Positions 1 to 64,000 of a stretch of 64,000 nt of DNA are shown here, piece after piece. This DNA comes from Parasphaerochaeta coccoides DSM 17374 (GTDB lineage: Bacteria > Spirochaetota > Spirochaetia > Sphaerochaetales > Sphaerochaetaceae), in assembly GCF_000208385.1 (NCBI RefSeq), contig NC_015436.1:1240001-1304000 (forward strand), in the 5' to 3' direction. The stretch's first letter is position 1. Each line of letters starts with the position of its first letter. The notes under the pieces were generated by a model. It saw only the letters and a program-made list of their open reading frames with translations, did not search any database and was not told where the DNA came from. A program made the translations under genes and the position numbers.

Positions 1-554
1 ATGGCTCCCTCCGCTGGGAAAGCGGCGTGCATCGTGTCCAACGGGTTCCTGAGACAGAGGCTGGCGGCAGGATACACACATCAGCCTGTACCGTGGCAGT
101 ACTTCCGGAAGCCGAGGAAACAGACATTGAAATCCGGCCGGAGGATTTGAAAGTGGATGTCATGCGTTCAGGCGGTCCCGGAGGACAGAGCGTCAATACA
201 ACGGACAGCGCCGTGCGCATGACCCATCTCCCCACCGGCATTGTCGTGATTTGCCAAGATGAGAAATCCCAAATCAAGAACAAGGCCAAGGCCCTGCGCG
301 TCCTGCGTTCCCGTCTCTACGATATGGAAGAAGAAAAGAAAGCAAAGGAAAGAGCCGATGCTCGTCGTGACCAAGTTGGTTCCGGTGATCGTTCGGAACG
401 CATACGTACCTATAATTTCCCCCAGAACCGCCTTACGGATCATCGTATCAACCTGACGCTGTATAAGCTCGACCTCATCATGAACGGCCAGCTTGAAGAA
501 GTGACCGAGGCATTGAAGATTGCTGCCGGGGAAGCAGCGCTCAAGGAAAGCTGA
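1..554 (+). CDS. prfA: Peptide chain release factor 1, 5'-truncated by the window edge
   Basis: RF1 recognises UAA and UAG in the ribosomal A site and triggers release of the finished peptide. The open frame is already running at base 3, so only the C-terminal half is present. It shows the conserved run around [15 protein letters not shown] (seen here from the W-E-S-G-V-H part onward), then the catalytic GGQ motif ([17 protein letters not shown]) and the usual domain 3 tail ([16 protein letters not shown]). The PxT-type codon-reading domain would lie upstream of the window. The stop TGA (552-554) overlaps the prmC start by one base. This is the common prfA-prmC pairing, in which PrmC methylates the GGQ glutamine. 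Confidence 0.95.
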
Positions 555-1417
555 TGGATACTGTCTCATCCACATTGGCACGAGCGACGCGCCTGATGAA
601 AGATGCCGGGCTTGCCGACAGTCCTTCCCTTGATGCCCGTCTGCTTCTCTGCGCTGTGATGGATGTTTCACAGGAACAGCTTTTGGCGCGGTGGCACACG
701 GAGGTGCCAGAAGAAGCATCCCAGCGTTTTGCCGCCATGCTGTCCGCGCGGCTTGCCGCCACTCCCATGGCCTACATCCTTGGATGGCGGGAGTTCTATG
801 GCCGGAGATTTCATGTCGATGAACGTGTCCTCATACCCCGCCCTGATACTGAAACGCTCATCGAGGCGGCACTTGCCTGGATACAGGAACATTCATTGGA
901 GGCTCCCGACATAGCCGACATCTGCACAGGAAGCGGCGCGGTCGGCATCACCCTGGCCTTGGAACTGCCTTCCTCCCGTGTCGCACTGACCGACATTTCA
1001 GCTTCCGCGCTGGAAGTCGCCACGGAAAACGCCATGCGTCTTGGCGCCGGCAATATCCGCCTGTACCAAGGGGATGTGACTGAACCCGTTGCATCAGAGA
1101 GCTTTGACATAGTAGTATCCAATCCACCATACCTCACTCCCCACTGGTATTCCCATGTGGAGGCTCAGGTTCTGAAGGAACCGCGTCTGGCTCTTGTGGG
1201 GGGAGATGACGGGCTTACAATCATCAGGAGGCTGGTCGTCGGCGCCAGGTCTGTCCTTGCTCCAGAAGGGGCGTTGTTCCTGGAATGCGACTGGCGTCAG
1301 TGTGACGAAGTGGCGCGAATCATGGAAAGGTGCGGGTTCGCCCAAACCTGGATATACAATGACCTTGCGGGGCGTCCGCGGGTCGTGCGGGGGAACGGCA
1401 TATGTATGAACAACTGA
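554..1417 (+). CDS. prmC: Peptide chain release factor N5-glutamine methyltransferase
   Basis: PrmC is a cytosolic SAM-dependent enzyme that methylates the glutamine of the GGQ motif in RF1 and RF2. The 287-residue protein has the family length. It has an N-terminal helical domain, a SAM-binding loop (DICTGSGAVGITLAL) and the diagnostic catalytic NPPY motif (VVSNPPYLTPHW). The ATG overlaps the prfA stop, and the last 16 bases overlap the next gene, so prfA-prmC-rel are almost certainly one transcript with coupled translation. Confidence 0.95.
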   Translation: MDTVSSTLARATRLMKDAGLADSPSLDARLLLCAVMDVSQEQLLARWHTEVPEEASQRFAAMLSARLAATPMAYILGWREFYGRRFHVDERVLIPRPDTETLIEAALAWIQEHSLEAPDIADICTGSGAVGITLALELPSSRVALTDISASALEVATENAMRLGAGNIRLYQGDVTEPVASESFDIVVSNPPYLTPHWYSHVEAQVLKEPRLALVGGDDGLTIIRRLVVGARSVLAPEGALFLECDWRQCDEVARIMERCGFAQTWIYNDLAGRPRVVRGNGICMNN

Positions 1418-3456
1418 TAGAAAGGTTCATCCTGAAAGCCTACAATTACTCGAAAGAGGATCAGGCAAAAATATTGCGTGCCGCAATATTCTCCTCAGAG
1501 AAGCACATGACCCAAAAACGCGCCAACGGGGAACCTTATCTGATTCATCCCCTTGCCGTCGGTGAAATACTCATACAGCTCCAGATGGACCGTGACACTG
1601 TCTGCGCCGGGCTTCTTCACGATACCCTTGAGGATACCGACGCGACCTATGAACAACTGAACGAGCTGTTCGGCAAGGAAGTAGCCGACTTGGTAGAGGG
1701 AGAAACGAAATTCTCACTGCTCAAGGCAAAAAGCAAATCCCTGCAAGAAGCCGAGACAATCCGCAAGATGTTCTTTGCCATGAGCAAGGATGTGCGGGTA
1801 ATCATCATCAAGCTGGCGGACAAGCTCCATAACATGAGAACCCTCCAGCATCTCCAGCCCGACCGAGCCCGTGAGATAGCCGATGAATGCCTGGATATCT
1901 ATGCTCCCCTGGCAGATAGATTGGGCATATCATGGCTCAAGGATGAACTTGAGGATCTTTCCCTCAAGATGCTCAAGCCGGACACCTTCCAGTTAATCCA
2001 AGATTACCTTTTGTCAAAGAAAGGCGAGCAGACTGCCTATCTGAACCGGGTCGAAAAAACCATCTACCGCGCCTGTGGCGAGGAGAAGATGGGTAACATA
2101 ACCGTGACCAGCCGGGCCAAGCATGCGTATTCAGTCTACATGAAGATGAAGAAACGCCGGAAGGAGATTGATGAGATATACGACATCCTTGGAGTCCGCA
2201 TCCTCTGCAACACCGTCACCGAATGTTACGCGCTGCTTGGCATCATCCACCGCCTGTGGCCGCCTATAGAAAACCGCTTTAAAGATTACATTGCCATGCC
2301 GAAGGCGAACAACTATCAGAGCCTGCATACAACCGTCATGGCTTTGGACGGAAAGCTCCTGGAAATCCAGATACGCACACGGGAGATGCACTTCACCGCC
2401 GAATATGGCGTAGCCGCCCACTGGGCATACAAGTCCGCCACCGGAAGCGAAGCTGGCAAAGATCCTGATTTGGATAACCAGCAGTTCTCCCGCATCATCT
2501 CCAAGCTCAAGAGCTGGAGCAACGAAATCGAGCAGAGCGAATCCTTCATGGAAGACATCAAGGGCGAGCTTCTCAAGGACACCATCTATGTCTTCACTCC
2601 CCAAGGACACATCGTGGAACTGCCCAGCAACGCCACAGCCTTGGACTTTGCCTACCAAATCCACACGGAAATAGGCAACCATACCACCGGAGCAAAGGCC
2701 GACGGCAGCATCATACCACTCAACAGGCCGCTGAAGAACACCCAGGTCATAGAGATACTGACCAGTCCAAACGCGCGTCCCCGTATTACGTGGCTGCGCT
2801 ATGCCCAGACGACCAGCGCACGCAAGAAGATACGGACATGGCTGAACAAGAATGACCCGACGCTCCTGATTGACAAGAACATCATTGCCAAGAAGCCTGT
2901 CGAACTGACGCCTACCCACGCGGAAATACAGGCCGCGGCTGAGGAAGCATCCAAGGAAGCTCAGCACCAAGCGGAATCAGGCGGCAAGATTATCCGTCAT
3001 GTATCTGATCCTTCACGGCTCACTTTCCGTGTCGGTGATGAAAAGCGCATGATGATTCATCTTGCAAAATGCTGCAATCCAACCAGAGGCGACGCAATTG
3101 TCGGCTATGTCTCCCGTGGACGGGGAATCATCGTCCATAGGCGTGATTGCAAGAATTTGAAGAACATGGCAGAAGTCGAGGAACGACAGGTCGAGGTGGA
3201 ATGGGAGACCGCGTCTCCCCTTCTTCTCAAACGTTTCCGCGTCACCAGCAAGATGACCACCGACCTTTTCAGCGAGATTGAAGGAGCCATCAGGAAGTAC
3301 AAAGGTCATCTGATTGAAGGACGGCTTGACGATGACGAGGAAGGGCGGCTTACCGGAACATTCACCATGGAAGTTTCCACGGACGACGACTCGAAGAAAA
3401 TCCTCAAAAGCCTCCGTTCCATCCCCTCCATCGTCACCATCACCCCCATTTCCTGA
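1402..3456 (+). CDS. rel: Bifunctional (p)ppGpp synthetase/hydrolase (RelA/SpoT homologue)
   Basis: This is a 684-residue RSH enzyme that makes and degrades the alarmone (p)ppGpp in the stringent response. The N-terminal HD hydrolase domain keeps the His-Asp pair at residues 73-74 (LLHDTLEDTDAT), so hydrolysis should be active. The synthetase domain follows, with YQSLHTTV and HWAYK. Then come a TGS domain (DTIYVFTPQGHIVELP), a region carrying the CCNP/HRRDC motifs, and a C-terminal ACT domain. The start lies inside the end of prmC (16-base overlap). It appears to be the long bifunctional type; whether it is the only RSH in the genome cannot be judged here. Confidence 0.93.
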   Translation: MYEQLIERFILKAYNYSKEDQAKILRAAIFSSEKHMTQKRANGEPYLIHPLAVGEILIQLQMDRDTVCAGLLHDTLEDTDATYEQLNELFGKEVADLVEGETKFSLLKAKSKSLQEAETIRKMFFAMSKDVRVIIIKLADKLHNMRTLQHLQPDRAREIADECLDIYAPLADRLGISWLKDELEDLSLKMLKPDTFQLIQDYLLSKKGEQTAYLNRVEKTIYRACGEEKMGNITVTSRAKHAYSVYMKMKKRRKEIDEIYDILGVRILCNTVTECYALLGIIHRLWPPIENRFKDYIAMPKANNYQSLHTTVMALDGKLLEIQIRTREMHFTAEYGVAAHWAYKSATGSEAGKDPDLDNQQFSRIISKLKSWSNEIEQSESFMEDIKGELLKDTIYVFTPQGHIVELPSNATALDFAYQIHTEIGNHTTGAKADGSIIPLNRPLKNTQVIEILTSPNARPRITWLRYAQTTSARKKIRTWLNKNDPTLLIDKNIIAKKPVELTPTHAEIQAAAEEASKEAQHQAESGGKIIRHVSDPSRLTFRVGDEKRMMIHLAKCCNPTRGDAIVGYVSRGRGIIVHRRDCKNLKNMAEVEERQVEVEWETASPLLLKRFRVTSKMTTDLFSEIEGAIRKYKGHLIEGRLDDDEEGRLTGTFTMEVSTDDDSKKILKSLRSIPSIVTITPIS

Positions 3457-3576
3457 CCCGGTGGTGACCTTAGCGGTGTCCGTATATATCGACTGACCAT
3501 ATATCGGGTGGTCGCATACGAAAAATAGCGATATCATGAAGATGCAACGTGTAAGCAGCGTGTAAGGAGGAAAAAC

Positions 3577-4026
3577 ATGAGCAGCGGCAAGAAGGTCGTC
3601 ATAGCCAATGACCAGGGAGCAGTGGCATTGTCCAAGGACTTGGCGGAGCATCTGACACGCAGAGGTTACGAAGTGAACCATTTGGGCATATTCACCGAAG
3701 ATTCCGTTGATTACCCCGACATGGCGGAGAAAGCCACCACGGAATACCTGAAAGGCGGATACGATTTCGGCGTCCTTTGCTGTGGTACTGGCATTGGCAT
3801 ATCAATCAGCGCAAACAAAGTACATGGAATACGTTGCGCCCTTCCCCAGAATATCTTTGCGGCTACCATGGCAAGAGAACACAACGACGCTAACTTCATT
3901 GCGTTCGGTGGTCGTGTCGTCTATCCTGAGAAACCTACTGACATCCTTGACGCATTCATGGATTCTACTTTCCAAGGAGGCAGGCACCAGCGGAGGGTGG
4001 ACAAAATCATGGCGTTGGAGCGTTGA
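3577..4026 (+). CDS. rpiB: RpiB/LacA/LacB family sugar-phosphate isomerase
   Basis: The 149-residue protein matches the family length. RpiB interconverts ribose 5-phosphate and ribulose 5-phosphate in the pentose phosphate pathway; relatives act on allose or galactose 6-phosphate. Visible motifs are the N-terminal phosphate-binding strand (VVIANDQGAVALSK, where most RpiB have SDHAG), DYPDMA, the active-site CGTGIGISISANK and REHNDAN. The N-terminal NDQGA variant of SDHAG is a small departure, so a related sugar phosphate cannot be excluded. A strong ribosome binding site AAGGAGG (3564-3570) sits 6 bases before the ATG. The gene follows rel by 120 bases and may have its own promoter. Confidence 0.85.
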   Translation: MSSGKKVVIANDQGAVALSKDLAEHLTRRGYEVNHLGIFTEDSVDYPDMAEKATTEYLKGGYDFGVLCCGTGIGISISANKVHGIRCALPQNIFAATMAREHNDANFIAFGGRVVYPEKPTDILDAFMDSTFQGGRHQRRVDKIMALER

Positions 4027-4052
4027 CGGCAGAGATGTATTTCAGTCGATGG

Positions 4053-4688
4053 TCAATCGACGATTTGTTTCCTTATGTCCCGGTCACTCCACGTCCCTAT
4101 GAGGTAGGAATCTACGGAGAAAAGGCTCCACAGCATGCTGAAACGAGCCCCTCTGCCATCAGCAAAGGCACGGAAATCCCATGCCAGACCGAATTTCAAC
4201 AGGTTCTCCCTCTTTCCCTGCATGGCGTTTCCTATGGCAATCGGTGTAAAGGAAAGCACAAGATAGTTTGGCGACAGCTTCTGCGACTCGCCATAGGGAG
4301 TCGCTACGAGTGCCAAGGATACAAAGGAATTCAACCCGCTGCCCCCATAGTCACCGGAACGGTATACCGGTCCCAGGAGAGCAAATGAGAGTTCCGCGGA
4401 AAGGAAACCGGTACTGGCGGGACGGGGCGTTGCTTCCATAGCCCCGGTCACGTTGATTTCCATATAAGGATTCAGGCTTGCCCCCAGGCCGATGAAGATG
4501 CCTGTGGAATAGGCAGGAGACGCTTCGTTCAAATCGAGCGATGTGTGACCCCAGCGGATGGAGAGGGTTTGGATGCCATCCCAAGCGGCAGAAACTGGTA
4601 AGGAAGACACCATAAAACTGATTGCAAGGAAAAGCATCAGTTTCCATTTCCCCATCCCTATTCTTTCCTTTGTGGCACTATTCTTCAT
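4053..4688 (-). CDS. Secreted outer-membrane-barrel-like protein, unknown function
   Basis: No family recognised. The start at 4688 is chosen because its ATG overlaps the upstream gene's TGA (ATGA), a coupled arrangement; an in-frame ATG also exists upstream at 4724. The 211-residue product has a basic N-terminus, a hydrophobic segment and an A-x-A-type cleavage site (SSLPVSAA), so it should be exported. The rest alternates polar and aromatic/aliphatic residues with many glycines, as in short beta-barrel proteins of spirochaete outer membranes. It pairs with the preceding barrel-like gene. Function is inference only. Confidence 0.7.
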   Translation of the reverse strand: MKNSATKERIGMGKWKLMLFLAISFMVSSLPVSAAWDGIQTLSIRWGHTSLDLNEASPAYSTGIFIGLGASLNPYMEINVTGAMEATPRPASTGFLSAELSFALLGPVYRSGDYGGSGLNSFVSLALVATPYGESQKLSPNYLVLSFTPIAIGNAMQGKRENLLKFGLAWDFRAFADGRGARFSMLWSLFSVDSYLIGTWSDRDIRKQIVD

Positions 4689-5227
4689 AACAGCATTGTC
4701 CCCCTGTACAGGATGATTCCCCATTCATCCACCTTCCATGCGTCACCCGCCATGTCTGCGTACACCCCGAACCATTCATAGATGAAGTCCCTATGAGCGA
4801 GCCGGAAAGGAATAGCCGCAAGGTGGAAGGTCAAGGGAGAACGTCCCGTCTTCCAGGCGGCATATGAACCGCCAACCTCAATCATGGGTACCCACAGGGC
4901 TTTATTGGTGACCAGCCATCCAAAAGGATGATTCGCCGTCCGTACCACATCCAGTCCCAAACTTATGCGGAAACCGGAAAACCCTGAAACATCCTTGGAA
5001 AAACGGAAGTCAACGGAACCACGCAGGGAGGGGTTTAAAATCTTCAAATCCCAAGGCGCGGCATAGGCGCTGAGAGAGATGTCGGTGGAAGGCACTGGTT
5101 CCGTTCCCCCAACGTATGAGGCTCCTGTGAAGGAGATCCCTATTCCCCAGGGATGTACTGCCGGAGAAGCTCCCATGACGCTGAAAACCGCCATCATTAT
5201 GAATATTGTCACTACACTGCGTTTCAT
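4685..5227 (-). CDS. Secreted barrel-like envelope protein, unknown function
   Basis: This 180-residue protein has a signal peptide (MKRSVVTIFIMMAVFSVMGA) and then amphipathic, glycine- and aromatic-rich stretches consistent with beta strands. It lies 22 bases after the PLD-type lipoprotein gene and overlaps the next barrel-like gene by 4 bases, so the three look like one operon acting in the envelope. No catalytic motif is visible. An outer-membrane or periplasmic location is inferred from composition. Confidence 0.7.
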   Translation of the reverse strand: MKRSVVTIFIMMAVFSVMGASPAVHPWGIGISFTGASYVGGTEPVPSTDISLSAYAAPWDLKILNPSLRGSVDFRFSKDVSGFSGFRISLGLDVVRTANHPFGWLVTNKALWVPMIEVGGSYAAWKTGRSPLTFHLAAIPFRLAHRDFIYEWFGVYADMAGDAWKVDEWGIILYRGTMLL

Positions 5228-5249
5228 CTTTCCCTGTTCTCCGCTGTCC

Positions 5250-6542
5250 CTATGCCGTGATATAGGATACGAGATGCATCAGCCAGTTCTTGAACGTCCG
5301 CCATTCTCCAGCCTCATCAGCGGTGATGCGCCGGGAACGGGCTATGATGTTCTGAAAATAGTCGCTCATCTCTTGGCCGAAAACATCATCCTTTATCAGG
5401 ATACTGATTTCCTTGGAGAAATTCATAGAGCGGAAGTTGAAGTTCGTCGAACCGACAAGCACATATCTTCCATCAATTATCATCAGCTTGTCATGAAGCA
5501 TCGCGGGGAATCTCCCCTCGGCGTCTTCTGTCTGCATGTACACTTCCGCACCCGCTGCAATCAAATCAGCAACGGCATATTCCGTAGCGTTCCTATTGAT
5601 ATCAACACCATCATACGGCGGGACAATGACAACCCTGACACCACGGTTGACGGCATCCGCGACCAAACGTCTCATGTTCCCGTCGAGGATGGGGAACAAA
5701 GGTGTCAGCAGGATGCTTTCTTTGGCTCCGGAAAACAGTACGGCAAAGACTGATGCCATGACAGGATTTCCGTCCAGGGACTGGTTAGCCAGCCAGACTG
5801 TCATCTCATGAGCGTCATGTCCCATGATGGGAGTCTGGAAGCCGGAAGGTTGGAACCCGGCAAAACGTCCTTCGGGAATCGTATCCCATGACAGGGCGTT
5901 CCAGTCTTTCCTGAACACCTCAAGAGCCAAGGAAGCAAGCCCGGAAGATGTAAACTCAAACATCAGGTCATGCTGGTCAGAGGCCAAGGACATATGATTC
6001 ATATTCATGCCACCGACCACGACCGTCAGCCCGTCGCTGATGAACAGTTTACGGTGATCCCTGATAATCAAGCGCAACGTAGAAGGAAGCCGGGAAACTG
6101 TCAGGGGATTAAATTCAAACAGTTTGACGCCATGTTCCTCAAGCCATCTCAGGCTCCTGATGAAACTCCTCCCCGCAGTATTCTCCATGTAGGAACTCCC
6201 GTCATAGAGCAGCCAGACATCAACCCCTTCATCAGCTTTGCGGGCAAGAGCTTCATAGAGAGCCTCATTGCTATCAGTCTGCGAGGCAAGGAAAGTCGTC
6301 ATGACGATATGTTCCTGAGATGCCTCGATGAGTTCCAACTGTCGTTCAAACCATTGAGGTCCCGATGTGTAAATGACAGGACGCATGGAATGCGCGGAAG
6401 GAAGTCGTAGTCCCTCCAGTTTTTCCTCAATCCCGGCTCCCTGCCCGGTAAGAACAGGGTCAGTCATCATCCTGGTCGTAGAGCAGCCTGTCACACCTAG
6501 CAAGAACAGAATCAGGAAAACGGAGAGACGGGTTTTCATCAT
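5250..6542 (-). CDS. Phospholipase D/cardiolipin-synthase-like lipoprotein
   Basis: The chosen ATG (6542) overlaps the upstream stop (ATGA) and begins a lipoprotein signal: MMKTR, a hydrophobic core, then LLGVTGC with the lipobox cysteine. The mature protein carries two HKD (HxK-x4-D) motifs, HRKLFISD in the first half and HDKLMIID in the second. Both are followed by the usual GG/GS-x-N residues (VVVGGMN, VLVGSTNFN). These are the two half-sites of the PLD superfamily active centre, which joins or cleaves phosphatidyl groups. At about 430 residues it has the size of bacterial cardiolipin synthases but lacks their N-terminal double membrane span. A tethered, periplasm-facing enzyme is most likely; nuclease activity is possible for the fold but less likely here. 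Confidence 0.88.
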   Translation of the reverse strand: MMKTRLSVFLILFLLGVTGCSTTRMMTDPVLTGQGAGIEEKLEGLRLPSAHSMRPVIYTSGPQWFERQLELIEASQEHIVMTTFLASQTDSNEALYEALARKADEGVDVWLLYDGSSYMENTAGRSFIRSLRWLEEHGVKLFEFNPLTVSRLPSTLRLIIRDHRKLFISDGLTVVVGGMNMNHMSLASDQHDLMFEFTSSGLASLALEVFRKDWNALSWDTIPEGRFAGFQPSGFQTPIMGHDAHEMTVWLANQSLDGNPVMASVFAVLFSGAKESILLTPLFPILDGNMRRLVADAVNRGVRVVIVPPYDGVDINRNATEYAVADLIAAGAEVYMQTEDAEGRFPAMLHDKLMIIDGRYVLVGSTNFNFRSMNFSKEISILIKDDVFGQEMSDYFQNIIARSRRITADEAGEWRTFKNWLMHLVSYITA

Positions 6543-7714
6543 ATGCCCTCGGAACGCTGCGTTGGGAAAATGAATGGATAGGGCAATAAATCTGAAAACA
6601 GATGTTCCCGGACATCTCCTGATGCCGAACACAGGCGTACTACTGTATCCGGACGGCAAAATTCAGCCAGAACCTGAAGGCACTGGGCGCAAGGTGGCGC
6701 GGGAGGCGCGTCATCAGAGACAACGACCAAGGCAGCAATGCCAATCTTCCCTTCTTCCGCAATAGCATGCAGGATGGCATTGCGTTCAGCGCAGATTGTC
6801 GCGCCGTAGCTGGAATTTTCTACATTGCATCCTGCGTAAACCGCCCCTGTCCGGGCACTCAATAAAGCCGCGCCCACCTTGTAGGTCGAATAAGGTGCGT
6901 ATGCATGGAGCCGGACAGCCGACGCAGCGTGGCGCAGCCTGTCCAAAGCGGCAGCATCCGGAGCCGGGACAACCCTGTCTTCTTTCATCAATCTCACTGC
7001 GCCATAGGCAACGGTTCTGCCAGCAGTCTCCCGGATGTATCTCCCGACAAGCGCGTTGAACTCCTGCACAGTGGAGAAATCATCGAAATCACCGACATGC
7101 GGCAGCACGAGACAGGCGCCGGACTCGATCAGGGATGCGGCATCGAATGAAGTAGCCACGGCTCCCGGAAGACACCCCGCCGCTACAGCCGCCTTCACCC
7201 CGGTCAGGGCATCTTCAACCACCAAGGCTTCATCACAGGTCACGCCGAGGGAGAGCGCGGCATACTGGAAAATATCAGGGAAAGGCTTCTTGCGTTTTAC
7301 ATCATCCCCTGATACAACCAAATCGACATCCTCGACAGAAATCTTTACCGCAGCCATGTTTTTCAGGACTTTCGTCCGGTCAGCGCTGGAGACGATTGCA
7401 GTAATCAGCCCTGCCTTGCGGGCGTTCTTAAAGAATCTCAGGATTCCCGGATGGGATAAATCCTTGCCTTCCAGCAGGCGGTAATATCGTTCATAGACAT
7501 CGAGTTTGGCGGTATCGATGTCATCAATCACATAGTCATGGCAACCACCCACTCCCCGCAGCATGGCGGTCTCGCCTACACCGAAGAATGCTTTGAAATC
7601 CCGCGGGTATACGGTGACGCCCTGATCGGCGAACCATGATATCATGGCATCCTGTATCAAAGGTTCAGAATCTATCAGGACTCCATCCATGTCGAACAAA
7701 ACGGCTGTGAGCAT
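6539..7714 (-). CDS. HAD phosphatase-cytidine deaminase fusion protein
   Basis: Two enzymes lie in one frame. Residues 1 to about 215 are a HAD-superfamily phosphatase of the beta-phosphoglucomutase-like group (LFDMDGVLIDSEP, IVSSADRTK, VVEDALTGVKAAV). The C-terminal 130 or so residues are a zinc cytidine deaminase (YSTYKVGAALL, GCNVENSSYGATICAERNA, PPCAQCLQVLAEF, with the C-A-E and P-C-x2-C zinc/catalytic set). The start at 7714 is set by an AGGGAGG ribosome binding site 5 bases upstream; an in-frame codon further upstream would translate through that site. The deaminase converts (deoxy)cytidine to (deoxy)uridine. The HAD substrate is unknown, but a nucleotide or sugar phosphate from the same pathway is a natural guess. 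The stop overlaps the PLD gene. Confidence 0.9.
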   Translation of the reverse strand: MLTAVLFDMDGVLIDSEPLIQDAMISWFADQGVTVYPRDFKAFFGVGETAMLRGVGGCHDYVIDDIDTAKLDVYERYYRLLEGKDLSHPGILRFFKNARKAGLITAIVSSADRTKVLKNMAAVKISVEDVDLVVSGDDVKRKKPFPDIFQYAALSLGVTCDEALVVEDALTGVKAAVAAGCLPGAVATSFDAASLIESGACLVLPHVGDFDDFSTVQEFNALVGRYIRETAGRTVAYGAVRLMKEDRVVPAPDAAALDRLRHAASAVRLHAYAPYSTYKVGAALLSARTGAVYAGCNVENSSYGATICAERNAILHAIAEEGKIGIAALVVVSDDAPPAPPCAQCLQVLAEFCRPDTVVRLCSASGDVREHLFSDLLPYPFIFPTQRSEGI

Positions 7715-7806
7715 ACGGCCTCCCTTTCTCTGTCGCATCGTATCCTACGCTACTTATCTTACACCATGTATCTTATACCATCGGCTCGCTCAAGCAGGAG
7801 TGTCAA

Positions 7807-9333
7807 TCAACTAACGTAGGGGAAAAATTTCCGCAGGAAAGACAAATCCAGTTCCGGATAAAGCGGGTGGGCATCAAGCAGGGTCTGGACATCTTCCCGT
7901 GCGCGGACAATGACCGTGGGATCTGTCTCCGCCTTAGCCTTGGATGTAGTTCCTGCATTGGCTCCCTTGGTCAAAACAAGGGGATGGCTTGCCTTGAGGA
8001 CGGAGGCGATGATGGAGGCAATCTTCTTCATCTCCGGCACGCCCATTCCCAAGGTAGTGACAGCAGGAGTCCCGATACGCAATCCGCTGGTATACCATGG
8101 ACCGTTAGGATCAAAAGGCAGGGCGTTCCGGTTCAAGGTGATGCCGCAGTCCCTGAGCTGGGTTTCCGCCTGCCGACCGTTCAAGCCGAAGGGACGCACG
8201 TCAAGCAGCATCAGGTGATTGTCAGTTCCTCCAGTCGCCACCGGTATGCCTTCCGCTATGCATGCGGCGGCAAGGGCGGCGGAGTTCTCAACGATTTTTG
8301 CGGCATAAGAGCGGAAATCAGGGGACAGTGCCTCGGTCAAGGCAATGCCTTTGGCTGCCATCACATGGGGAAGCGGTCCTCCCAGGACAAGCGGACAGCC
8401 TTTATCTACGGATTCGGAAAATTCTTTCTTGCAAAGAATCAAGCCGCCTCGCGGTCCTCGCAGGGTTTTGTGCGTGGTAGTCGTGACGATATCCGCCCAG
8501 GGAACAGGGTCATAGTCTCCGGTCAGCACCTTGCCTGCGACCAAACCCGCGAAATGTGCCATGTCCACCATGAACACCGCGCCGACCTTGCGGGCAATCT
8601 CCCCCATCCGGCGGAAATTAATCAAACGGGGATAGGCACTGTAGCCTGCAAGGAGTATCAGTGGCTTGATATCCATGGCCTGCCGCTCGATGGCGTCGTA
8701 GTCCAAGAGGCCGGTAGCCGGGTTGACAGCGTAGGAATACGCATCGAACATACGGGCGGAAACGTTCTGCCTGTAGCCATGGGTCAGGTGTCCGCCGCTG
8801 TAATAATCCAGCCCAAGCAGCTTCTGGCTGCCGAAACGCGCCCGCAGTTCTTCCCATTTCTCCCTTCCAAGATTGGCAGGATTGGATTCTCCCCATTCTT
8901 CATAGGCTGGTAGTTCTACCCGCTGGTTCAGGATTGCCCAGAAAGCACAGAGATTGGCGTCTGCTCCGCTGTGAGGCTGGACATAGGCATGTTCCGCGCC
9001 GAAAAGTTCCTTGGCTTTCTCCACTGCGTAGGATTCGATGCTATCGACGTTATCACATCCCGCATAGAAACGATGGTATGGGAAGCCTTCACTGTATTTG
9101 TCGGTGAGCAGGTTCCCCATGGAAAGCTGGGTGGTCAGGCTGCTGAAATTTTCACTGGCTATGAGTTTCAGATGCGACCTTTGGTCGGCCAGTTCATTGA
9201 CGATGTCCCCGGCAATCTTCGGCGATACCTGGGCGGCCATGTCCAATGCCGCGACATAAGCAATCATGGATTCTTCAATTTCCCCGGTTCCGCGTTTGTC
9301 CAGATACGCCTGTAAAGCTTTTCCTACAGCCAT
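7807..9333 (-). CDS. glyA: Serine hydroxymethyltransferase
   Basis: GlyA is a PLP enzyme that interconverts serine and glycine and feeds one-carbon units to tetrahydrofolate. Clear motifs are LIASENFSS, the PLP lysine region [14 protein letters not shown], and HLMLLDVRP. The protein is about 508 residues, well above the roughly 417 of the E. coli enzyme; the extra length includes an N-terminal stretch before the ASENF region and insertions in the middle. The start is fixed by AAAGGAG eight bases before the ATG at 9333; the frame stays open upstream but has no further ribosome binding site. It is transcribed away from infA. Confidence 0.93.
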
Positions 9334-9450
9334 CGTCGTCACTCCTTTGCCTCGTGATTCCCCTGTTCCATTTTCCTGCTCCAGAACCTGCTCCTGGTTC
9401 CGTTTTACGTCAGGAAAAAGCCTGAGGGGGTATGTCCCATCTTGCCGACA

Positions 9451-9466
9451 TGACATGGGAATGTCA
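9451..9466. promoter_or_regulatory. Perfect 6-4-6 inverted repeat in the glyA-infA divergent region
   Basis: TGACAT-GGGA-ATGTCA is a perfect dyad. A TTGACA hexamer on the minus strand (9467 to 9462) overlaps its right arm, so a repressor bound here could block a glyA promoter. No convincing -10 box at the right distance was found, so this is only a candidate operator. Confidence 0.35.
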
Positions 9467-9515
9467 ACGTGCGGCGGGCGCAACATCACGGAGAAAATAT
9501 GGTCAGGAACATACA

Positions 9516-9544
9516 TTGACAGCAAAAAATCTTATGTCTATAAT
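9516..9544 (+). promoter_or_regulatory. Consensus sigma-70 promoter of infA
   Basis: TTGACA (9516-9521), a 17-base spacer and TATAAT (9539-9544): both hexamers are perfect matches with optimal spacing. It drives infA, whose GTG start is 34 bases after the -10 box. Confidence 0.9.
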
Positions 9545-9577
9545 CGGGGAGCATTTATGTATTCACACGGAGGAATC

Positions 9578-9796
9578 GTGGCCAAAGAAGAAGCAATTGA
9601 AGTCGAGGGAATCGTGCGTGAAGCCCTGCCCAATACTATGTTTCGCGTCGAACTACAGAATCAGCATGTCATCCTGGCGCATTTGTCGGGAAAGATGCGC
9701 AAGCATTATATCCGCATAGTACCGGGAGATACCGTCAGGGTAGCCCTGTCCCCCTATGACCTCACGCGAGGCCGCATCATCTACCGCGAACGCTAA
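9578..9796 (+). CDS. infA: Translation initiation factor IF-1
   Basis: IF-1 is a 72-residue OB-fold protein that binds the 30S A site during initiation. Residues [21 protein letters not shown] and [10 protein letters not shown] are the family signatures and the length equals that of E. coli IF-1. I chose GTG at 9578, preceded by GGAGGA (9569-9574), because the product then begins V-A-K-E as in IF-1 proteins. An in-frame ATG at 9557 would add seven residues and place the ribosome binding site inside the gene. It stands alone behind its own strong promoter. Confidence 0.95.
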
Positions 9797-10143
9797 AGAC
9801 CCCATAAATGTCTATCCCCTTGGTTCCGGGGAACAGGATACCGGAAAGGCTGACTTCCTGTGGAGACGCACCGACGGTGTACAGAACAATACCTCGACGG
9901 TGCATCTGAAACTTGAGCATATGTTCTCCCGCCTGATTGTAAACCTTGGGTACGACGTATACGAGCGTCCCTATTGTCATGAAGGACATTTCCGACAGAA
10001 TACGGATTCTGACAGCATTACGACTCACCCCAGTACGCCCGTATAGCTCATTTTCTCATTAAGAGACACGAGAGGATGCCAAAGTATCCATCGTTTACCA
10101 GCCTCCAACCAGAGGGATTTTCGTTACCTGACCATGCTGCCCT
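9797..10143. other. Intergenic stretch without a supported gene
   Basis: This lies between infA and the convergent ketopantoate-reductase family gene. Short open frames exist on both strands, but none has a ribosome binding site or recognisable family. A small CCCC/GGGG inverted repeat after infA lacks a T run, so I do not call a terminator. Confidence 0.5.
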
Positions 10144-11166
10144 TCAGTTGTGGGAAGGAAACTTACTGAGATTCTGAAGACCAATTTTCGCACTTCCGTC
10201 CTCAATGGCATGAAGCAGTGAAACGACCGTGTCATTGTATGGCGTGGGTACGGATGCTTTTCTCCCATAGGCGCATACTACACCATTGATGGCGTCCACC
10301 TCGCATTTCTTTCCCTTCTCCAAGTCCTGGAGCATGCTTGCTTTCAGGCTACGGTGTTTCTTTATTGCCAGAGGGAACAGCAGGAAGGAAATCTTTTTTT
10401 TGAACCAGCCCCGGTAGTTGAATATCTTCACCACATCGGTTCCCTGGATAGGCTCTATCTTCACTCCCTGGGCATGGGCGACATCTATCGTTTCCTTCAT
10501 CAGGTTCTGGGCGCAGGCGCGAGCTTTCTTGTCGTCTGCCACCCCGCCGAAAGTCAGTCCGGTGACCGCACTCATACCGCTGAACGCTGCATTGACTAAC
10601 AACTTTGACCATCTGGCTCCCATGAAATTCGCATCGACTTCAACAGGCCCCATGTTCTCCAGGATGGCTTTCACATCCCTGATGGCAGAATCATCCGTCC
10701 TGCCATCCATGCATCCCAGACTGAATACCAGCCGGTCCGGTTCCGAGGTAAGTTCCGAAACTCCTGGACCATGGAGGGTCGCTCCCCACCCGACGGCGCA
10801 CCCCAAGGTTCTGTCCTCTCCTACTACTTCGGAAACGCTCAACTCAGGCAGCCCGTTCTGCATGGTGCAGATAATCCCTTCCGGAGACAGGAACGGCTTG
10901 ATGGTCGCTACGACACGGGCATTGTCCAATTGTTTGGTCATCAGGAATACCACATCATATCCTTCGGACATCTCCTGTGGCGTACATGCCTGTACAGGCA
11001 CGGAGAAGTTTACCGTCCCGATAATCCTGGCACCGTTCTTCCGCAGTTCATCGACATGCGCTTTGTTGTGGTTGATAAGGACGACATCCAAGCCAGCTTT
11101 GGCCAGATATGCTCCAAGGATGGTTCCCAGAGAGCCTGCTCCATAAATTGCAATTTTCTTCTTCAT
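10144..11166 (-). CDS. 2-dehydropantoate 2-reductase family (PanE/ApbA) protein
   Basis: The 340-residue protein starts with the Rossmann NADPH loop IAIYGAGSLGTILGAYLA. It continues with the family landmarks FLMTKQLD, TMQNGLPE and the C-terminal helical domain lysine/asparagine region (GARWSKLLVNAAFSG). PanE reduces ketopantoate to pantoate in coenzyme A synthesis. Many paralogues act on other 2-keto acids and no pantothenate genes are nearby, so the substrate is left open. A ribosome binding site AAGGAG lies 6 bases before the ATG. Confidence 0.85.
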   Translation of the reverse strand: MKKKIAIYGAGSLGTILGAYLAKAGLDVVLINHNKAHVDELRKNGARIIGTVNFSVPVQACTPQEMSEGYDVVFLMTKQLDNARVVATIKPFLSPEGIICTMQNGLPELSVSEVVGEDRTLGCAVGWGATLHGPGVSELTSEPDRLVFSLGCMDGRTDDSAIRDVKAILENMGPVEVDANFMGARWSKLLVNAAFSGMSAVTGLTFGGVADDKKARACAQNLMKETIDVAHAQGVKIEPIQGTDVVKIFNYRGWFKKKISFLLFPLAIKKHRSLKASMLQDLEKGKKCEVDAINGVVCAYGRKASVPTPYNDTVVSLLHAIEDGSAKIGLQNLSKFPSHN

Positions 11167-11273
11167 GCCACGCTCCTTGTCTGTATATGTTTTTCACTTC
11201 TTGTTTCCAAGGATGACAGGGACAAGTCTCAGATTTCAAGTCCCCGATTTCAAAGCGGGCTTCATCATCCCAA

Positions 11274-12122
11274 TCAGTTCTTCATGATAATCCAGAGGAC
11301 TCCGCTGCCCCCATGACGCGCAGGAGGGACTGACGCCTCGCTGACCATGCGTGAACGCCGTATCTCATCCATCACCACGGTGTGGAGTACTCCTTCCCCA
11401 TCAGCGGCATGCAGACCCTTGCCATGGATGACACCTACTTTCAGCAAGCCTTTCTGTCGGGCATCAAACAGAAAAGAACGTACACGAGCCGCCGCCAGTT
11501 CCGCAGTGTCACCATGCAGATCCAGAACAGCCTGGGGTGGCATCTTGCGGAGCTGGGAACGGGTGATGCCCTGGGGTTGGATGCCTCGGTGTTTTTCTGT
11601 TTTTCCCACTTTTTCCTGTGCATCCCGGTGTTTTTCGGCAAAGGCAGGAGAACCCTGGATAGAACCGGCTTTCCTTTCCCATGAATCCAGGATGTCTCCG
11701 AAATTACGTGAAGGAGTTGTTTCCCTTTCCGTGACAACAGTCGGTTTCTTCTGATTTTCCTTTTTTCCCCGCTGCTTGCGCTGAATGGAGGAGTTGTAAG
11801 GGTCGCCGGTCTTTTCCCATGCCTTAAAGATATCGGCAAAGCTATCAGCGGGATTATAGCCGCCGACAATGGATTGACCCTTTGGAGGGGAAACCTGACG
11901 GGAAACTTGGCGGGGAAGCTGTGATTCCGCTGTATTCGCCATGACTTGGTTTTTCCGCACACCTGCGGAACCCCTGGAAACTGACGGCGTTTCTTTTACC
12001 AAAGGGGCATCCTGACACCGAGAAGTCTTTGAACGGTCAAGTCCGGAAAAAGGAGTGTAAGTTTCCCCATCCGGGGTATCAGGCTCCCCATCCTTCTCCG
12101 AGGAATGAGAGCTCACCCTCAT
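11274..12122 (-). CDS. Smr-domain protein
   Basis: The C-terminal ~90 residues form a Smr domain: LDLHGDTAELAAARV, then VIHGKGLHAADGEGVL. The conserved LDxHG and H-G-K-G elements associate with nicking/endonuclease or RNA cleavage activity in MutS2 and stand-alone Smr proteins. The first ~190 residues are low-complexity, charged and probably disordered, with a repeated D-I-(F/L)-x-(A/S)-W-E motif (ADIFKAWEK, GDILDSWERK), perhaps a short binding peptide present twice. The ATG overlaps the stop of the CBS-ACT gene (ATGA), so the two are co-translated. The cellular role is unknown. Confidence 0.85.
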   Translation of the reverse strand: MRVSSHSSEKDGEPDTPDGETYTPFSGLDRSKTSRCQDAPLVKETPSVSRGSAGVRKNQVMANTAESQLPRQVSRQVSPPKGQSIVGGYNPADSFADIFKAWEKTGDPYNSSIQRKQRGKKENQKKPTVVTERETTPSRNFGDILDSWERKAGSIQGSPAFAEKHRDAQEKVGKTEKHRGIQPQGITRSQLRKMPPQAVLDLHGDTAELAAARVRSFLFDARQKGLLKVGVIHGKGLHAADGEGVLHTVVMDEIRRSRMVSEASVPPARHGGSGVLWIIMKN

Positions 12123-12763
12123 ACCTCCCTGACATCGGTAATCTGGAGGACGAAAGGTTTAATCAGCTCAACTACTTTGTCCTCGGAGATACCCTGCACC
12201 TTGATTGTGCAGACGGCATTCGTCGGATCAGTTCCCATGAATGTGCCGAAAGCAATGATGTCCCCATCCGACTCAGCGATGATACGGGCGATATTGGCAA
12301 TAGTGCCTGGCTTGTCCTCCACCAGGAAAGAAACACGCACACCAAAGTGGCGAGCGCCGAAAAGCTCAAGCAATATCTTGAAAAGATCGGACTTGGAGAT
12401 GATGCCGACAAGCCTGTCATTCTCAACCACGGGAAGACTGGACAAATCCTGGTCAACCATCAACCGCGCGGCCTCCTCCACTGTCGTATCCTTGGAGATA
12501 GTGACCACATTGCGGCTCATCAGTTTCTTGACTTTCATCTCGGACAGCAGATACGCCATCTCGTGGATGGACAGGCTGCTCACCGGAGAGGGGGACGCAT
12601 ACAGGATGTCTTTTTCAGTGATGATACCGACCAGCTTCTTGTTCTTGTCCAAGACGGGAAGTCTATGAACCTTCTCTTTCTTCATCAGGCCGGACGCCTC
12701 GATGACAGACATATCTGGAGTCGCAGTCACAGGATTCCGGGTCATCCTCAGCTCAATAAGCAT
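12119..12763 (-). CDS. CBS-pair plus ACT domain protein (AcuB-like)
   Basis: Two CBS motifs (MTRNPVTATPDMSVIEA and MSRNVVTISKDTTVEEA, each ending in VGII-type strands) form a nucleotide-sensing Bateman module. A C-terminal ACT-like domain follows (VRVSFLVEDKPGTIANIARI). This arrangement is typical of AcuB-type regulators that respond to adenosine nucleotides or amino acids. The start at 12763 is set by GGGAGG 6 bases upstream. The gene is coupled to the Smr gene and lies 74 bases downstream of livF on the same strand, so it could be read from the liv operon. Confidence 0.85.
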   Translation of the reverse strand: MLIELRMTRNPVTATPDMSVIEASGLMKKEKVHRLPVLDKNKKLVGIITEKDILYASPSPVSSLSIHEMAYLLSEMKVKKLMSRNVVTISKDTTVEEAARLMVDQDLSSLPVVENDRLVGIISKSDLFKILLELFGARHFGVRVSFLVEDKPGTIANIARIIAESDGDIIAFGTFMGTDPTNAVCTIKVQGISEDKVVELIKPFVLQITDVREV

Positions 12764-12837
12764 ATTCAGCCTCCCATGTAGATATAGCATTCATCTGATA
12801 CAAGTTTACCTCATAGACCGGTAAGATGCCAGATGTT

Positions 12838-13581
12838 TCATTCCCCCAGATAAGCCGCGCGAACCTGAGGATTGGTCAGGAGCGCAGCCCCGCTGTCAGA
12901 CAACACGATTCTGCCGTTTTCCATCACATATCCGTTGTCCGAAGCCTTCAAAGCCATGCGTGCGTTCTGCTCCACCAGGAACACCGTAACCTTATCTTCC
13001 CTGTTAATCAGCCTAATCTTATGAAAGATGTCCTGGATGATGAGGGGAGCAAGGCCAAGACCGGGTTCGTCCAGCAAAAGAAGATGGGGGGAGCTCATCA
13101 GCGCACGGGCTATGGCCATCATCTGCTGTTCGCCACCTGACAGGGAACGTGTCTTCTGTCTGCGCCGGGCGCCCAGGATGGGAAAGAAATCATACATTTC
13201 CTGCTTCTTTCGCGCTATCAGGGCATCATCCCTGACCATGAAGGCTCCCATGTCAAGGTTTTCCTCGACCGTCAGGTCGGCAAAGACCCGTCGTCCTTCC
13301 GGCACCAAGGCTATGCCACTACGGGCAATCTGGTCAGTCCGGAGCGAATGACTATGAGTCTCTCCTTTGGACACGCAGATTGCATCTCCCTTGTACTTCA
13401 CGGAACCGGACGATAGAGGAACCTGCCCGACGATGGCCTTGAGCAATGTACTTTTTCCAGCTCCGTTCGCTCCAATCAGAGAGACAATCTCGCCTTCGTT
13501 GACATGCATGCTCACATCACGCAAGGCGGTTATGCTGCCATATGATACGGTGATTCCGTCAATGGAGAGGAGTTCACTCAT
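12838..13581 (-). CDS. livF: Branched-chain amino acid ABC transporter ATPase LivF
   Basis: The 247-residue ABC ATPase has Walker A GANGAGKSTLL, signature LSGGEQQM, and Walker B LLLDEPGLGLAP. The phrase LVPEGRRVFADLTVEENL is diagnostic of LivF. It powers uptake of leucine, isoleucine, valine or related amides together with LivG and the LivHM permease. It is the last gene of the five-gene operon and overlaps livG by 8 bases. Confidence 0.93.
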   Translation of the reverse strand: MSELLSIDGITVSYGSITALRDVSMHVNEGEIVSLIGANGAGKSTLLKAIVGQVPLSSGSVKYKGDAICVSKGETHSHSLRTDQIARSGIALVPEGRRVFADLTVEENLDMGAFMVRDDALIARKKQEMYDFFPILGARRRQKTRSLSGGEQQMMAIARALMSSPHLLLLDEPGLGLAPLIIQDIFHKIRLINREDKVTVFLVEQNARMALKASDNGYVMENGRIVLSDSGAALLTNPQVRAAYLGE

Positions 13582-14362
13582 CGTCGTTTTCCTCCTTGCC
13601 CAGATATGCCTCGATGACCGCAGGATTCATCTTGATTTCAGCAGGCGTACCATCGGCAATCTTCTGCCCATAGTTCAGTACGGTGATGGTGTCGCAAATG
13701 TTCATCACCAGCTTCATGTCATGTTCAATCAGGACAATGCTGATTCCCCGCCCTCGGATACGAGCGATGGTTTCCATCAGTTTCTCTGTCTCCTGTGGAT
13801 TCATGCCGGCAGCTGGTTCATCCAGGAACAAAAGGCGAGGCTCAGTCGCCAAAGCACGGGCAATTTCCAGTTCCCTCTGATATCCATAAGGCAGGCTTCC
13901 GGCCAAATCATTACGGAAATCGGCCATCTCGAAGAAATCGAGCCACTCCAATGCGGCGGAACTGCTGACTACATTCTCCTGAGGAGCATTGACAAAACTC
14001 ATCACGGCAGCCGCGATGCGCCCTTTCCGTGTAGGGGAACCGACTTTAAAATGCCGACCGAGCATCACGTTCTCAAGGACTGTCATCCCCTTGAACAACC
14101 TGATATTCTGGAATGTGCGGGCAATTCCCATCCGACATATCAGATGAGCCGCCATGCCGGTGATATCCCTTCCTTCAAAAAATACCTTGCCGCTTGTCGG
14201 GGTATCAAGTCCGGTCATGTTATTGAACAACGTCGTCTTGCCAGCTCCGTTCGGCCCGATAAGTCCGGTTATCAGTCCCTGCTCGGCGGAAAAATCTACA
14301 CCGGATACAGCCAGGACACCGCCATACCGCCGCGTCAGTCCTTGGGTTTCCAGAAGGCTCAT
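13574..14362 (-). CDS. livG: Branched-chain amino acid ABC transporter ATPase LivG
   Basis: The 262-residue ATPase has Walker [14 protein letters not shown], the LivG-type phrase [18 protein letters not shown], signature-region [15 protein letters not shown] and Walker [14 protein letters not shown]. The Leu-Pro-Tyr-Gly-Tyr-Gln form in place of LSGGQ is normal for LivG. It overlaps livM by 4 bases and livF by 8. Confidence 0.93.
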
Positions 14363-15327
14363 ACAGCACCTCCCTTGGCTTTTCCACTACGGAATGGAAT
14401 AACATTAGTCAAACCGGATCCTTTTCCCTGAAAAGAATCATCGTTCCCATAGAGATTGACGCGACGACCAAGAAGTCCCTGGGGACGCCAAATCATCATG
14501 ACGACCAGAATCAGACCGAAAAGTATCTGCTTGAACTGGGGTGGAATCACCGAGGAAAGACCGACAAGCTGGGGCAGATAGGATATGAGTTGCAGGATGA
14601 AAGCACCAAGGATGGATGCGGCGAAGTTGCCCATGCCGCCAAGGACGACCATGCAAAGTACCAGCACCGACACCATGAAGGTATATGAGCCAGGATTGAC
14701 CGAAAGCGAATATACTGCCTGTAAGCTCCCCGCGATTCCCGCGGCGGCCGCGCCAATGGCGAACGCGCTCACTTTGTAGGCCGTCGTGTTTATGCCCATT
14801 GAACTCGCGGCTATCTCATCCTCCCTGATTGCCTCCAGGGCACGTCCCGGACGGGAACGGGCAAGCCGACGGAAGAACAGATAAGCAATGAGGACGAAAA
14901 TCCAGACCATGGCCAGGAAAGCCCATTTCTGATAGGGGTTGATCACAAAACTGAAAATGGAAGCCATGGGAATCCTCTGTATTCCCATGGGACCACGGGT
15001 CAGAGAGTCCCAGTTGTTCAGGATATTGCGGACGATTTCCCCGAAACCCAGGGTGGCAATTGCCAGATAATCGCCCTTGAGCCGCAAGGTCGGCAGTCCA
15101 ATCAACACTCCGAACACCGCGCTGAGAAGCGCCGCAACAGGAAGCGTCGCCCAAAATGACCAGCCAGCCGTAGTCGAGAGGATGGCCGTAGCGTAGCTGC
15201 CAATGGCAAAGAACCCTGCTTGGCATAGGGCAAGCATGCCGGTATAACCGGTGATGACGTTCTGCCCCATCGCCATGAGAGCATAGATACCCGTATAAAT
15301 CATGATAAGAAGGAAAAAATTGAGCAT
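14359..15327 (-). CDS. livM: Branched-chain amino acid ABC transporter permease LivM
   Basis: The 322-residue membrane protein has about eight to nine hydrophobic segments. The LivM hallmark [22 protein letters not shown] is near the N-terminus and the cytoplasmic coupling loop ([18 protein letters not shown]) is in the middle. It forms the translocation pathway with LivH. Its ATG overlaps the livH stop (TGATG) and its end overlaps livG. Confidence 0.92.
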
Positions 15328-16247
15328 CAGACTTTCTCCTTTTCCATCTTGCCCAGCAAACCTTCCGGACGAACCAGGAGGATGATGATAAGCACGCCGA
15401 AGGCGATGGTGTCCTTCAGTCCCTGCGGGATGCCAAGGACGGCGACGCCGAAAGTCTCAAGCAAGCCGAGCAGCACACCGCCGAGCATTGCGCCGGAAAT
15501 ATTGCCGATGCCACCGACAACCGCCGCAACGAAAGCCTTAAGCCCTGTCATCATGCCCATTGAGGCGTAGACTTTGAAGTCAAGGGCTATCAGGATGCCA
15601 CCGACAGCGGCCAGTGCCGAACCAATGGCAAACGTCATGCTGATGATATGATTGACGTTAATGCCCATCAACTGGGCCGTCTCTTGGTCAAGGCTGGTCG
15701 CCCTCATCGCCTTGCCCATGCGTGTCTTGTCAACGAACAGCTTCAAAGCAAGCATCATGACGAGCGAAACCCCCAGAATCAGTATCTGGTGGGGGGTAAT
15801 CACCACCCCTCCAAGATGTATTGATGTGTTATCAAAAGGATAGTTGTACTTGCGGGACTGTGTACCGAACATCCATGCTGCGGTGTTGGACAGGATGAAG
15901 GATACCCCGATTGCGCTAAGCAACGGAGCCAGGCGGGTCGCCTTGCGCAAGGGCTTGTAAGCGGTTCTTTCAATGACCATCCCCAGCAAAGAGGTGAGTC
16001 CCATGCTGAGAACCATGGCAATGAAGAAAGCCGCGACCGTCCATGCGCCCAGAGGAGAATCACCACGGAGGAAATCAAAGATAAACAGTCCGATGTAGGC
16101 TCCCGCCATAAGAACATCCCCATGAGCGAAATTGATGAATTTCAGGATGCCGTACACCATGGTATATCCCAGAGCGATGAGCGCATAAATACCACCCAGC
16201 GTCAGGCCGTTCATCAAATGTTGGAATACTTCAGAAACGGACCCCAT
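15327..16247 (-). CDS. livH: Branched-chain amino acid ABC transporter permease LivH
   Basis: The 306-residue permease begins with the typical LivH phrase GLTLGGIYALIALGYTMVYG and FINFAHGDVLM. It also has the coupling helix RMGKAMRATSLDQETAQLMG and late GLKAFVAAVVGG. The start at 16247 is supported by AAGGAG nine bases upstream; the frame is open further but without a site. It is separated from livJ by 312 bases that contain a strong hairpin, so the two parts of the system may be made in different amounts. Confidence 0.92.
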   Translation of the reverse strand: MGSVSEVFQHLMNGLTLGGIYALIALGYTMVYGILKFINFAHGDVLMAGAYIGLFIFDFLRGDSPLGAWTVAAFFIAMVLSMGLTSLLGMVIERTAYKPLRKATRLAPLLSAIGVSFILSNTAAWMFGTQSRKYNYPFDNTSIHLGGVVITPHQILILGVSLVMMLALKLFVDKTRMGKAMRATSLDQETAQLMGINVNHIISMTFAIGSALAAVGGILIALDFKVYASMGMMTGLKAFVAAVVGGIGNISGAMLGGVLLGLLETFGVAVLGIPQGLKDTIAFGVLIIILLVRPEGLLGKMEKEKV

Positions 16248-16559
16248 GTTCTGACACTCCTTGCTGTCACCTGCTCTCATTTCCCGTCATTTCAGGGAAA
16301 GAACCCATGGAACGCAGGATACAGGCTTTTTCATATGAAAACATAGGACTTCGCCTATGAAAAACCTCATTCTGGACATACAACCCATGCTGACCGGATG
16401 TGACCGGAAGGTCAGGGTTACATGAGCAGAAGAACCCGGACAGTCTACCCTGTTATGGATGGCTGTTTCAACTAAGAACACGTCCAAAATACACAATGAC
16501 ATCCCCCGATAAGAAGGATGTCATTGGACTTGTCCGACCTCGTTGCGTAAAATAGCCGC
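16248..16559 (-). other. livJ-livH spacer with an 11-bp hairpin (16494-16526)
   Basis: No gene seen. An almost ideal inverted repeat lies 34 bases after the livJ stop: CAATGACATCC (16494-16504), an 11-base loop, GGATGTCATTG (16516-16526). On the transcript it is followed by a weak T-rich stretch, so it may stop part of transcription or protect the livJ mRNA from decay. A second, smaller hairpin (CATAGG/CCTATG, 16342-16359) next to the palindrome TTTTCATATGAAAA (16328-16341) lies nearer livH. Confidence 0.65.
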
Positions 16560-17738
16560 TTAGTCGAGCTTGATCAACTTTCCGTTCTCAACGGTGTAGG
16601 TGCCAAGATATTCAGGAGTCTTGCCATTGACCTTGTAGACTCCCTGGTAGGCGACCAAGTCTCCGTTCTCCGCGAAGTTGATGACGCCGTTTGCTCCGAT
16701 ATAATCCTTGGTGGCGGCGATAGCATCACGGACTTTAGCCCTGTCGAAACCTCCGGTAGCCGCATGGACGGACTTCAAGGCGTTCAAAATGATGTTGGTT
16801 CCATCGAACATGTTGGTTGCGAAGGAATCAGGCCCGACTCCCCATTTTGCCTGGTAATCAGCAAGGAATTTATCATACACTTCGTTCTGCGCAACCTTGG
16901 CAGGTCCCAAGTAGATAACGCCGTGGGTAAAGTTCCCGGCCAAATCATAGATTGCGGGATCTGAAAAACCGTCACAGGAAAGGAACGGCACGGTAATGCC
17001 AAGCTGATTCGCCTGCTCAAGGATTTGAGCCATCTCAGCGGTATAGTTGGGGATGTAGATAGCTTCCGGGTTCGCCGCGCGAATCTTTGTCAGCTGGGTC
17101 TTGAAGTCCTTGTCGCCGACCATCAGGGTCTCGGCAATGACAATCTTCCCGCCTCTGGCTACAAAGCTGGCGCTCATGCCTTCATACAGCCCTTGGCTAT
17201 AGTCGTTCTTTGCATAGAGGACGGCGATGTTGCGGTAGCCGAGTACTTCGTAGAAATAATTTCCGGCGACTTCACCCTGAAGTCCATCGGAGACTACTGT
17301 ACGGAAGACATAATTACCAATAGCGGTGATGTCCTTATGTGTGGCGGAAGGGCTGATCATCGCGATACCTTCATTCTGCACGCGTTCCCCTACGGCGAAG
17401 GACTCGCCAGTGAACACAGGACCCGCAAGCGCCACAATCTTGTCGGTGCCGGAAAGTTTCTCGATGGCCGCAAGAGCTTTCTCCGCGTTTCCTTCGGAAT
17501 CTTCAAGGCGCAAGGTGACGGGAGTGCCTGCAATGCCTCCTTTGGCATTGAACTGTTCGACGGCAAGGCGGGCGGCCTGGCTTGTCAGGATACCGTAGTT
17601 TGCATTGTCACCGGTCAGAGGTCCGATGAATCCAATCGTAGCAGCGGCACTACCGGCACTTTCCTTGGAACCTCCGGCAAAGACTGCAAGCGAACCAACC
17701 AATGCAAGCACAAGCATCAAAAGGATCTTTTTCTTCAT
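16560..17738 (-). CDS. livJ: Branched-chain amino acid ABC transporter substrate-binding protein
   Basis: This is a periplasmic receptor of the Leu/Ile/Val-binding family, about 392 residues. After a signal peptide (MKKKILLMLVLALVGSL..) the mature part begins AGGSKES. There is no lipobox cysteine, so a soluble periplasmic protein is expected. Typical motifs are IGFIGPLTGDNANYG, NAKGGIAGTPV and YAKNDYSQGLYEG. The start at 17738 is set by AGGGAGGG 7 bases upstream. It is the first gene of the liv operon and has its own promoter. Confidence 0.92.
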   Translation of the reverse strand: MKKKILLMLVLALVGSLAVFAGGSKESAGSAAATIGFIGPLTGDNANYGILTSQAARLAVEQFNAKGGIAGTPVTLRLEDSEGNAEKALAAIEKLSGTDKIVALAGPVFTGESFAVGERVQNEGIAMISPSATHKDITAIGNYVFRTVVSDGLQGEVAGNYFYEVLGYRNIAVLYAKNDYSQGLYEGMSASFVARGGKIVIAETLMVGDKDFKTQLTKIRAANPEAIYIPNYTAEMAQILEQANQLGITVPFLSCDGFSDPAIYDLAGNFTHGVIYLGPAKVAQNEVYDKFLADYQAKWGVGPDSFATNMFDGTNIILNALKSVHAATGGFDRAKVRDAIAATKDYIGANGVINFAENGDLVAYQGVYKVNGKTPEYLGTYTVENGKLIKLD

Positions 17739-17826
17739 ATGGATACCCTCCCTAGGTATTTTACGCGCAGCCACGAAGCAACGTAACCTGTTCTTCTCCC
17801 CACTTCAGGCGCTGGCATATTATGGG

Positions 17827-17857
17827 AGTATATACACATATTGGTATAATTATTCAA
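17827..17857 (-). promoter_or_regulatory. Probable sigma-70 promoter of livJ
   Basis: Minus strand: TTGAAT (17857-17852), 17 bases, TATATA (17834-17829). A TATACT two bases on would give a 19-base spacer. It lies about 90 bases before the livJ ATG in an AT-rich stretch. Confidence 0.55.
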
Positions 17858-17968
17858 TACGGATGCATCAAAAAAAAGAAACCTGCGCACCCTTCGCTCG
17901 TCAATGCGCTTCCTTTACTCTCGGTAAAGAACTTCTTTCACATGAAAAGTTGTGCCAAATAAGTGCTT

Positions 17969-18763
17969 CTATCCAATATCCCGCTGTTTTTCCATATAAT
18001 CCAATATTCCTATGAATCCTTCTTCCAATATTTTTTGCTTTGGTTTTTTCTTCGGGTCAAATGAGCTTGCAACATCTTCAAAATGCTGAAGTATTTTTTC
18101 TATAAAATCATTGATTCTGTCCCGTCTGGGTTCCAATCCTAATTCTATTCCTGATTTTTTCTTTTTTAGTAAATCTGTTATCTCATCCAATAATTCTTTT
18201 TCGGTTATTTGGGTTAATAATTTCTCAAATTCCACCGGAGGCGATTCTTTATATTTTTCTATCCACATACATGCCATAAGTGGTCGTAGTACGTAAAAGT
18301 ACTTTTTAATCTTTACTTTATCCGTCTGCAAAAATTGCCGGTAATTTCCACGTGCCATGTGTAAATAATGGTAAACCGATGATATGGGTGAAAAATACTC
18401 TTGTGATAATTGTTCCATGACATCATAAAAATAATTGTCTTTATAATAAATTATCGGGGATTTAAGCCACTCGAAAAGCACCGGATTCGATTTATTCGCC
18501 AGAAATAATGTTTTACGCAAATCCCATCCAGCATAATCAAATTCATCAACAATCGGGTATTCAATGACATCTTTTTTGGGAAGAATATTGAGATACCAAT
18601 TCTTGTCATGAACATATATGAAACGTACATCATAATCACTGTTCGTGGATTCAATGCCCCATGACCTTGAGCCAGATTCTACAGCATAGAGTATTTTTAC
18701 TTTATGTTCTTTCTCTACTTCGAGCAATCTTTCTTTTATGGTGTCGTATATTTTTCTGTCCAT
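17969..18763 (-). CDS. Nucleotidyltransferase-fold protein (YcgL/RlaP-like), AT-rich
   Basis: The product is about 264 residues. The N-terminal half holds a polymerase-beta-type nucleotidyltransferase signature: VESGSRSWGIESTNSDYDVRF, i.e. G-S-x-S-x-G followed by D-x-D. This matches the predicted nucleotidyltransferases of the YcgL/RlaP type. RlaP proteins are linked to RNA repair elsewhere, but no RtcB or ligase is nearby, so the substrate is unknown. The start at 18763 has no ribosome binding site; a -10-like TATAAC lies 6 bases before it, suggesting a leaderless mRNA. The open frame continues upstream only through the antisense of tRNA-Arg. The gene is much AT-richer than its neighbours, a sign of recent acquisition. 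Confidence 0.75.
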   Translation of the reverse strand: MDRKIYDTIKERLLEVEKEHKVKILYAVESGSRSWGIESTNSDYDVRFIYVHDKNWYLNILPKKDVIEYPIVDEFDYAGWDLRKTLFLANKSNPVLFEWLKSPIIYYKDNYFYDVMEQLSQEYFSPISSVYHYLHMARGNYRQFLQTDKVKIKKYFYVLRPLMACMWIEKYKESPPVEFEKLLTQITEKELLDEITDLLKKKKSGIELGLEPRRDRINDFIEKILQHFEDVASSFDPKKKPKQKILEEGFIGILDYMEKQRDIG

Positions 18764-18903
18764 AGTCCAGTTATAGTACATCCTTTTATGAGCCGCAAGA
18801 ATGCGATGTATTTTTGCATGGCAGCGTAGCGTGGCAGCGTAAAGGTACCGATGTTTACACAACGAGCGAATTATGTTAGATTGACGAGGCTTTTTATCGT
18901 GAA

Positions 18904-18977
18904 GTTCCGGTAGCTCAGCAGGATAGAGCGGCTGCCTCCTAAGCAGCAGGTCATGCGTTCGAATCGCATCCGGGACA
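18904..18977 (+). tRNA. tRNA-Arg (anticodon CCU)
   Basis: A complete cloverleaf. Acceptor GTTCCGG pairs with CCGGGAC and the discriminator is A. D arm GCTC/GAGC. Anticodon stem GCTGC/GCAGC with loop CTCCTAA, anticodon CCT. T arm ATGCG-TTCGAAT-CGCAT. CCA is not encoded. It reads the AGG codon. Confidence 0.95.
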
Positions 18978-19056
18978 TCATACCCTCTCTCTTGCATTTC
19001 CTGCCGTGCATCCGTACTGTATACATGACACATATGATACGACACGGAGGAAATCC

Positions 19057-19779
19057 ATGAATCCAATCATACGACAACTCAAGGCGCATCGCACTTTCAG
19101 AGACTTTGACCCTTCATTCACCGTGAGTGACGAGCAGCTACAGTCCATCCTTGACGCAACATGCCAAGCACCATCATCGATGAACGGACAGCACTATAGC
19201 ATCATTGTCGTCGATGATTCCGAAAAGAAACAGAGACTTGCGGAACTCATTCCTTCAAACGCCAAACACATCATTGCTTCATCCGTGTTCCTGCTGTTCG
19301 TCGCTGACTTGCGGAGGATGCATCGCGTCTGCGAACATTACGGTACTGAGTTCGTCCCTGTCGGAAAACCGGAACCACTTCTCATTTCAACGATAGACAC
19401 AGCCCTTGCCGTGGAAAACGCCGTAGTTGCTGTCGAGAGCCTTGGACTGGGAAGTGTCATTGTCGGCAGCATCAGGAGTGTCGGGGACAAAATCATCACA
19501 ATGTTCAACATGCCGGAATACACACTGCCACTCCTTGGCTTGAGCATAGGGAAGCCTGCGGTGGAAATGCGTGTCAAGCCACGCCTGCCCAAAGACACAG
19601 TCGTCCATCGTAACGCATGGAAGGAATTTGACTACCGCTTCATTGAGGAATATGACGGGACGATGGAAAAATTCGCCGAAGCGCGTGAAACAAAATTATG
19701 GTCAATTAAGTTCCGCGATTACTATTCCCAAGAGTCCTCTCCTGTCACGCGCACGGTACTGGAAAAGCAGAAAATCTGA
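19057..19779 (+). CDS. Nitroreductase family FMN oxidoreductase (NfsA/NfrA-like)
   Basis: The 240-residue protein has the family's N-terminal R-T-F-R-D-F and the FMN-contacting ATCQAPSSMNGQHYS. Mid-protein it has DTALAVENAVVAVESLGLGSVIVG, and the basic C-terminal extension typical of the NfsA/NfrA branch. It reduces nitro compounds, flavins or quinones with NAD(P)H in the cytosol; the real substrate is not evident. The start at 19057 is chosen for GGAGG 7-8 bases upstream. It lies just downstream of tRNA-Arg and ends in a clear terminator. Confidence 0.88.
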   Translation: MNPIIRQLKAHRTFRDFDPSFTVSDEQLQSILDATCQAPSSMNGQHYSIIVVDDSEKKQRLAELIPSNAKHIIASSVFLLFVADLRRMHRVCEHYGTEFVPVGKPEPLLISTIDTALAVENAVVAVESLGLGSVIVGSIRSVGDKIITMFNMPEYTLPLLGLSIGKPAVEMRVKPRLPKDTVVHRNAWKEFDYRFIEEYDGTMEKFAEARETKLWSIKFRDYYSQESSPVTRTVLEKQKI

Positions 19780-19813
19780 AACCCGAAGAATCAGGGATAA
19801 GCCATAAGGAACA

Positions 19814-19857
19814 GGGGATGTTGCAAAGTCAGCTTGCGACATCCCCATCGTTTTTTT
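19814..19857 (+). terminator. Rho-independent terminator after the nitroreductase
   Basis: A 13-bp stem (GGGGATGTTGCAA / TTGCGACATCCCC, one G-T pair) with a 7-base loop is followed by ATCG and seven T residues. Confidence 0.9.
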
Positions 19858-19908
19858 CGCTTTTCTCCGTAGCATCCTTGCGTGCGGAACTTGCAGGGCT
19901 TACAGCTC

Positions 19909-21138
19909 TTACAGAATCAGAATCATGCCAAGAACACCCATGGCCGCAATGCCCGCTACAACAGCAACTATGCGAAAGCGATGGCGGCGACGGCTTTTCA
20001 GTACATCGGATATAGTCCGAATCCGCACGGCTGTAGCATCGACGTGCTTGTGCTTTGCCGCCGGTTCATCCATCACGACCTCCTTGTCCTTCGGGTTCAT
20101 GGTGACAGCCGGAGAACTAGCCGCGAGCATTGGAAGAACCGGAGCGGCAGCAGTAGAGGATGGCGCGGAAATAGGCGCAGGCGTGCGGACATCCATTGAC
20201 CCAGGCACGGGAGCGGTATTCGTCTCAATCTGTCCAGTAGTTTTTCTTTTCTCATAACAGACCTGGCAGATTACCATGCCGCTGCCTTCGTCCGGCGTAT
20301 CATAATAGCTTTCACCGCAATCCGGACAGACATAACATCTCAACAACGCACCCTCTCCGTCAAACTTGCAGACCTCCATTTTCCGTTCCAGTGAAGCATC
20401 CGCCGTCCGACCAATGAGCCGGGCGAAAAAACTGAGTTTCTGGACAGGTGACTGATCTTTTTCATCAAGAGGCATCTCGGCAAGCTGGACGATACGTTCA
20501 CTCAACCCTCTGTCCTGTGTAATCAAGAGCAAAGATTCGTGGGCGCGTTTCGCTGAAAACAGAGAAACAAGATGATCGTCGGCAATCCCTGTCGAACCTG
20601 TATCCTGTATCCGGACGACTCCCATGCGGGCAAGATGCCGTATAAGTTCAGGACGCACCAGAGCCCTGATTCTCACCTCGCGGTCCTTGGCGGGGTTGTC
20701 CTTGAGCCCGTGAAGCTCTTCCATCGTCTTTTCCAGGATGACAAGTCTTTTCTTGCGCCGTCTGAGCATGGGATAGGCATCCGCCACGAACCGGAGGAAC
20801 AAGTCCTCATGGATGATTGGTGCGGTATCCACGAATATCTCATCAAAGCCACGCAGTTGGCTGTCAAGCAGTTCCGCCTTGGCTTTGTCGGTCGAAGCGT
20901 ATACGGTGAAACGCCCCAACCGGCAGGAAAAAATCTCTCGGTACAAAGGAAGCAGCGCTTCCTGCACATCCTGTTCAGGAGAGATGCCACAGCCCCGGAA
21001 GGTCTTCATCACATCATTGGCAGATATGGAAAATTCCTTCGCGAGCAAAGCAATCACATCCTGGGAAGTACGAACAGAAGAACGACCGGGAGTCCGTCTG
21101 GCTTGGTTGCCAGGACGTTTTGCTGGACGTGTGTCCAT
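19909..21138 (-). CDS. PIN-like nuclease domain, zinc ribbon and C-terminal membrane anchor
   Basis: A 409-residue protein of unusual build. Residues ~100-215 resemble a PIN domain with the expected acidic residues: D104 (IFVDTAPII), E140/E141 (EKTMEELHG), D187/D188 (ADDHLVSLF) and D209 (LITQDRG). PIN domains are metal-dependent ribonucleases. A zinc ribbon follows, C271-x2-C274 and C291-x2-C294 (VCPDCGESYYD, ICQVCYEK). Then come a proline/alanine-rich linker and a single C-terminal hydrophobic helix after a basic stretch (RRRHRFRIVAVVAG...), so the enzyme would be tail-anchored facing the cytosol. The start is set by GGGAGGAG before the ATG. The domain assignment is mine from motifs; function is unknown. 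Confidence 0.75.
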   Translation of the reverse strand: MDTRPAKRPGNQARRTPGRSSVRTSQDVIALLAKEFSISANDVMKTFRGCGISPEQDVQEALLPLYREIFSCRLGRFTVYASTDKAKAELLDSQLRGFDEIFVDTAPIIHEDLFLRFVADAYPMLRRRKKRLVILEKTMEELHGLKDNPAKDREVRIRALVRPELIRHLARMGVVRIQDTGSTGIADDHLVSLFSAKRAHESLLLITQDRGLSERIVQLAEMPLDEKDQSPVQKLSFFARLIGRTADASLERKMEVCKFDGEGALLRCYVCPDCGESYYDTPDEGSGMVICQVCYEKRKTTGQIETNTAPVPGSMDVRTPAPISAPSSTAAAPVLPMLAASSPAVTMNPKDKEVVMDEPAAKHKHVDATAVRIRTISDVLKSRRRHRFRIVAVVAGIAAMGVLGMILIL

Positions 21139-21326
21139 ATACTCCTCCCATCACGCCGGGAACGATATACATGCGTCTCCAGCGGATTCATTCATCAATT
21201 TCATTCATCACTCATCACTGGAAACCAAGCCTCCGGCTTCATTCCCTCTCCATGCGGCTGAGTACAGCCATACTCATGTTGTCCGCCATGCTTCCATTCA
21301 GATACAACGTCAGATACACAAACATT

Positions 21327-23918
21327 TCACGCTTTCGTATCCACAATGGCACGCGCCTGGTCCTCCGTCAAGGTCTTGGCCGCCGCCTCATCCTTCTTCA
21401 TGGATGCTTCAGGCAACTGATAATTCTTCTTGCCATGCTTCAAGTAGTATCCGTACCGTCCGACATGGATGGCCAGAGCTTCTCCTTTGTAATCTCCAAA
21501 GGAAAGAACCAGTGTCTTGTCCGCGCCTCCAATCTTTCCGCCCCGACCTGAACCGGCGCGTCGGCCTGCGGACTTCGGCTGGGCAAGAAGTGCCAGAGCT
21601 TCCTCCAGCGTCACAGTGAACACACTGGTCTCGCCTCCCCTCAAGGAACGGAACTCTCCTCCTCTGGTCACATACGGGCCGAACTTGCCGATACCGGCGG
21701 AAACCGGCACGGAGGTCGCAGGATCACTGCCCAGTTCACGGGGAAGTGCCAGATAGCGGAGAGCTGTCTCCAAGGACTGTCCATCCTCTCCTTTTGGGAC
21801 GGAAGATGTCCGCGGCCTTTCCTTGGAACCTTCGACTCTCTCTCCCAGCTGCCAGAAATCCCCATTGCGGCCAGAAATGAGGAACACTGTCTTGCCAGTC
21901 CGAGGATCCGTCCCTATACCGCCGTCGTTGCCATCCTTACGGATTTTCCAATCCTTCTCCAACAGCTCCTCAAGCATCTCCTTGGTCACATCTGCTGGTA
22001 TCCACGCACGGGGAAGGGACACATAGACATTTCCATTGTCATCAGACTGTGAGATAATGTACGGCCCGTAAGGACCGATGAAGATGTCCGGCTCTCCGGT
22101 GAGCTGGGGCAAATCAATCTTCTTGGCATCAGGCGCAACAATTTCCTGCATTTTCTCAGCGACTATGGCTTCAAGCCCTTGCGGGCCACTGGCAAAACGG
22201 GTAAGGAAGTCAATTTCATCAATCTTGCCCGCGGCAATGCCGTCAAGGTCTTCTTCCATCCCGCTGGTGAAGCTGTAATCCACATATCGGTCAAAATGCT
22301 TCTCAAGCAACTGTACCACGCTGAAACCTACGAAGGTCGGAACCAGCGCGGAACCGTCCTTTTGCACATAGGATCTGTCGAACAGCTTGTCAATGATGGT
22401 CGCATACGTTGACGGGCGTCCAATCCCCATCTTTTCCAGCTGTTGAACCAAAGAGGCTTCCGTGAACCGGGCAGGAGCCTTGGTTTCATGAGATACTGCC
22501 TCAAGGGTTTCCAAATCGAGCTTCTGCCCTTCCTTCAATACCGGCAGGAAACTCTCCTTGTCTTCAAGCGCGGCTTCCGGGTCATCGCTGCCCTCCACAT
22601 AGACGCGGATAAAGCCGGGGAACAGTATCTGTGTCCCCGTAGCGACAAAACGGGCGGATACCCCGTCTGCCTGCGCATTAATCCGCACGGAGGTCAAGCT
22701 TTTACGGGCTTCGGCCATCTGGCTGGCCAGCGTCCGTTTCCAAATCATCTCGTACAGTGCCTTGTCCTTGCCGTGGAGTCCTGATTCATCAGGCTTGATG
22801 AAAACATCTCCCGCAGGACGTATGGCTTCGTGGGCTTCCTGGGCGGAAGCACTCTTGGCCGCATACTGGCGGGGAGCATCGGAAAGAAAAGCATTGCCAT
22901 ACAGCTCATCTACGCTCTTACGGGCAGCCTCAATACCGTCCTGGCTCAAGGACGGGGAGTCAGTACGCATGTAGGTGATGAACCCGTTTTCATAGAGTTT
23001 CTGGGCAATCGTCATGGTCTGCTTTGCGCTGAGATGAAGTTTGCGGTTGCCTTCCTGCTGGAGCGTACTGGTAATGAAAGGAGGCGCAGGTCGGCTGGTC
23101 ACCGGCTTCTCCACCACTTCGGCCACCGTCCATTCCGCGGAACGGAGTTTTTCAGTCACATCGCGGGCAGTGTCAGCGTCAAGAAGGATTGGAGCGTCAG
23201 CCTTCCCTTCCTTGAGGAACGCTCCGGTGGTAGGATTAAAGTCCTTGCTGCCCGCCACTCGCCTGCCCTCAAGGGCTTCCAGCTTGGCGGTGAAAGCCGG
23301 AGACGCGGAGTACAAGGTCGCCTTTGCATCCCAATACGTGCTGGAGACGAACTGGATGCGTTCCCTTTCCCTCTCGACAATCAGGCGCAAACCAGGAGAC
23401 TGAACCCGTCCGGCGGACAACTTCTTGTTGGAAAGTTTCTTCCAGAGGACAGGCGATAGTTCGAAACCGAACAAACGGTCCAGCTTGCGCCGGGCTTCCT
23501 GGGCATGAACCAGATACATGTCCAGCTTCCGTCCGGTATCCAGGGAATTCAGGATTGCCCTTTTCGTGATTTCATGGAACACCATCCGCTGATAAGGTAT
23601 GGATGGTTTGAGCAACTCAAGCAGATGCCAGGAAATACTCTCGCCTTCACGATCCTCGTCAGTGGCAAGCAGGAGACGGTCTACAGACTTTAAATCAGCC
23701 TTTAACGTCTTAATCAGTGTACCCTTGCCCGAAACCACCTCATATTCAGCCTTGAAGCCCTTCTTCACATCTATTCCCAGCCGATCGGACGGCAGATCCC
23801 TGACATGTCCATTGCTCGCCACCACGGTATAATTGCCCGGCAGGAATTTCTTGATGGTCCTGGCTTTTGTCGGAGATTCGACGATGATCAGTACTTTCTC
23901 ATTTTTCTGGGAATCCAT
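21327..23918 (-). CDS. topA: DNA topoisomerase I (type IA)
   Basis: This 863-residue enzyme relaxes negative supercoils by cutting and rejoining one strand. The TOPRIM domain is at the N-terminus (LIIVESPTKARTIKKFL, ATDEDREGE). The catalytic tyrosine is Y316 in NGFITYMRTDSPSLS. The C-terminal part has repeated TopoI C-terminal modules (FIGPYGPYI, IGKFGPYVTRGG, VGRYGYYLKHGKKNYQLP) and no four-cysteine zinc fingers, unlike E. coli TopA. TTTGGAG precedes the ATG by 7 bases, and a strong promoter lies 41 bases upstream. Confidence 0.95.
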   Translation of the reverse strand: MDSQKNEKVLIIVESPTKARTIKKFLPGNYTVVASNGHVRDLPSDRLGIDVKKGFKAEYEVVSGKGTLIKTLKADLKSVDRLLLATDEDREGESISWHLLELLKPSIPYQRMVFHEITKRAILNSLDTGRKLDMYLVHAQEARRKLDRLFGFELSPVLWKKLSNKKLSAGRVQSPGLRLIVERERERIQFVSSTYWDAKATLYSASPAFTAKLEALEGRRVAGSKDFNPTTGAFLKEGKADAPILLDADTARDVTEKLRSAEWTVAEVVEKPVTSRPAPPFITSTLQQEGNRKLHLSAKQTMTIAQKLYENGFITYMRTDSPSLSQDGIEAARKSVDELYGNAFLSDAPRQYAAKSASAQEAHEAIRPAGDVFIKPDESGLHGKDKALYEMIWKRTLASQMAEARKSLTSVRINAQADGVSARFVATGTQILFPGFIRVYVEGSDDPEAALEDKESFLPVLKEGQKLDLETLEAVSHETKAPARFTEASLVQQLEKMGIGRPSTYATIIDKLFDRSYVQKDGSALVPTFVGFSVVQLLEKHFDRYVDYSFTSGMEEDLDGIAAGKIDEIDFLTRFASGPQGLEAIVAEKMQEIVAPDAKKIDLPQLTGEPDIFIGPYGPYIISQSDDNGNVYVSLPRAWIPADVTKEMLEELLEKDWKIRKDGNDGGIGTDPRTGKTVFLISGRNGDFWQLGERVEGSKERPRTSSVPKGEDGQSLETALRYLALPRELGSDPATSVPVSAGIGKFGPYVTRGGEFRSLRGGETSVFTVTLEEALALLAQPKSAGRRAGSGRGGKIGGADKTLVLSFGDYKGEALAIHVGRYGYYLKHGKKNYQLPEASMKKDEAAAKTLTEDQARAIVDTKA

Positions 23919-23959
23919 TCACACACTCCAAAGGCTGAAAGTTCGCTCAGCTCGATGTT

Positions 23960-23988
23960 GTTATAAAAGCCTCAGTAAATTTTGTCAA
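23960..23988 (-). promoter_or_regulatory. Sigma-70 promoter of topA
   Basis: Minus strand: TTGACA (23988-23983), 17-base spacer, TATAAC (23965-23960). Perfect -35, five of six at -10. Confidence 0.8.
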
Positions 23989-24028
23989 TCTTTGACCAAA
24001 ACATATCATATGAATAAAAGGAGTATTC

Positions 24029-24110
24029 CGGCAAGCATCGGGCAAGCATCGCTTCCCCATGATTGCGCCATGGTTAACGCCATGGTTGGAGCTATGGTTA
24101 ACGCCATCGC
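24029..24110 (+). repeat. Short direct repeats upstream of the lipoprotein gene
   Basis: GCAAGCATCG occurs twice in tandem (around 24031-24051). An ATGGTTAACGCCAT block then occurs twice (around 24070-24106) with a partial copy between. It could be translated as a short V-N-A-M-V peptide, but no start signal supports that. Confidence 0.4.
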
Positions 24111-24184
24111 CGTCAATCCCGGTTGCCAATTGCCTCCGATACTGGTATTTTGAATCTGTCATTTACGGATGCGAGGAGTTTGCC

Positions 24185-24910
24185 ATGAGATACACGACGC
24201 ACAGGTTGGCCATTCCCCTGATTCTGCTCACCTTCTTTCTTTCTGGTTGCGTCCTGGCCGAAAGCATGACTCTTTCATCATCACGCGGCGGTTCGTCTTC
24301 CGCCACGCTAGACGCTTATCCTTTCTTCATTGATGTGCTGGAAGATTTCTCAACGTTCACCGCCGAGCCTTCCGATGATTCCATCCTGGACGTAATCGTG
24401 CGGGACTTCGTCACCGGCCTTGTGAACAGCCAGAAGGCACTGGGAATAAACACGCGGAAAACAGGCCGGAACTCATATGTCATCGACTTCACGTTCCAGG
24501 ATTTCAATGCACTGTTCAATGCGTTGGCTGGAAACCAGGAAGGCCGTGTCCTTTCCCTGAACGCGACGGGAAACAGGACGACCCTGGCACTGGACATATC
24601 CCTTGACACCTATGACGAGCTTTCGCGCATCATCCCCTTCTTGACTGATCCGGGCTTTGAAGTCTACGGGCCTTTGTACAACCAGGACATGAGCGCGGAC
24701 GAATATCTTGAGATGATCGGCTATATCCTGGGAGAAGACGGACCGAAAGCAATAACCGACTCCCGCATCTCGCTGCGCTTCACCACGCCGGCGCCTATCG
24801 TATCTTCCCAAGGGGTCAGAATCATCTCATCTTCCGTATGCGAATTCAGCTTTCCCCTCATTGATTTCCTTCTGTTGCACTCCCCGCTCACATTCTCCGT
24901 CACGTGGTAG
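24185..24910 (+). CDS. Putative lipoprotein of unknown function
   Basis: The 241-residue product has a lipoprotein signal (basic start MRYTTHR, hydrophobic core, TFFLSGC). The start is chosen for GAGGAG about 9 bases upstream; the frame is open further but without a site. The mature part is acidic and shows no motif I recognise. Two short segments (VIDFTFQDFNALFNAL, TYDELSRIIPFL) look helical and amphipathic. It is convergent with ychF. Confidence 0.75.
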   Translation: MRYTTHRLAIPLILLTFFLSGCVLAESMTLSSSRGGSSSATLDAYPFFIDVLEDFSTFTAEPSDDSILDVIVRDFVTGLVNSQKALGINTRKTGRNSYVIDFTFQDFNALFNALAGNQEGRVLSLNATGNRTTLALDISLDTYDELSRIIPFLTDPGFEVYGPLYNQDMSADEYLEMIGYILGEDGPKAITDSRISLRFTTPAPIVSSQGVRIISSSVCEFSFPLIDFLLLHSPLTFSVTW

Positions 24911-24956
24911 TCTTCCCGACAGTTTCTAGTCTTTCAGACAATCTTCCAGTTTTCAC

Positions 24957-26051
24957 CTAGACATTGAACCGGAAATGCATGATGTCACCATCTTGCACGA
25001 CATATTCCTTTCCTTCAACCCGTAGCTTCCCCGCTTCCTTGACTTTGGCTTCACTGCCCATTTCAAAGAGTGTGTTGCAGTTGTATACCTCTGCCCTGAT
25101 GAAGCCTCTTTCAAAATCAGTGTGGATGACGCCCGCAGCCTTTGGCGCGGTATCCCCCTGACGAATCGTCCAAGCCCTGTCTTCGTCGCTCCCTGCCGTG
25201 AAGAAGGTGCGCAGGCCAAGGGTCTTGTACGCTGTACGTATCAACTGGTTCAGGCCGGATTCTTCCAGTCCGGAGGCCTCAAGGAACTCCTTGCGGTCTT
25301 CGGCGCTCTCCATGGCGGATATCTCGCTCTCCAGCTTCCCACTGATTACAACGACCTGGGAACGGTCGGCGGAGGCAATCTTCCTCACGACCTTCACAAA
25401 CTCATTGTCCTCGGAAATAGAGTTTTCATCGACATTGCAGACATAGATGACAGGTTTCATGGTGATGAGATGAAAGTCCCTGACGACATCTTTATCTTCA
25501 TCTTCAAGAATCAGGCCGCGCGCCGGATGGCCTTCGGCAAGCTCGGCTTTCAGCTTCTCAAGGAGAGGAACTTCCCGCGCCGCGTCCTTGTTTGTCCGTA
25601 CCAGCTTCATCTGCTTGGCAAGCCGTTTCTCCACGGTTTCCAGATCCGCAAGAGCAAGCTCAATGTTGATTGTCTCAATGTCTCCGGCAGGATCAATCTT
25701 ATTGTTGACGTGGATGATATCCGGATCTTCAAAACAACGCACCACATGCGCAAGGATGCCTACCTCTCTGATTGAGGCAAGGAACTGGTTGCCCAGCCCT
25801 TCTCCTTTGGAAGCTCCCGCGACCAGTCCGGCGATATCGACAAACTCGACCACAGCGGGCACGACTTTCTTGGGAGGAATCAATTCCACAATCTTGTCCA
25901 AACGGGCGTCCGGCACTGTGACGATGCCGACATTGGGCTTTATCGTACAGAACGGATAATTCGCGGCTTCCGCGGGAGCTGATGTGACGGCGGAGAAAAT
26001 AGTTGACTTGCCGACATTGGGAAGTCCGACGATACCACAATTCAATGCCAT
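24957..26051 (-). CDS. ychF: YchF/OLA1-type ATPase-GTPase
   Basis: A universally conserved P-loop protein of 364 residues that binds ribosomes and hydrolyses ATP. It has G1 GLPNVGKSTIFSAVT, G3 DIAGLVAGASKGEGLGNQFL and the YchF-type NVDENS in place of NKxD. The C-terminal TGS domain carries the conserved ERGFIRAEVY and GKEYVVQDGDIMHFRFNV end. The start at 26051 has AAGAGG upstream and gives the standard MALNCGIVGLPNVGK beginning. Confidence 0.95.
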   Translation of the reverse strand: MALNCGIVGLPNVGKSTIFSAVTSAPAEAANYPFCTIKPNVGIVTVPDARLDKIVELIPPKKVVPAVVEFVDIAGLVAGASKGEGLGNQFLASIREVGILAHVVRCFEDPDIIHVNNKIDPAGDIETINIELALADLETVEKRLAKQMKLVRTNKDAAREVPLLEKLKAELAEGHPARGLILEDEDKDVVRDFHLITMKPVIYVCNVDENSISEDNEFVKVVRKIASADRSQVVVISGKLESEISAMESAEDRKEFLEASGLEESGLNQLIRTAYKTLGLRTFFTAGSDEDRAWTIRQGDTAPKAAGVIHTDFERGFIRAEVYNCNTLFEMGSEAKVKEAGKLRVEGKEYVVQDGDIMHFRFNV

Positions 26052-26153
26052 GGCGTACCTCTTGGATTCACGTTGGATGCAATGGAAAAGCGGGATGCGG
26101 ATGAGAAACAACCACTTGCTTTTCTCTTGGACGGCAGTATATCATATACTAGC

Positions 26154-27506
26154 ATGCGGGGAAACAACCCTGGGCAAAGGATGCCCTGTACGAAGAAACG
26201 ACTCGATGACCAAGATTTTTTCCCTTCTCACGACTCCCGTCTTCATGATACTGAAGAAGACTCTCTTTCTGTATTCCTGGTAGGTCTCCGTACACCGGAT
26301 GAATCCGTCCCTCGCGCACAACTGCGGCTACAGGAGCTGGACAGTCTGGTCAGAACCGCCGGGATGGAACCCCTCGGCGCACGCATCCTGCCTCTCCGTA
26401 CCGGGCGGGCGGCGACCCTGATCGGCAGCGGACAGGCTCTTGAGATTAAGGAACTGGCAGAATATCATGCAGCGGATGCCATTGTCTTTGACAGGGACAT
26501 CCCTCCCCGCGCCCAGAGGAATCTTGAAGATATCATTGGGCTCCCCATCCATGACAGGCAGGGCATTATCATCACCATCTTCGGCCAGAGGGCATCGACC
26601 AAGGAAGCAGTCCTCCAGGTCGAACTGGCACGGCTTCATTACGTGTTGCCCCGGCTGACAGGCTCCCGCGAAGATCTGTCACGGCAACAGGGAGGCGTCA
26701 AGGGCACGCGCGGCGGAGGCGAGGCGCAGCTGGAGCTTGACCGGCGCAGAATTTCTGACCGAATTGCCTGTTTGAAGACGGAACTCACGGCTGTCAGGAC
26801 AAGGAGAGAGCGGCAAAGGACACAGCGCAAGTCCGGGGAAATCCCCGTGGGGGCAATCGTCGGGTATACTAACAGCGGCAAGTCATCCTTGCTCAAGGCT
26901 CTTTCCGGCGCGGACATCCTGGTGGAGGACAAGCTGTTCGCCACGTTGGATCCGACGACCCGACGCATTCGTCTTCCGGAAAGCGGTGAGGTGCTTCTCT
27001 CAGATACCGTAGGTTTTGTCAGTGACCTGCCTCACCATCTTGTCGATGCTTTCCGCTCCACTCTGGAGGAGGCCACCGACGCTGACTTCCTGGTCATTGT
27101 CTGTGACGCTTCCCATCCCGACATGCTTTCCTGCTACCAGGCGACGCTGGATGTTCTCCATAACATGGGCGCAGACGGGAAGCCAACGGTGACCATGCTT
27201 AACAAGATGGATGTTCCTTTCGAGGATTTCGCCGTTGCAAAGCTGCGTGACATGATTCCCGACCTGGTGGAAACATCCATCAAAAAACGTCAGGGATTGA
27301 ACGCCCTTCTTGAAGCCATGGCAAAAGCCGCCTATGCCTCCTGCCCCCTCCGATCCTTCCTGATTCCCGCCGACCGGCATGACCTTGTTTCCCGTACCCG
27401 CCAGTCAGGACGAATTGAGACCCTGGAATATACAGATGATGGCATCCTCCTGTCAGCACGCCTGATTCCCGTCATGCTGGGTGATTTCCTGCCGTTCCAA
27501 CAGTAA
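26154..27506 (+). CDS. hflX: GTPase HflX
   Basis: A ribosome-associated GTPase that rescues or splits stalled 70S ribosomes. It has the HflX N-terminal domain (FDRDIPPRAQRNLEDI, DRQGIIITIFGQRA, TKEAVLQVELARL, GTRGGGEAQLELDRR). The G domain follows with GYTNSGKSSLLKAL, DTVGFVSDLPHHLVDAF, LNKMD and a final switch region. The start is uncertain: ATG at 26154 is only 3 bases after a TATACT -10-like box, and the next ATG at 26181 is preceded directly by AAAGG. It is divergent from ychF. Confidence 0.92.
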   Translation: MRGNNPGQRMPCTKKRLDDQDFFPSHDSRLHDTEEDSLSVFLVGLRTPDESVPRAQLRLQELDSLVRTAGMEPLGARILPLRTGRAATLIGSGQALEIKELAEYHAADAIVFDRDIPPRAQRNLEDIIGLPIHDRQGIIITIFGQRASTKEAVLQVELARLHYVLPRLTGSREDLSRQQGGVKGTRGGGEAQLELDRRRISDRIACLKTELTAVRTRRERQRTQRKSGEIPVGAIVGYTNSGKSSLLKALSGADILVEDKLFATLDPTTRRIRLPESGEVLLSDTVGFVSDLPHHLVDAFRSTLEEATDADFLVIVCDASHPDMLSCYQATLDVLHNMGADGKPTVTMLNKMDVPFEDFAVAKLRDMIPDLVETSIKKRQGLNALLEAMAKAAYASCPLRSFLIPADRHDLVSRTRQSGRIETLEYTDDGILLSARLIPVMLGDFLPFQQ

Positions 27507-27680
27507 AATGATGAGATAGACGCGCCGGACATTCATCAGCAATAAATAATTAAGTACATAATGTAGAATACTTTACTTACCTGACTGCACTTCCGTCCTT
27601 TCCCAGGAATCGAGAGAGTTTCTCAAGGATATCTTTCATGGACATTTTTTGTCTTTCGACATCCAGAGATATCTGAACTC

Positions 27681-27712
27681 AAATAAAAACCGCCATGGTT
27701 TCCCATAGCGGC
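27681..27712 (-). terminator. Rho-independent terminator for the minus-strand barrel gene
   Basis: On the minus strand: CCGCTATGG, a 4-base loop, CCATGGCGG (9-bp stem with one G-T pair), then TTTTTATTT. Confidence 0.85.
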
Positions 27713-27734
27713 AATCTTTCATGACCTGTATGGC

Positions 27735-28193
27735 TTAGAAATGATAGAGGACTCCGAGAGTTCCGCCAATATAAAAACCTGTGTCAGGAATAATCTGTAC
27801 ACCAGGAGAAACACGGAAGAAAATCTCAAGCGGAATGTCGCGGAAATCATAGTCAATACCCACGGGAACTGTTACGGCAAGACCCAGTTTCTGGCTATTG
27901 TCGTTCAATGGAATCCACGTTGCGCCAGCGAGTCCAGCGGTGACATCAAACTTCGCTCTGTCAATGTTGAAGGATGTCCAAGCATAGTTTACGCCTGCCT
28001 CAGCAGCAAGGTAACCGTTGTCAGAGAAATTCCAACCGACAGTACCGATTACATCAAAATCCTTCTGGGCATAAGAGAAAGAAACACCCGTTGCCGGATA
28101 TCCAAAGGATATACCGAGACCGAGACCTTCAGCAGCGAAAACAGGAACCACTGCCAATGCGACGAGAAGTGCGACTACAGCAATCTTCTTCAT
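27735..28193 (-). CDS. Small outer-membrane beta-barrel protein
   Basis: The 152-residue protein has a clean signal peptide (MKKIAVVALLVALAVVPVFA). Alternating hydrophobic, glycine-rich strands follow, ending in a C-terminal ..GVLYHF; a terminal phenylalanine is the classic outer-membrane assembly signal. Its size fits an eight-stranded barrel such as the small porin-like proteins described in spirochaetes. It is a single gene with its own terminator. Function unknown. Confidence 0.8.
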   Translation of the reverse strand: MKKIAVVALLVALAVVPVFAAEGLGLGISFGYPATGVSFSYAQKDFDVIGTVGWNFSDNGYLAAEAGVNYAWTSFNIDRAKFDVTAGLAGATWIPLNDNSQKLGLAVTVPVGIDYDFRDIPLEIFFRVSPGVQIIPDTGFYIGGTLGVLYHF

Positions 28194-28409
28194 TTTTTAC
28201 TCTCCTTGCGGCGCGGTAAGTTCCCACGCCCATGAAATAGTATCTTACTGGTAAGCATAATCATTTTTATACTGAAAAGTCTACAGTTAAAAATCTGGAT
28301 TCCCTGATTCCAGACCCTTTATTTTTTTCATAATAAAATCTTAAACTATGGTATAAAAAAATCTTTTCTTATATAAATGAGTGCTAAAGGTAATCGGGAG
28401 GAACTTCTC

Positions 28410-30017
28410 ATGAACAGAAACCAGCTTACCAGCCGCGGTCTTGTCGTCAGTTTTATCGGTCTGCTCATCATCACCACCAGCTCCATGTATGTCGCCCTGC
28501 GCATGGGAGCCCTTCCATGGCCTACAGTCTTCGTCACAGTCATCAGCATGCTTGCCCTGCGCAAGGCAAAGGGAGTGACGATGCAGGAAATCAACGTCAC
28601 CCATACCCTGATGGACGCTGGAGCAATGGTCGCCGGAGGTCTTGCGTTCACCCTCCCCGGACTGTGGATACTCCAACCGGACGCCCATATTTCTACAGTG
28701 ACTCTCATTGCCATTGCCCTGAGCGGTTCTCTCCTTGGCACAGCCTTCACCGCCTTGAAACGCCGCGAGATGATTGAGACGAGGAAGCTGCCCTTCCCTA
28801 TGGGACAAGCATCCCATGACACACTGGTCGCCGGAGTACAGGGCGGCTCGGTAGCTCGCGTTCTTTTCATTGCCATGGCGGGAAGCATTGTTTTTACTAT
28901 CCTGCGTGACAGCCTGGGTCTCATCCCTGCGGTCATCACTATCTTCGCTGGCTCCGCGCTCATTCCTACCCTGATGATCTGGGTTTCCCCGATGGGAGCG
29001 GCAATCGGAGCTTTGATCGGACCCAAGTACTCTTTTGTCTGGGTCGCTGGCGCCGTGTTCGGCTATTTCTTCCTTACCCCGCTGGGTATCATGACAGGTT
29101 TGTTCACTGACATGGCAGCGGCCGATTTGTTCCGTTCAAATCTGGGCATCGGCTTCATGGTCGGCACAGGCATCGGCATCTTCCTCAAAGCCATCGTGTC
29201 ACGGTTCAAGGAAATCCTGTCCCGTGACAAGACTCGTGCCCGGTGGCCTTCAGTCGATCCCGGCACAGCGCGTACCGTCTCACTGCTCATCGTTGCCGTC
29301 ATTCTTCTCCTGGCCTTTTTCACCGACCTCTCATTCCTACACATTATCGTCCTCTTGGCCGGAACGTATATCAGCACCAGCCTCTCCGCCACGCTCACCG
29401 GCCAGACCGGAATCAACCCCATGGAGATATTCGGTATCCTGGTTCTTCTGGTGGTCAGCGCAATCTGGAGTCCTTCCCTTGCCATAGCATTCACCGTCGC
29501 CACCGTGACCACCGTCGCATGCGGCATGACAGGAGATGTGATGAACGACCTAAAAAGCGGGAGTCTCTTGGGGACGGATTCCACGACCCAACAGTTTGCC
29601 CAGGCAATAGGTAGTCTTGCCGGTGCCGTCATTGCCGTCTTTGTGTTGTTGGTGATGAAAGACGCTTTCGGAAACTTCGGCACAGCAGAACTGCCTGCTC
29701 CGCAGGCATCGGCAGTCGCAGCCATGGCAGGAGGATTGGGGAATGTTCCGGCCTTCCTCATTGGAGCAGTCGGCGGTATCCTTCTTTACATTTTCAATGT
29801 ACCTGCGGCTACCTTCGGACTGGGCATCTACCTGCCGGTCTATATTTCCGCAATCGTCGGGATTGGAACCTTGATTATGTCCATCTGCCGCAAAACATTT
29901 GCCCATAAGATGTCTGACGCCGACATTACTTCCACGGGAACCATATTATCCAGTGGACTTTTGGGAGGCGAAGGAATTACTGGTGTAGTCATTGCCATCA
30001 TCTCGATGTTTGGTTGA
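28410..30017 (+). CDS. OPT family oligopeptide transporter
   Basis: The 535-residue integral membrane protein has about 14 hydrophobic segments. OPT-family features include the first helix ..TSSMYVALRMGALPWPTVFVTV, SLLGTAFTALKRREMIE, the conserved LPFPMGQASHDTLVAG region and NVPAATFGLGIYLPVY. OPT carriers import peptides or metal chelates with protons; the bacterial branch is poorly characterised, so the substrate is open. The start at 28410 has GGGAGG nine bases upstream. The last bases overlap a possible TTG start of rlmN. Confidence 0.88.
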   Translation: MNRNQLTSRGLVVSFIGLLIITTSSMYVALRMGALPWPTVFVTVISMLALRKAKGVTMQEINVTHTLMDAGAMVAGGLAFTLPGLWILQPDAHISTVTLIAIALSGSLLGTAFTALKRREMIETRKLPFPMGQASHDTLVAGVQGGSVARVLFIAMAGSIVFTILRDSLGLIPAVITIFAGSALIPTLMIWVSPMGAAIGALIGPKYSFVWVAGAVFGYFFLTPLGIMTGLFTDMAAADLFRSNLGIGFMVGTGIGIFLKAIVSRFKEILSRDKTRARWPSVDPGTARTVSLLIVAVILLLAFFTDLSFLHIIVLLAGTYISTSLSATLTGQTGINPMEIFGILVLLVVSAIWSPSLAIAFTVATVTTVACGMTGDVMNDLKSGSLLGTDSTTQQFAQAIGSLAGAVIAVFVLLVMKDAFGNFGTAELPAPQASAVAAMAGGLGNVPAFLIGAVGGILLYIFNVPAATFGLGIYLPVYISAIVGIGTLIMSICRKTFAHKMSDADITSTGTILSSGLLGGEGITGVVIAIISMFG

Positions 30018-30037
30018 AAAAACTGTATAATAACCTC

Positions 30038-31117
30038 ATGATGTTGAAAAATTCCGACGTGCCGTCGCAGCCTTCCCTTTATGGCCTGTCCGTCCAGGAC
30101 ATCCAAACCGTTCTTTCACTGGACAAGCCCTTCCGTGCCCGCCAGATACGCTCGTGGCTTGCCCGCGGAACTACTTCCTTCACCGGAATGAGCAATCTCA
30201 GCCTTCTGGAACGAACGCGTCTCACAGAGAAGTATCCCCACATCCTCACATCGGAAGTCATTGAAGAAAAGACAGACAGAACCGGCGCAACAAAGCTGGG
30301 CATCCGGCTCTATGATGGGCTGGTCGTCGAATGTGTGCTTCTCGTTGACCAAGACGGCCGCAAGACAGCATGCTTGTCCTGCCAGGTAGGATGCGCCATG
30401 GGGTGCGTCTTCTGCCGCACTGGTACCATGGGGCTTGCCAGGAACCTCCATGCCTATGAAATCGTGGAACAATTCGTTCATTTGATGAAATACGGAACAC
30501 CTTCACACATTGTCTACATGGGGATGGGAGAGCCTCTTGCCAACACGAAGGAAGTCTTTTCTTCAGTCCTTACGCTCAACTCCCCCGATTGGTTTGATAT
30601 TGGTATCAGGCGCATCACCATCAGTACGTGTGGCATTGTTCCCGGCATTCTCCAGCTTGCGGAAAGCGGCCTGGGAGTGAAACTTGCCATCTCTCTTGTT
30701 GCTGCGGACGATCAACTGCGTACCCGTCTGATGCCGGTAAACCGCTCTTTTCCGTTAATCAGACTCAAAGAGACACTGGTCACGTATCAGAAAAAAGAAA
30801 AAAAACGCATCACCTTTGAATACTGCATGCTGGGAGGGGTTAACACAGACGAGACGGCCGCCCGCAACCTTGCCCATTTCATGAAGGGACTGGAAGCCAT
30901 CGTCAACCTCATTCCATGGAATCCCGCGCCCGATCTGCCATGGCAGACGCCTTCCAACCGCGAAATGGACAGCTTTGTGTCAACCCTCCAACGTCTGGGC
31001 GTTCCCTGCACCCGCCGCTTCTCCCGTGGTCGCGGCGTGGACGGAGCATGCGGACAGCTGGCTGTACCACAGAACATGCGGACACTGCCTCCAGAAGATA
31101 CACAGGGAACAATCTGA
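30038..31117 (+). CDS. rlmN: 23S rRNA/tRNA adenine-C2 methyltransferase RlmN
   Basis: This radical-SAM enzyme methylates A2503 of 23S rRNA and A37 of some tRNAs. The cluster motif is C-x3-C-x2-C (SCQVGCAMGCVFCRTGTMG). It also has YMGMGEPLAN, ITISTCGIVPG, and the conserved cysteine near the C-terminus (RGVDGACGQLA). The start is probably ATG 30038 or 30041. A TATAAT lies exactly 6 bases before 30038 and no ribosome binding site is present, which suggests a leaderless message. A TTG at 30014 in the same frame overlaps the OPT stop. Confidence 0.93.
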   Translation: MMLKNSDVPSQPSLYGLSVQDIQTVLSLDKPFRARQIRSWLARGTTSFTGMSNLSLLERTRLTEKYPHILTSEVIEEKTDRTGATKLGIRLYDGLVVECVLLVDQDGRKTACLSCQVGCAMGCVFCRTGTMGLARNLHAYEIVEQFVHLMKYGTPSHIVYMGMGEPLANTKEVFSSVLTLNSPDWFDIGIRRITISTCGIVPGILQLAESGLGVKLAISLVAADDQLRTRLMPVNRSFPLIRLKETLVTYQKKEKKRITFEYCMLGGVNTDETAARNLAHFMKGLEAIVNLIPWNPAPDLPWQTPSNREMDSFVSTLQRLGVPCTRRFSRGRGVDGACGQLAVPQNMRTLPPEDTQGTI

Positions 31118-31148
31118 CGGTGGTAGCTTACCAACAGATACGTCTGTT

Positions 31149-32945
31149 TTATTTCTCCAAGACTGCTTTGATGCGACGCACTCCGGCTGATGATGACTGT
31201 TCCTTGAGGATGTGGAAATGCCCCATGTCACCGGTGTGTGTCACATGAGGACCGCCACAGACTTCCTTGGAGAAGTTGCCGATTGAGTAGACAGTTACCA
31301 GTTCGCCGTATTTGGATTCGAAAAACGCAATGGCGCCCTCTTTCTGTGCTTCTTCCAAGGTTTCCGTCTTCTTTGTCACCGTCAGATTCCGCTTTATCTG
31401 CTCGTTCACTATGTCCTCGACCTGCTGTATCTGTTCCTTGGTCATTGGCTCAGGATGGGTGAAGTCGAAGCGCAGACGTTCCACGGTGATGTTTGAACCT
31501 TTCTGTCCGACATGGGTTCCCAGGACAGTCCGCAGAGCCTGATGAAGAAGATGAGTAGCGGTGTGCAGGGCGGTGGTCAGCTCGCTGTGATCTGCCAGGC
31601 CGCCCTTGAACTGCTGCTCAGCCCCGGCGCGGGAAATCTCCTGGTGTTTCTTGAACGCCTCGGCAAATCCCTCGGTATCGACGGTCATGCCGTGTTCGGT
31701 AGCAAGCTCGGTGGTCAGTTCAATCGGGAATCCATATGTATCGTAGAGTCGGAACGCGACACGACCGGAAATTTGACGGCTGTTCCCCTTCTCCATTCCC
31801 AGACGGACTTTCTCAAACTCTTTCTCACCTTTTGCCAAGGTCTCGGAGAACTTTTCTTCCTCCGCGTCCAGCTCTGCAATGACGAACTTCTTGTTCTCGA
31901 TGATTTCAGGATATGGTTTCCCGTACAGCTCAAAGACAGGGGAAGCCAGCCCTGAAAGGAACTTGCCCTCGATGCCCAGCTTGCGGCCATGGCGCACTGC
32001 CCGCCGAATCAAGCGGCGCAGGATGTACCCCTGTCCTACATTTGAGGGAGCCACACCTTTCTGGTCGCCCAGGATGAATACGCTGGTGCGGATATGATCG
32101 GCTATGATGCGGATGGAAATATCATCCTGCTCATTCTCCCCATAGGTCTTGCCGGATAGTCCCTCGATGGCATGGATGACAGGTTGGAAGACTTCCGTAT
32201 CATAGACGGACTGCTTGCCCTGGAGTACTGCAATGGTTCGCTCGATGCCCATGCCGGTATCGACGCACTTGCGTGTCATCTCACCATACGAGCCGTCAGC
32301 TTCCTTCTTATAGCCCATGAACACATTGTTCCAGATTTCAAAATACCTGCCGTCAGAGGAACCGGGACGGCTGTCCGGATTATTTGTCTGGCGACGGGTA
32401 TCAAAGAATATCTCGCTGTCCGGTCCGCAGGGGCCGGTCTCTCCCGCAGGACCCCACCAGTTGTCCTCACGGGGAAGGTAGTAAATACGTTCTTCCGGGA
32501 TTCCCAAAAGTTTCCATGTGGCGGCGCTTTCCTCGTCACGCGGCACATCCGCGTCCCCGACGAAAACAGTAACTGAAAGACGAGCGACATCGATATCAAG
32601 AACTTTTGTCAGAAATTCAAAGCTGAATCCGATCGACTCTTTCTTGAAATAGTCCCCCAGGGACCAATTGCCCAGCATTTCAAAGAAAGTCAGATGATGG
32701 GGATCTCCCACGCTGTCGATGTCACCGGTACGGATGCACTTCTGGTAATCGACCAGACGTGTTCCCGCGGGATGCTCCGCTCCCATGATGTAAGGAACCA
32801 AGGGATGCATTCCGGCGGTGGTGAAAAGAACCGTGGGATCATTCTCCGGGATCAAGGATGCGCAGGGAATCTGCACGTGTCCTTTGGATACGAAGAACTC
32901 AATGAATTTGCTGCGCAGGTCGTCTGCTGTCAATGTATGTGCCAT
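31149..32945 (-). CDS. alaS: Alanyl-tRNA synthetase, short spirochaete form
   Basis: Charges tRNA-Ala and edits mischarged Ser/Gly. The catalytic domain shows TTAGMHPLVPY, FFEMLGNWSLGDYFK and the DTGMGIERT block. The editing domain keeps both zinc-site halves, HTATHLLHQ (HxxxH) and CGGPHV (CxxxH). At about 598 residues it stops right after the editing domain: the oligomerisation/C-Ala domain of the ~875-residue E. coli enzyme is absent. This is the usual state in spirochaetes, not a truncation. The start at 32945 has no ribosome binding site; the promoter ends 8 bases upstream. Confidence 0.94.
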   Translation of the reverse strand: MAHTLTADDLRSKFIEFFVSKGHVQIPCASLIPENDPTVLFTTAGMHPLVPYIMGAEHPAGTRLVDYQKCIRTGDIDSVGDPHHLTFFEMLGNWSLGDYFKKESIGFSFEFLTKVLDIDVARLSVTVFVGDADVPRDEESAATWKLLGIPEERIYYLPREDNWWGPAGETGPCGPDSEIFFDTRRQTNNPDSRPGSSDGRYFEIWNNVFMGYKKEADGSYGEMTRKCVDTGMGIERTIAVLQGKQSVYDTEVFQPVIHAIEGLSGKTYGENEQDDISIRIIADHIRTSVFILGDQKGVAPSNVGQGYILRRLIRRAVRHGRKLGIEGKFLSGLASPVFELYGKPYPEIIENKKFVIAELDAEEEKFSETLAKGEKEFEKVRLGMEKGNSRQISGRVAFRLYDTYGFPIELTTELATEHGMTVDTEGFAEAFKKHQEISRAGAEQQFKGGLADHSELTTALHTATHLLHQALRTVLGTHVGQKGSNITVERLRFDFTHPEPMTKEQIQQVEDIVNEQIKRNLTVTKKTETLEEAQKEGAIAFFESKYGELVTVYSIGNFSKEVCGGPHVTHTGDMGHFHILKEQSSSAGVRRIKAVLEK

Positions 32946-32953
32946 AGTAGGAG

Positions 32954-32982
32954 ATAGTAAGCACACCCCTGTTTTCTGTCAA
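32954..32982 (-). promoter_or_regulatory. Sigma-70 promoter of alaS, probably giving a leaderless mRNA
   Basis: Minus strand: TTGACA (32982-32977), 17 bases, TACTAT (32959-32954). The alaS ATG begins 9 bases after the -10 box, so transcription should start at or within about three bases of the start codon. Confidence 0.75.
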
Positions 32983-33038
32983 GGCGGTGATGTCCCTGAG
33001 ACGCCGCGGGAGGATGCTGGGGGAGATTGTGAAGAACG

Positions 33039-33944
33039 TTAGAAAAGTTCCAGCTGCACGCTGGCGGGAGGTGTCTTCTTTGCTGGTTTCTTTTCTTCTC
33101 CCCGCAAGGCTTTGATGATGGCTGACGGGGAATCTATGATGGTCACTCCGTCTTTTGCGGCAAATTGGCGGGGCCACATGTAGGCTCGGTTCTCATGGAC
33201 ATGTTTCAGGATGAAAAGCCGCCGTCCCTGTTCCAAGGCGAAACCAGCCTGTCTCACGGCTCCTCCCCCGTCCCTGTCTTCGACCACGACAGAGCCTAAT
33301 GAAAGTGCGCTCATCAGGCGGTTACGCACCAAGAAAAACCATTTCTGGACGGCACGTGATGGCGCGAAACGGCTGACCACCAAACCAGCACGGGCAATGT
33401 CCTTCTGCATCTGGACATGTTCAGGCGGATAGGTGGTTCCCAAAGGAGTGCCAATCACCGCCATGGTGGGATAGCCCGCTCCCAGGGCGGCCAAGTGGGC
33501 GACTCCGTCTATTCCCAAGGCAAGGCCGCTGGTGACGACATAGCCAGCTTTCCCCAAAGCAGTGGCAAGAGCCGAGGCATCTGATTTACCTGTTGAGGAC
33601 GGGGAGCGAGTACCGATTACCGCGATGCCTTCACGGGAAAGAAGTGAGACATTCCCTTTAAGATAGAGATAAGGCGGAGCATCATGCATGCCGCGCAGGG
33701 AATCCGGCCAGTCGGCATCGTCCGATCCCAGGATTATTTCATCTTCTCCCATGGTCTCGAACGTAGCTCTCACCTGATAGTAGGCTTCAAGGATCTCATG
33801 TTCATCATATCCCAGGACAGAACAATACAGTCCCATGTCACGGGGAAGTGGTTGGGTGCGGTCAGTCTTCTCTCCCAGAGCATGCCACAGGGGACGCACT
33901 GCCGCCTCTCCCCGGAAAAGCAATGCCAGGGTTTCATAGTTCAT
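33039..33944 (-). CDS. dprA: DNA-processing protein DprA/Smf
   Basis: DprA binds incoming single-stranded DNA and loads RecA in natural transformation; it is also widespread in non-competent bacteria. The Rossmann core is clear: VIGTRSPSSTGKSDASALA, VVTSGLALGIDGVAHLAAL, AVIGTPLGTTYPPEH and the RNR-x2-x-ALS element (FLVRNRLMSALS). The last residues are SVQLELF, a good match to a sliding-clamp binding peptide. The start at 33944 has AGGAAG close upstream; a GTG at 33974 preceded by GAGG is an alternative that adds ten residues. Confidence 0.9.
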   Translation of the reverse strand: MNYETLALLFRGEAAVRPLWHALGEKTDRTQPLPRDMGLYCSVLGYDEHEILEAYYQVRATFETMGEDEIILGSDDADWPDSLRGMHDAPPYLYLKGNVSLLSREGIAVIGTRSPSSTGKSDASALATALGKAGYVVTSGLALGIDGVAHLAALGAGYPTMAVIGTPLGTTYPPEHVQMQKDIARAGLVVSRFAPSRAVQKWFFLVRNRLMSALSLGSVVVEDRDGGGAVRQAGFALEQGRRLFILKHVHENRAYMWPRQFAAKDGVTIIDSPSAIIKALRGEEKKPAKKTPPASVQLELF

Positions 33945-34029
33945 GGCTTCCTGCCAGCGGGATTGATTCTGCACCGTCTTGCCTCGCCTGTCAGTCTAGC
34001 ATGGAGATGGATGGACTACAATCGCCTGA

Positions 34030-34093
34030 TTTTCGGTTCATGCCTGTTGCCTTTACTTTTTCAATCGGCCTTTTCGGTTCGACTTTTCGGTTC
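34030..34093 (+). repeat. Three copies of TTTTCGGTTC upstream of tRNA-Phe
   Basis: Exact 10-base copies at 34030-34039, 34071-34080 and 34084-34093; the last two are 13 bases apart in tandem. They precede the tRNA promoter by 27 bases. They may be an upstream activator site or a slippage remnant. Confidence 0.4.
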
Positions 34094-34119
34094 ATTTTTG
34101 ACTCATTTTCGTGTAAAGG

Positions 34120-34149
34120 TTGACATGTCATGGGGAAACAGGTTATACA
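34120..34149 (+). promoter_or_regulatory. Promoter of tRNA-Phe
   Basis: TTGACA (34120-34125), 18 bases, TATACA (34144-34149); the tRNA begins 13 bases later. Confidence 0.7.
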
Positions 34150-34161
34150 ATACAGCGTTGC

Positions 34162-34234
34162 GCTACCCTAGCTCAGTTGGTAGAGCAAAGGACTGAAAAT
34201 CCTTGTGTCCCTGGTTCGATTCCTGGGGGTAGCA
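34162..34234 (+). tRNA. tRNA-Phe (anticodon GAA)
   Basis: Acceptor GCTACCC/GGGTAGC with discriminator A. D arm GCTC-AGTTGGTA-GAGC. Anticodon stem AAGGA/TCCTT with loop CTGAAAA (anticodon GAA). T loop TTCGATT. The T stem is CCTGG against CCTGG, which leaves a T-T mismatch at the middle pair (51-63). CCA is not encoded. Confidence 0.93.
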
Positions 34235-34238
34235 ACTC

Positions 34239-34296
34239 AAAAAACGGATTATTCTATGCATGGCGAAGAAATGCATATGGGTAATCCGTTTTTTTT
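34239..34296 (+). terminator. Rho-independent terminator after tRNA-Phe
   Basis: AAAAAACGGATTA pairs with TAATCCGTTTTTT, with a further TATGCAT/ATGCATA inner stem; it ends in eight T residues. The arrangement works in both directions. Confidence 0.9.
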
Positions 34297-34337
34297 GTCT
34301 CCAAAATGGCATTCAAATCTATTTACATCATTGTCTG

Positions 34338-34865
34338 CTAGCGTCCAATGACCTCGACATGTACCCCCGCAAGGATATCAAGTGCCTTCTCATGGAGTGA
34401 AGCATCACCGCTCGCCGTACAGCGGGCATCGACCACGACATGGGCATCAGGAAGCGCAGCCTTGGCAAGGAGAGCGTTGGCAAGGACACAGATGTTCGAT
34501 ACAAGCCCGATCAATTCCACCCGATTGTATCTTTTCTCCGCAAGATGACGGGCAAGAGACATTGACCCGAAAGTCGGCTTTTCAAAAATGACAGAAGCCG
34601 CGTCCACACAGTCCGCAACCTTGCCATACAGTTCCCATCCCGGAGTCCCCTTGATGCAATGCTCGATGGGCAGGTTACGCCCTTCTTCGGTTCCACGGTA
34701 ATCCTCCTGGTGGGTGTCCAAAGTGAAAATCACATCATCTCCGGCATCCTTGAACTGCTTGATTTTTTCAACGATAGGCCCTTCGAGTTTTGTCGCGCCG
34801 GGGAATCCCAAGGTTCCTGTCACAAAATCATTCTGGAAATCAACAACGATGAGAACTTGCTTCAT
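34338..34865 (-). CDS. Isochorismatase-fold cysteine hydrolase (nicotinamidase-like)
   Basis: The 175-residue protein has the catalytic aspartate in LIVVDFQNDFVTG, a metal-site-like LDTHQEDY, and the nucleophile cysteine in LVSNICVLANALLAK. Nicotinamidase (PncA) hydrolyses nicotinamide to nicotinate in NAD salvage. The usual D-x-H metal motif is present here as D-T-H-Q-E-D-Y, so PncA activity is plausible but other amidases of the fold fit too. GGAGG before the ATG at 34865 sets the start. It is divergent from the nucleoside hydrolase gene. Confidence 0.85.
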   Translation of the reverse strand: MKQVLIVVDFQNDFVTGTLGFPGATKLEGPIVEKIKQFKDAGDDVIFTLDTHQEDYRGTEEGRNLPIEHCIKGTPGWELYGKVADCVDAASVIFEKPTFGSMSLARHLAEKRYNRVELIGLVSNICVLANALLAKAALPDAHVVVDARCTASGDASLHEKALDILAGVHVEVIGR

Positions 34866-34995
34866 GAGCTTCCTCCTTCGGGACGCGGGAACACCAGATA
34901 TGGTAGCGGGAAGCGATGGGAGATGCAATATCAGGACTACGGACAAAGAAAAAACTCCAGCGACAGATATCACCAGTACATGCTACACTACGGTC

Positions 34996-35931
34996 ATGAA
35001 CAACATGAACAGAATAAAGCACCGAATCATTATGGATGTGGATACCGGACACGATGACGCGGCGGCAATTGTCCTTGCCGCAGGTTCTCCGGAAATAAAG
35101 ATTGAAGGAATAGTAGCCGTCGGCGGCAACCAAATCCGAGAAAAAACCCTTGCCAATACCCTCAATGTCTGCCAGCACATAGGACTGGACGTGCCGGTAT
35201 TCGCCGGTCAGGAAAACCCGCTTGTCCGCAAACGTGTCAATGCCGGATATATCCATGGGGAATCGGGTCTTGACGGCCCTCATTTTGCTCCACGAACCAA
35301 GCTGGCGGAAAAAGAACGGGGCGTTGATTTCATCATCCGCACCGTCATGGAGAATCCCGGAGAAATAACCATCGTAGCCCTTGGGCCTCTCACGGACATC
35401 GCCCTGGCGTTAATCCTTGAACCACGGCTCAAGGATGCCGTCCGCCACATCGTAACCATGGGAGGTTCAATGGGGATGGGCAACGCGACTCCCTCCGCCG
35501 AGTTCAACATCTATGCAGATCCAGAAGCCGCCTATGTTGTCTGTTCCAGCGGAGTCCCCTTGACCATGTTTACCTTGGACGTGACGCTCCAGGTCACGCT
35601 TGATGACGACATGCTTTCCCATTACCGGAAAATGAAAACCAAGACATCCACCATGTTCTGCGACAGCATGAATGCCTATACGGAAGCCTGCCAACGCCAT
35701 GGCTTTGACTACCCCGCCATGCATGATCCCTGCTGCATCGCCTATCTGGTCGAACCAGAGATATTCACCATGGAAAAAAGAAAGATAGACATTGAACTGA
35801 AAGGAGAGCTGACCTACGGACGGACAGTGATGGGCTTCGTTGACCCCACCGCCGGTTCCCAAGTCGGCGTTACGGCGGACGCTCCTGCATTCTGGCGTCT
35901 GCTGGACAGAGCCTTCACACGACTGCCCTGA
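34996..35931 (+). CDS. Inosine-uridine preferring nucleoside hydrolase family protein
   Basis: Splits ribonucleosides into base and ribose. The N-terminal calcium-binding cluster DVDTGHDDAAAIVLA is diagnostic, with VALGPLTDIALAL, MGGSMGMGNATPSAEFNIYADPEA and the C-terminal substrate-site aspartate region (MHDPCCIAY). It has about 311 residues, normal for the family. There is no ribosome binding site; a TACACT -10-like box ends 6 bases before the ATG at 34996, so a leaderless mRNA is possible (a second ATG lies at 35005). It fits with the nucleoside transporter and phosphorylase encoded nearby. Confidence 0.93.
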   Translation: MNNMNRIKHRIIMDVDTGHDDAAAIVLAAGSPEIKIEGIVAVGGNQIREKTLANTLNVCQHIGLDVPVFAGQENPLVRKRVNAGYIHGESGLDGPHFAPRTKLAEKERGVDFIIRTVMENPGEITIVALGPLTDIALALILEPRLKDAVRHIVTMGGSMGMGNATPSAEFNIYADPEAAYVVCSSGVPLTMFTLDVTLQVTLDDDMLSHYRKMKTKTSTMFCDSMNAYTEACQRHGFDYPAMHDPCCIAYLVEPEIFTMEKRKIDIELKGELTYGRTVMGFVDPTAGSQVGVTADAPAFWRLLDRAFTRLP

Positions 35932-35982
35932 CCGGGAGCAAAGCGTAGAGAAAGGGAATGCCTCGGCTTCATCGTCTCAGTT

Positions 35983-36606
35983 TCAATGGTAGAACGCCAG
36001 ATTTTCCAATGGCTCTCTGATGCGCTCCCGCGTCTCATCTTCCGCCGGATACCCGAAGGTCGAAATGAGTCCGACGTTCCAGTGCGCAGGATTACGCCCC
36101 AAAAGGGCAAGCACCTTGTCATTGCGGAAACCTTCTATGGCACAGCTTTGGATGCCCAGGCTCGCCGCGCCGGTCATCATGTTGGCAATGGCAATATAGC
36201 ACTGCTTCTCAGACCATTGGTCAAGAAAACCTTTATCCTTGAGATATTCATGGAAACCTTGGAAATCATCGACAAACTCATCCATCGTTCCGGGGAAACG
36301 GGAGGCTCTCTGCCGTATCAGCTCCCCGTAAGGGTCGTATGATTCTCCCTTTCGGGCAGTCACGATGATGGAAAGAGGTGCGCTTTTCATGGCTTGCTGG
36401 CCAAAACAGGCATCATGCAACGCCATGCGCATTCCTGGAGTCTTGACAACATGGAACTCCCACATTTCCAGCCCGAATGACGTCGGAGACAAACGTCCGC
36501 ATTCCAGGATGAAGGCAATATCTGCATCCTCCACGGGGCGGTCAGCATAGTTCTTACAGGCAAAACGGCGTTCCATGGCCGCCATGAAAGATTTCCCCTC
36601 TTTCAC
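35983..36606 (-). CDS. NAD(P)H-dependent nitroreductase family protein (NfsB-like)
   Basis: The product is about 207 residues with ERRFACKNYADRPVEDADI, the FMN-binding CGRLSPTSFGLEMWEF and MMTGAASLGIQSCAIEGF. It is the second nitroreductase of the window but belongs to a different branch from the one at 19.1 kb. The start is probably GTG at 36606, six bases after GGAGGA. An ATG at 36612 lies too close to that site. It is convergent with the nucleoside hydrolase gene. Confidence 0.87.
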   Translation of the reverse strand: MKEGKSFMAAMERRFACKNYADRPVEDADIAFILECGRLSPTSFGLEMWEFHVVKTPGMRMALHDACFGQQAMKSAPLSIIVTARKGESYDPYGELIRQRASRFPGTMDEFVDDFQGFHEYLKDKGFLDQWSEKQCYIAIANMMTGAASLGIQSCAIEGFRNDKVLALLGRNPAHWNVGLISTFGYPAEDETRERIREPLENLAFYH

Positions 36607-36665
36607 GTTCATTCCTCCGCATTATTCCTCTGCTTTCAGTTTTCAGGCGCAGTCATTCTCTGTTT

Positions 36666-37403
36666 TCAGGCATCCACCATAGTGCCTGCGGAATCGGACA
36701 CACAGTCAAGAGCTGTCCGTATCATAGGCTCCAGTCCGATCATTCTCTCCCCGTCAGACAGGCTTGCGCCAGTGACGCAGGAATCCGTCATGGTCAGGAT
36801 GGAGAGAGCTTTCCTGCCTGTCCATGCCGCCGTACTGTACAGGGCATAGGTCTCCATGTCCTGGACAAGAGCCCCCATGCGTGCCCATGTCTTCCAACTG
36901 TCTTCACCCAGAGCATTATATGAAGAAAAAAGGTCACTGGAAAACACCATGCCAGCATGGAAAGGAAAACCATGCTTCCGTGCTATCCCTACCGCCCTTT
37001 CCAGCAAAGAATATGTGACGGAAGGAGAATAGTTCCCTTCAAGTCTGTATTGCCGTGCCCATGCGGAATCAGTGCTGGCCGTGAGAGCGAACACGATATC
37101 CCCCGGCTCCACGTTTTTTTGAAGCCCTCCGGATGTTCCAATCCGTATGATGGCCTCCACCCCGTATTCAGTGTACAGCTCGTAAGCATAGATACCGGCG
37201 GAAGGTCCGCCCATGCCCCCGGACATGACAGATACCGGAACGCCCTTCCACGTCCCCGTGTAACCAGTCATGCCACGGATCCCAGTAACCTGCCGGGCAT
37301 TCTCCATGAAGTTCCGGGCGACATGGAGCGAACGTGCAGGATCACCGGGGAAAAGGACATAGGGAGCAAAATCTCCCTTGAACGCACTGTTGTGAGGCGT
37401 CAT
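36666..37403 (-). CDS. deoD: Purine nucleoside phosphorylase (hexameric DeoD type)
   Basis: The 245-residue NP-I family enzyme releases purine bases by phosphorolysis. It has the phosphate site VLFPGDPARS, SGGMGGPSAGIYAYEL, RIGTSGGLQ, and the substrate-site VQDMETYALY; TMTDSC carries the catalytic aspartate. The start overlaps the upstream permease stop (TGATG), so it is the last gene of the nucleoside uptake operon and would act on the imported nucleosides. Confidence 0.9.
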   Translation of the reverse strand: MTPHNSAFKGDFAPYVLFPGDPARSLHVARNFMENARQVTGIRGMTGYTGTWKGVPVSVMSGGMGGPSAGIYAYELYTEYGVEAIIRIGTSGGLQKNVEPGDIVFALTASTDSAWARQYRLEGNYSPSVTYSLLERAVGIARKHGFPFHAGMVFSSDLFSSYNALGEDSWKTWARMGALVQDMETYALYSTAAWTGRKALSILTMTDSCVTGASLSDGERMIGLEPMIRTALDCVSDSAGTMVDA

Positions 37404-38311
37404 CAGCTTGCACCCTTCTCATACGGCTGACCGGAAGCCAGAGGCGCGTAGTTCTTGCCACTGAAGACGACCAGAGCTATCAGGGTAATCAGGTACGGCA
37501 TGATGTTGAAGACTTCGGACGGCAACGCCTTGAGAGCCGGAATGCCGCCAGTAAACAGGTATAACGCCTGGGCAACGCCGAACAGCAAGGCGGCAGCCGC
37601 GACGCCTGCTGGCCGCCATCGACCGAAGGACACTGCGGCAAGAGCTATGAAGCCCCGTCCATTGATGGTGTTCGATGTGTACTGGATGGTCTGCGTCAGG
37701 ACAATGCAGCCTCCTGCAAGTCCCGCCAGGAAACCACTGGTCAGAACACCGAAATATCTGATGCCCTTGACGTTGATGCCTACACTGTCTGCCGCGCTGG
37801 GATGCTCTCCACACGCCCGCAGGTGCATGCCAAATGGTAGCCTATAGAGGACAAACCATGATAAAATAACAACCCCAATGGCAATATAGACAGTCGGATA
37901 GATGCCAAGGGCATCTGTCTGCATTCCCATGCGAAAGCCCCGCGTCCGGTCTGCCGAGAACAGCACCTGGGCAGCGAAGATTGTCACGCCGTCCGCCAGA
38001 AGGTTGATTCCCGTGCCACTGATAGTCTGGTTTGCTTTCAGGTTGATGGAGGCAAAAGCGTGGATGACAGAGAAAAGCATACCGACGAGCGAGCCAATCA
38101 GAAGCGCCAGCCATATGGAGGGAGCCCCCATTCCAGCCGTTTCCATCAGGACATGGGCAGAAGCCGTGGCGCAAGCCCCCAGTCCCATCAAACCTTCAAG
38201 GGCAATGTTCACCACGCCGGATCTCTCACAAATCATCCCTCCGATCGCAACGATCAAAATGGGAGAAACAATCATTAGTATGGAAGGAATTGCATTGAAA
38301 AACAGGTTCAT
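37403..38311 (-). CDS. Nucleoside ABC transporter permease (NupQ/YufQ-like)
   Basis: The 302-residue permease of the BMP-associated family has eight or so hydrophobic segments. GGMICERSGVVNIALEGLMGLGA is the typical opening, followed by LRACGEHPSAADSVGINV and NTINGRGFIALAAVSFG. It pairs with the next permease upstream and is coupled to deoD by overlapping stop and start. Confidence 0.9.
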   Translation of the reverse strand: MNLFFNAIPSILMIVSPILIVAIGGMICERSGVVNIALEGLMGLGACATASAHVLMETAGMGAPSIWLALLIGSLVGMLFSVIHAFASINLKANQTISGTGINLLADGVTIFAAQVLFSADRTRGFRMGMQTDALGIYPTVYIAIGVVILSWFVLYRLPFGMHLRACGEHPSAADSVGINVKGIRYFGVLTSGFLAGLAGGCIVLTQTIQYTSNTINGRGFIALAAVSFGRWRPAGVAAAALLFGVAQALYLFTGGIPALKALPSEVFNIMPYLITLIALVVFSGKNYAPLASGQPYEKGAS

Positions 38312-39432
38312 TTCGCCAGTACCTCCTTCTGTAGACGTTTCTTGTCATTCCACTGGCGGTACAGATCCAGCGCGGAACGCAGGGAGATGAAGACGACAAT
38401 CAATCCCTGTATGATGAATGTGATTTCTTTGGGAATCTGTTTGCCTTGCATCAAAGCCTGGGCATTCTTCAACATACCGAACAGAAAACCAGCGAGCATG
38501 GTTCCGATTGCCGTGTTGTTTCCCACAAGAGCTACAGCTATGCCGTTGAAACCGTAGTTGTCCATCCCCGATATGACCCTGCCGTATTTGAAAGAGCCCA
38601 GGGCGACAATGCCACCGGCAAGACCAGCAAAAGCACCGGCAAAAGCCATTGAAAGGGCAATGCTTTTCACCACCGGAATACCGCTGTTCCTGGCCGCTTC
38701 CTTGTTGAAGCCAGTAGCGCGCAGACCGAAGCCCAGGCTTGTCTTCTCCATGATGAACCAGTACAGCACCACGGCAATGATCATCAGGAAAAAACCAGAA
38801 TTCAGCAGGGAGTTGTTGGTCAATCGCTGGAGGAAGGAATTGTCAATTACCGCAGTCGTGGGAAAGTTGGCCGTGCGGAAAGTCGTAGCCCCAGGAAGCT
38901 GGAGACAGATGATGCGTGACAGATAGAGGGCAATGTAATTCAACATGATGGTAGAAACCACCTCCGATACCTCATACCGTGCCTTGAGCAGCCCAACTAC
39001 GCCTCCCCAGAGCGCACCAATCAACGTAGCGCACACTATGGCAAGGGCGGCATGCAAGAAAGGAACCTGCGGCCCAAGAAGCGCAATGACCTGAGCTACG
39101 GTCATCCCCATGATGTACTGTCCTTCTCCTCCTATGTTGAAAAGACCGGTACGGGCGGCGAATGCCAAGGAGAACCCGCATAGGATGAAGGGAACGGAAT
39201 AGTTCAGAGTCTCGCCTATGTACCTGACGTTCATCCTGCCGTTGTCAACATTGTAACCGGTCAATGCCTGGAGAATTGCCTTGTACAGGTTGAGGGGATT
39301 CCGTCCGACCAGAGCCACAAGGATTGTCCCGACCAGAAAACCAAGGAGCACGACCATGAGGGAGGTGAAGCCTTGGGAATCCATCAGGCGTCTGGATACG
39401 GACAGGGTTTTTCCGGAAAGTCTGTTCTTCAT
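38308..39432 (-). CDS. Nucleoside ABC transporter permease (NupP/YufP-like)
   Basis: The 374-residue second permease of the system carries AFAARTGLFNIGGEGQYIMG and RATGFNKEAARNSGIPV, the characteristic blocks of this permease family, plus SGMDNYGFNGIAVALVGNN. Overlaps of 4 bases on both sides show a tightly coupled operon. Confidence 0.9.
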   Translation of the reverse strand: MKNRLSGKTLSVSRRLMDSQGFTSLMVVLLGFLVGTILVALVGRNPLNLYKAILQALTGYNVDNGRMNVRYIGETLNYSVPFILCGFSLAFAARTGLFNIGGEGQYIMGMTVAQVIALLGPQVPFLHAALAIVCATLIGALWGGVVGLLKARYEVSEVVSTIMLNYIALYLSRIICLQLPGATTFRTANFPTTAVIDNSFLQRLTNNSLLNSGFFLMIIAVVLYWFIMEKTSLGFGLRATGFNKEAARNSGIPVVKSIALSMAFAGAFAGLAGGIVALGSFKYGRVISGMDNYGFNGIAVALVGNNTAIGTMLAGFLFGMLKNAQALMQGKQIPKEITFIIQGLIVVFISLRSALDLYRQWNDKKRLQKEVLAK

Positions 39433-40970
39433 ACTGTATGTACTCCTCCCTCGTTCTTCCTTGTCCCGGCCATCATCAGGCCGATATCGTGTTCAGTGAC
39501 TTCTCCCTGCGCGAATATTCCCACGATGCTTCCCTTGCTGATTGTGGCAATTGTATCGCATAGGTTCATGATTTCATCAAGCTCGAATGAGATGAGCAGG
39601 ATGGCTTTGCCTTTGTCACGTTCCGCTATGAGGCGTCCACGGATATACTCGATGGCTCCTACGTCAAGGCCGCGTGTAGGCTGGGCGACCAAAAGAACCT
39701 GGGGCGACAGTTCAATCTCACGGGCGACAATGACTTTCTGCTGGTTTCCTCCCGACAGACTTCCCGCCGGTGTGGCGGTTCCTTGCCCTGCCCGGATATC
39801 AAATTCCTTGATGAGGCGGACGCCACGCTCATCCATCGCCGGATGGTTGAGAATGCCATAGGATGCACTGAAGGGTCCCTTGAAGTAATCCTTCAGAGTG
39901 ATGTTCTCTCCAATGCTGAAGGGCCCGACAAGCCCGTGTTTCTGCCTGTCTTCAGGAATATGCCCCAGTCCGCGCTCTATCCTCTCGCGTATGGTCATGT
40001 CGGAGATATCCTTGCCGTCCAAGAGAATCTGCCCGGAAGCAATGGGGGACAATCCGGTGAGACCATACATCAGCTCGGACTGACCGTTGCCATCAACACC
40101 GGCAATGCCGACGATTTCTCCAGCATGTACATCAATGGATAAGTCATTCACCTTGACCGTATCCAGTGCGTCCTTCACCGTGAGATTCCTGATGGAAAGG
40201 ACGACATTGCCTGCGTGCAAGGGTTTCTTCTTTATGGAAAATTCAACAGAGCGTCCGACCATCATCTCGGCCAGCTGTCTTTCGCTGACATCAGCAACGG
40301 TCACTGTATTTATTGACTTTCCCCGCCGCAGGACGGTGCAACGGTCAGCGACGGCTTTAATTTCTTTCAACTTATGGGTGATGAGGATGATAGTCTTCCC
40401 TTCTTTCTTCAAGAGACGGATTATGTCCATCAGCTCGTCTATTTCCTGGGGAGTCAGCACTGCGGTCGGCTCATCGAAGATGATGATGTCCGCATTGCGG
40501 TACAGTGTCTTCAATATCTCGACCCGCTGCTGCTGTCCCACGGTGATATCCTCGACCAAAGCATCCGCATCAACGTGCAGTCCGTATTGCTCTGAGATTT
40601 GCTCTACGCGCTTGCGTGCGCTGCCAAGATCCAGAAGCCCGAACCGTGAGCGCGGCTCCATGCCCAGGACAATGTTTTCCGTAACCGTGTAATTGTGAAC
40701 CAGCTTGAAGTGTTGGTGAACCATGCCGATGCCCAGTTCCGTAGCGACATTCGGACTGAAAATCTTCACATCATCGCCGCGCAGACGGATTGTGCCCGCA
40801 TCGGGACTGTATGAACCGAAAAGGACGGACATCAATGTTGATTTCCCCGCCCCGTTCTCGCCCAGAAGGGCATGCACCTCATTCTCTTTCACCTGTAGGG
40901 TGATATTGTCATTCGCAATGATGCCTGGGAACGTCTTGGTGATGTCCAGCATCTCTATGGCATATCCCAT
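39429..40970 (-). CDS. Nucleoside ABC transporter ATPase with two ABC domains (NupO/YufO-like)
   Basis: The 513-residue protein has two ATP-binding cassettes. The first has Walker A LLGENGAGKSTLMSVLFG and Walker B IIFDEPTAVLTP. The second is degenerate at Walker A (GIAGVDGNGQSELMYGL) but has LSGGNQQKVIVARE and VAQPTRGLD. Such tandem ATPases serve BMP-type nucleoside and sugar importers. It overlaps the downstream permease by 4 bases. 163 bases with a strong hairpin separate it from the binding-protein gene. Confidence 0.92.
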   Translation of the reverse strand: MGYAIEMLDITKTFPGIIANDNITLQVKENEVHALLGENGAGKSTLMSVLFGSYSPDAGTIRLRGDDVKIFSPNVATELGIGMVHQHFKLVHNYTVTENIVLGMEPRSRFGLLDLGSARKRVEQISEQYGLHVDADALVEDITVGQQQRVEILKTLYRNADIIIFDEPTAVLTPQEIDELMDIIRLLKKEGKTIILITHKLKEIKAVADRCTVLRRGKSINTVTVADVSERQLAEMMVGRSVEFSIKKKPLHAGNVVLSIRNLTVKDALDTVKVNDLSIDVHAGEIVGIAGVDGNGQSELMYGLTGLSPIASGQILLDGKDISDMTIRERIERGLGHIPEDRQKHGLVGPFSIGENITLKDYFKGPFSASYGILNHPAMDERGVRLIKEFDIRAGQGTATPAGSLSGGNQQKVIVAREIELSPQVLLVAQPTRGLDVGAIEYIRGRLIAERDKGKAILLISFELDEIMNLCDTIATISKGSIVGIFAQGEVTEHDIGLMMAGTRKNEGGVHTV

Positions 40971-41041
40971 CCGGGTCCCTCCTTATGATGCAATGCCATG
41001 CCTCCCCGGCATGGAACCGCATGATTCATGTTCCAAGGAAA

Positions 41042-41065
41042 CCGGCACGTGGTGAAGCGTGCCGG
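41042..41065 (-). promoter_or_regulatory. Hairpin between the BMP gene and the transporter ATPase
   Basis: Perfect 8-bp stem CCGGCACG / CGTGCCGG with an 8-base loop, followed on the transcript by TTTCCTT. It sits about 70 bases after the bmp stop. It may act as a leaky terminator or 3' stabiliser so that more binding protein than transporter is made. Confidence 0.6.
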
Positions 41066-41133
41066 CATGATCTTTTTCCTGCGCGTCGGGTTTTCAGGTC
41101 ACCGCCACGGAAGGAATGGACAATGGGATTCTA

Positions 41134-42237
41134 TCAGTCGTCACGAGCAGACAGTCCGGCGGGGGCAGCGTTGTTCGCCAATGCTTCCTTGTACGTGCCA
41201 TAAATGGTAATCTTGCCATTGATGATGTCCGCCTTGGCCGCCTCGACCTGCGCAATGACATTCTTGCTCAGCTCAGGATTGGCAGCGGAATACCCTACGC
41301 CGTCATCGGCAAGGGACATGGCAACCACTGTGCCGGTGAATGTTCCGTTCTCAACCGCATGGAGCGCATAGAGGCTTGAACTCTCCACCTTCTTGATCAT
41401 CGAAGTCAGGACACTGCTCTTGGTGCCATCATAGAGGCCGTCGGCGTACTGGTCGGAGTCAACTCCGATTGCCCATACGTTCCTGCCCTGCGCCCTGTAT
41501 TCCTTGGCCTGGGCAATGGTTCCGTTGCCGCTTCCGCCAGCAGCACTGTAGACAGCGTAGACACCAGTATCATACCAGCTCTTTGCCTGTGCTTTTGCCA
41601 GTTCGGGCTTGCCCCAGTCATTGGTGTAATAGTCAACGATGGGAGCATTGGGGAATACTGAACGGATTCCCTGGATGTAGCCCATCTCGAACTTGGTAAT
41701 CGTTGCACCGGGAACTCCGCCGATGAAGCCGAAGCGCGGATTGGCTATGCCGTCTTCCTTAGCCTGGAGAGCGGCGACCATGCCGACCAGGTACGAACCC
41801 TGCTCTTCACGGTAGACGAAGTTCATCACGTTGGGCTGGGTGACGTAATCGACATCGACAATCATGAAATTCTGGTCAGGATACAGAGGAGCGACTTCAT
41901 TGAGAGAGTCCGCCCATGTGAAGCCAGTGACAGCAATCAGATCATAACCTTCGTCAGCAGCCTGCTTGAGGTTGGGGATATACATATCCTGCGTCTGGGC
42001 AGTCACGACATCGTAGAACGCACCTCTGCGGGATGTATTGCCCCCGGTATCTCCGTAGAACTCGACGATGCCTCTCCACGCAGCCGCGTTGAAAGACTTG
42101 TCGTCAATTCCTGTAGCATCGGTCAGCAGACGGATTGTAGGTTTTCCGCCAGGTACAACCGGTGTTTCCTTGGCTCCCCCGGCAAATACGGAAAAGCCGA
42201 CGGTGAGGATAAGTAACAAAGCCAGGATTCTTTTCAT
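41134..42237 (-). CDS. BMP-family nucleoside-binding periplasmic protein
   Basis: The 367-residue receptor has the family opening IRLLTDATGIDDKSFNAAAWRGI, then TGFTWADSLNEVAP, EEQGSYLVGMVAAL, FGFIGGVPGATI and AAGGSGNGTI. The relatives PnrA (Treponema) and BmpA-D (Borrelia) bind purine nucleosides. The signal peptide ends SVFAGGAKE, without a lipobox cysteine. AAGGAG lies 9 bases before the ATG. It is the first gene of the nucleoside uptake operon. Confidence 0.92.
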   Translation of the reverse strand: MKRILALLLILTVGFSVFAGGAKETPVVPGGKPTIRLLTDATGIDDKSFNAAAWRGIVEFYGDTGGNTSRRGAFYDVVTAQTQDMYIPNLKQAADEGYDLIAVTGFTWADSLNEVAPLYPDQNFMIVDVDYVTQPNVMNFVYREEQGSYLVGMVAALQAKEDGIANPRFGFIGGVPGATITKFEMGYIQGIRSVFPNAPIVDYYTNDWGKPELAKAQAKSWYDTGVYAVYSAAGGSGNGTIAQAKEYRAQGRNVWAIGVDSDQYADGLYDGTKSSVLTSMIKKVESSSLYALHAVENGTFTGTVVAMSLADDGVGYSAANPELSKNVIAQVEAAKADIINGKITIYGTYKEALANNAAPAGLSARDD

Positions 42238-42392
42238 AAGATATTCTCCTTAATCGTAGTGAAATGAAAATGATGCCTGTAAAGTGTACCAAAACTTCCG
42301 CGGGAATGATAGCTTTTTGTTCGTCGGAAACATTCTGCGCGCTCATCCCGTGGTACTTCATCCTGTGCGCCCGGTTTCCCGCCTTGTCCAAC

Positions 42393-42409
42393 GTACCGCC
42401 ATTTGGTAC
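42393..42409. promoter_or_regulatory. Candidate operator in the bmp-ecf divergent region
   Basis: GTACC-N7-GGTAC is a perfect 5-bp dyad; a related TGTACC half-site lies at about 42285. It is located between the two divergent operons, with no other support. Confidence 0.3.
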
Positions 42410-42452
42410 AGTCATGATGCTCTCAATGACAAGAATAGGAATAGGATACAGA

Positions 42453-43216
42453 TGCGGAATGATGCCCTTCTGACAGTACATGGACTCTCATATGATGTTT
42501 CCGGCGTGAAGATACTCCATGACGTTTCTTTTTCCCTTCCCCGTCATTCCCTGACAGTGATGACTGGACGGAACGGTTCCGGCAAGAGTATGCTGCTCAG
42601 GGCAATAAAAGGCTTGGCGCAACCGCGGAAAGGAACAATCATCCTGGACGGAGAAAACCTTTCATCCATGCCGTCCCGCCGCAACAGGAACATCGGCCTG
42701 GTATTCCAGGACGCGGACACCCAGATCGTCGGCCAGACAGTGAAACGTGACATATTGTTCGGGCTGGAGAATCTCAGGCTCGACTACGCAGAGAAAGAAG
42801 CTCGCTTTACTGATGTCGCAGCCCTCATGGGGCTGGAAGAAAAGCTCGGCCAGAGGCCGCGCACATTGTCTGGAGGAGAAAAGAGACGGCTGGCCATTGC
42901 GGGTATCCTTGCCATGAAACCACTCCTGCTCATGTTGGACGAACCCTTCGCCAACCTCGATTATCCAGGCATCATCCATGTCCTGAAAGCCCTCATCGCC
43001 CTGCGGGAGGCCGGACATACCCTGCTTGTAGTGACCCACGATTGTGACAAGATACTGTACCATGCCGACCGGGTCCTGTTGCTTGAGAAAGGCAGGATAA
43101 TCATGGATAATTCCCCCTCCGAAGCACTTGAAAGTCTCATGGCTCATGATGTCCACATTCCTACCTATGGCGGTCATCCCGTGCCTTTGGAGGAACTGAC
43201 ATGCCTGAAAGTCTGA
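42453..43216 (+). CDS. ECF-type transporter ATPase (EcfA/CbiO/BioM family)
   Basis: The 254-residue ABC ATPase has Walker A TGRNGSGKSMLLRAI, the Q-loop phrase NIGLVFQDADTQIVGQTV typical of ECF ATPases, signature LSGGEKRRLAIAG and Walker B LLLMLDEPFANLD. It energises vitamin or metal uptake with the EcfT protein encoded next. The start at 42453 has only a weak AGGATA site. No S component (substrate-binding membrane protein) is encoded nearby. Confidence 0.88.
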
Positions 43217-43929
43217 TATTCCATTATCGGCAGGTTCCCTCCTTCATTGGACGGCTTCATCCTCTGGCAAAGCTGGGACTGCTGATGTGCCTTTCCGTAA
43301 TCCTTTCCGGCGCATCCCCCGGCATGACGGCATTCATTGGTTTCCTGCTTGTCATCACGGCATTTTCCATACGGCTGCCCATCTTGAGGGTTGCCAGGGA
43401 ATGTCTTTTCTTTCTTGTCCTGGCCTGTGCCATGGGTCTGAGCCACTGGTTCTCCAGTCACGATCTTATCCTTTCGGTCACTGTCGCAGCACGTTTTCTC
43501 CTCATTGTCATGGGAGGAATCATCATGGCGGATACTACGGCACCTGATGATATGGCGCGGGCGGTCGGCACCGCGCTCTCCTGGATACCAGGGCTCAAAA
43601 GCTGGAGACTTGCCTCGACCATGGAGCTGACAATCAGCATCATCCCCCTGATTTTTGATGTCGCCATCCAGAGCCGGGAAGCGCGCACGGCACGGGGAGA
43701 AAGAGGGTGGCGGCATCCCGTGCGCAGGATATCAGGATACGTGATGACGCTCTTTGTTCTTCTTCTTGACAAGATGGAGGATATGTCCGTTGCCCTGGAG
43801 GGACGTTCATTTGAACCTGACACTCCCCGTCCGGGAATAAAATGGCATTTTCAGGATACCTTGTTCTTTTTTTGTAGCCTGGTCGTCCTTGCAGGTGCTA
43901 TTCTTTACGAAAGAAACATATGTACATGA
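43201..43929 (+). CDS. ECF transporter transmembrane protein EcfT
   Basis: The 242-residue membrane protein opens with RLHPLAKLGLLMCLSVILSG, and has the coupling motif SREARTARGERG and MEDMSVALEGRSF, the two Arg-containing helices that contact the ATPases. It overlaps the ATPase gene by 16 bases. The ATPase-EcfT pair lacks a dedicated S subunit, so it either serves several S proteins encoded elsewhere or works with one distant partner. Confidence 0.88.
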   Translation: MPESLIFHYRQVPSFIGRLHPLAKLGLLMCLSVILSGASPGMTAFIGFLLVITAFSIRLPILRVARECLFFLVLACAMGLSHWFSSHDLILSVTVAARFLLIVMGGIIMADTTAPDDMARAVGTALSWIPGLKSWRLASTMELTISIIPLIFDVAIQSREARTARGERGWRHPVRRISGYVMTLFVLLLDKMEDMSVALEGRSFEPDTPRPGIKWHFQDTLFFFCSLVVLAGAILYERNICT

Positions 43930-43962
43930 TGTACGCACATAATGTATTCACATGATGCACGC
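43924..43962 (+). repeat. Three tandem 13-base imperfect repeats before the 5-FCL gene
   Basis: ACATGATGTACGC, ACATAATGTATTC and ACATGATGCACGC follow each other without a gap. The first is embedded in a perfect palindrome GTACAT-G-ATGTAC (43922-43934) that includes the ecfT stop. The array ends just before the GGAGG of the next gene. It is possibly an operator array. Confidence 0.6.
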
Positions 43963-43976
43963 TGGAGGATGCCGAT

Positions 43977-44603
43977 ATGGACGGGAAACCGGATGGAGAA
44001 TCTGGCCGAGATACGTTGCAGGAAAAGAAAAAACTCAGGTCGCAAATTAAGGAACTGCTCCGGCAGAACCCTGGGACAGAGCAGGACAACAGGAGCCTGA
44101 TATCCCATCTGCTGACCAGCTCATACTGGGGAAAAGCTGAACAAGTCTTCCTTTTCCTGCCGCATATCGGAGAGCCTGATATCTCCGGCCTCATTGCCAT
44201 CGCCATGGCGGAAGGCAAGACAGTAGCGGCTCCGCACTGTCATGAGGAAACCATGTTCTTTCATGAAGTCTTTTCCGACTGGATTGATACGACGATTCCA
44301 TCATCCTTTGGAATCCAGGAGCCGGACACGGCTTCTGCGCCCTTGGTCACCATCAGCCCGACAACGTTGCTCCTTGTTCCGGGACGAGCCTTCTCCTGGG
44401 ACGGCAAACGGTTGGGACGGGGAAAAAGCTATTACGACACATTCATCGCCTCCATTCCTGACGGTCAGAAACCGATGGTGATGGGCGTATGCTGGTCATG
44501 GCAAGTCTTCGAGGATATTCCGACATGGGAGCTTGACCAGCCTATGCAGGCCCTTCTCACCGAGAAGGGAATCCACAAGGTGAATCAGACCCCTCCGGCA
44601 TGA
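43977..44603 (+). CDS. 5-formyltetrahydrofolate cyclo-ligase
   Basis: The 208-residue enzyme converts 5-formyl-THF to 5,10-methenyl-THF with ATP, returning stored folate to the one-carbon pool. The family signature is VPGRAFSWDGKRLGRGKSYYD, with FLFLPHIGEPDI near the middle and a basic N-terminal KKKLRSQIKELL helix. GGAGG lies 8 bases before the ATG. It follows ecfT by 47 bases, which hints that the ECF module could take up a folate. Its 3' end overlaps the convergent EIIA gene by 47 bases. Confidence 0.9.
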   Translation: MDGKPDGESGRDTLQEKKKLRSQIKELLRQNPGTEQDNRSLISHLLTSSYWGKAEQVFLFLPHIGEPDISGLIAIAMAEGKTVAAPHCHEETMFFHEVFSDWIDTTIPSSFGIQEPDTASAPLVTISPTTLLLVPGRAFSWDGKRLGRGKSYYDTFIASIPDGQKPMVMGVCWSWQVFEDIPTWELDQPMQALLTEKGIHKVNQTPPA

Positions 44604-45111
44604 GTTCATCAAGCAAAGCCAGGAAACGGACACAGGAAGCGGGCATTGTGACGTCGGCGTCTTTGGGGAACATTGTTTCCCATGCAGAGACATATTCTAC
44701 CAAGTCTGTCCGTACCGAGACATCACGGACAGCGCGTAGTATCCGGGAAAGAATCCGCAGATAGTCCATCTGGAGCGTGGGCGAGCTGGCTATCACGAAC
44801 AAAAGATGCACCGGATTCCCGTCAACGGCTCCATAATCCACACCTTCGACGGAAACTCCCAGACCGACACGTATGTCTTTCAGGAAACGAACCTTGCCAT
44901 GGGCTATCGCAACGCCATGCCCTATGCCGGTCGTCCCCATTTTCTCCCTACGCCTTACTATCCGTTTGAATTCATCCAAATCGGGAAAATCAGCGAATGC
45001 GGGGCTATGTTCGATGACCTCGTCCATGGCTTCATATTTGCCATGAGAAAAAATCCTGCACGGCAGGGACGGGCATGTGAAGTTCGTATCCACGGTAAAA
45101 ATATAGCCCAT
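44557..45111 (-). CDS. PTS EIIA type-2 domain protein (PtsN/FruA-like)
   Basis: A phosphocarrier of the fructose/mannitol/nitrogen PTS class. The phosphorylated histidine lies in TGIGHGVAIAHGKV; the GLGVSVEGVDYGAVDGNPVHLLFVI strand region is standard. A stand-alone EIIA without membrane EIIBC is more likely regulatory (PtsN-like) than a sugar carrier. The ATG at 45111 is inside the 3' arm of a 15-bp hairpin and there is no ribosome binding site; later starts such as an in-frame GTG cannot be excluded. The 3' end overlaps the convergent 5-FCL gene. Confidence 0.82.
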   Translation of the reverse strand: MGYIFTVDTNFTCPSLPCRIFSHGKYEAMDEVIEHSPAFADFPDLDEFKRIVRRREKMGTTGIGHGVAIAHGKVRFLKDIRVGLGVSVEGVDYGAVDGNPVHLLFVIASSPTLQMDYLRILSRILRAVRDVSVRTDLVEYVSAWETMFPKDADVTMPASCVRFLALLDELMPEGSDSPCGFPSR

Positions 45112-45140
45112 GGTCGCTTGCTCATGCAAGCGACCATGGG
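45107..45140 (-). terminator. 15-bp perfect hairpin covering the EIIA start codon
   Basis: CCCATGGTCGCTTGC (45107-45121), loop TCAT, GCAAGCGACCATGGG (45126-45140). On the minus strand it is followed by CTATATTTTT, so it has the form of a terminator for nfnB. At the same time its 3' arm contains the first ATG of the EIIA gene. It could terminate, or block EIIA translation until opened. Confidence 0.7.
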
Positions 45141-45161
45141 TCTCAATCAGTAAAAGGACTG

Positions 45162-46649
45162 TTACAGAGCAGCAAGATAGTCGTTGATCGCCTTCGCTGC
45201 CTTGCGTCCCTGCCCCATGGCCAGAATGACCGTCGCGGCGCCGAGGACGATATCTCCTCCGGCGAAGACACCCTTCATGCTGGTCTGGCAGGTTTCTTCG
45301 TCAACGATGAAGTTGCCCCACTTGTTTACCTCAATCTCAGGAGTAGTCTGCTTAATCAGAGGATTGGACGAGTTTCCGATTGAAACGACAACGGAATCGA
45401 AGTCATATATCTTCTCGCTTCCCTGAATTTCCACGGGACGGCGGCGACCGGAAGCATCCGGTTCCCCCAGCTCGCAGGTAATCAGCTTGACGCCAGCTAC
45501 CTTGCCCTTCTCATCTCCTACAATCTCGACAGGAGCATGGAGCATCAGGAACTTAATCCCTTCCTCCTTGGCATGGTGAACTTCTTCCTTACGGGCTGGC
45601 ATTTCTTCTTCTGTGCGGCGATATACTATGTAGACCTCATCCGCACCCAGACGTTTGGCTGTACGGGCGGCATCCATGGCGACGTTTCCACCACCGAAGA
45701 CCGCGACCTTCTTGGAATGAAACAGTGGAGTCTGAGCATTCTCATGGTCATATGCCTTCATCAGGTTACTGCGTGTCAGGTATTCGTTGGCGCTGAAGAC
45801 ACCGACCAGGTTCTCTCCGGGTATTCCCATGAACCGGGGCAATCCTGCTCCGCTGCCGACGAACACGGCGTCAAAGCCATCGACATCCATCAGGTCGTGT
45901 ATCTTGCGCGTCCGTCCGACCAGGAAGTCAAGCTCGATGTCCACCCCCATGGCAGTCAGGTTGTCCAGTTCCTTCTGGACAATCGCCTTGGGAAGACGAA
46001 ATTCAGGAATACCGTACACCAGTACTCCTCCTGCCTTGTGAAGGGCTTCAAACATGACGACCTCATGGCCTGCCCTGCGTACATCGGCCGCCGCGGTGAC
46101 TCCGGCAGGACCGCTGCCGACAATCGCGACTTTCTTTCCGGTCGCCGGAGCAATTTCCATGGCCGGCTCGGCATTGTTCTCCCGTGCCCAATCAGCACAG
46201 AATCTCTCAATCCGTCCAATGGCGACTGCCTGGTCAATGTCTTTCTTGGCTTTTCCGACTGTGCAGGTCAACTGGCACTGGACTTCCTGCGGGCATACGC
46301 GACCGCAGATGGAAGGCAGAAGGCTGCTGTCCTTCAAGATGGAAATGGCCGAGGCAAAGTCGCCGGCAGCGGCTTTTGCAATGAAACCCGGTATGTCTAT
46401 GCTCACCGGGCATCCTTGGACACAAGGACGGTTCTTGCACTGAAGACAGCGCAAGGCTTCAACCCTGACCTGGTTTTCCGTATAACCGATGGCGACTTCT
46501 TCCATGTTGCAGACGCGGACCGCAGGGTCCTGGGCGGGCATTTCCTGCGCGGGAATACCCATCCTTTCTTTCATGGTGATGGTATCATAAGAAAACTTAC
46601 CCAGGATTTCCTTTGCCTGGACATCTAACTGTTCACGTGTCTGGTGCAT
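45162..46649 (-). CDS. nfnB: NADH-dependent ferredoxin:NADP oxidoreductase, large subunit (GltD/GltA-like)
   Basis: The ~495-residue flavoprotein has two N-terminal 4Fe-4S sites (LRCLQCKNRPCVQGCPVSIDI and SICGRVCPQEVQCQLTC). An FAD-binding Rossmann motif (KKVAIVGSGPAGVTAAADV) and an NADPH-binding one (KKVAVFGGGNVAMDAARTA) follow. Alone it resembles the small subunit of glutamate synthase, but the FNR-like gene directly upstream and the missing gltB point to the electron-bifurcating transhydrogenase NfnAB, which exchanges electrons between NADH, NADPH and ferredoxin. GGGAGG precedes the double ATG; the second ATG (46649) is better spaced than the first (46652). Confidence 0.9.
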   Translation of the reverse strand: MHQTREQLDVQAKEILGKFSYDTITMKERMGIPAQEMPAQDPAVRVCNMEEVAIGYTENQVRVEALRCLQCKNRPCVQGCPVSIDIPGFIAKAAAGDFASAISILKDSSLLPSICGRVCPQEVQCQLTCTVGKAKKDIDQAVAIGRIERFCADWARENNAEPAMEIAPATGKKVAIVGSGPAGVTAAADVRRAGHEVVMFEALHKAGGVLVYGIPEFRLPKAIVQKELDNLTAMGVDIELDFLVGRTRKIHDLMDVDGFDAVFVGSGAGLPRFMGIPGENLVGVFSANEYLTRSNLMKAYDHENAQTPLFHSKKVAVFGGGNVAMDAARTAKRLGADEVYIVYRRTEEEMPARKEEVHHAKEEGIKFLMLHAPVEIVGDEKGKVAGVKLITCELGEPDASGRRRPVEIQGSEKIYDFDSVVVSIGNSSNPLIKQTTPEIEVNKWGNFIVDEETCQTSMKGVFAGGDIVLGAATVILAMGQGRKAAKAINDYLAAL

Positions 46650-46670
46650 CATATCCTCCCTTTTTCCAGC

Positions 46671-47504
46671 CTACTTGTTCAAACCCACGCGGCAGCGGTG
46701 ATCGGCTTCCTGCTCCTGGGCGCGATATGTGCCGAGACGAAGCATCATGTTGTCCCAGTCAACCAGATGTCCGTCGAAATCAGGTCCGTCAACACAGACA
46801 AACTTCGTCTCGTCTCCAACATTGACGCGGCATCCGCCGCACATCCCTGTTCCATCAATCATGATTGTATTGAGAGATACAAGAGTATGTACGTTGAACG
46901 GCCTGGTGGTCGCGGCGCAGAATTTCATCATTATGGGAGGTCCCATGGCTATTGCCAAATCGGGCTTCCATGTTTCACATGCCTCCTTGAGAGGCTCGGT
47001 GACCAAGGCTTTCTTGCCATAGGAACCGTCATCGGTGACGATGGTAAGGTCGGGATCAATGACGCGAAGCTCTTTTTCCATGACAATCAGCTCTTTGCTA
47101 CGGGCGCCAATAACAATCTTCACTTCATTGCCGATGGCTTTGAGAGCCTGTACGACGGGATGCAGCGGAGCAACGCCGATTCCACCACCGACTCCTATGA
47201 CTTTTCCATATTTCTTTATGGGCGTGGGATGTCCCAGAGGTCCCAGAACGTTGGCAACATATTCACCGACATTGAGGTTGACAAGGCGAAGCGTCGTCAC
47301 TCCCACTGCCTGGATGATAAGGGAAATGGTCCCTTTTTCGGCATCGGCATCAGCGATGGTCAGGGGAATACGTTCGCCGAAATCCCCTCCCAGCTGGACG
47401 ATGATGAACTGTCCCGGCTTCCTCTCTCGCGCTATGAGAGGAGCCTCAAGCACCATGCTGAACACATTTTGTGACAACTGCTTCTTGTACAGAATCTTAT
47501 TCAT
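46671..47504 (-). CDS. nfnA: NADH-dependent ferredoxin:NADP oxidoreductase, small subunit (FNR-like)
   Basis: The 277-residue FAD/NAD(P) reductase has the FAD site ERIPLTIADADAEKG, the nucleotide-binding GVGGGIGVAPLHPVVQAL, and a C-terminal 2Fe-2S cysteine cluster (GTGMCGGCRVNVG..FVCVDGP). It is the partner of the GltD-like protein encoded 21 bases downstream. The start at 47504 is supported by AGGGAG 7 bases upstream; the frame is open beyond it but without a site. The pair gives a fermentative anaerobe a way to make NADPH from NADH and reduced ferredoxin. Confidence 0.9.
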   Translation of the reverse strand: MNKILYKKQLSQNVFSMVLEAPLIARERKPGQFIIVQLGGDFGERIPLTIADADAEKGTISLIIQAVGVTTLRLVNLNVGEYVANVLGPLGHPTPIKKYGKVIGVGGGIGVAPLHPVVQALKAIGNEVKIVIGARSKELIVMEKELRVIDPDLTIVTDDGSYGKKALVTEPLKEACETWKPDLAIAMGPPIMMKFCAATTRPFNVHTLVSLNTIMIDGTGMCGGCRVNVGDETKFVCVDGPDFDGHLVDWDNMMLRLGTYRAQEQEADHRCRVGLNK

Positions 47505-47872
47505 GACAACTCCCTGTTTTTCAAATCGGCATGTCCGGAGAAGATTGCGCAACATTGACCGACAGATGGAAAACGTTGCATGCCCGCATCCCTGACAAAC
47601 AGCTTAACTATAACCATATTGAGAATAAAATCAATATTTTTCAAGGGAATAGGGGTATTATGGAGACAATTCATCAGGAAAGCGTCGCAAAAAAACAAGA
47701 TGCTCATGACTCTGTTTTTTTATGGGAAATAATGTGAATGAAAGAATATTATTGCACATTCAAACCATATGATAACGCCACATCCCCCATGGCATACCCA
47801 TGACATAAAAAAAGAGTACCGGCTCGCGCCGATACTCCCTGCCAGAAACTATTTTATGACCACGCCCGGACA
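47505..47872. other. nfnA upstream region and hsp20 3' region, no gene seen
   Basis: AT-rich. It holds a weak dyad ATTGA-N8-TCAAT at about 47619 that could be part of nfnA control, and the hsp20 terminator listed separately. Short open frames here lack ribosome binding sites. Confidence 0.5.
47807..47837 (-). terminator. Rho-independent terminator of hsp20
   Basis: Minus strand: GAGTATCGGC, loop GCGA, GCCGGTACTC (10-bp stem, one G-T pair), then TTTTTTTATG. Confidence 0.9.
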
Positions 47873-48319
47873 TCAAGCAATCTTGACATCAATTTTCCTG
47901 GGTTTTGCGACCTCGCTCTTGGGAATCGTCAAGACAAGTATCCCCTTTCGAAACTGTGCGCTGATATTCTCCTCGTCAACATTCTCAGGAAGGGTGAAAC
48001 TGCGATCAAAGAAACGTTCCTGTCTTTCACGAATCAGATACTTGTTTTCTTCCTTCTGTTCGTCAGCCTTGCCTTCCACAACATGAGAGCTGATGCGGAG
48101 CACATGATTCTCGACATTGACGGAAATATTCTTCTCGTCCATTCCCGGCAGCTCGGCTTCCAGGACATACGCATCATCCTTTTCAGCAATGTCAACAGCT
48201 GGCAACGATGCGGAGAGGACGTCACTTCCCCATCCGTCGTTCCAGAACGAATCAAAGATGGAGTCAAAACCTCTCAGGACGTTCACTGGGTGATTGTTTC
48301 TTGTAACTAAGTATTTCAT
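47873..48319 (-). CDS. Small heat shock protein, Hsp20/alpha-crystallin family
   Basis: A 148-residue holdase chaperone that keeps unfolded proteins from aggregating. The alpha-crystallin domain spans LPAVDIAEKDDAYVLEAELPGM to GILVLTIPKSE; the C-terminal tail KPRKIDVKI supplies the I-x-I/V-like anchoring motif. GGAGG precedes the ATG by 7 bases. No CIRCE element is visible; instead a textbook sigma-54 promoter lies about 90 bases upstream. Confidence 0.93.
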   Translation of the reverse strand: MKYLVTRNNHPVNVLRGFDSIFDSFWNDGWGSDVLSASLPAVDIAEKDDAYVLEAELPGMDEKNISVNVENHVLRISSHVVEGKADEQKEENKYLIRERQERFFDRSFTLPENVDEENISAQFRKGILVLTIPKSEVAKPRKIDVKIA

Positions 48320-48409
48320 GATGTACCTCCTGCGATACTATTTCATTTTTGTTTTCAGTTTTTGTTTTCAATTCATTCCATCGGACTCATCGACCGACGC
48401 ACATATACT

Positions 48410-48426
48410 TGCAAGAGGCGTGCCAA
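48410..48426 (-). promoter_or_regulatory. Sigma-54 promoter upstream of hsp20
   Basis: Minus strand 48426-48410 reads TTGGCACGCCTCTTGCA, matching the consensus TGGCACG-N4-TTGCW at every position, with the required GG-N10-GC spacing. Transcription should start about 12 bases downstream of the GC, giving an ~80-base leader. The nearest gene on the minus strand is hsp20. Confidence 0.75.
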
Positions 48427-48541
48427 TTTCCGATACATTCATTCAATCATGGATGTAAGTATTTATACTTTATATAATTATTTTAGTTTTATATTTTTTG
48501 GGAAGACAATCATCCGTGCGGAAATACATATAAATAAGGAA

Positions 48542-48577
48542 GAAAAAGAGCTGTTGGGTCAAAATGCCCTCCAGCTC
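48542..48577 (-). terminator. Terminator of the AraC-family gene
   Basis: Minus strand: GAGCTG..GGG, loop, CCC..CAGCTC followed by TTTTTC; about 70 bases after the stop codon. Confidence 0.7.
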
Positions 48578-48595
48578 TGTAAACCTCGTCTTTGA

Positions 48596-48612
48596 TGTAT
48601 CATTTTGATACA
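48596..48612. promoter_or_regulatory. Perfect dyad TGTATCA-TTT-TGATACA, possible enhancer site
   Basis: A 7-3-7 perfect palindrome roughly 190-210 bases upstream of the predicted hsp20 start, within the range where sigma-54 activators bind. It lies between the araC stop and its terminator, so it could instead be an mRNA structure. Confidence 0.4.
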
Positions 48613-48646
48613 ATGTCGTGCGGCAAAATGACCCAATTTGTTCCAA

Positions 48647-49450
48647 TTACGCTATTCTGACGTTGTTTTTTGCCTGGGCTCCGGCATATTCACGTCTGAA
48701 TACCAAAGGAGTGACTCCTGTGGTCTTCTTGAATACCCGGTTGAAATAGCTCTGGTCGTTGAACCCTACAGTCAGTGCAATATCAAGCAGGTGAAGATTC
48801 GTCTCCGCCAGAAGAATCTTGCTCCGGGTGATGCGCAAGGCATTGGCATAGTCGGAGAACGTAATCCCCGTTTCCTTGCGGAATATGCGGCAAAGATAAG
48901 ACTTGCTCAGAGAAAGTTCCTCGGAAGCAGTTTCCAGCGTCGCATTGATGGTGAGATTCTGCTCAAGATAGGCAATTGCCCGCCGTACATGGTGGCCGTA
49001 GGAGGAAACATCTGTTTTTTCATCCGTTGAACCTAACAGATTTGCCCGTGCCAAATTCTGAAGGAGTCCGACCAAGTGCTCAATCACAGAAACCGGCGTT
49101 TCCTGGAAAGAACCGTCCATGGTACGTCCCGGCCAAAAGGCGAAAGCTCCCAGTTCCGGCATACGGGGATCAATCTTGCATACGATGAAGGAGACTTCAC
49201 CGCACCGCATGTCCCGCGGTCCCTGAACATTTGCGCACGAACCTATATAATAAGAGCTGCGTTCCTTATTTTGATCCAGCTTCTCCATGACGCTGCTGAT
49301 GGACTGTGTCCTGACCGGACAACGGACGGCATGTTCCGTTCCGTCAAGTCCGAACTGGCCGAGTATCCTGCCGACAGGATCGAATGCCTGGACTGAAAGC
49401 AAAGTGCAGGCATGAAATTCTTCAAGCGTCCTCTGCAAATAATCGGACAT
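48647..49450 (-). CDS. AraC-family transcriptional regulator with N-terminal sensor domain
   Basis: The ~267-residue product has a C-terminal AraC domain with both helix-turn-helix units (TLETASEELSLSKSYLCRIF and LLDIALTVGFNDQSYFNRVFKKTTGVTP). The N-terminal ~150 residues contain several cysteines (HACTLL, RCPVRTQ, GSCANV, MRCGE) and resemble PocR-type ligand sensors. The start at 49450 is set by GGAGG 6 bases upstream. It is divergent from an iron-siderophore transporter operon, so regulation of that operon in response to its ligand or iron is the natural inference. Confidence 0.88.
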   Translation of the reverse strand: MSDYLQRTLEEFHACTLLSVQAFDPVGRILGQFGLDGTEHAVRCPVRTQSISSVMEKLDQNKERSSYYIGSCANVQGPRDMRCGEVSFIVCKIDPRMPELGAFAFWPGRTMDGSFQETPVSVIEHLVGLLQNLARANLLGSTDEKTDVSSYGHHVRRAIAYLEQNLTINATLETASEELSLSKSYLCRIFRKETGITFSDYANALRITRSKILLAETNLHLLDIALTVGFNDQSYFNRVFKKTTGVTPLVFRREYAGAQAKNNVRIA

Positions 49451-49557
49451 ATATACCTCCATAGGTCTCCATGGCACGAAAAGTTCAATACTTTTCCATT
49501 TTGTCCAAGAGAGTGCAAGCCCCAAGCTCTGTCTCTTGATAATGTATCAGCTAGTTT

Positions 49558-49585
49558 CATAAAGTTAACAAATACTAACTTTATG
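49558..49585. promoter_or_regulatory. Operator-like 10-8-10 inverted repeat in front of the iron operon
   Basis: CATAAAGTTA (49558-49567), 8 bases, TAACTTTATG (49576-49585): a perfect dyad. A candidate promoter TTGATA (49536-49541)-16-CATAAA has its -10 box in the left arm, so a bound regulator would block transcription. It could be the site of the divergent AraC protein or of an iron-dependent DtxR/Fur-type repressor. Confidence 0.65.
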
Positions 49586-49654
49586 GAAAAAGAGTATCGC
49601 TACCGGACAGTCATTGTCAAGAATCGCACTATCATTGTCCTGTAAGGAGAAAAA

Positions 49655-50623
49655 ATGTCCCGACGCTTCCCCCGGAGTCTCTTAGTAGCACTGACCTTGT
49701 TGCTCTGTGGGATTTCTTTGATTATCGGGGCTCACGAATTTTCAATTTCAGGACTTTTTACCGGAACTGACTCTTCCCTCTTTCTGCTTGCTGTCAGCAG
49801 GTTCCCCCGTACCGCATCAGTCTTTGTATCCGGTGTCAGCCTTGCTGTCGCAGGCGCCTTGATGCAAATTGTCGCGTCAAACAAATTCATCGGACCCGGC
49901 ACGGCCTCTACATCACAGTGGGCACAGCTAGGACTTCTCGCCGCCTTGCTGTCCATGCCTGATGCTGACCCCATGGTGAAGATGGTGATTGCTTTCATCT
50001 TCTCCTTCTTTGGGACAATGATCTTCCTTAAATTCATTGCCAGGCTTGCTCCCAAGGATCCTGTCATGGTTCCCCTAATCGGCATCATGCTGGGGAATGT
50101 CGTCGGAGCGGTGACCATGTTCATCGCCTATCGGGCAGATATCGTACAGAACCTGACGTCATGGATGCAGGGTGACTTCTCCATGGTAATCCGTGGTCGT
50201 TATGAGCTTCTCTACATCAGCCTTCCCTTCCTCATCCTTGCCACTGTCAAGGCCAACGACCTGACCATCGCGTCTATGGGAAAGGACATGGCTACCAACC
50301 TCGGCGTATCCTACGCAGCGACTGTAGGCATAGGACTCCTGATTTTATCAGTATCCGTAGCCTCGGTCATCGTTACGGTCGGTTCCATTCCCTTCATCGG
50401 CATCATCGTCCCTAATCTGGTGCGCATTGGTAAAGGCGACGACTTGAAGCGCAGCCTTCCGGACATCTGCATGGTCGGAGGCACCTTCCTTCTTGTCTGT
50501 GACATCATTGGTCGGTTGGTCATCTATCCGTTCGAAATTCCTGTCGGAGTCACAGCAAGCATAGCTGGCGCAGTGCTGTTCCTGGCCATGCTCATCAGGG
50601 AGAGAAAACATGGCAAAGCGTAA
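49655..50623 (+). CDS. Siderophore ABC transporter permease (FecCD family, CeuB/FatD-like)
   Basis: The 322-residue permease has about nine transmembrane segments. It shows SRFPRTASVFVSGVSLAVAGALMQ, ASNKFIGPGTASTSQWAQLG and PFIGIIVPNLVRI. The NKF-x-x-P-x-T-A phrase is typical of the CeuB/FatD branch that imports ferric catecholate-type siderophores. A ribosome binding site AAGGAG lies 6-7 bases before the ATG. It is the first gene of a four-gene operon and overlaps the next by 14 bases. Confidence 0.9.
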   Translation: MSRRFPRSLLVALTLLLCGISLIIGAHEFSISGLFTGTDSSLFLLAVSRFPRTASVFVSGVSLAVAGALMQIVASNKFIGPGTASTSQWAQLGLLAALLSMPDADPMVKMVIAFIFSFFGTMIFLKFIARLAPKDPVMVPLIGIMLGNVVGAVTMFIAYRADIVQNLTSWMQGDFSMVIRGRYELLYISLPFLILATVKANDLTIASMGKDMATNLGVSYAATVGIGLLILSVSVASVIVTVGSIPFIGIIVPNLVRIGKGDDLKRSLPDICMVGGTFLLVCDIIGRLVIYPFEIPVGVTASIAGAVLFLAMLIRERKHGKA

Positions 50624-51572
50624 CGCTACCTTGATTCACGCTATCCTGATTCCCAGCCTGCTAATGATTACTACACTCCTGGTCTTCCTTCTCTGGGGAA
50701 TCAGTCCCGATGCCTGGGGTTTTATACTCCCCCGCAGGGCGGTCAAACTTGCCGCCATCTGCATTGTGGGAGCTTCTACCGCAGTAGCCACCCTTGTCTT
50801 CCAGACGGTGAACGGAAACAAGATACTTACTCCGTCCGTCATGGGTCTGGATAGTCTGTATCTGTTTCTTCAGACTTTCGTCGTATTCTTCTTCGGCAGT
50901 CATACCCTGGCCATGATGAGCGACAACGTGGATTTCCTTATTTCCGTCATCCTGATGGGCGGAGCGGGCATGCTCCTCTACGCCTTTTCGTTCAGAGGGG
51001 AAAACTCCACCTTGTTGCATACCGTCCTGACCGGCATAATTCTCGGCTTCTTGTTCAACGGGCTGGCGACTTTCATGCAGGTGTTAATCGATCCTAACGA
51101 ATTTTTGGTCGTCCAAGCCCGTCTTGTCGCTTCTTTCAACCAAGTGAACACAGCACTTCTCGGCCTGTCGGCAATCATCCTTACCATCTGTCTCATTTAC
51201 ATCCTGAGGAAATCCGATGTCCTGGATGTCATGGCGTTGGGAAGGGATGTAGCGAAAAACCTGGGGGTCGAGTTTGAGAAGGAAGCTCGCGCATTCATGT
51301 TCCTCATCGCCATCATGGTGGCGGTCTCCACTGCCTTGGTAGGTCCTGTCGCTTTCTTCGGGTTGTTGGTAGTCAGTCTTGCCCGGCACATATCCGGCAC
51401 ATACAAACATGCGGTAAATGCTTCTCTGGCGTCCATCTTGGCTATCATTGCCCTGGTCGGGGGACAGTTCATGGTAGAACGGCTCTTTCTCTTTAGCGTT
51501 CCCATCAGTGTCATCATCAATTTTGCCGGAGGTCTCTATTTCCTCCGCCTGTTGCTCAAGGAGGGTCTATGA
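50610..51572 (+). CDS. Siderophore ABC transporter permease (FecCD family, CeuC/FatC-like)
   Basis: The 320-residue second permease carries RRAVKLAAICIVGASTAVATLVFQTV, NGNKILTPSVMGLDSLYLFLQT and VGPVAFFGLLVVSLARHI. The FQT-x-NGN-K-ILTPS-x-MGLDSLY phrase identifies the CeuC/FatC partner. It overlaps the ATPase gene by 4 bases. Confidence 0.9.
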   Translation: MAKRNATLIHAILIPSLLMITTLLVFLLWGISPDAWGFILPRRAVKLAAICIVGASTAVATLVFQTVNGNKILTPSVMGLDSLYLFLQTFVVFFFGSHTLAMMSDNVDFLISVILMGGAGMLLYAFSFRGENSTLLHTVLTGIILGFLFNGLATFMQVLIDPNEFLVVQARLVASFNQVNTALLGLSAIILTICLIYILRKSDVLDVMALGRDVAKNLGVEFEKEARAFMFLIAIMVAVSTALVGPVAFFGLLVVSLARHISGTYKHAVNASLASILAIIALVGGQFMVERLFLFSVPISVIINFAGGLYFLRLLLKEGL

Positions 51573-52327
51573 TAACAACTAGGAACGTATCCAAGTCATA
51601 TGGGGCGAGGTCGATCCTCGCCGATGTTGATATCACGGTCCTCCGTGGAGGTCTCACCGCGCTCGTCGGTCCCAACGGAGCTGGCAAGAGTACCCTGCTT
51701 TCCATCATTGGCAGGCTCATATCCGCGGGGGACGGGGTGATTTCCATTGACGGAAAGTCGTTGGCAGACTATTCGACACACGACCTTTCTACGACTCTTT
51801 CAACCTTACGGCAGTCCAATCATAGCAATGTCCGGCTCTCCGTGCAGCAACTGGTTGAATTTGGCCGCCATCCCTACTCCCGTTCCCGTCTGACATCCCA
51901 TGACCAGGAAATCGTGAAGGCAGCCATTAGGCAGGCGGGAATGGAAAGTTTCGCCGACCGGTACATTGACCAGCTTTCCGGCGGAGAAAGACAGAGGGCG
52001 TACATAGCCATGATTCTGGCACAGGATACTCCGTATGTATTGCTCGACGAGCCACTGAACAACCTTGACATGAAACATGCGACCCAGATCATGCGGGTAC
52101 TGCGGCGGATGGCGGACAAATCCGGAAAGACGGTTGTCGTGGTGCTTCACGACATCAACTTTGCCGCGTCATGGGCGGATCGCATCATTGCGCTCAAGGA
52201 TGGAAAAGTCCTGTATTCAGGGAGCGTCGATGAAGTAATTTCACCCGGACCGCTGAAGGACATCTTTGACCTGGACATCACCGTCACACAGGTGAATGGT
52301 CGTAAGGTGTGTCTTTATTATTCATGA
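51569..52327 (+). CDS. Siderophore ABC transporter ATPase (FecE/CeuD-like)
   Basis: The 252-residue ABC ATPase has Walker A VGPNGAGKSTLLSIIGRL, the Q loop STLRQSNHSNVRLSVQQLVEFGRHPYSRSR typical of iron-siderophore ATPases, signature LSGGERQRAYIAMIL and Walker B VLLDEPLNNLD. It is coupled to the second permease by ATGA overlap, and 49 bases precede the binding-protein gene. Confidence 0.92.
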   Translation: MITTRNVSKSYGARSILADVDITVLRGGLTALVGPNGAGKSTLLSIIGRLISAGDGVISIDGKSLADYSTHDLSTTLSTLRQSNHSNVRLSVQQLVEFGRHPYSRSRLTSHDQEIVKAAIRQAGMESFADRYIDQLSGGERQRAYIAMILAQDTPYVLLDEPLNNLDMKHATQIMRVLRRMADKSGKTVVVVLHDINFAASWADRIIALKDGKVLYSGSVDEVISPGPLKDIFDLDITVTQVNGRKVCLYYS

Positions 52328-52376
52328 GAAAGTCGTTTCCGTAGGGAGACGGATATATGCTATCAGGAGGTTCATC

Positions 52377-53339
52377 ATGACCATGAAGCACATAAGGAAG
52401 GCGGCTCTGCTCGCCATTTTACTTGTACTGGGCACTGCTCTGCTCTTTGCCCAAGGAACAAAGGAACAGTCTCCCGCTGCCACAGCGGTACAGTCTGTCA
52501 CCATTGACAACGGGCAGGGAGCGCAGGTTACCGTGCCGGTGAATCCCGCGAGGGTCGTTGTCCTGGACTTTGGCGCACTTGATATCCTTGACTATGCGGG
52601 AATCCCCGTCGTTGGTATTGGTGTCGGAGGACAGCTGCCCTCCACCTTGTCGGCGTACAAGGACATTCCGGTCATTGGGAGTCTGCATGAGCCGGATTTT
52701 GAGAAGGTTTATGCCCTGAAGCCAGATTTGATCATTGTGGGAGGTCGCGCGGCAGGTGCCATCCCTGAGCTGAACAAGATTGCTCCGACCATTTTGAATG
52801 TGATGCCCCAGGCGAACTATGTGGTCACTTTGGCTGAAAACATCGACCGTTTGTCGACTATCTTCCCGGAGAAGTCCGCTGTGCTTCATGACGCGTTGGA
52901 TGAAATCACTTCACGTGTCGCTGTTGTCAGGAAAGCTGTGCAGTCCAAGGGGTATGATGGTCTGGTGGTCATGGCCAATGATGGGAAGCTCAGTACTTTT
53001 GGCGCTGGTTCCCGTTTTGCCATAGCTTATGATGATTTCGGCTTCATTCCGTCCGACAGCAAGGTGGAAGCGTCTACCCACGGGCAGAGTTCTTCCTTTG
53101 AGTATGTCGCCCAAGTGAATCCTTCGTTCCTCTTTGTCATTGACCGCAGCGCGGCAATAGCCTCACCGGGAGCTGGTGGAGCGGCGGCTTTGTTGGATAA
53201 TCCTCTGGTCACGGGTACAGCTGCTGCCCGAAACGGTCGCATCGTCTACCTTGATTCCGTCAACTGGTACTTGGTTTCCGGAGGCATCACCTCCACGCTT
53301 GCCATGGTCGCTGAGTTTGAGGAAGCGGCGGCTTTGTAG
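52377..53339 (+). CDS. Siderophore-binding periplasmic protein (CeuE/FatB/YclQ-like)
   Basis: The 320-residue class III binding protein has NPARVVVLDFGALDILDYAGIPVVGIG, KPDLIIVGGRAAGAIPELNKIAPT and the long central helix. The signal peptide ends ALLFAQGTKE, with no lipobox cysteine. The start at 52377 is set by AGGAGG 6 bases upstream. Being last in the operon is less usual for a binding protein; a terminator follows. Confidence 0.9.
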   Translation: MTMKHIRKAALLAILLVLGTALLFAQGTKEQSPAATAVQSVTIDNGQGAQVTVPVNPARVVVLDFGALDILDYAGIPVVGIGVGGQLPSTLSAYKDIPVIGSLHEPDFEKVYALKPDLIIVGGRAAGAIPELNKIAPTILNVMPQANYVVTLAENIDRLSTIFPEKSAVLHDALDEITSRVAVVRKAVQSKGYDGLVVMANDGKLSTFGAGSRFAIAYDDFGFIPSDSKVEASTHGQSSSFEYVAQVNPSFLFVIDRSAAIASPGAGGAAALLDNPLVTGTAAARNGRIVYLDSVNWYLVSGGITSTLAMVAEFEEAAAL

Positions 53340-53364
53340 GAAAAAAAGGGTTTCTATTTTCGTC

Positions 53365-53400
53365 AAACACCGGGTTTCGCATCAGAAATCCGGTGTTTTT
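53365..53400 (+). terminator. Rho-independent terminator of the siderophore operon
   Basis: Stem AACACCGGGTTTC / GAAATCCGGTGTT with one G-T pair, 6-base loop, then a run of T residues. Confidence 0.9.
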
Positions 53401-53816
53401 AGGTTCATTTCCCTTTTCTGATATGATGTGACCGTTTGTCACGTTTGCTTTTTTTCTTTCGTATTGTTCTCATGGGGGAACATCTGTTTGCATGCGGCAG
53501 AGCGTATGCGGGTATTTGATGTTCCCGGTATGAGCCTTTCATCCGCGATTGTGCATTCTGGGAGGTCACTTCATATTATCTAGTTAGACAAGATAAAACT
53601 GGTGCATGTCAGCGGAAGCGGAATATTCTGGTTAAGTCATTGATACAGAAATAAATGGGTATTACGGCAATCCATGTAAATCCTTGTATTTTGAAAGTAC
53701 CTCTGTATTATCCAATTCTCTTATCATTGACCGCACCTTAATTTTCCCTCATATAATCGTGTATCGGATATCATGATTCATGTTAAACTCTGGAAATCAC
53801 ACAGGAGATATCTCAG
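53401..53816 (+). promoter_or_regulatory. cas operon upstream region with candidate promoter (53727-53757)
   Basis: No gene seen in this AT-rich stretch. TTGACC (53727-53732), a 19-base spacer and TATAAT (53752-53757) form a plausible cas promoter 60 bases before cas3. Dyads that may bind regulators: GTGAC-N5-GTCAC (53428-53442) and TTATCT-N9-AGATAA (53576-53596). Confidence 0.55.
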
Positions 53817-56435
53817 ATGATGCTAGATCGCCCCAAACATTCAAAACAAGATAGTCGTATTGAAAAATCATTGCCTCTAGAAGATTGTTATGCCAAGACA
53901 ACCCAAAAAAGCACAGGGGAAATAGTTCCAGGCATAAATGTTGAGACACATTGTCAAATTGTCGGTGCAGTAGCTCAATTATTGGCAAAGCTTTCCTCCT
54001 GTATTCCTCATGATCAATATTCGATAAGATCATATGCCCTACTTGCCGCTTGTCATGATATCGGCAAAGTGAATCCATTATTCCAAGAAAAAATCAGACG
54101 AAACTTATCTTGTTATAAGGCAAATAGTGCCCCAGGGTTAGAAGCTGCACGCCCAGAACTCGAAAGAGACTTTGGACCTCATGCATATGTCAGCCAGATT
54201 GCACTTAAATGGTATAAAAAAGATTCAACACGCATTTCTTCCATCCTCGGACGACATCATGGGTTGGCCTATAAATCAAAGCATTCTGGCACAGCCGAAA
54301 TATTTGGAGGGAATCCATGGAAACAAGAAAGAGAAAAACTAATTGAACGACTTTGCAAGCATTTTAACTCTGATTTTCCTTCTATTGCGGATTTCCTTTA
54401 CGCATCGTACATTTCTGGATTTGTCACAGTAGCTGACTGGATTGGCTCTGGCGAACCATTCTCAAACCTGCTCTACGATGAGGACCCTTCGGAATATGAT
54501 ATTTCTGCGGCACTGTCTATGGCAGGATTCGTTCCATTTGATATTATTCCGAATTTGGAATTCTCTAACATTTTTTCATTTACCCCGAATGCCATTCAAA
54601 ACGTTCTGACTGATTCTTACGCAGGTCCTGGCCTGTATATCGTCGAAGCTGGCATGGGAATGGGGAAAACAGAAGCCGCCTTATACATTGCATATAAGTT
54701 GTTGGAACAACACCAAGCAACAGGATGTTATTTTGCCCTTCCCACGCAACTGACGTCTGAAAAGATTTATAAAAGGTTTTCTGATTTTCTGAACAAGATA
54801 TTGGATCCAAAAAACAAACACACACCTTTGCTCCTCCATGGGAAGTCTTGGCTGTTTGAAACAGAACTTGGAGAAGAAGGCCGTATCGGATATTCTTGGT
54901 TTGATTCACGCAAGCGAGGACTCCTTGCTCCTTTTGCCGTAGGCACAATCGATCAAGCATTGTTATCCATCATGAATGTTAAGCATAATTGTGTTCGACT
55001 TTATGGGCTTGCGGGAAAAGTTGTGATCCTGGATGAAGTCCATAGTTACGATACATATACTGGCACATTGATGGAAAAACTGATTACCTCATTGCGGTCT
55101 CTCGGATGCACGGTCATTCTTCTGAGCGCGACGCTGACAACATCCCAACAACAACGCTTCCTTAAGCAGAATATCGACTCTTGTGTTCTGAAAAATACAA
55201 ACGCATATCCTTTGATCACCCGCCTCCAAGATTCTCACATACACTGCGCAACAATTTCTCATCCCTCTGAACCTGAGTCGGTCTCCATATCATGTTCCCA
55301 TGATTTGAGCGCTTTGAAACTCCTTGTGAGGGAAAAAGCTGCTATGGGAGAAAATGTCCTATGGATTGAAAACACTGTGCAGGAAGCACAGGAAACCTAT
55401 AAAGATTTTGCTTCTTGGGGACGAGAAAACAATATCCCTGTAGGATTGATTCATTCTCGCTTCCTACCAGATGAACGCTCTCGTTACGAAGATGTCTGGA
55501 CCCACCGTCTTGGAAAAGAAGGCATTACTCAGCGAACTATTTCCGGTGCAATCCTCATTGGAACTCAAGTATTGGAACAATCCTTGGATATTGATGCAGA
55601 TTTTCTTGTCACGCGGCTTGCGCCTATGGATATGCTGCTGCAACGCATCGGTCGCTTATGGCGGCATAATATACTGAATAAAATCCGTCCTCAAGGAGCA
55701 GAACGTTCAGTCATTGTTATTGTTCCAGAGGTCAATGCACTACTCAAGTCACCTAAGATAGCTTTGGGGAAATCAGGAAATGTGTATGCTCCATATGTTC
55801 TGCTACGGACATATGAGATTCTCCAAAAAATTTCTACAATAATGCTGCCAGAAGATATCCGGATATTAATTGACAGAACATATGAGGAACGCACGGATAA
55901 CGATGCAATGGGGCGGCTAAAACATGAAATGAACCAGCGGAAAGACATCTTGCATAGGCTGGCCATGAATACCACTTCTGAAAGCTCGCCAACACAAAAT
56001 GACGATGTTGCTGAAACTCGTTTTGGATCGTTTCCTACCGTACAAATCATGCTTCTTCGTGCTTTGCGTGTTCTTCCTGAAGAGATGTCCCTCCTCACCC
56101 TTATTGACGGCAGTTCTGTTTTATTGCCCTCAAAGAAAAACATTTCCCATAAAGAACGTAAAAAAATAGTAAAAACGCTGATGAAAAAAACACTGATTAC
56201 TGTACCGAAATACCAGGCTCCCGCGCCTATCAGGATGGAAGAACTGTCATGGATGTCCTCGTATCTCTATGTTTCAGATGAACCCGACGAAAGGATACGA
56301 CTAGGTATTGTCACGGAATCCGGGACAATTATGTCAAAAGATAAGCAAAAAGCATCGAAAATATTTGATTTATCGTATCTAGAAGGGTTAGGATACATAG
56401 CAAAGAAAAATCTGATTGGAGAAGAAGGATGTTGA
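53817..56435 (+). CDS. cas3: CRISPR-associated helicase/nuclease Cas3 (type I-E)
   Basis: Cas3 is recruited by target-bound Cascade, unwinds the target and degrades it. The 872-residue protein has an N-terminal HD nuclease (early H in VETHCQIVGAV, then AACHDIGKVNPLF, and GRHHGLA). A superfamily 2 helicase follows with Walker A AGMGMGKTEAAL, DEVH box VVILDEVHSYD, motif III LLSATLT, and motifs V-VI GTQVLEQSLDIDADF and LLQRIGRLWRH. All key residues are present, so it should be active. AGGAG lies 8-9 bases before the ATG. It overlaps cse1 by 7 bases. Confidence 0.95.
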   Translation: MMLDRPKHSKQDSRIEKSLPLEDCYAKTTQKSTGEIVPGINVETHCQIVGAVAQLLAKLSSCIPHDQYSIRSYALLAACHDIGKVNPLFQEKIRRNLSCYKANSAPGLEAARPELERDFGPHAYVSQIALKWYKKDSTRISSILGRHHGLAYKSKHSGTAEIFGGNPWKQEREKLIERLCKHFNSDFPSIADFLYASYISGFVTVADWIGSGEPFSNLLYDEDPSEYDISAALSMAGFVPFDIIPNLEFSNIFSFTPNAIQNVLTDSYAGPGLYIVEAGMGMGKTEAALYIAYKLLEQHQATGCYFALPTQLTSEKIYKRFSDFLNKILDPKNKHTPLLLHGKSWLFETELGEEGRIGYSWFDSRKRGLLAPFAVGTIDQALLSIMNVKHNCVRLYGLAGKVVILDEVHSYDTYTGTLMEKLITSLRSLGCTVILLSATLTTSQQQRFLKQNIDSCVLKNTNAYPLITRLQDSHIHCATISHPSEPESVSISCSHDLSALKLLVREKAAMGENVLWIENTVQEAQETYKDFASWGRENNIPVGLIHSRFLPDERSRYEDVWTHRLGKEGITQRTISGAILIGTQVLEQSLDIDADFLVTRLAPMDMLLQRIGRLWRHNILNKIRPQGAERSVIVIVPEVNALLKSPKIALGKSGNVYAPYVLLRTYEILQKISTIMLPEDIRILIDRTYEERTDNDAMGRLKHEMNQRKDILHRLAMNTTSESSPTQNDDVAETRFGSFPTVQIMLLRALRVLPEEMSLLTLIDGSSVLLPSKKNISHKERKKIVKTLMKKTLITVPKYQAPAPIRMEELSWMSSYLYVSDEPDERIRLGIVTESGTIMSKDKQKASKIFDLSYLEGLGYIAKKNLIGEEGC

Positions 56436-57937
56436 ATCGATTCAATCTGGTGCGGGAAAAGTGGATTCCCATTGCAGGAGGCTCGCGAGTGTCTCTTATG
56501 GACATCTTCACCGACCCATCAATTGGGCATGTGGGTGGGACTGCTGTGCAAAAACTTGCCATCCTGAAGCTCCTGCTGGCCATAGCACAGACGGCAAACA
56601 TACCGTGCGATGAGCATGACTGGGAAAAACTACAACCTACAGGTTTGGCGACCGCATGTAAAGAATACTTGGAAATGCATGAAGAATGCTTCTGGTTGTA
56701 CGGAACAACACCCTTCTTGCAGTTTCCTCGTCTTCATGATTTAGCAGACAAAACAGATATCACCTCAATTGGAGCAACCTATATACCCGACTTACAGTCC
56801 TCCAATGATACAATCCTTTTTCAATCCCAAACTAGCAGACCCCAGACAGATGCAGAAAAAGCTGTTTTTCTTGTCACTCTCATGAACTATGCCCTGGGAG
56901 GAAAAAGAACAGCAAAGAAAATCCCGCCGCTTACAAAAGAGTATGCAGGCAAAGGCTCTACCTCCAAACCGGGTCCCAGTATCGGCAACTATACCGGATA
57001 CCTTAACTCACATCTTTTGGGGCAATCTTTATGGGAAACCATCTGGGTGAATTTGTTCACTCAAGAAGAACTAAATACTATTCAGAATGGATGGGGAAAC
57101 CTGGAACAACCGCCGTGGGAGAAAATGCCCCAAGGAGAAGATGACGAAATTGCCAGAAAATATAAGACAAGCTATCTGGCGACTTTATGTGCCTTGAGCA
57201 GATTTGTCCTATTCACTGACGAGGGAGGTATCATCTATGCAGAAGGGATCCAGTATCCAACGATAAAGGAAGGATGGATTGACCCTTTTCTCAGTATTAA
57301 TTCAGAGCAAAAGACATTGTATGCAGATGTGAACAAACGGCCGTGGAGAAGTCTTCCTGCACTTTTGGGAACAGCCTTCAACGCTTCCGGAAAAGAATTT
57401 TTCCCCTGTAAGCAAATATCTTCCCACATATTCAGGACACAACAGGTTTGTCCTTTTGTCGGGATTTGGTCAGGAGGCTTGCAAATACGGGGGCAAGCAG
57501 GTGATTTTTCAATAAAACAAAATGATGATTTCATTGAATCATCTGTGTTCATCAAAAGTTCTTGCATCGAGACAACTTGGTTTGCTGCCTTGAATAAAGA
57601 AATGATGGATTTGGACAAAAAATCCAAAATACTTTTTGCAGCAGTCAAGGCATATTACAACGAAAAAAATACTCGTGCCCATTCAGAAGTTGCCCAATAT
57701 AGTTTTTGGTCAGCATGCGAACAGCATTTCCCAAAACTTATTGAGGCATGCGATGAGGATGCTGATCCTGAAGACCTCCATGACATTCAAGAAGTTTTCT
57801 GGAAAATCGTTATGGATATCTATACCATGTCATGCCCCGCGGAAACAGCGAACCAAATTCGAAGATGGGCACGAAATGAACCAAAAAAACCTCGCCCAAC
57901 ATTTTATCTTGCAAAGGAGGACAGCAATGGGAAATGA
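56429..57937 (+). CDS. casA: Cascade large subunit Cse1/CasA (Cas8e)
   Basis: The 502-residue large subunit of the type I-E surveillance complex recognises the PAM and recruits Cas3. The start MLNRFNLVREKWIPI is the standard Cse1 opening, followed by VSLMDIFTDPSIGHVGG, WLYGTTPFLQFP and later GNYTGYLNSHLLGQSLWETIW. Its PAM contacts cannot be read from sequence alone, but the spacer ends in the array suggest a PAM ending in a pyrimidine. It overlaps cas3 (7 bases) and cse2 (11 bases). Confidence 0.93.
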   Translation: MLNRFNLVREKWIPIAGGSRVSLMDIFTDPSIGHVGGTAVQKLAILKLLLAIAQTANIPCDEHDWEKLQPTGLATACKEYLEMHEECFWLYGTTPFLQFPRLHDLADKTDITSIGATYIPDLQSSNDTILFQSQTSRPQTDAEKAVFLVTLMNYALGGKRTAKKIPPLTKEYAGKGSTSKPGPSIGNYTGYLNSHLLGQSLWETIWVNLFTQEELNTIQNGWGNLEQPPWEKMPQGEDDEIARKYKTSYLATLCALSRFVLFTDEGGIIYAEGIQYPTIKEGWIDPFLSINSEQKTLYADVNKRPWRSLPALLGTAFNASGKEFFPCKQISSHIFRTQQVCPFVGIWSGGLQIRGQAGDFSIKQNDDFIESSVFIKSSCIETTWFAALNKEMMDLDKKSKILFAAVKAYYNEKNTRAHSEVAQYSFWSACEQHFPKLIEACDEDADPEDLHDIQEVFWKIVMDIYTMSCPAETANQIRRWARNEPKKPRPTFYLAKEDSNGK

Positions 57938-58454
57938 TGCATTTCTATCCATGATCTCACATGCGAAAACATCTAAGAATAAAAGGCTGCTAGCCAAATT
58001 GAAGAAAGCAGATCATGAAGAAACCGAGTTTCTATGCTGGGATATTCTTGTCCATTGGGTTGATTTAGAAAAGACTGTACAGCGTCGCGCATATGGATTG
58101 ATTGCCGCAGGCTTTGCCAAGAGCAAGGATGAAGGTGACGGTTCTCTTGGATTGGGAGATTCTCTTTATCAATCTTTTGCCTCCACCAACAAAGGCGGAG
58201 AGCCTGACACTTCTTCAGAAGCTGCCAGACTTAGCAGAATATTGTCTTGTTCCTCGGCCCTAGAATTGATTGATGTTCTTCGTCCAATAATCAATCTCCT
58301 CATATCTCGTTCAATCACGTTGTCATTCAAGCAACTTCTTTCCGACATCCTTTCTTTTGACAATGAGGAACGACGGCAAAAAATCAGAGTACATTGGGCA
58401 CAACAATTCTACGGGAAACATAAGGGTAAAGACAACGGAGAAGAACAAATATGA
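57927..58454 (+). CDS. casB: Cascade small subunit Cse2/CasB (Cas11e)
   Basis: The 175-residue helical protein is present as a dimer along the belly of Cascade and stabilises the R-loop. The start at 57927 is fixed by AAGGAGG six bases upstream. Features are the basic, helical N-terminus (KTSKNKRLLAKLKKA), the VQRRAYGLIAAGFA segment and the internal RLSRILSCSSALELIDVLRPIINLL. It overlaps cas6e by 4 bases. Confidence 0.9.
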   Translation: MGNDAFLSMISHAKTSKNKRLLAKLKKADHEETEFLCWDILVHWVDLEKTVQRRAYGLIAAGFAKSKDEGDGSLGLGDSLYQSFASTNKGGEPDTSSEAARLSRILSCSSALELIDVLRPIINLLISRSITLSFKQLLSDILSFDNEERRQKIRVHWAQQFYGKHKGKDNGEEQI

Positions 58455-59047
58455 TTGCCTCGACAATTTTCCTGGACAAAAAAGATATCATCGCATTGAA
58501 ACTGTATGATGCTTATGCTTCTCATAAATTCGTGTATAGCTTATTTCCTGGGAATTGCCGTTCATTCTTGTTCCTTGAGAAAACACTTTCCTATCAAGGG
58601 AGAAAAATGTACCTTGTTCTATCAGAAGATTCCCCGGCAGTCCCTATGAAAGGGGAAATCACATCCCGGCATATTCCTTCTGGATATTTTGATTTTCCAG
58701 CATATACCTTTGAAGTCAAGGTGAATCCTGTGACTAAACAGGTAGGAAAATCAAATCCAATAGCCGTTACTGGGCTGGAAGCTATCAGGACATGGTTCCT
58801 GAACCACCAAAAAACATGGGGATTTTCAGCCCGGCAAGAAACAATGGAAATTTCAGACATGGGTGTCCAAGCATTTTTAAAAAATGGACAGACAATTACA
58901 CATAACCAAGCGACTGTCCGCGGAATCATGGACATAACCGACCATGTACTATTCCATAAGGCTTTCAAGAATGGTCTAGGCAGAGGAAAAGCATTCGGAT
59001 TTGGATTATTACAAATAAAACCACTTACTCAAAAGGAGTCAAAATGA
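58451..59047 (+). CDS. casE: CRISPR RNA endonuclease Cas6e/CasE
   Basis: The 198-residue Cas6e cuts pre-crRNA on the 3' side of the repeat hairpin and stays bound to it. The C-terminal glycine-rich loop KNGLGRGKAFGFGLLQIKPL is the family signature, and the N-terminus has the AYASHKFVYSLFP block with a histidine typical of the active site. Here it lies between cse2 and cas7e, not after cas5e as in E. coli. ATGA overlaps couple it to both neighbours. Confidence 0.92.
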   Translation: MIASTIFLDKKDIIALKLYDAYASHKFVYSLFPGNCRSFLFLEKTLSYQGRKMYLVLSEDSPAVPMKGEITSRHIPSGYFDFPAYTFEVKVNPVTKQVGKSNPIAVTGLEAIRTWFLNHQKTWGFSARQETMEISDMGVQAFLKNGQTITHNQATVRGIMDITDHVLFHKAFKNGLGRGKAFGFGLLQIKPLTQKESK

Positions 59048-60117
59048 ACAATACAATCTTTGCAGGCAAGAAAATCGAATTCCACATTATTCAAAGTTTT
59101 CCTGTAACGACCCTGAACCGGGACGATGTCGGCGCGCCGAAAACAGCATTGGTTGGTGGGGTGACCAGAGCAAGGGTCAGCAGTCAAGCATGGAAACGCC
59201 AAGTTCGTCTGCATCTACATGATTTTGGTATCAAGCTAGCTGTCAGAACCAAATACATTTCACAAAAAATACAAGAAGCCTGTCAGTCATTAGGTGCTTC
59301 AGAAGACCATGCACACTCTGTTGGCGAGGCAATTGCAGAGGTCCTGGCAAAAGATACTTTGTATTTTTTCTCTGATTCAGAAGCTCTTGAACTTGCTCGC
59401 TATGCCCAATCTCTTGATTTTGATCCCAAAAAAATTATTGGGGAAAATAAAAAGGATTTGAAAAAAATTTTCGATGCCCAGAAGTCCGGGCTCATCAAGG
59501 GTTTCAAGTCTCAAGAAGTCGATGGATTGGATATTGCCCTTTTTGGAAGAATGGTTGCACTGGCACCGGATTTGAACGTTGAAGCGGCAACATCCTTTGC
59601 TCATGCCATTTCCACACATAAGGTTGCCAATGAATTGGATTTTTTTACAGCTATTGATGACTTAGGCTCTGATACCCCAGCCTCATCACATATGGGGACA
59701 CTGGAATTCAATTCGGCTACTTATTACAGATATGTCAGCCTAGATCTTGGACAACTTGAACAGAATCTTGGCGATACTAAACACATCCCTATTGCGGTAA
59801 GTACTTTTATCAAGGCTTTATATGTTGCGGTTCCTTTTGCCAGACAGTCTACTTTGAGTGGTAGTTCACCGTGGGATTATGCAAGAGTCTTGGTTAGGAA
59901 CGGGCAACGTATCCAAGCTCCTTTTGATAAACCTGTCAAGCCGACTGAAGAAGGTTTTTCCTTGCCTAGTATTAATCGGTTAAATGAATTTCTTGACAGA
60001 CAGGAAAAACTTGCAGGCTCTTTGTTTGGACTCCAGAAAGCATTTAGATATGGAGAAGATGAGAACTACTCTATCGATGATCTCATTACTGATCTTGTGA
60101 CAGAAATCTCAAAATGA
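59044..60117 (+). CDS. casC: Cascade backbone subunit Cas7e/CasC
   Basis: The 357-residue RAMP protein polymerises (six copies in known Cascades) along the crRNA. It has the typical opening IEFHIIQSFPVTTLNRDDVGAPKTALVGGVTRARVSSQAWKR. Mid-protein it has ALFGRMVAL and DTPASSHMGTLEFNSATYYRYVSLDL, and late VPFARQSTLSGSSPWDYARVLVR. Confidence 0.94.
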   Translation: MNNTIFAGKKIEFHIIQSFPVTTLNRDDVGAPKTALVGGVTRARVSSQAWKRQVRLHLHDFGIKLAVRTKYISQKIQEACQSLGASEDHAHSVGEAIAEVLAKDTLYFFSDSEALELARYAQSLDFDPKKIIGENKKDLKKIFDAQKSGLIKGFKSQEVDGLDIALFGRMVALAPDLNVEAATSFAHAISTHKVANELDFFTAIDDLGSDTPASSHMGTLEFNSATYYRYVSLDLGQLEQNLGDTKHIPIAVSTFIKALYVAVPFARQSTLSGSSPWDYARVLVRNGQRIQAPFDKPVKPTEEGFSLPSINRLNEFLDRQEKLAGSLFGLQKAFRYGEDENYSIDDLITDLVTEISK

Positions 60118-60127
60118 GGAGCGTCTC

Positions 60128-60826
60128 ATGAAGTACCTCGCACTATGGCTAGAAGCACCTCTCCAATCATGGGGAAGTAATTCCAAGTTTGGGCGTAGAG
60201 ATACGGAAATCTTTCCGACAAAATCTGGAATCTATGGGCTGATACTGTCTGCAATGGGCAAACAAGGGCCACAGGATGATTTTTTGGCACGCCTAAGCTC
60301 TTTACGGCAATATATTATAGCTTATTCATATAATACTCATACGAAACCAGATATTCTGATGGATTTTCACATGGTTGGAAGTGGGTATGATGCTTCAGCG
60401 CCTTGGGAACGTCTTCTCATTCCCAAGAAAGCAGACGGGACTCCTGCTGTGGGTGGGGGATCAAAAATTACATATCGTTATTATTTGCAGGACGTATCTT
60501 TTGGTGTCATTCAGGAAATGCATGAAGATTTTGAAAATGACGTTTCTCATGCGTTGCAATTTCCGGTGTATGATCTTTTTCTTGGACGTAAGAATTGTGT
60601 CCCCACTGAATTTATTTATAGAGGTTGCTTTAATTCTTTTGATGAAGCAAAAGAGGTTTTGGATTCTCTCAAGAATGACAAAGGACTAAAGAAAATATAT
60701 ACAGTTGAAGAAGTAAATGAGGCATCCCCTGAATCATTGATCATTTCAGATGTTCCTTTACAGTTTGGTGATTCCAAGATGTATAAGGAAAGAATCGTAC
60801 TTATTTCACATGATGACGAGTACTAA
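60128..60826 (+). CDS. casD: Cascade subunit Cas5e/CasD
   Basis: The 232-residue protein caps the 5' handle of the crRNA. The start LALWLEAPLQSWGSNSKFGRRDTEIFPTKSG is the classical Cas5e N-terminus (LQSWG, R-x-T-x-x-x-P-T-K-S), with FLGRKNCVPTEFIYRG near the end. Ten bases separate it from cas7e; its stop and the cas1 ATG share one base. Confidence 0.94.
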   Translation: MKYLALWLEAPLQSWGSNSKFGRRDTEIFPTKSGIYGLILSAMGKQGPQDDFLARLSSLRQYIIAYSYNTHTKPDILMDFHMVGSGYDASAPWERLLIPKKADGTPAVGGGSKITYRYYLQDVSFGVIQEMHEDFENDVSHALQFPVYDLFLGRKNCVPTEFIYRGCFNSFDEAKEVLDSLKNDKGLKKIYTVEEVNEASPESLIISDVPLQFGDSKMYKERIVLISHDDEY

Positions 60827-61671
60827 TGGCAAGACGTCTTTTCATCAAAATTAATCGTTCAAATCTCCCTCAGGTAAGTAACAAGTATCCTTTCATCTAC
60901 TTGGAACGAGGGAGACTTGAAATTGATGATAGCAGTATCAAATGGATTGACAGTGAAGGAAATTTGGTCAGGATTCCTGTTGCTACCATCCACACAATAT
61001 TATTAGGTCCGGGAACTAGTATCACACATGAAGCTGTAAAAGTCATGACAGCGGCAAATTGTACTGTTTGTTGGGTAGGAGAAGACAGTCTTCTTTTTTA
61101 TGCTGTTGGTCAGACCCCAACTTCCGATACTCGTAATCTCAGAGTACAAATGGAACTCGCAGCAAACTTAAAAAAGCGGACTGATGTTGCGAGGCGGATG
61201 TTCCAACTCCGATTCCCTAACGAAGATATTTCAGAAAAATCTGTTCAGGAACTTATGGGAATGGAAGGGAAACGGGTAAAAAAACTTTATGAAGAAAAAG
61301 CCGCCATCTATTCGGTCGGCTGGAAAGGCCGGTCATATATTCCAGGAAAATTTGAACTAAGCGACATTACAAATCAAATCCTGACATCCGCCAATGCTGC
61401 ATTATATGGGATTTTAACATCTGCTATCATTTCATTAGGCTATTCGCCACATATTGGCTTTGTGCATTCAGGAAGTCCTTTACCATTTGTCTATGACGTA
61501 GCAGATTTATACAAAGAAACTGTATGCATAGATCTTGCGTTTTCTGTGACGAGGGATCTTGCAGGCATGTATAACAAACATCGCGTTTCAGAGGAATTTA
61601 GGAATAGAATTATTGAATTGGATATCTTGGGAAATGTTGCACGTGACATAAAATATGTTTTAGGAAAATAA
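60826..61671 (+). CDS. cas1: CRISPR integrase Cas1 (type I-E)
   Basis: The 281-residue metal-dependent integrase inserts new spacers at the leader end together with Cas2. The catalytic glutamate is in ELMGMEGKRVKKLYE, and the histidine and aspartate are in GFVHSGSPLPFVYDVADLYKE. The presence of intact cas1 and cas2 beside a long array with identical repeats says the locus can still adapt. Confidence 0.95.
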   Translation: MARRLFIKINRSNLPQVSNKYPFIYLERGRLEIDDSSIKWIDSEGNLVRIPVATIHTILLGPGTSITHEAVKVMTAANCTVCWVGEDSLLFYAVGQTPTSDTRNLRVQMELAANLKKRTDVARRMFQLRFPNEDISEKSVQELMGMEGKRVKKLYEEKAAIYSVGWKGRSYIPGKFELSDITNQILTSANAALYGILTSAIISLGYSPHIGFVHSGSPLPFVYDVADLYKETVCIDLAFSVTRDLAGMYNKHRVSEEFRNRIIELDILGNVARDIKYVLGK

Positions 61672-61673
61672 AC

Positions 61674-61952
61674 ATGGTTGTAGTTGTTGCAAAACACATC
61701 CCTCCTGCTGTTAGGGGACGGATGAAATTGTGGTTCATCGAACCACGTCCAAATGTCTTTATATCTGGCATTACCGATTCTGTTGCTACACAAGTCATCA
61801 CATATCTTTTTTCCCATTGTCCTATTAGTTCCGAGTTATTGGTTTTTCAAAAAATCCCTTCTCCTCCTTACTACAAGATTTGGAGTAAAGGAAATACTAA
61901 TAAGATGACTATAATTTCTGGTCTTCAGTTGATTCTTGAAAAGACAGAGTAG
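61674..61952 (+). CDS. cas2: Cas2 (type I-E, Cas2e)
   Basis: The 92-residue structural partner of Cas1. VVVVAKHIPPAVRGRMKLWFIEPRPNVFISG matches the Cas2e form (RGR then a long first helix and E-x-x-P-x-V-F-I-S). It lies two bases after cas1 and is the last gene of the operon, 54 bases before the array. Confidence 0.93.
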   Translation: MVVVVAKHIPPAVRGRMKLWFIEPRPNVFISGITDSVATQVITYLFSHCPISSELLVFQKIPSPPYYKIWSKGNTNKMTIISGLQLILEKTE

Positions 61953-62006
61953 GAAAAAAATATAATATGTAGTATTATTATCTATACTATATTACAAGAT
62001 GTTGCT
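61936..62006 (+). promoter_or_regulatory. CRISPR leader with probable array promoter
   Basis: An AT-rich leader of about 54 bases lies between the cas2 stop and the first repeat. TTGAAA (61936-61941, inside the end of cas2), 19 bases and TATAAT (61961-61966) could drive pre-crRNA. No clear IHF site was identified by eye. Confidence 0.55.
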
Positions 62007-64000
62007 CTATTCCCCGCAAGTGCGGGGGTGTTTCTACCGATACCATAATGAGACGAACCAGTACCAGCTATTCCCCGCAAGTGCGGGGGTGTTTCCCCAG
62101 TCGTGTTACTGGTTTGATGCAGTCTACTCTATTCCCCGCAAGTGCGGGGGTGTTTCTCTTGTAAACGCCATGCGGCTTGTGCAAGTCCACTATTCCCCGC
62201 AAGTGCGGGGGTGTTTCTATTTTCCATCATCGTGGGCGCACCGTCATAATCTATTCCCCGCAAGTGCGGGGGTGTTTCTGTGTTTTCTCCCGTTGTTGAA
62301 GGTGATTCTTCCTATTCCCCGCAAGTGCGGGGGTGTTTCTCTCGCGTTCATTTTGAAAACGAGAATGAATAACTATTCCCCGCAAGTGCGGGGGTGTTTC
62401 TAGCATCCATAGCACGCGTCTGTGGGACTGTCTCTATTCCCCGCAAGTGCGGGGGTGTTTCCACTTTGAAAAGTGCCTTTATACTGCCTTTTGTCTATTC
62501 CCCGCAAGTGCGGGGGTGTTTCTTCCCTGTCACCACTGTGGATACTTTCGCCAAGCTATTCCCCGCAAGTGCGGGGGTGTTTCCTGCCCTTTCGTTATCG
62601 CCATCAGTTTGCCACTCTATTCCCCGCAAGTGCGGGGGTGTTTCTGGGATGAGCGAAGGCGCGCAGGTCCTCACTGCCTATTCCCCGCAAGTGCGGGGGT
62701 GTTTCCCATATGTAAAGCACCTTGACGGCGATATATGGCTATTCCCCGCAAGTGCGGGGGTGTTTCTATTTTACTAAGTTCTTTTGCTGTCATGATTTAC
62801 TATTCCCCGCAAGTGCGGGGGTGTTTCTATCGGCTTCTTTGAGAAGCTCAATACATTCTGCTATTCCCCGCAAGTGCGGGGGTGTTTCCCTGAACCGTTC
62901 AGGTTATCATAAAGATGTCACCTATTCCCCGCAAGTGCGGGGGTGTTTCTTACGCAACGCTATCTATACGGGCGAATGGCTCACTATTCCCCGCAAGTGC
63001 GGGGGTGTTTCCGAGCAACCCTAAAAGAGACTATATGCAATCATCTATTCCCCGCAAGTGCGGGGGTGTTTCTTATGATTCCCGTTAAAACGCCTAAAAC
63101 TGATACTATTCCCCGCAAGTGCGGGGGTGTTTCTATCAGCGGGAGGCTTTGTCGGTCATGATGGACCTATTCCCCGCAAGTGCGGGGGTGTTTCTTCCTG
63201 ACACGGCAGGGCATCATCGGAGACGAGCTATTCCCCGCAAGTGCGGGGGTGTTTCCATTTCGTCAATGCCATGATGTAAAGCCCTGACCTATTCCCCGCA
63301 AGTGCGGGGGTGTTTCCTCATCAACGGAGAAGTGTTCCAATACGCATCCCTATTCCCCGCAAGTGCGGGGGTGTTTCTCAAGAGGCTGTTCCGCAGGGGG
63401 CACAGGGAAGCTATTCCCCGCAAGTGCGGGGGTGTTTCTGCTGTTCAGCGTAGAATGGCCGATTTGGAAAGCTATTCCCCGCAAGTGCGGGGGTGTTTCC
63501 GATAATGGGAACGCTCATACCACCAACATACTCTATTCCCCGCAAGTGCGGGGGTGTTTCCCCGTCTTTTGAAGATATTAAGTTAGTTGGTGACTATTCC
63601 CCGCAAGTGCGGGGGTGTTTCCCACGTCTTCGCATACATACATCTCCTTCTATACTATTCCCCGCAAGTGCGGGGGTGTTTCTATAATATACGATAAATA
63701 ACAAATATTATATGACTATTCCCCGCAAGTGCGGGGGTGTTTCTAATTTAAAGTTGTCTGCATCAAACCGCACACGCTATTCCCCGCAAGTGCGGGGGTG
63801 TTTCCACCATACTTCTCAAGAAAAAATTCAAACATTCCTATTCCCCGCAAGTGCGGGGGTGTTTCTGACCTTACCCTGAAAGTGTTCGCGGTAGTGGCCT
63901 ATTCCCCGCAAGTGCGGGGGTGTTTCCCCGAACCGTTCGGGTTATCATGAAGATGTCACCTATTCCCCGCAAGTGCGGGGGTGTTTCTATGCGTATCTTT
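62007..64000 (+). CRISPR. Type I-E CRISPR array, at least 33 repeats, continues past the window
   Basis: The 28-base repeat CTATTCCCCGCAAGTGCGGG (first 20) ending GGTGTTTC occurs 33 times, first at 62007-62034, last at 63960-63987. By eye all copies are identical. The core CCCCGC-AAGT-GCGGGG forms the 6-bp hairpin expected for Cas6e. Spacers are 33 bases (unit 61), except the 16th, 34 bases (62950-62983). Every spacer begins with T or C, so the repeat may be counted as 29 bases ending in Y, as E. coli repeats end in a PAM-derived G. Orientation follows the leader and the I-E repeat polarity (left to right). The distal end is not in view. Confidence 0.97.

Follow-up and report, generated by a model that had tools for sequence, protein, structure and literature searches.

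Sigma-54 control of a small heat-shock gene is known from E. coli, where ibpB has a reported sigma-54 promoter; there, sigma-54 supplements the sigma-32 control of a single operon, whereas the spirochetal case described below is class-wide and comes with a missing HrcA. Among the activators of sigma-54, those of the NorR/FhlA type carry a GAF domain, and the NorR site has a core resembling GTCA-N3-TGAC. Rrp2 of Borrelia reportedly acts independently of an enhancer, as worded in the title of a 2009 study by Blevins. In B. burgdorferi, rpoS is the sole known sigma-54 gene and Rrp2 the only activator (PMC11109971). Treponema denticola has a PAS kinase, Hpk2, that senses oxygen, and an Rrp2 that is a predicted sigma-54 activator and was called unstudied (PMC12070737); in co-culture, T. 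denticola hsp20 was upregulated together with grpE, dnaK, and clpB (PMC3914990).

Here, we analysed a stretch of 64,000 nt from Parasphaerochaeta coccoides, referred to as the window, together with the genome and its relatives. The sequence comparisons make it likely that hsp20 and a sigma-factor gene are the two direct targets of an Rrp2-sigma-54 stress module. In this module, sigma-54 RNA polymerase would transcribe hsp20 from a -24/-12 site and would be switched on by a response-regulator activator, which would bind twin palindromes further upstream and reach the polymerase through DNA looping. Most likely, this activator is the Rrp2-type regulator listed in Table 1, and the same protein, acting from similar paired sites, would turn on the sigma gene as well. 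A kinase signal would then yield the small chaperone directly and, by way of the second sigma factor, a wider stress response. Since the T. denticola kinase senses oxygen, the inducing signal may not be heat, and oxygen or metabolism could take its place.

Table 1. Features of the hsp20 locus (positions in the window) and of the regulator and sigma-factor region (positions in the genome)
Feature	Position	Strand	Remarks
hsp20, Hsp20/alpha-crystallin small heat-shock protein, 148 aa	47873..48319	minus	ORF and Pfam HSP20 (E 1.6e-24)
Shine-Dalgarno AGGAGG of hsp20	48326..48331	minus	read directly from the sequence
Sigma-54 -24/-12 element TTGGCACGCCTCTTGCA	48410..48426	minus	perfect 17-mer; predicted start ~48399
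5' stem-loop of the leader (CGUCGG...CCGAUG)	48379..48399	minus	at the predicted RNA start; p 0.056 for this copy alone
Intrinsic terminator-like hairpin 3' of hsp20	47811..47840	minus	13-pair stem, then T run
Predicted activator site A, TGTATCA-TTT-TGATACA	48596..48612		perfect palindrome; same site type in relatives
Predicted activator site B, TGGGTCAAAATGCCCTC	48555..48571		imperfect copy, 41 bp from site A
Weaker third copy, TGGGTCATTTTGCCGCA (minus)	48619..48635		2 mismatches to the site consensus; role uncertain
AtoC/NtrC-type response regulator	genome 733006-734385		predicted activator of hsp20
Partner kinase	genome 734342-735616
Group-2 (RpoS/RpoD-like) sigma-factor gene	genome 728660-729580		306 aa
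Sigma-54 site before the sigma gene	genome 729569-729584

The hsp20 promoter and its conservation

A search of the genome for rpoN and an enhancer-binding protein, suggested as a check in the initial annotation, revealed both. The rpoN gene is intact, with an ORF of 501 aa (Sigma54_DBD, E 5.7e-51); a broken gene was ruled out, the flagged TGA being the terminal stop codon. Strong Pfam matches identified six sigma-54 activators, five of them with GAFTGA, namely an AtoC-like response regulator adjoining a kinase, a second NtrC-type regulator, a NorR/FhlA-like GAF protein adjoining dps and clpB, a PspF-like protein, a DhaR-like protein, and a sixth one without GAFTGA.

The initial annotation had described a perfect -24/-12 element with GG-N10-GC spacing 5' of hsp20, placed to give a leader of about 80 bases, and both parts of this description hold. 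GG is found at 48424/48423 and GC at 48412/48411, and a start about 12 nt past the GC, near 48399, is predicted to leave a leader of ~80 nt. Within the window, the copy at hsp20 is the only perfect one of TGGCACGNNNNTTGC, and the genome pattern search (2,227,296 bp) revealed four perfect TGGCACGNNNNTTGCW 16-mers, two of them correctly oriented just 5' of stress genes (hsp20 and a Dps-type gene), one intergenic and 5' of a possible small RNA, and one within a gene. As a background, the P. coccoides genome contains 0.006 sigma-54 sites per 120 nt. With one mismatch allowed, the motif occurs 38 times genome-wide versus 30 times for the control, and a motif match alone is therefore moderate evidence only; it is through its position and conservation that we accept the hsp20 element as real.

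Downstream of the element, the leader is predicted to begin with a stem-loop. Among the long hsp20 leaders of the family, 38 of 51 fold better than shuffles at p<=0.05, and their 5' stem-loop is kept in shape, not in sequence; it could stabilise the RNA. The terminator-like hairpin behind hsp20 indicates that the unit is probably monocistronic. A search of Rfam gave no match at the hsp20 locus.

Conservation in relatives had been named as a further check, and promoter and palindrome type both recur. Each of the family's 30 best hsp20 loci displays a TTGGCAC-type -24/-12 site, beginning 59-107 nt before the ATG; in a wider set, nearly all of the additional genera have a sigma-54 site shortly before the ATG of hsp20, and where relatives carry tandem hsp20 genes, a single site precedes the first gene. 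Among the GTDB loci, which overlap partly with the family genomes and are thus not a fully independent set, 79/80 revealed the site, versus 0.8% of dinucleotide-shuffled regions; the sole locus without it is labelled Aminicenantes. Neither TGGCA nor the G of GC varies among 98 non-identical hsp20 sites, and the C has a frequency of 0.98. Sites were scored by a hand-weighted consensus, and the counts overstate the independent evidence, as the genomes are related. The initial annotation considered sigma-54 control of a small heat-shock gene uncommon; this does not apply within the class Spirochaetia, where such control of hsp20, to judge from the promoter sequences, is the rule and not an oddity.

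Paired upstream sites at hsp20 and at a sigma-factor gene

The perfect 7-3-7 palindrome noted earlier as the place where an activator would sit is exact and is centred 180 bp 5' of the -24 GG. Its reading as an activator site gains from conservation in relatives, but the site is not single: it is the better of two paired sites, the imperfect copy being centred 139 bp upstream of the same GG. Perfect 7-3-7 palindromes readily arise by chance (nine in the window versus ~4 expected), so that conservation was needed as support here, too. Across relatives, the consensus of the palindrome is TGTGTCA-N3-TGACACA, and the spacing of the pairs 5' of hsp20 peaks at 40-42 bp (59 pairs), while 40 bp is most frequent 5' of the sigma gene (27 pairs). 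A site with at most one mismatch was found at 53 of the 80 GTDB hsp20 loci, versus 0.4% of shuffles. Throughout 139 family genomes, 37/45 strict-core sites lie no more than 420 nt 5' of hsp20 or of the sigma gene, in comparison to 0/24 looser palindrome matches; some hsp20 units in relatives have no clear palindrome. In the P. coccoides genome, the top two matches to the palindrome pattern lie 5' of hsp20 and 5' of the 306-aa sigma factor. This first pattern was drawn partly from P. coccoides' own sites and is biased, which makes the count in the 139 family genomes and the shuffles of the loci the fairer tests; the regulon scan consisted of pattern searches and was not exhaustive. We are confident, on the basis of position and conservation, that hsp20 is a small heat-shock gene under a sigma-54 promoter with an upstream pair of predicted activator sites.

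The putative second target encodes a protein with the sigma-factor regions 1.2, 2, 3, and 4, which is closest to the RpoD/RpoS models, though below their NCBIfam cut-offs. Copies of this gene in the family revealed an upstream sigma-54 site in 30 cases (one of them weak), usually together with paired sites. The P. coccoides gene product shares 34% identity with RpoS of a Borrelia-like genome, and both genes are linked to an Rrp2-type regulator. In many relatives, a small ORF of ~146-183 aa is located just 5' of the sigma gene.

The Rrp2-type regulator and its rivals

Ten of 11 family stretches show kinase, response regulator, helicase, and sigma gene in this order, often with groES opposite; the eleventh stretch ended before the regulator. 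In three genomes of other classes, the regulator directly adjoins the sigma gene. In the Borrelia-like genome, the order holB-kinase-regulator is the same as here, and rpoS with TTGGCATGATTTTTGCA lies within ~7 kb. The P. coccoides regulator shows 58% identity to the Borrelia-like Rrp2 and 40% to the next paralogue. In the tree (FastTree support of 0.84-0.97 at the nodes that matter), it clusters with the regulators of the Borrelia-like genome, of a treponeme of 1,139,633 bp, and others, and the members of this clade share their DNA-recognition helix (GRKTLHRKL, GRKTLHNKI). By synteny and phylogeny, the response regulator is an orthologue of Borrelia Rrp2 and the kinase one of Hk2; most likely, both are also orthologous to Rrp2 and Hpk2 of Treponema denticola, treponeme-type genomes sharing an orthologous regulator and a sigma-54-type hsp20. 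Linkage, co-occurrence, and the conserved recognition helix point to this regulator as the protein that most likely binds the paired sites.

The presence of the regulator goes along with the type of hsp20 control. In a comparison of 79 genomes outside the family, with at least 410 bits for an orthologue and a score cut of 13 for a sigma-54-type promoter (13.4 in the other counts), 46 genomes contained an Rrp2 orthologue, and their hsp20 was sigma-54-type in 41, two of these loci being decayed Borrelia-like sites, CIRCE-type in none, and neither in five. Without an orthologue (n=33), the numbers were four, 21, and eight, respectively. The resulting Fisher p of 4e-12 is too small because of the relatedness of the genomes, and the association is confounded with deep phylogeny. 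CIRCE is a repressor operator near the start; as the initial annotation had observed, it is absent at hsp20, where the closest match within 380 nt upstream has nine mismatches, and a search of the P. coccoides genome for HrcA gave no match. HrcA/CIRCE control of hsp20 was ruled out by the missing operator and the missing HrcA. The 62 genomes positive for HrcA all lie outside the class Spirochaetia, and in other classes of the Spirochaetota, several hsp20 genes are preceded by a perfect CIRCE.

A different reading would leave the promoter and the paired enhancers in place and have them bound by another activator, for instance the GAF protein of NorR/FhlA type or the other NtrC-type regulator. 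The genome offers six activators, and the GAF protein has NorR as its top NCBIfam match, albeit below the cut-off, adjoins the two stress genes dps and clpB, and could be matched with a palindrome core that resembles the core of the NorR site. However, the region between dps and the GAF gene holds different palindromes (ACCGAAATATCGGT), which makes the GAF activator less likely as the regulator of hsp20; its recognition helix differs, and the second target is linked to the Rrp2-type regulator instead. Borrelia, which has no activator other than Rrp2 (PMC11109971), also retains the linkage between the regulator and rpoS. We consider another activator unlikely at the paired sites and favour the Rrp2-type regulator, which carries a receiver domain and not the GAF domain of the NorR/FhlA type.

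The palindromes might also serve as operators for some unrelated regulator, be it a repressor or an activator, with the sigma-54 promoter depending on an activator bound elsewhere. Repressor operators are typically palindromes of such length as well, and perfect 7-3-7 palindromes do arise by chance, but a pair located 139-180 bp upstream of the -24, with a spacing fixed at 40-42 bp and almost confined to two genes, each with a sigma-54 promoter, leaves this explanation with a very low probability. Even further from what the data suggest, and in our estimation close to negligible, is a chance match of the -24/-12 element with hsp20 transcribed from an ordinary sigma-70-type promoter. Two weak sigma-70-like sites do exist upstream of hsp20, and genome-wide the one-mismatch motif is hardly commoner than the control; still, the element is near-invariant in the 98 non-identical upstream regions and present in other families of the class, and a chance match of the motif was ruled out by this conservation.

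Comparison with Borrelia and other sigma-54 loci

With the Rrp2-RpoN-RpoS cascade of Borrelia, P. coccoides shares the orthologous regulator and kinase, the order holB-HK-RR, and a sigma-54 promoter before a nearby RpoS-type sigma gene. Unlike Borrelia, it has predicted twin enhancer sites at the sigma gene and hsp20 as a putative second direct target; given the paired sites before its sigma gene, the P. coccoides system is a variant and not the enhancer-independent Borrelia form. Four Borrelia-like hsp20 loci revealed a decaying site, with TTGGTATGGTTTTTGCA in one, TTGGTATAGTTTTTGCA in another, a version lacking one base in a third, and none in the fourth, and the Borrelia-like genome showed no palindromes of this type upstream of hsp20 or rpoS. 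A class-wide ancestral Rrp2-sigma-54 module of the Spirochaetia, serving a chaperone and a sigma factor from twin enhancers 40-42 bp apart and replacing HrcA/CIRCE, is probable in our view; the Borrelia cascade would then be its reduced remnant, with the enhancers lost, the hsp20 promoter decayed, and the recognition helix nearly kept. Such a loss of ancestral sites before the sigma gene may be why Borrelia Rrp2 acts without enhancers. For the Rrp2 family of spirochetes, the comparison also provides a candidate binding site together with two putative direct targets, and it suggests a way in which spirochetes lacking HrcA may control a small heat-shock gene. In the open-licence literature, we found no earlier report of the paired sites or of hsp20 as a target of Rrp2, and nothing relevant on Sphaerochaeta and sigma 54 or on sigma 54 and hsp20.

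Three further loci with sigma-54 sites were observed in the genome. A perfect site at 138407-138422 (minus) has no clear ORF downstream; it is followed by a stretch of ~100 nt ending in a strong hairpin with a T run (fold z -4.6), which had no match in Rfam and is a candidate for a sigma-54-dependent small RNA. At 260034-262191, the Dps-type gene with its perfect sigma-54 site is divergent from the GAF activator, which is followed by clpB, and the gap between the Dps-type gene and the activator contains repeated ACCGAAATATCGGT-like palindromes. At 161185-164259, the PspF-like activator is located between two pspA-like genes, each displaying an upstream sigma-54-like site.
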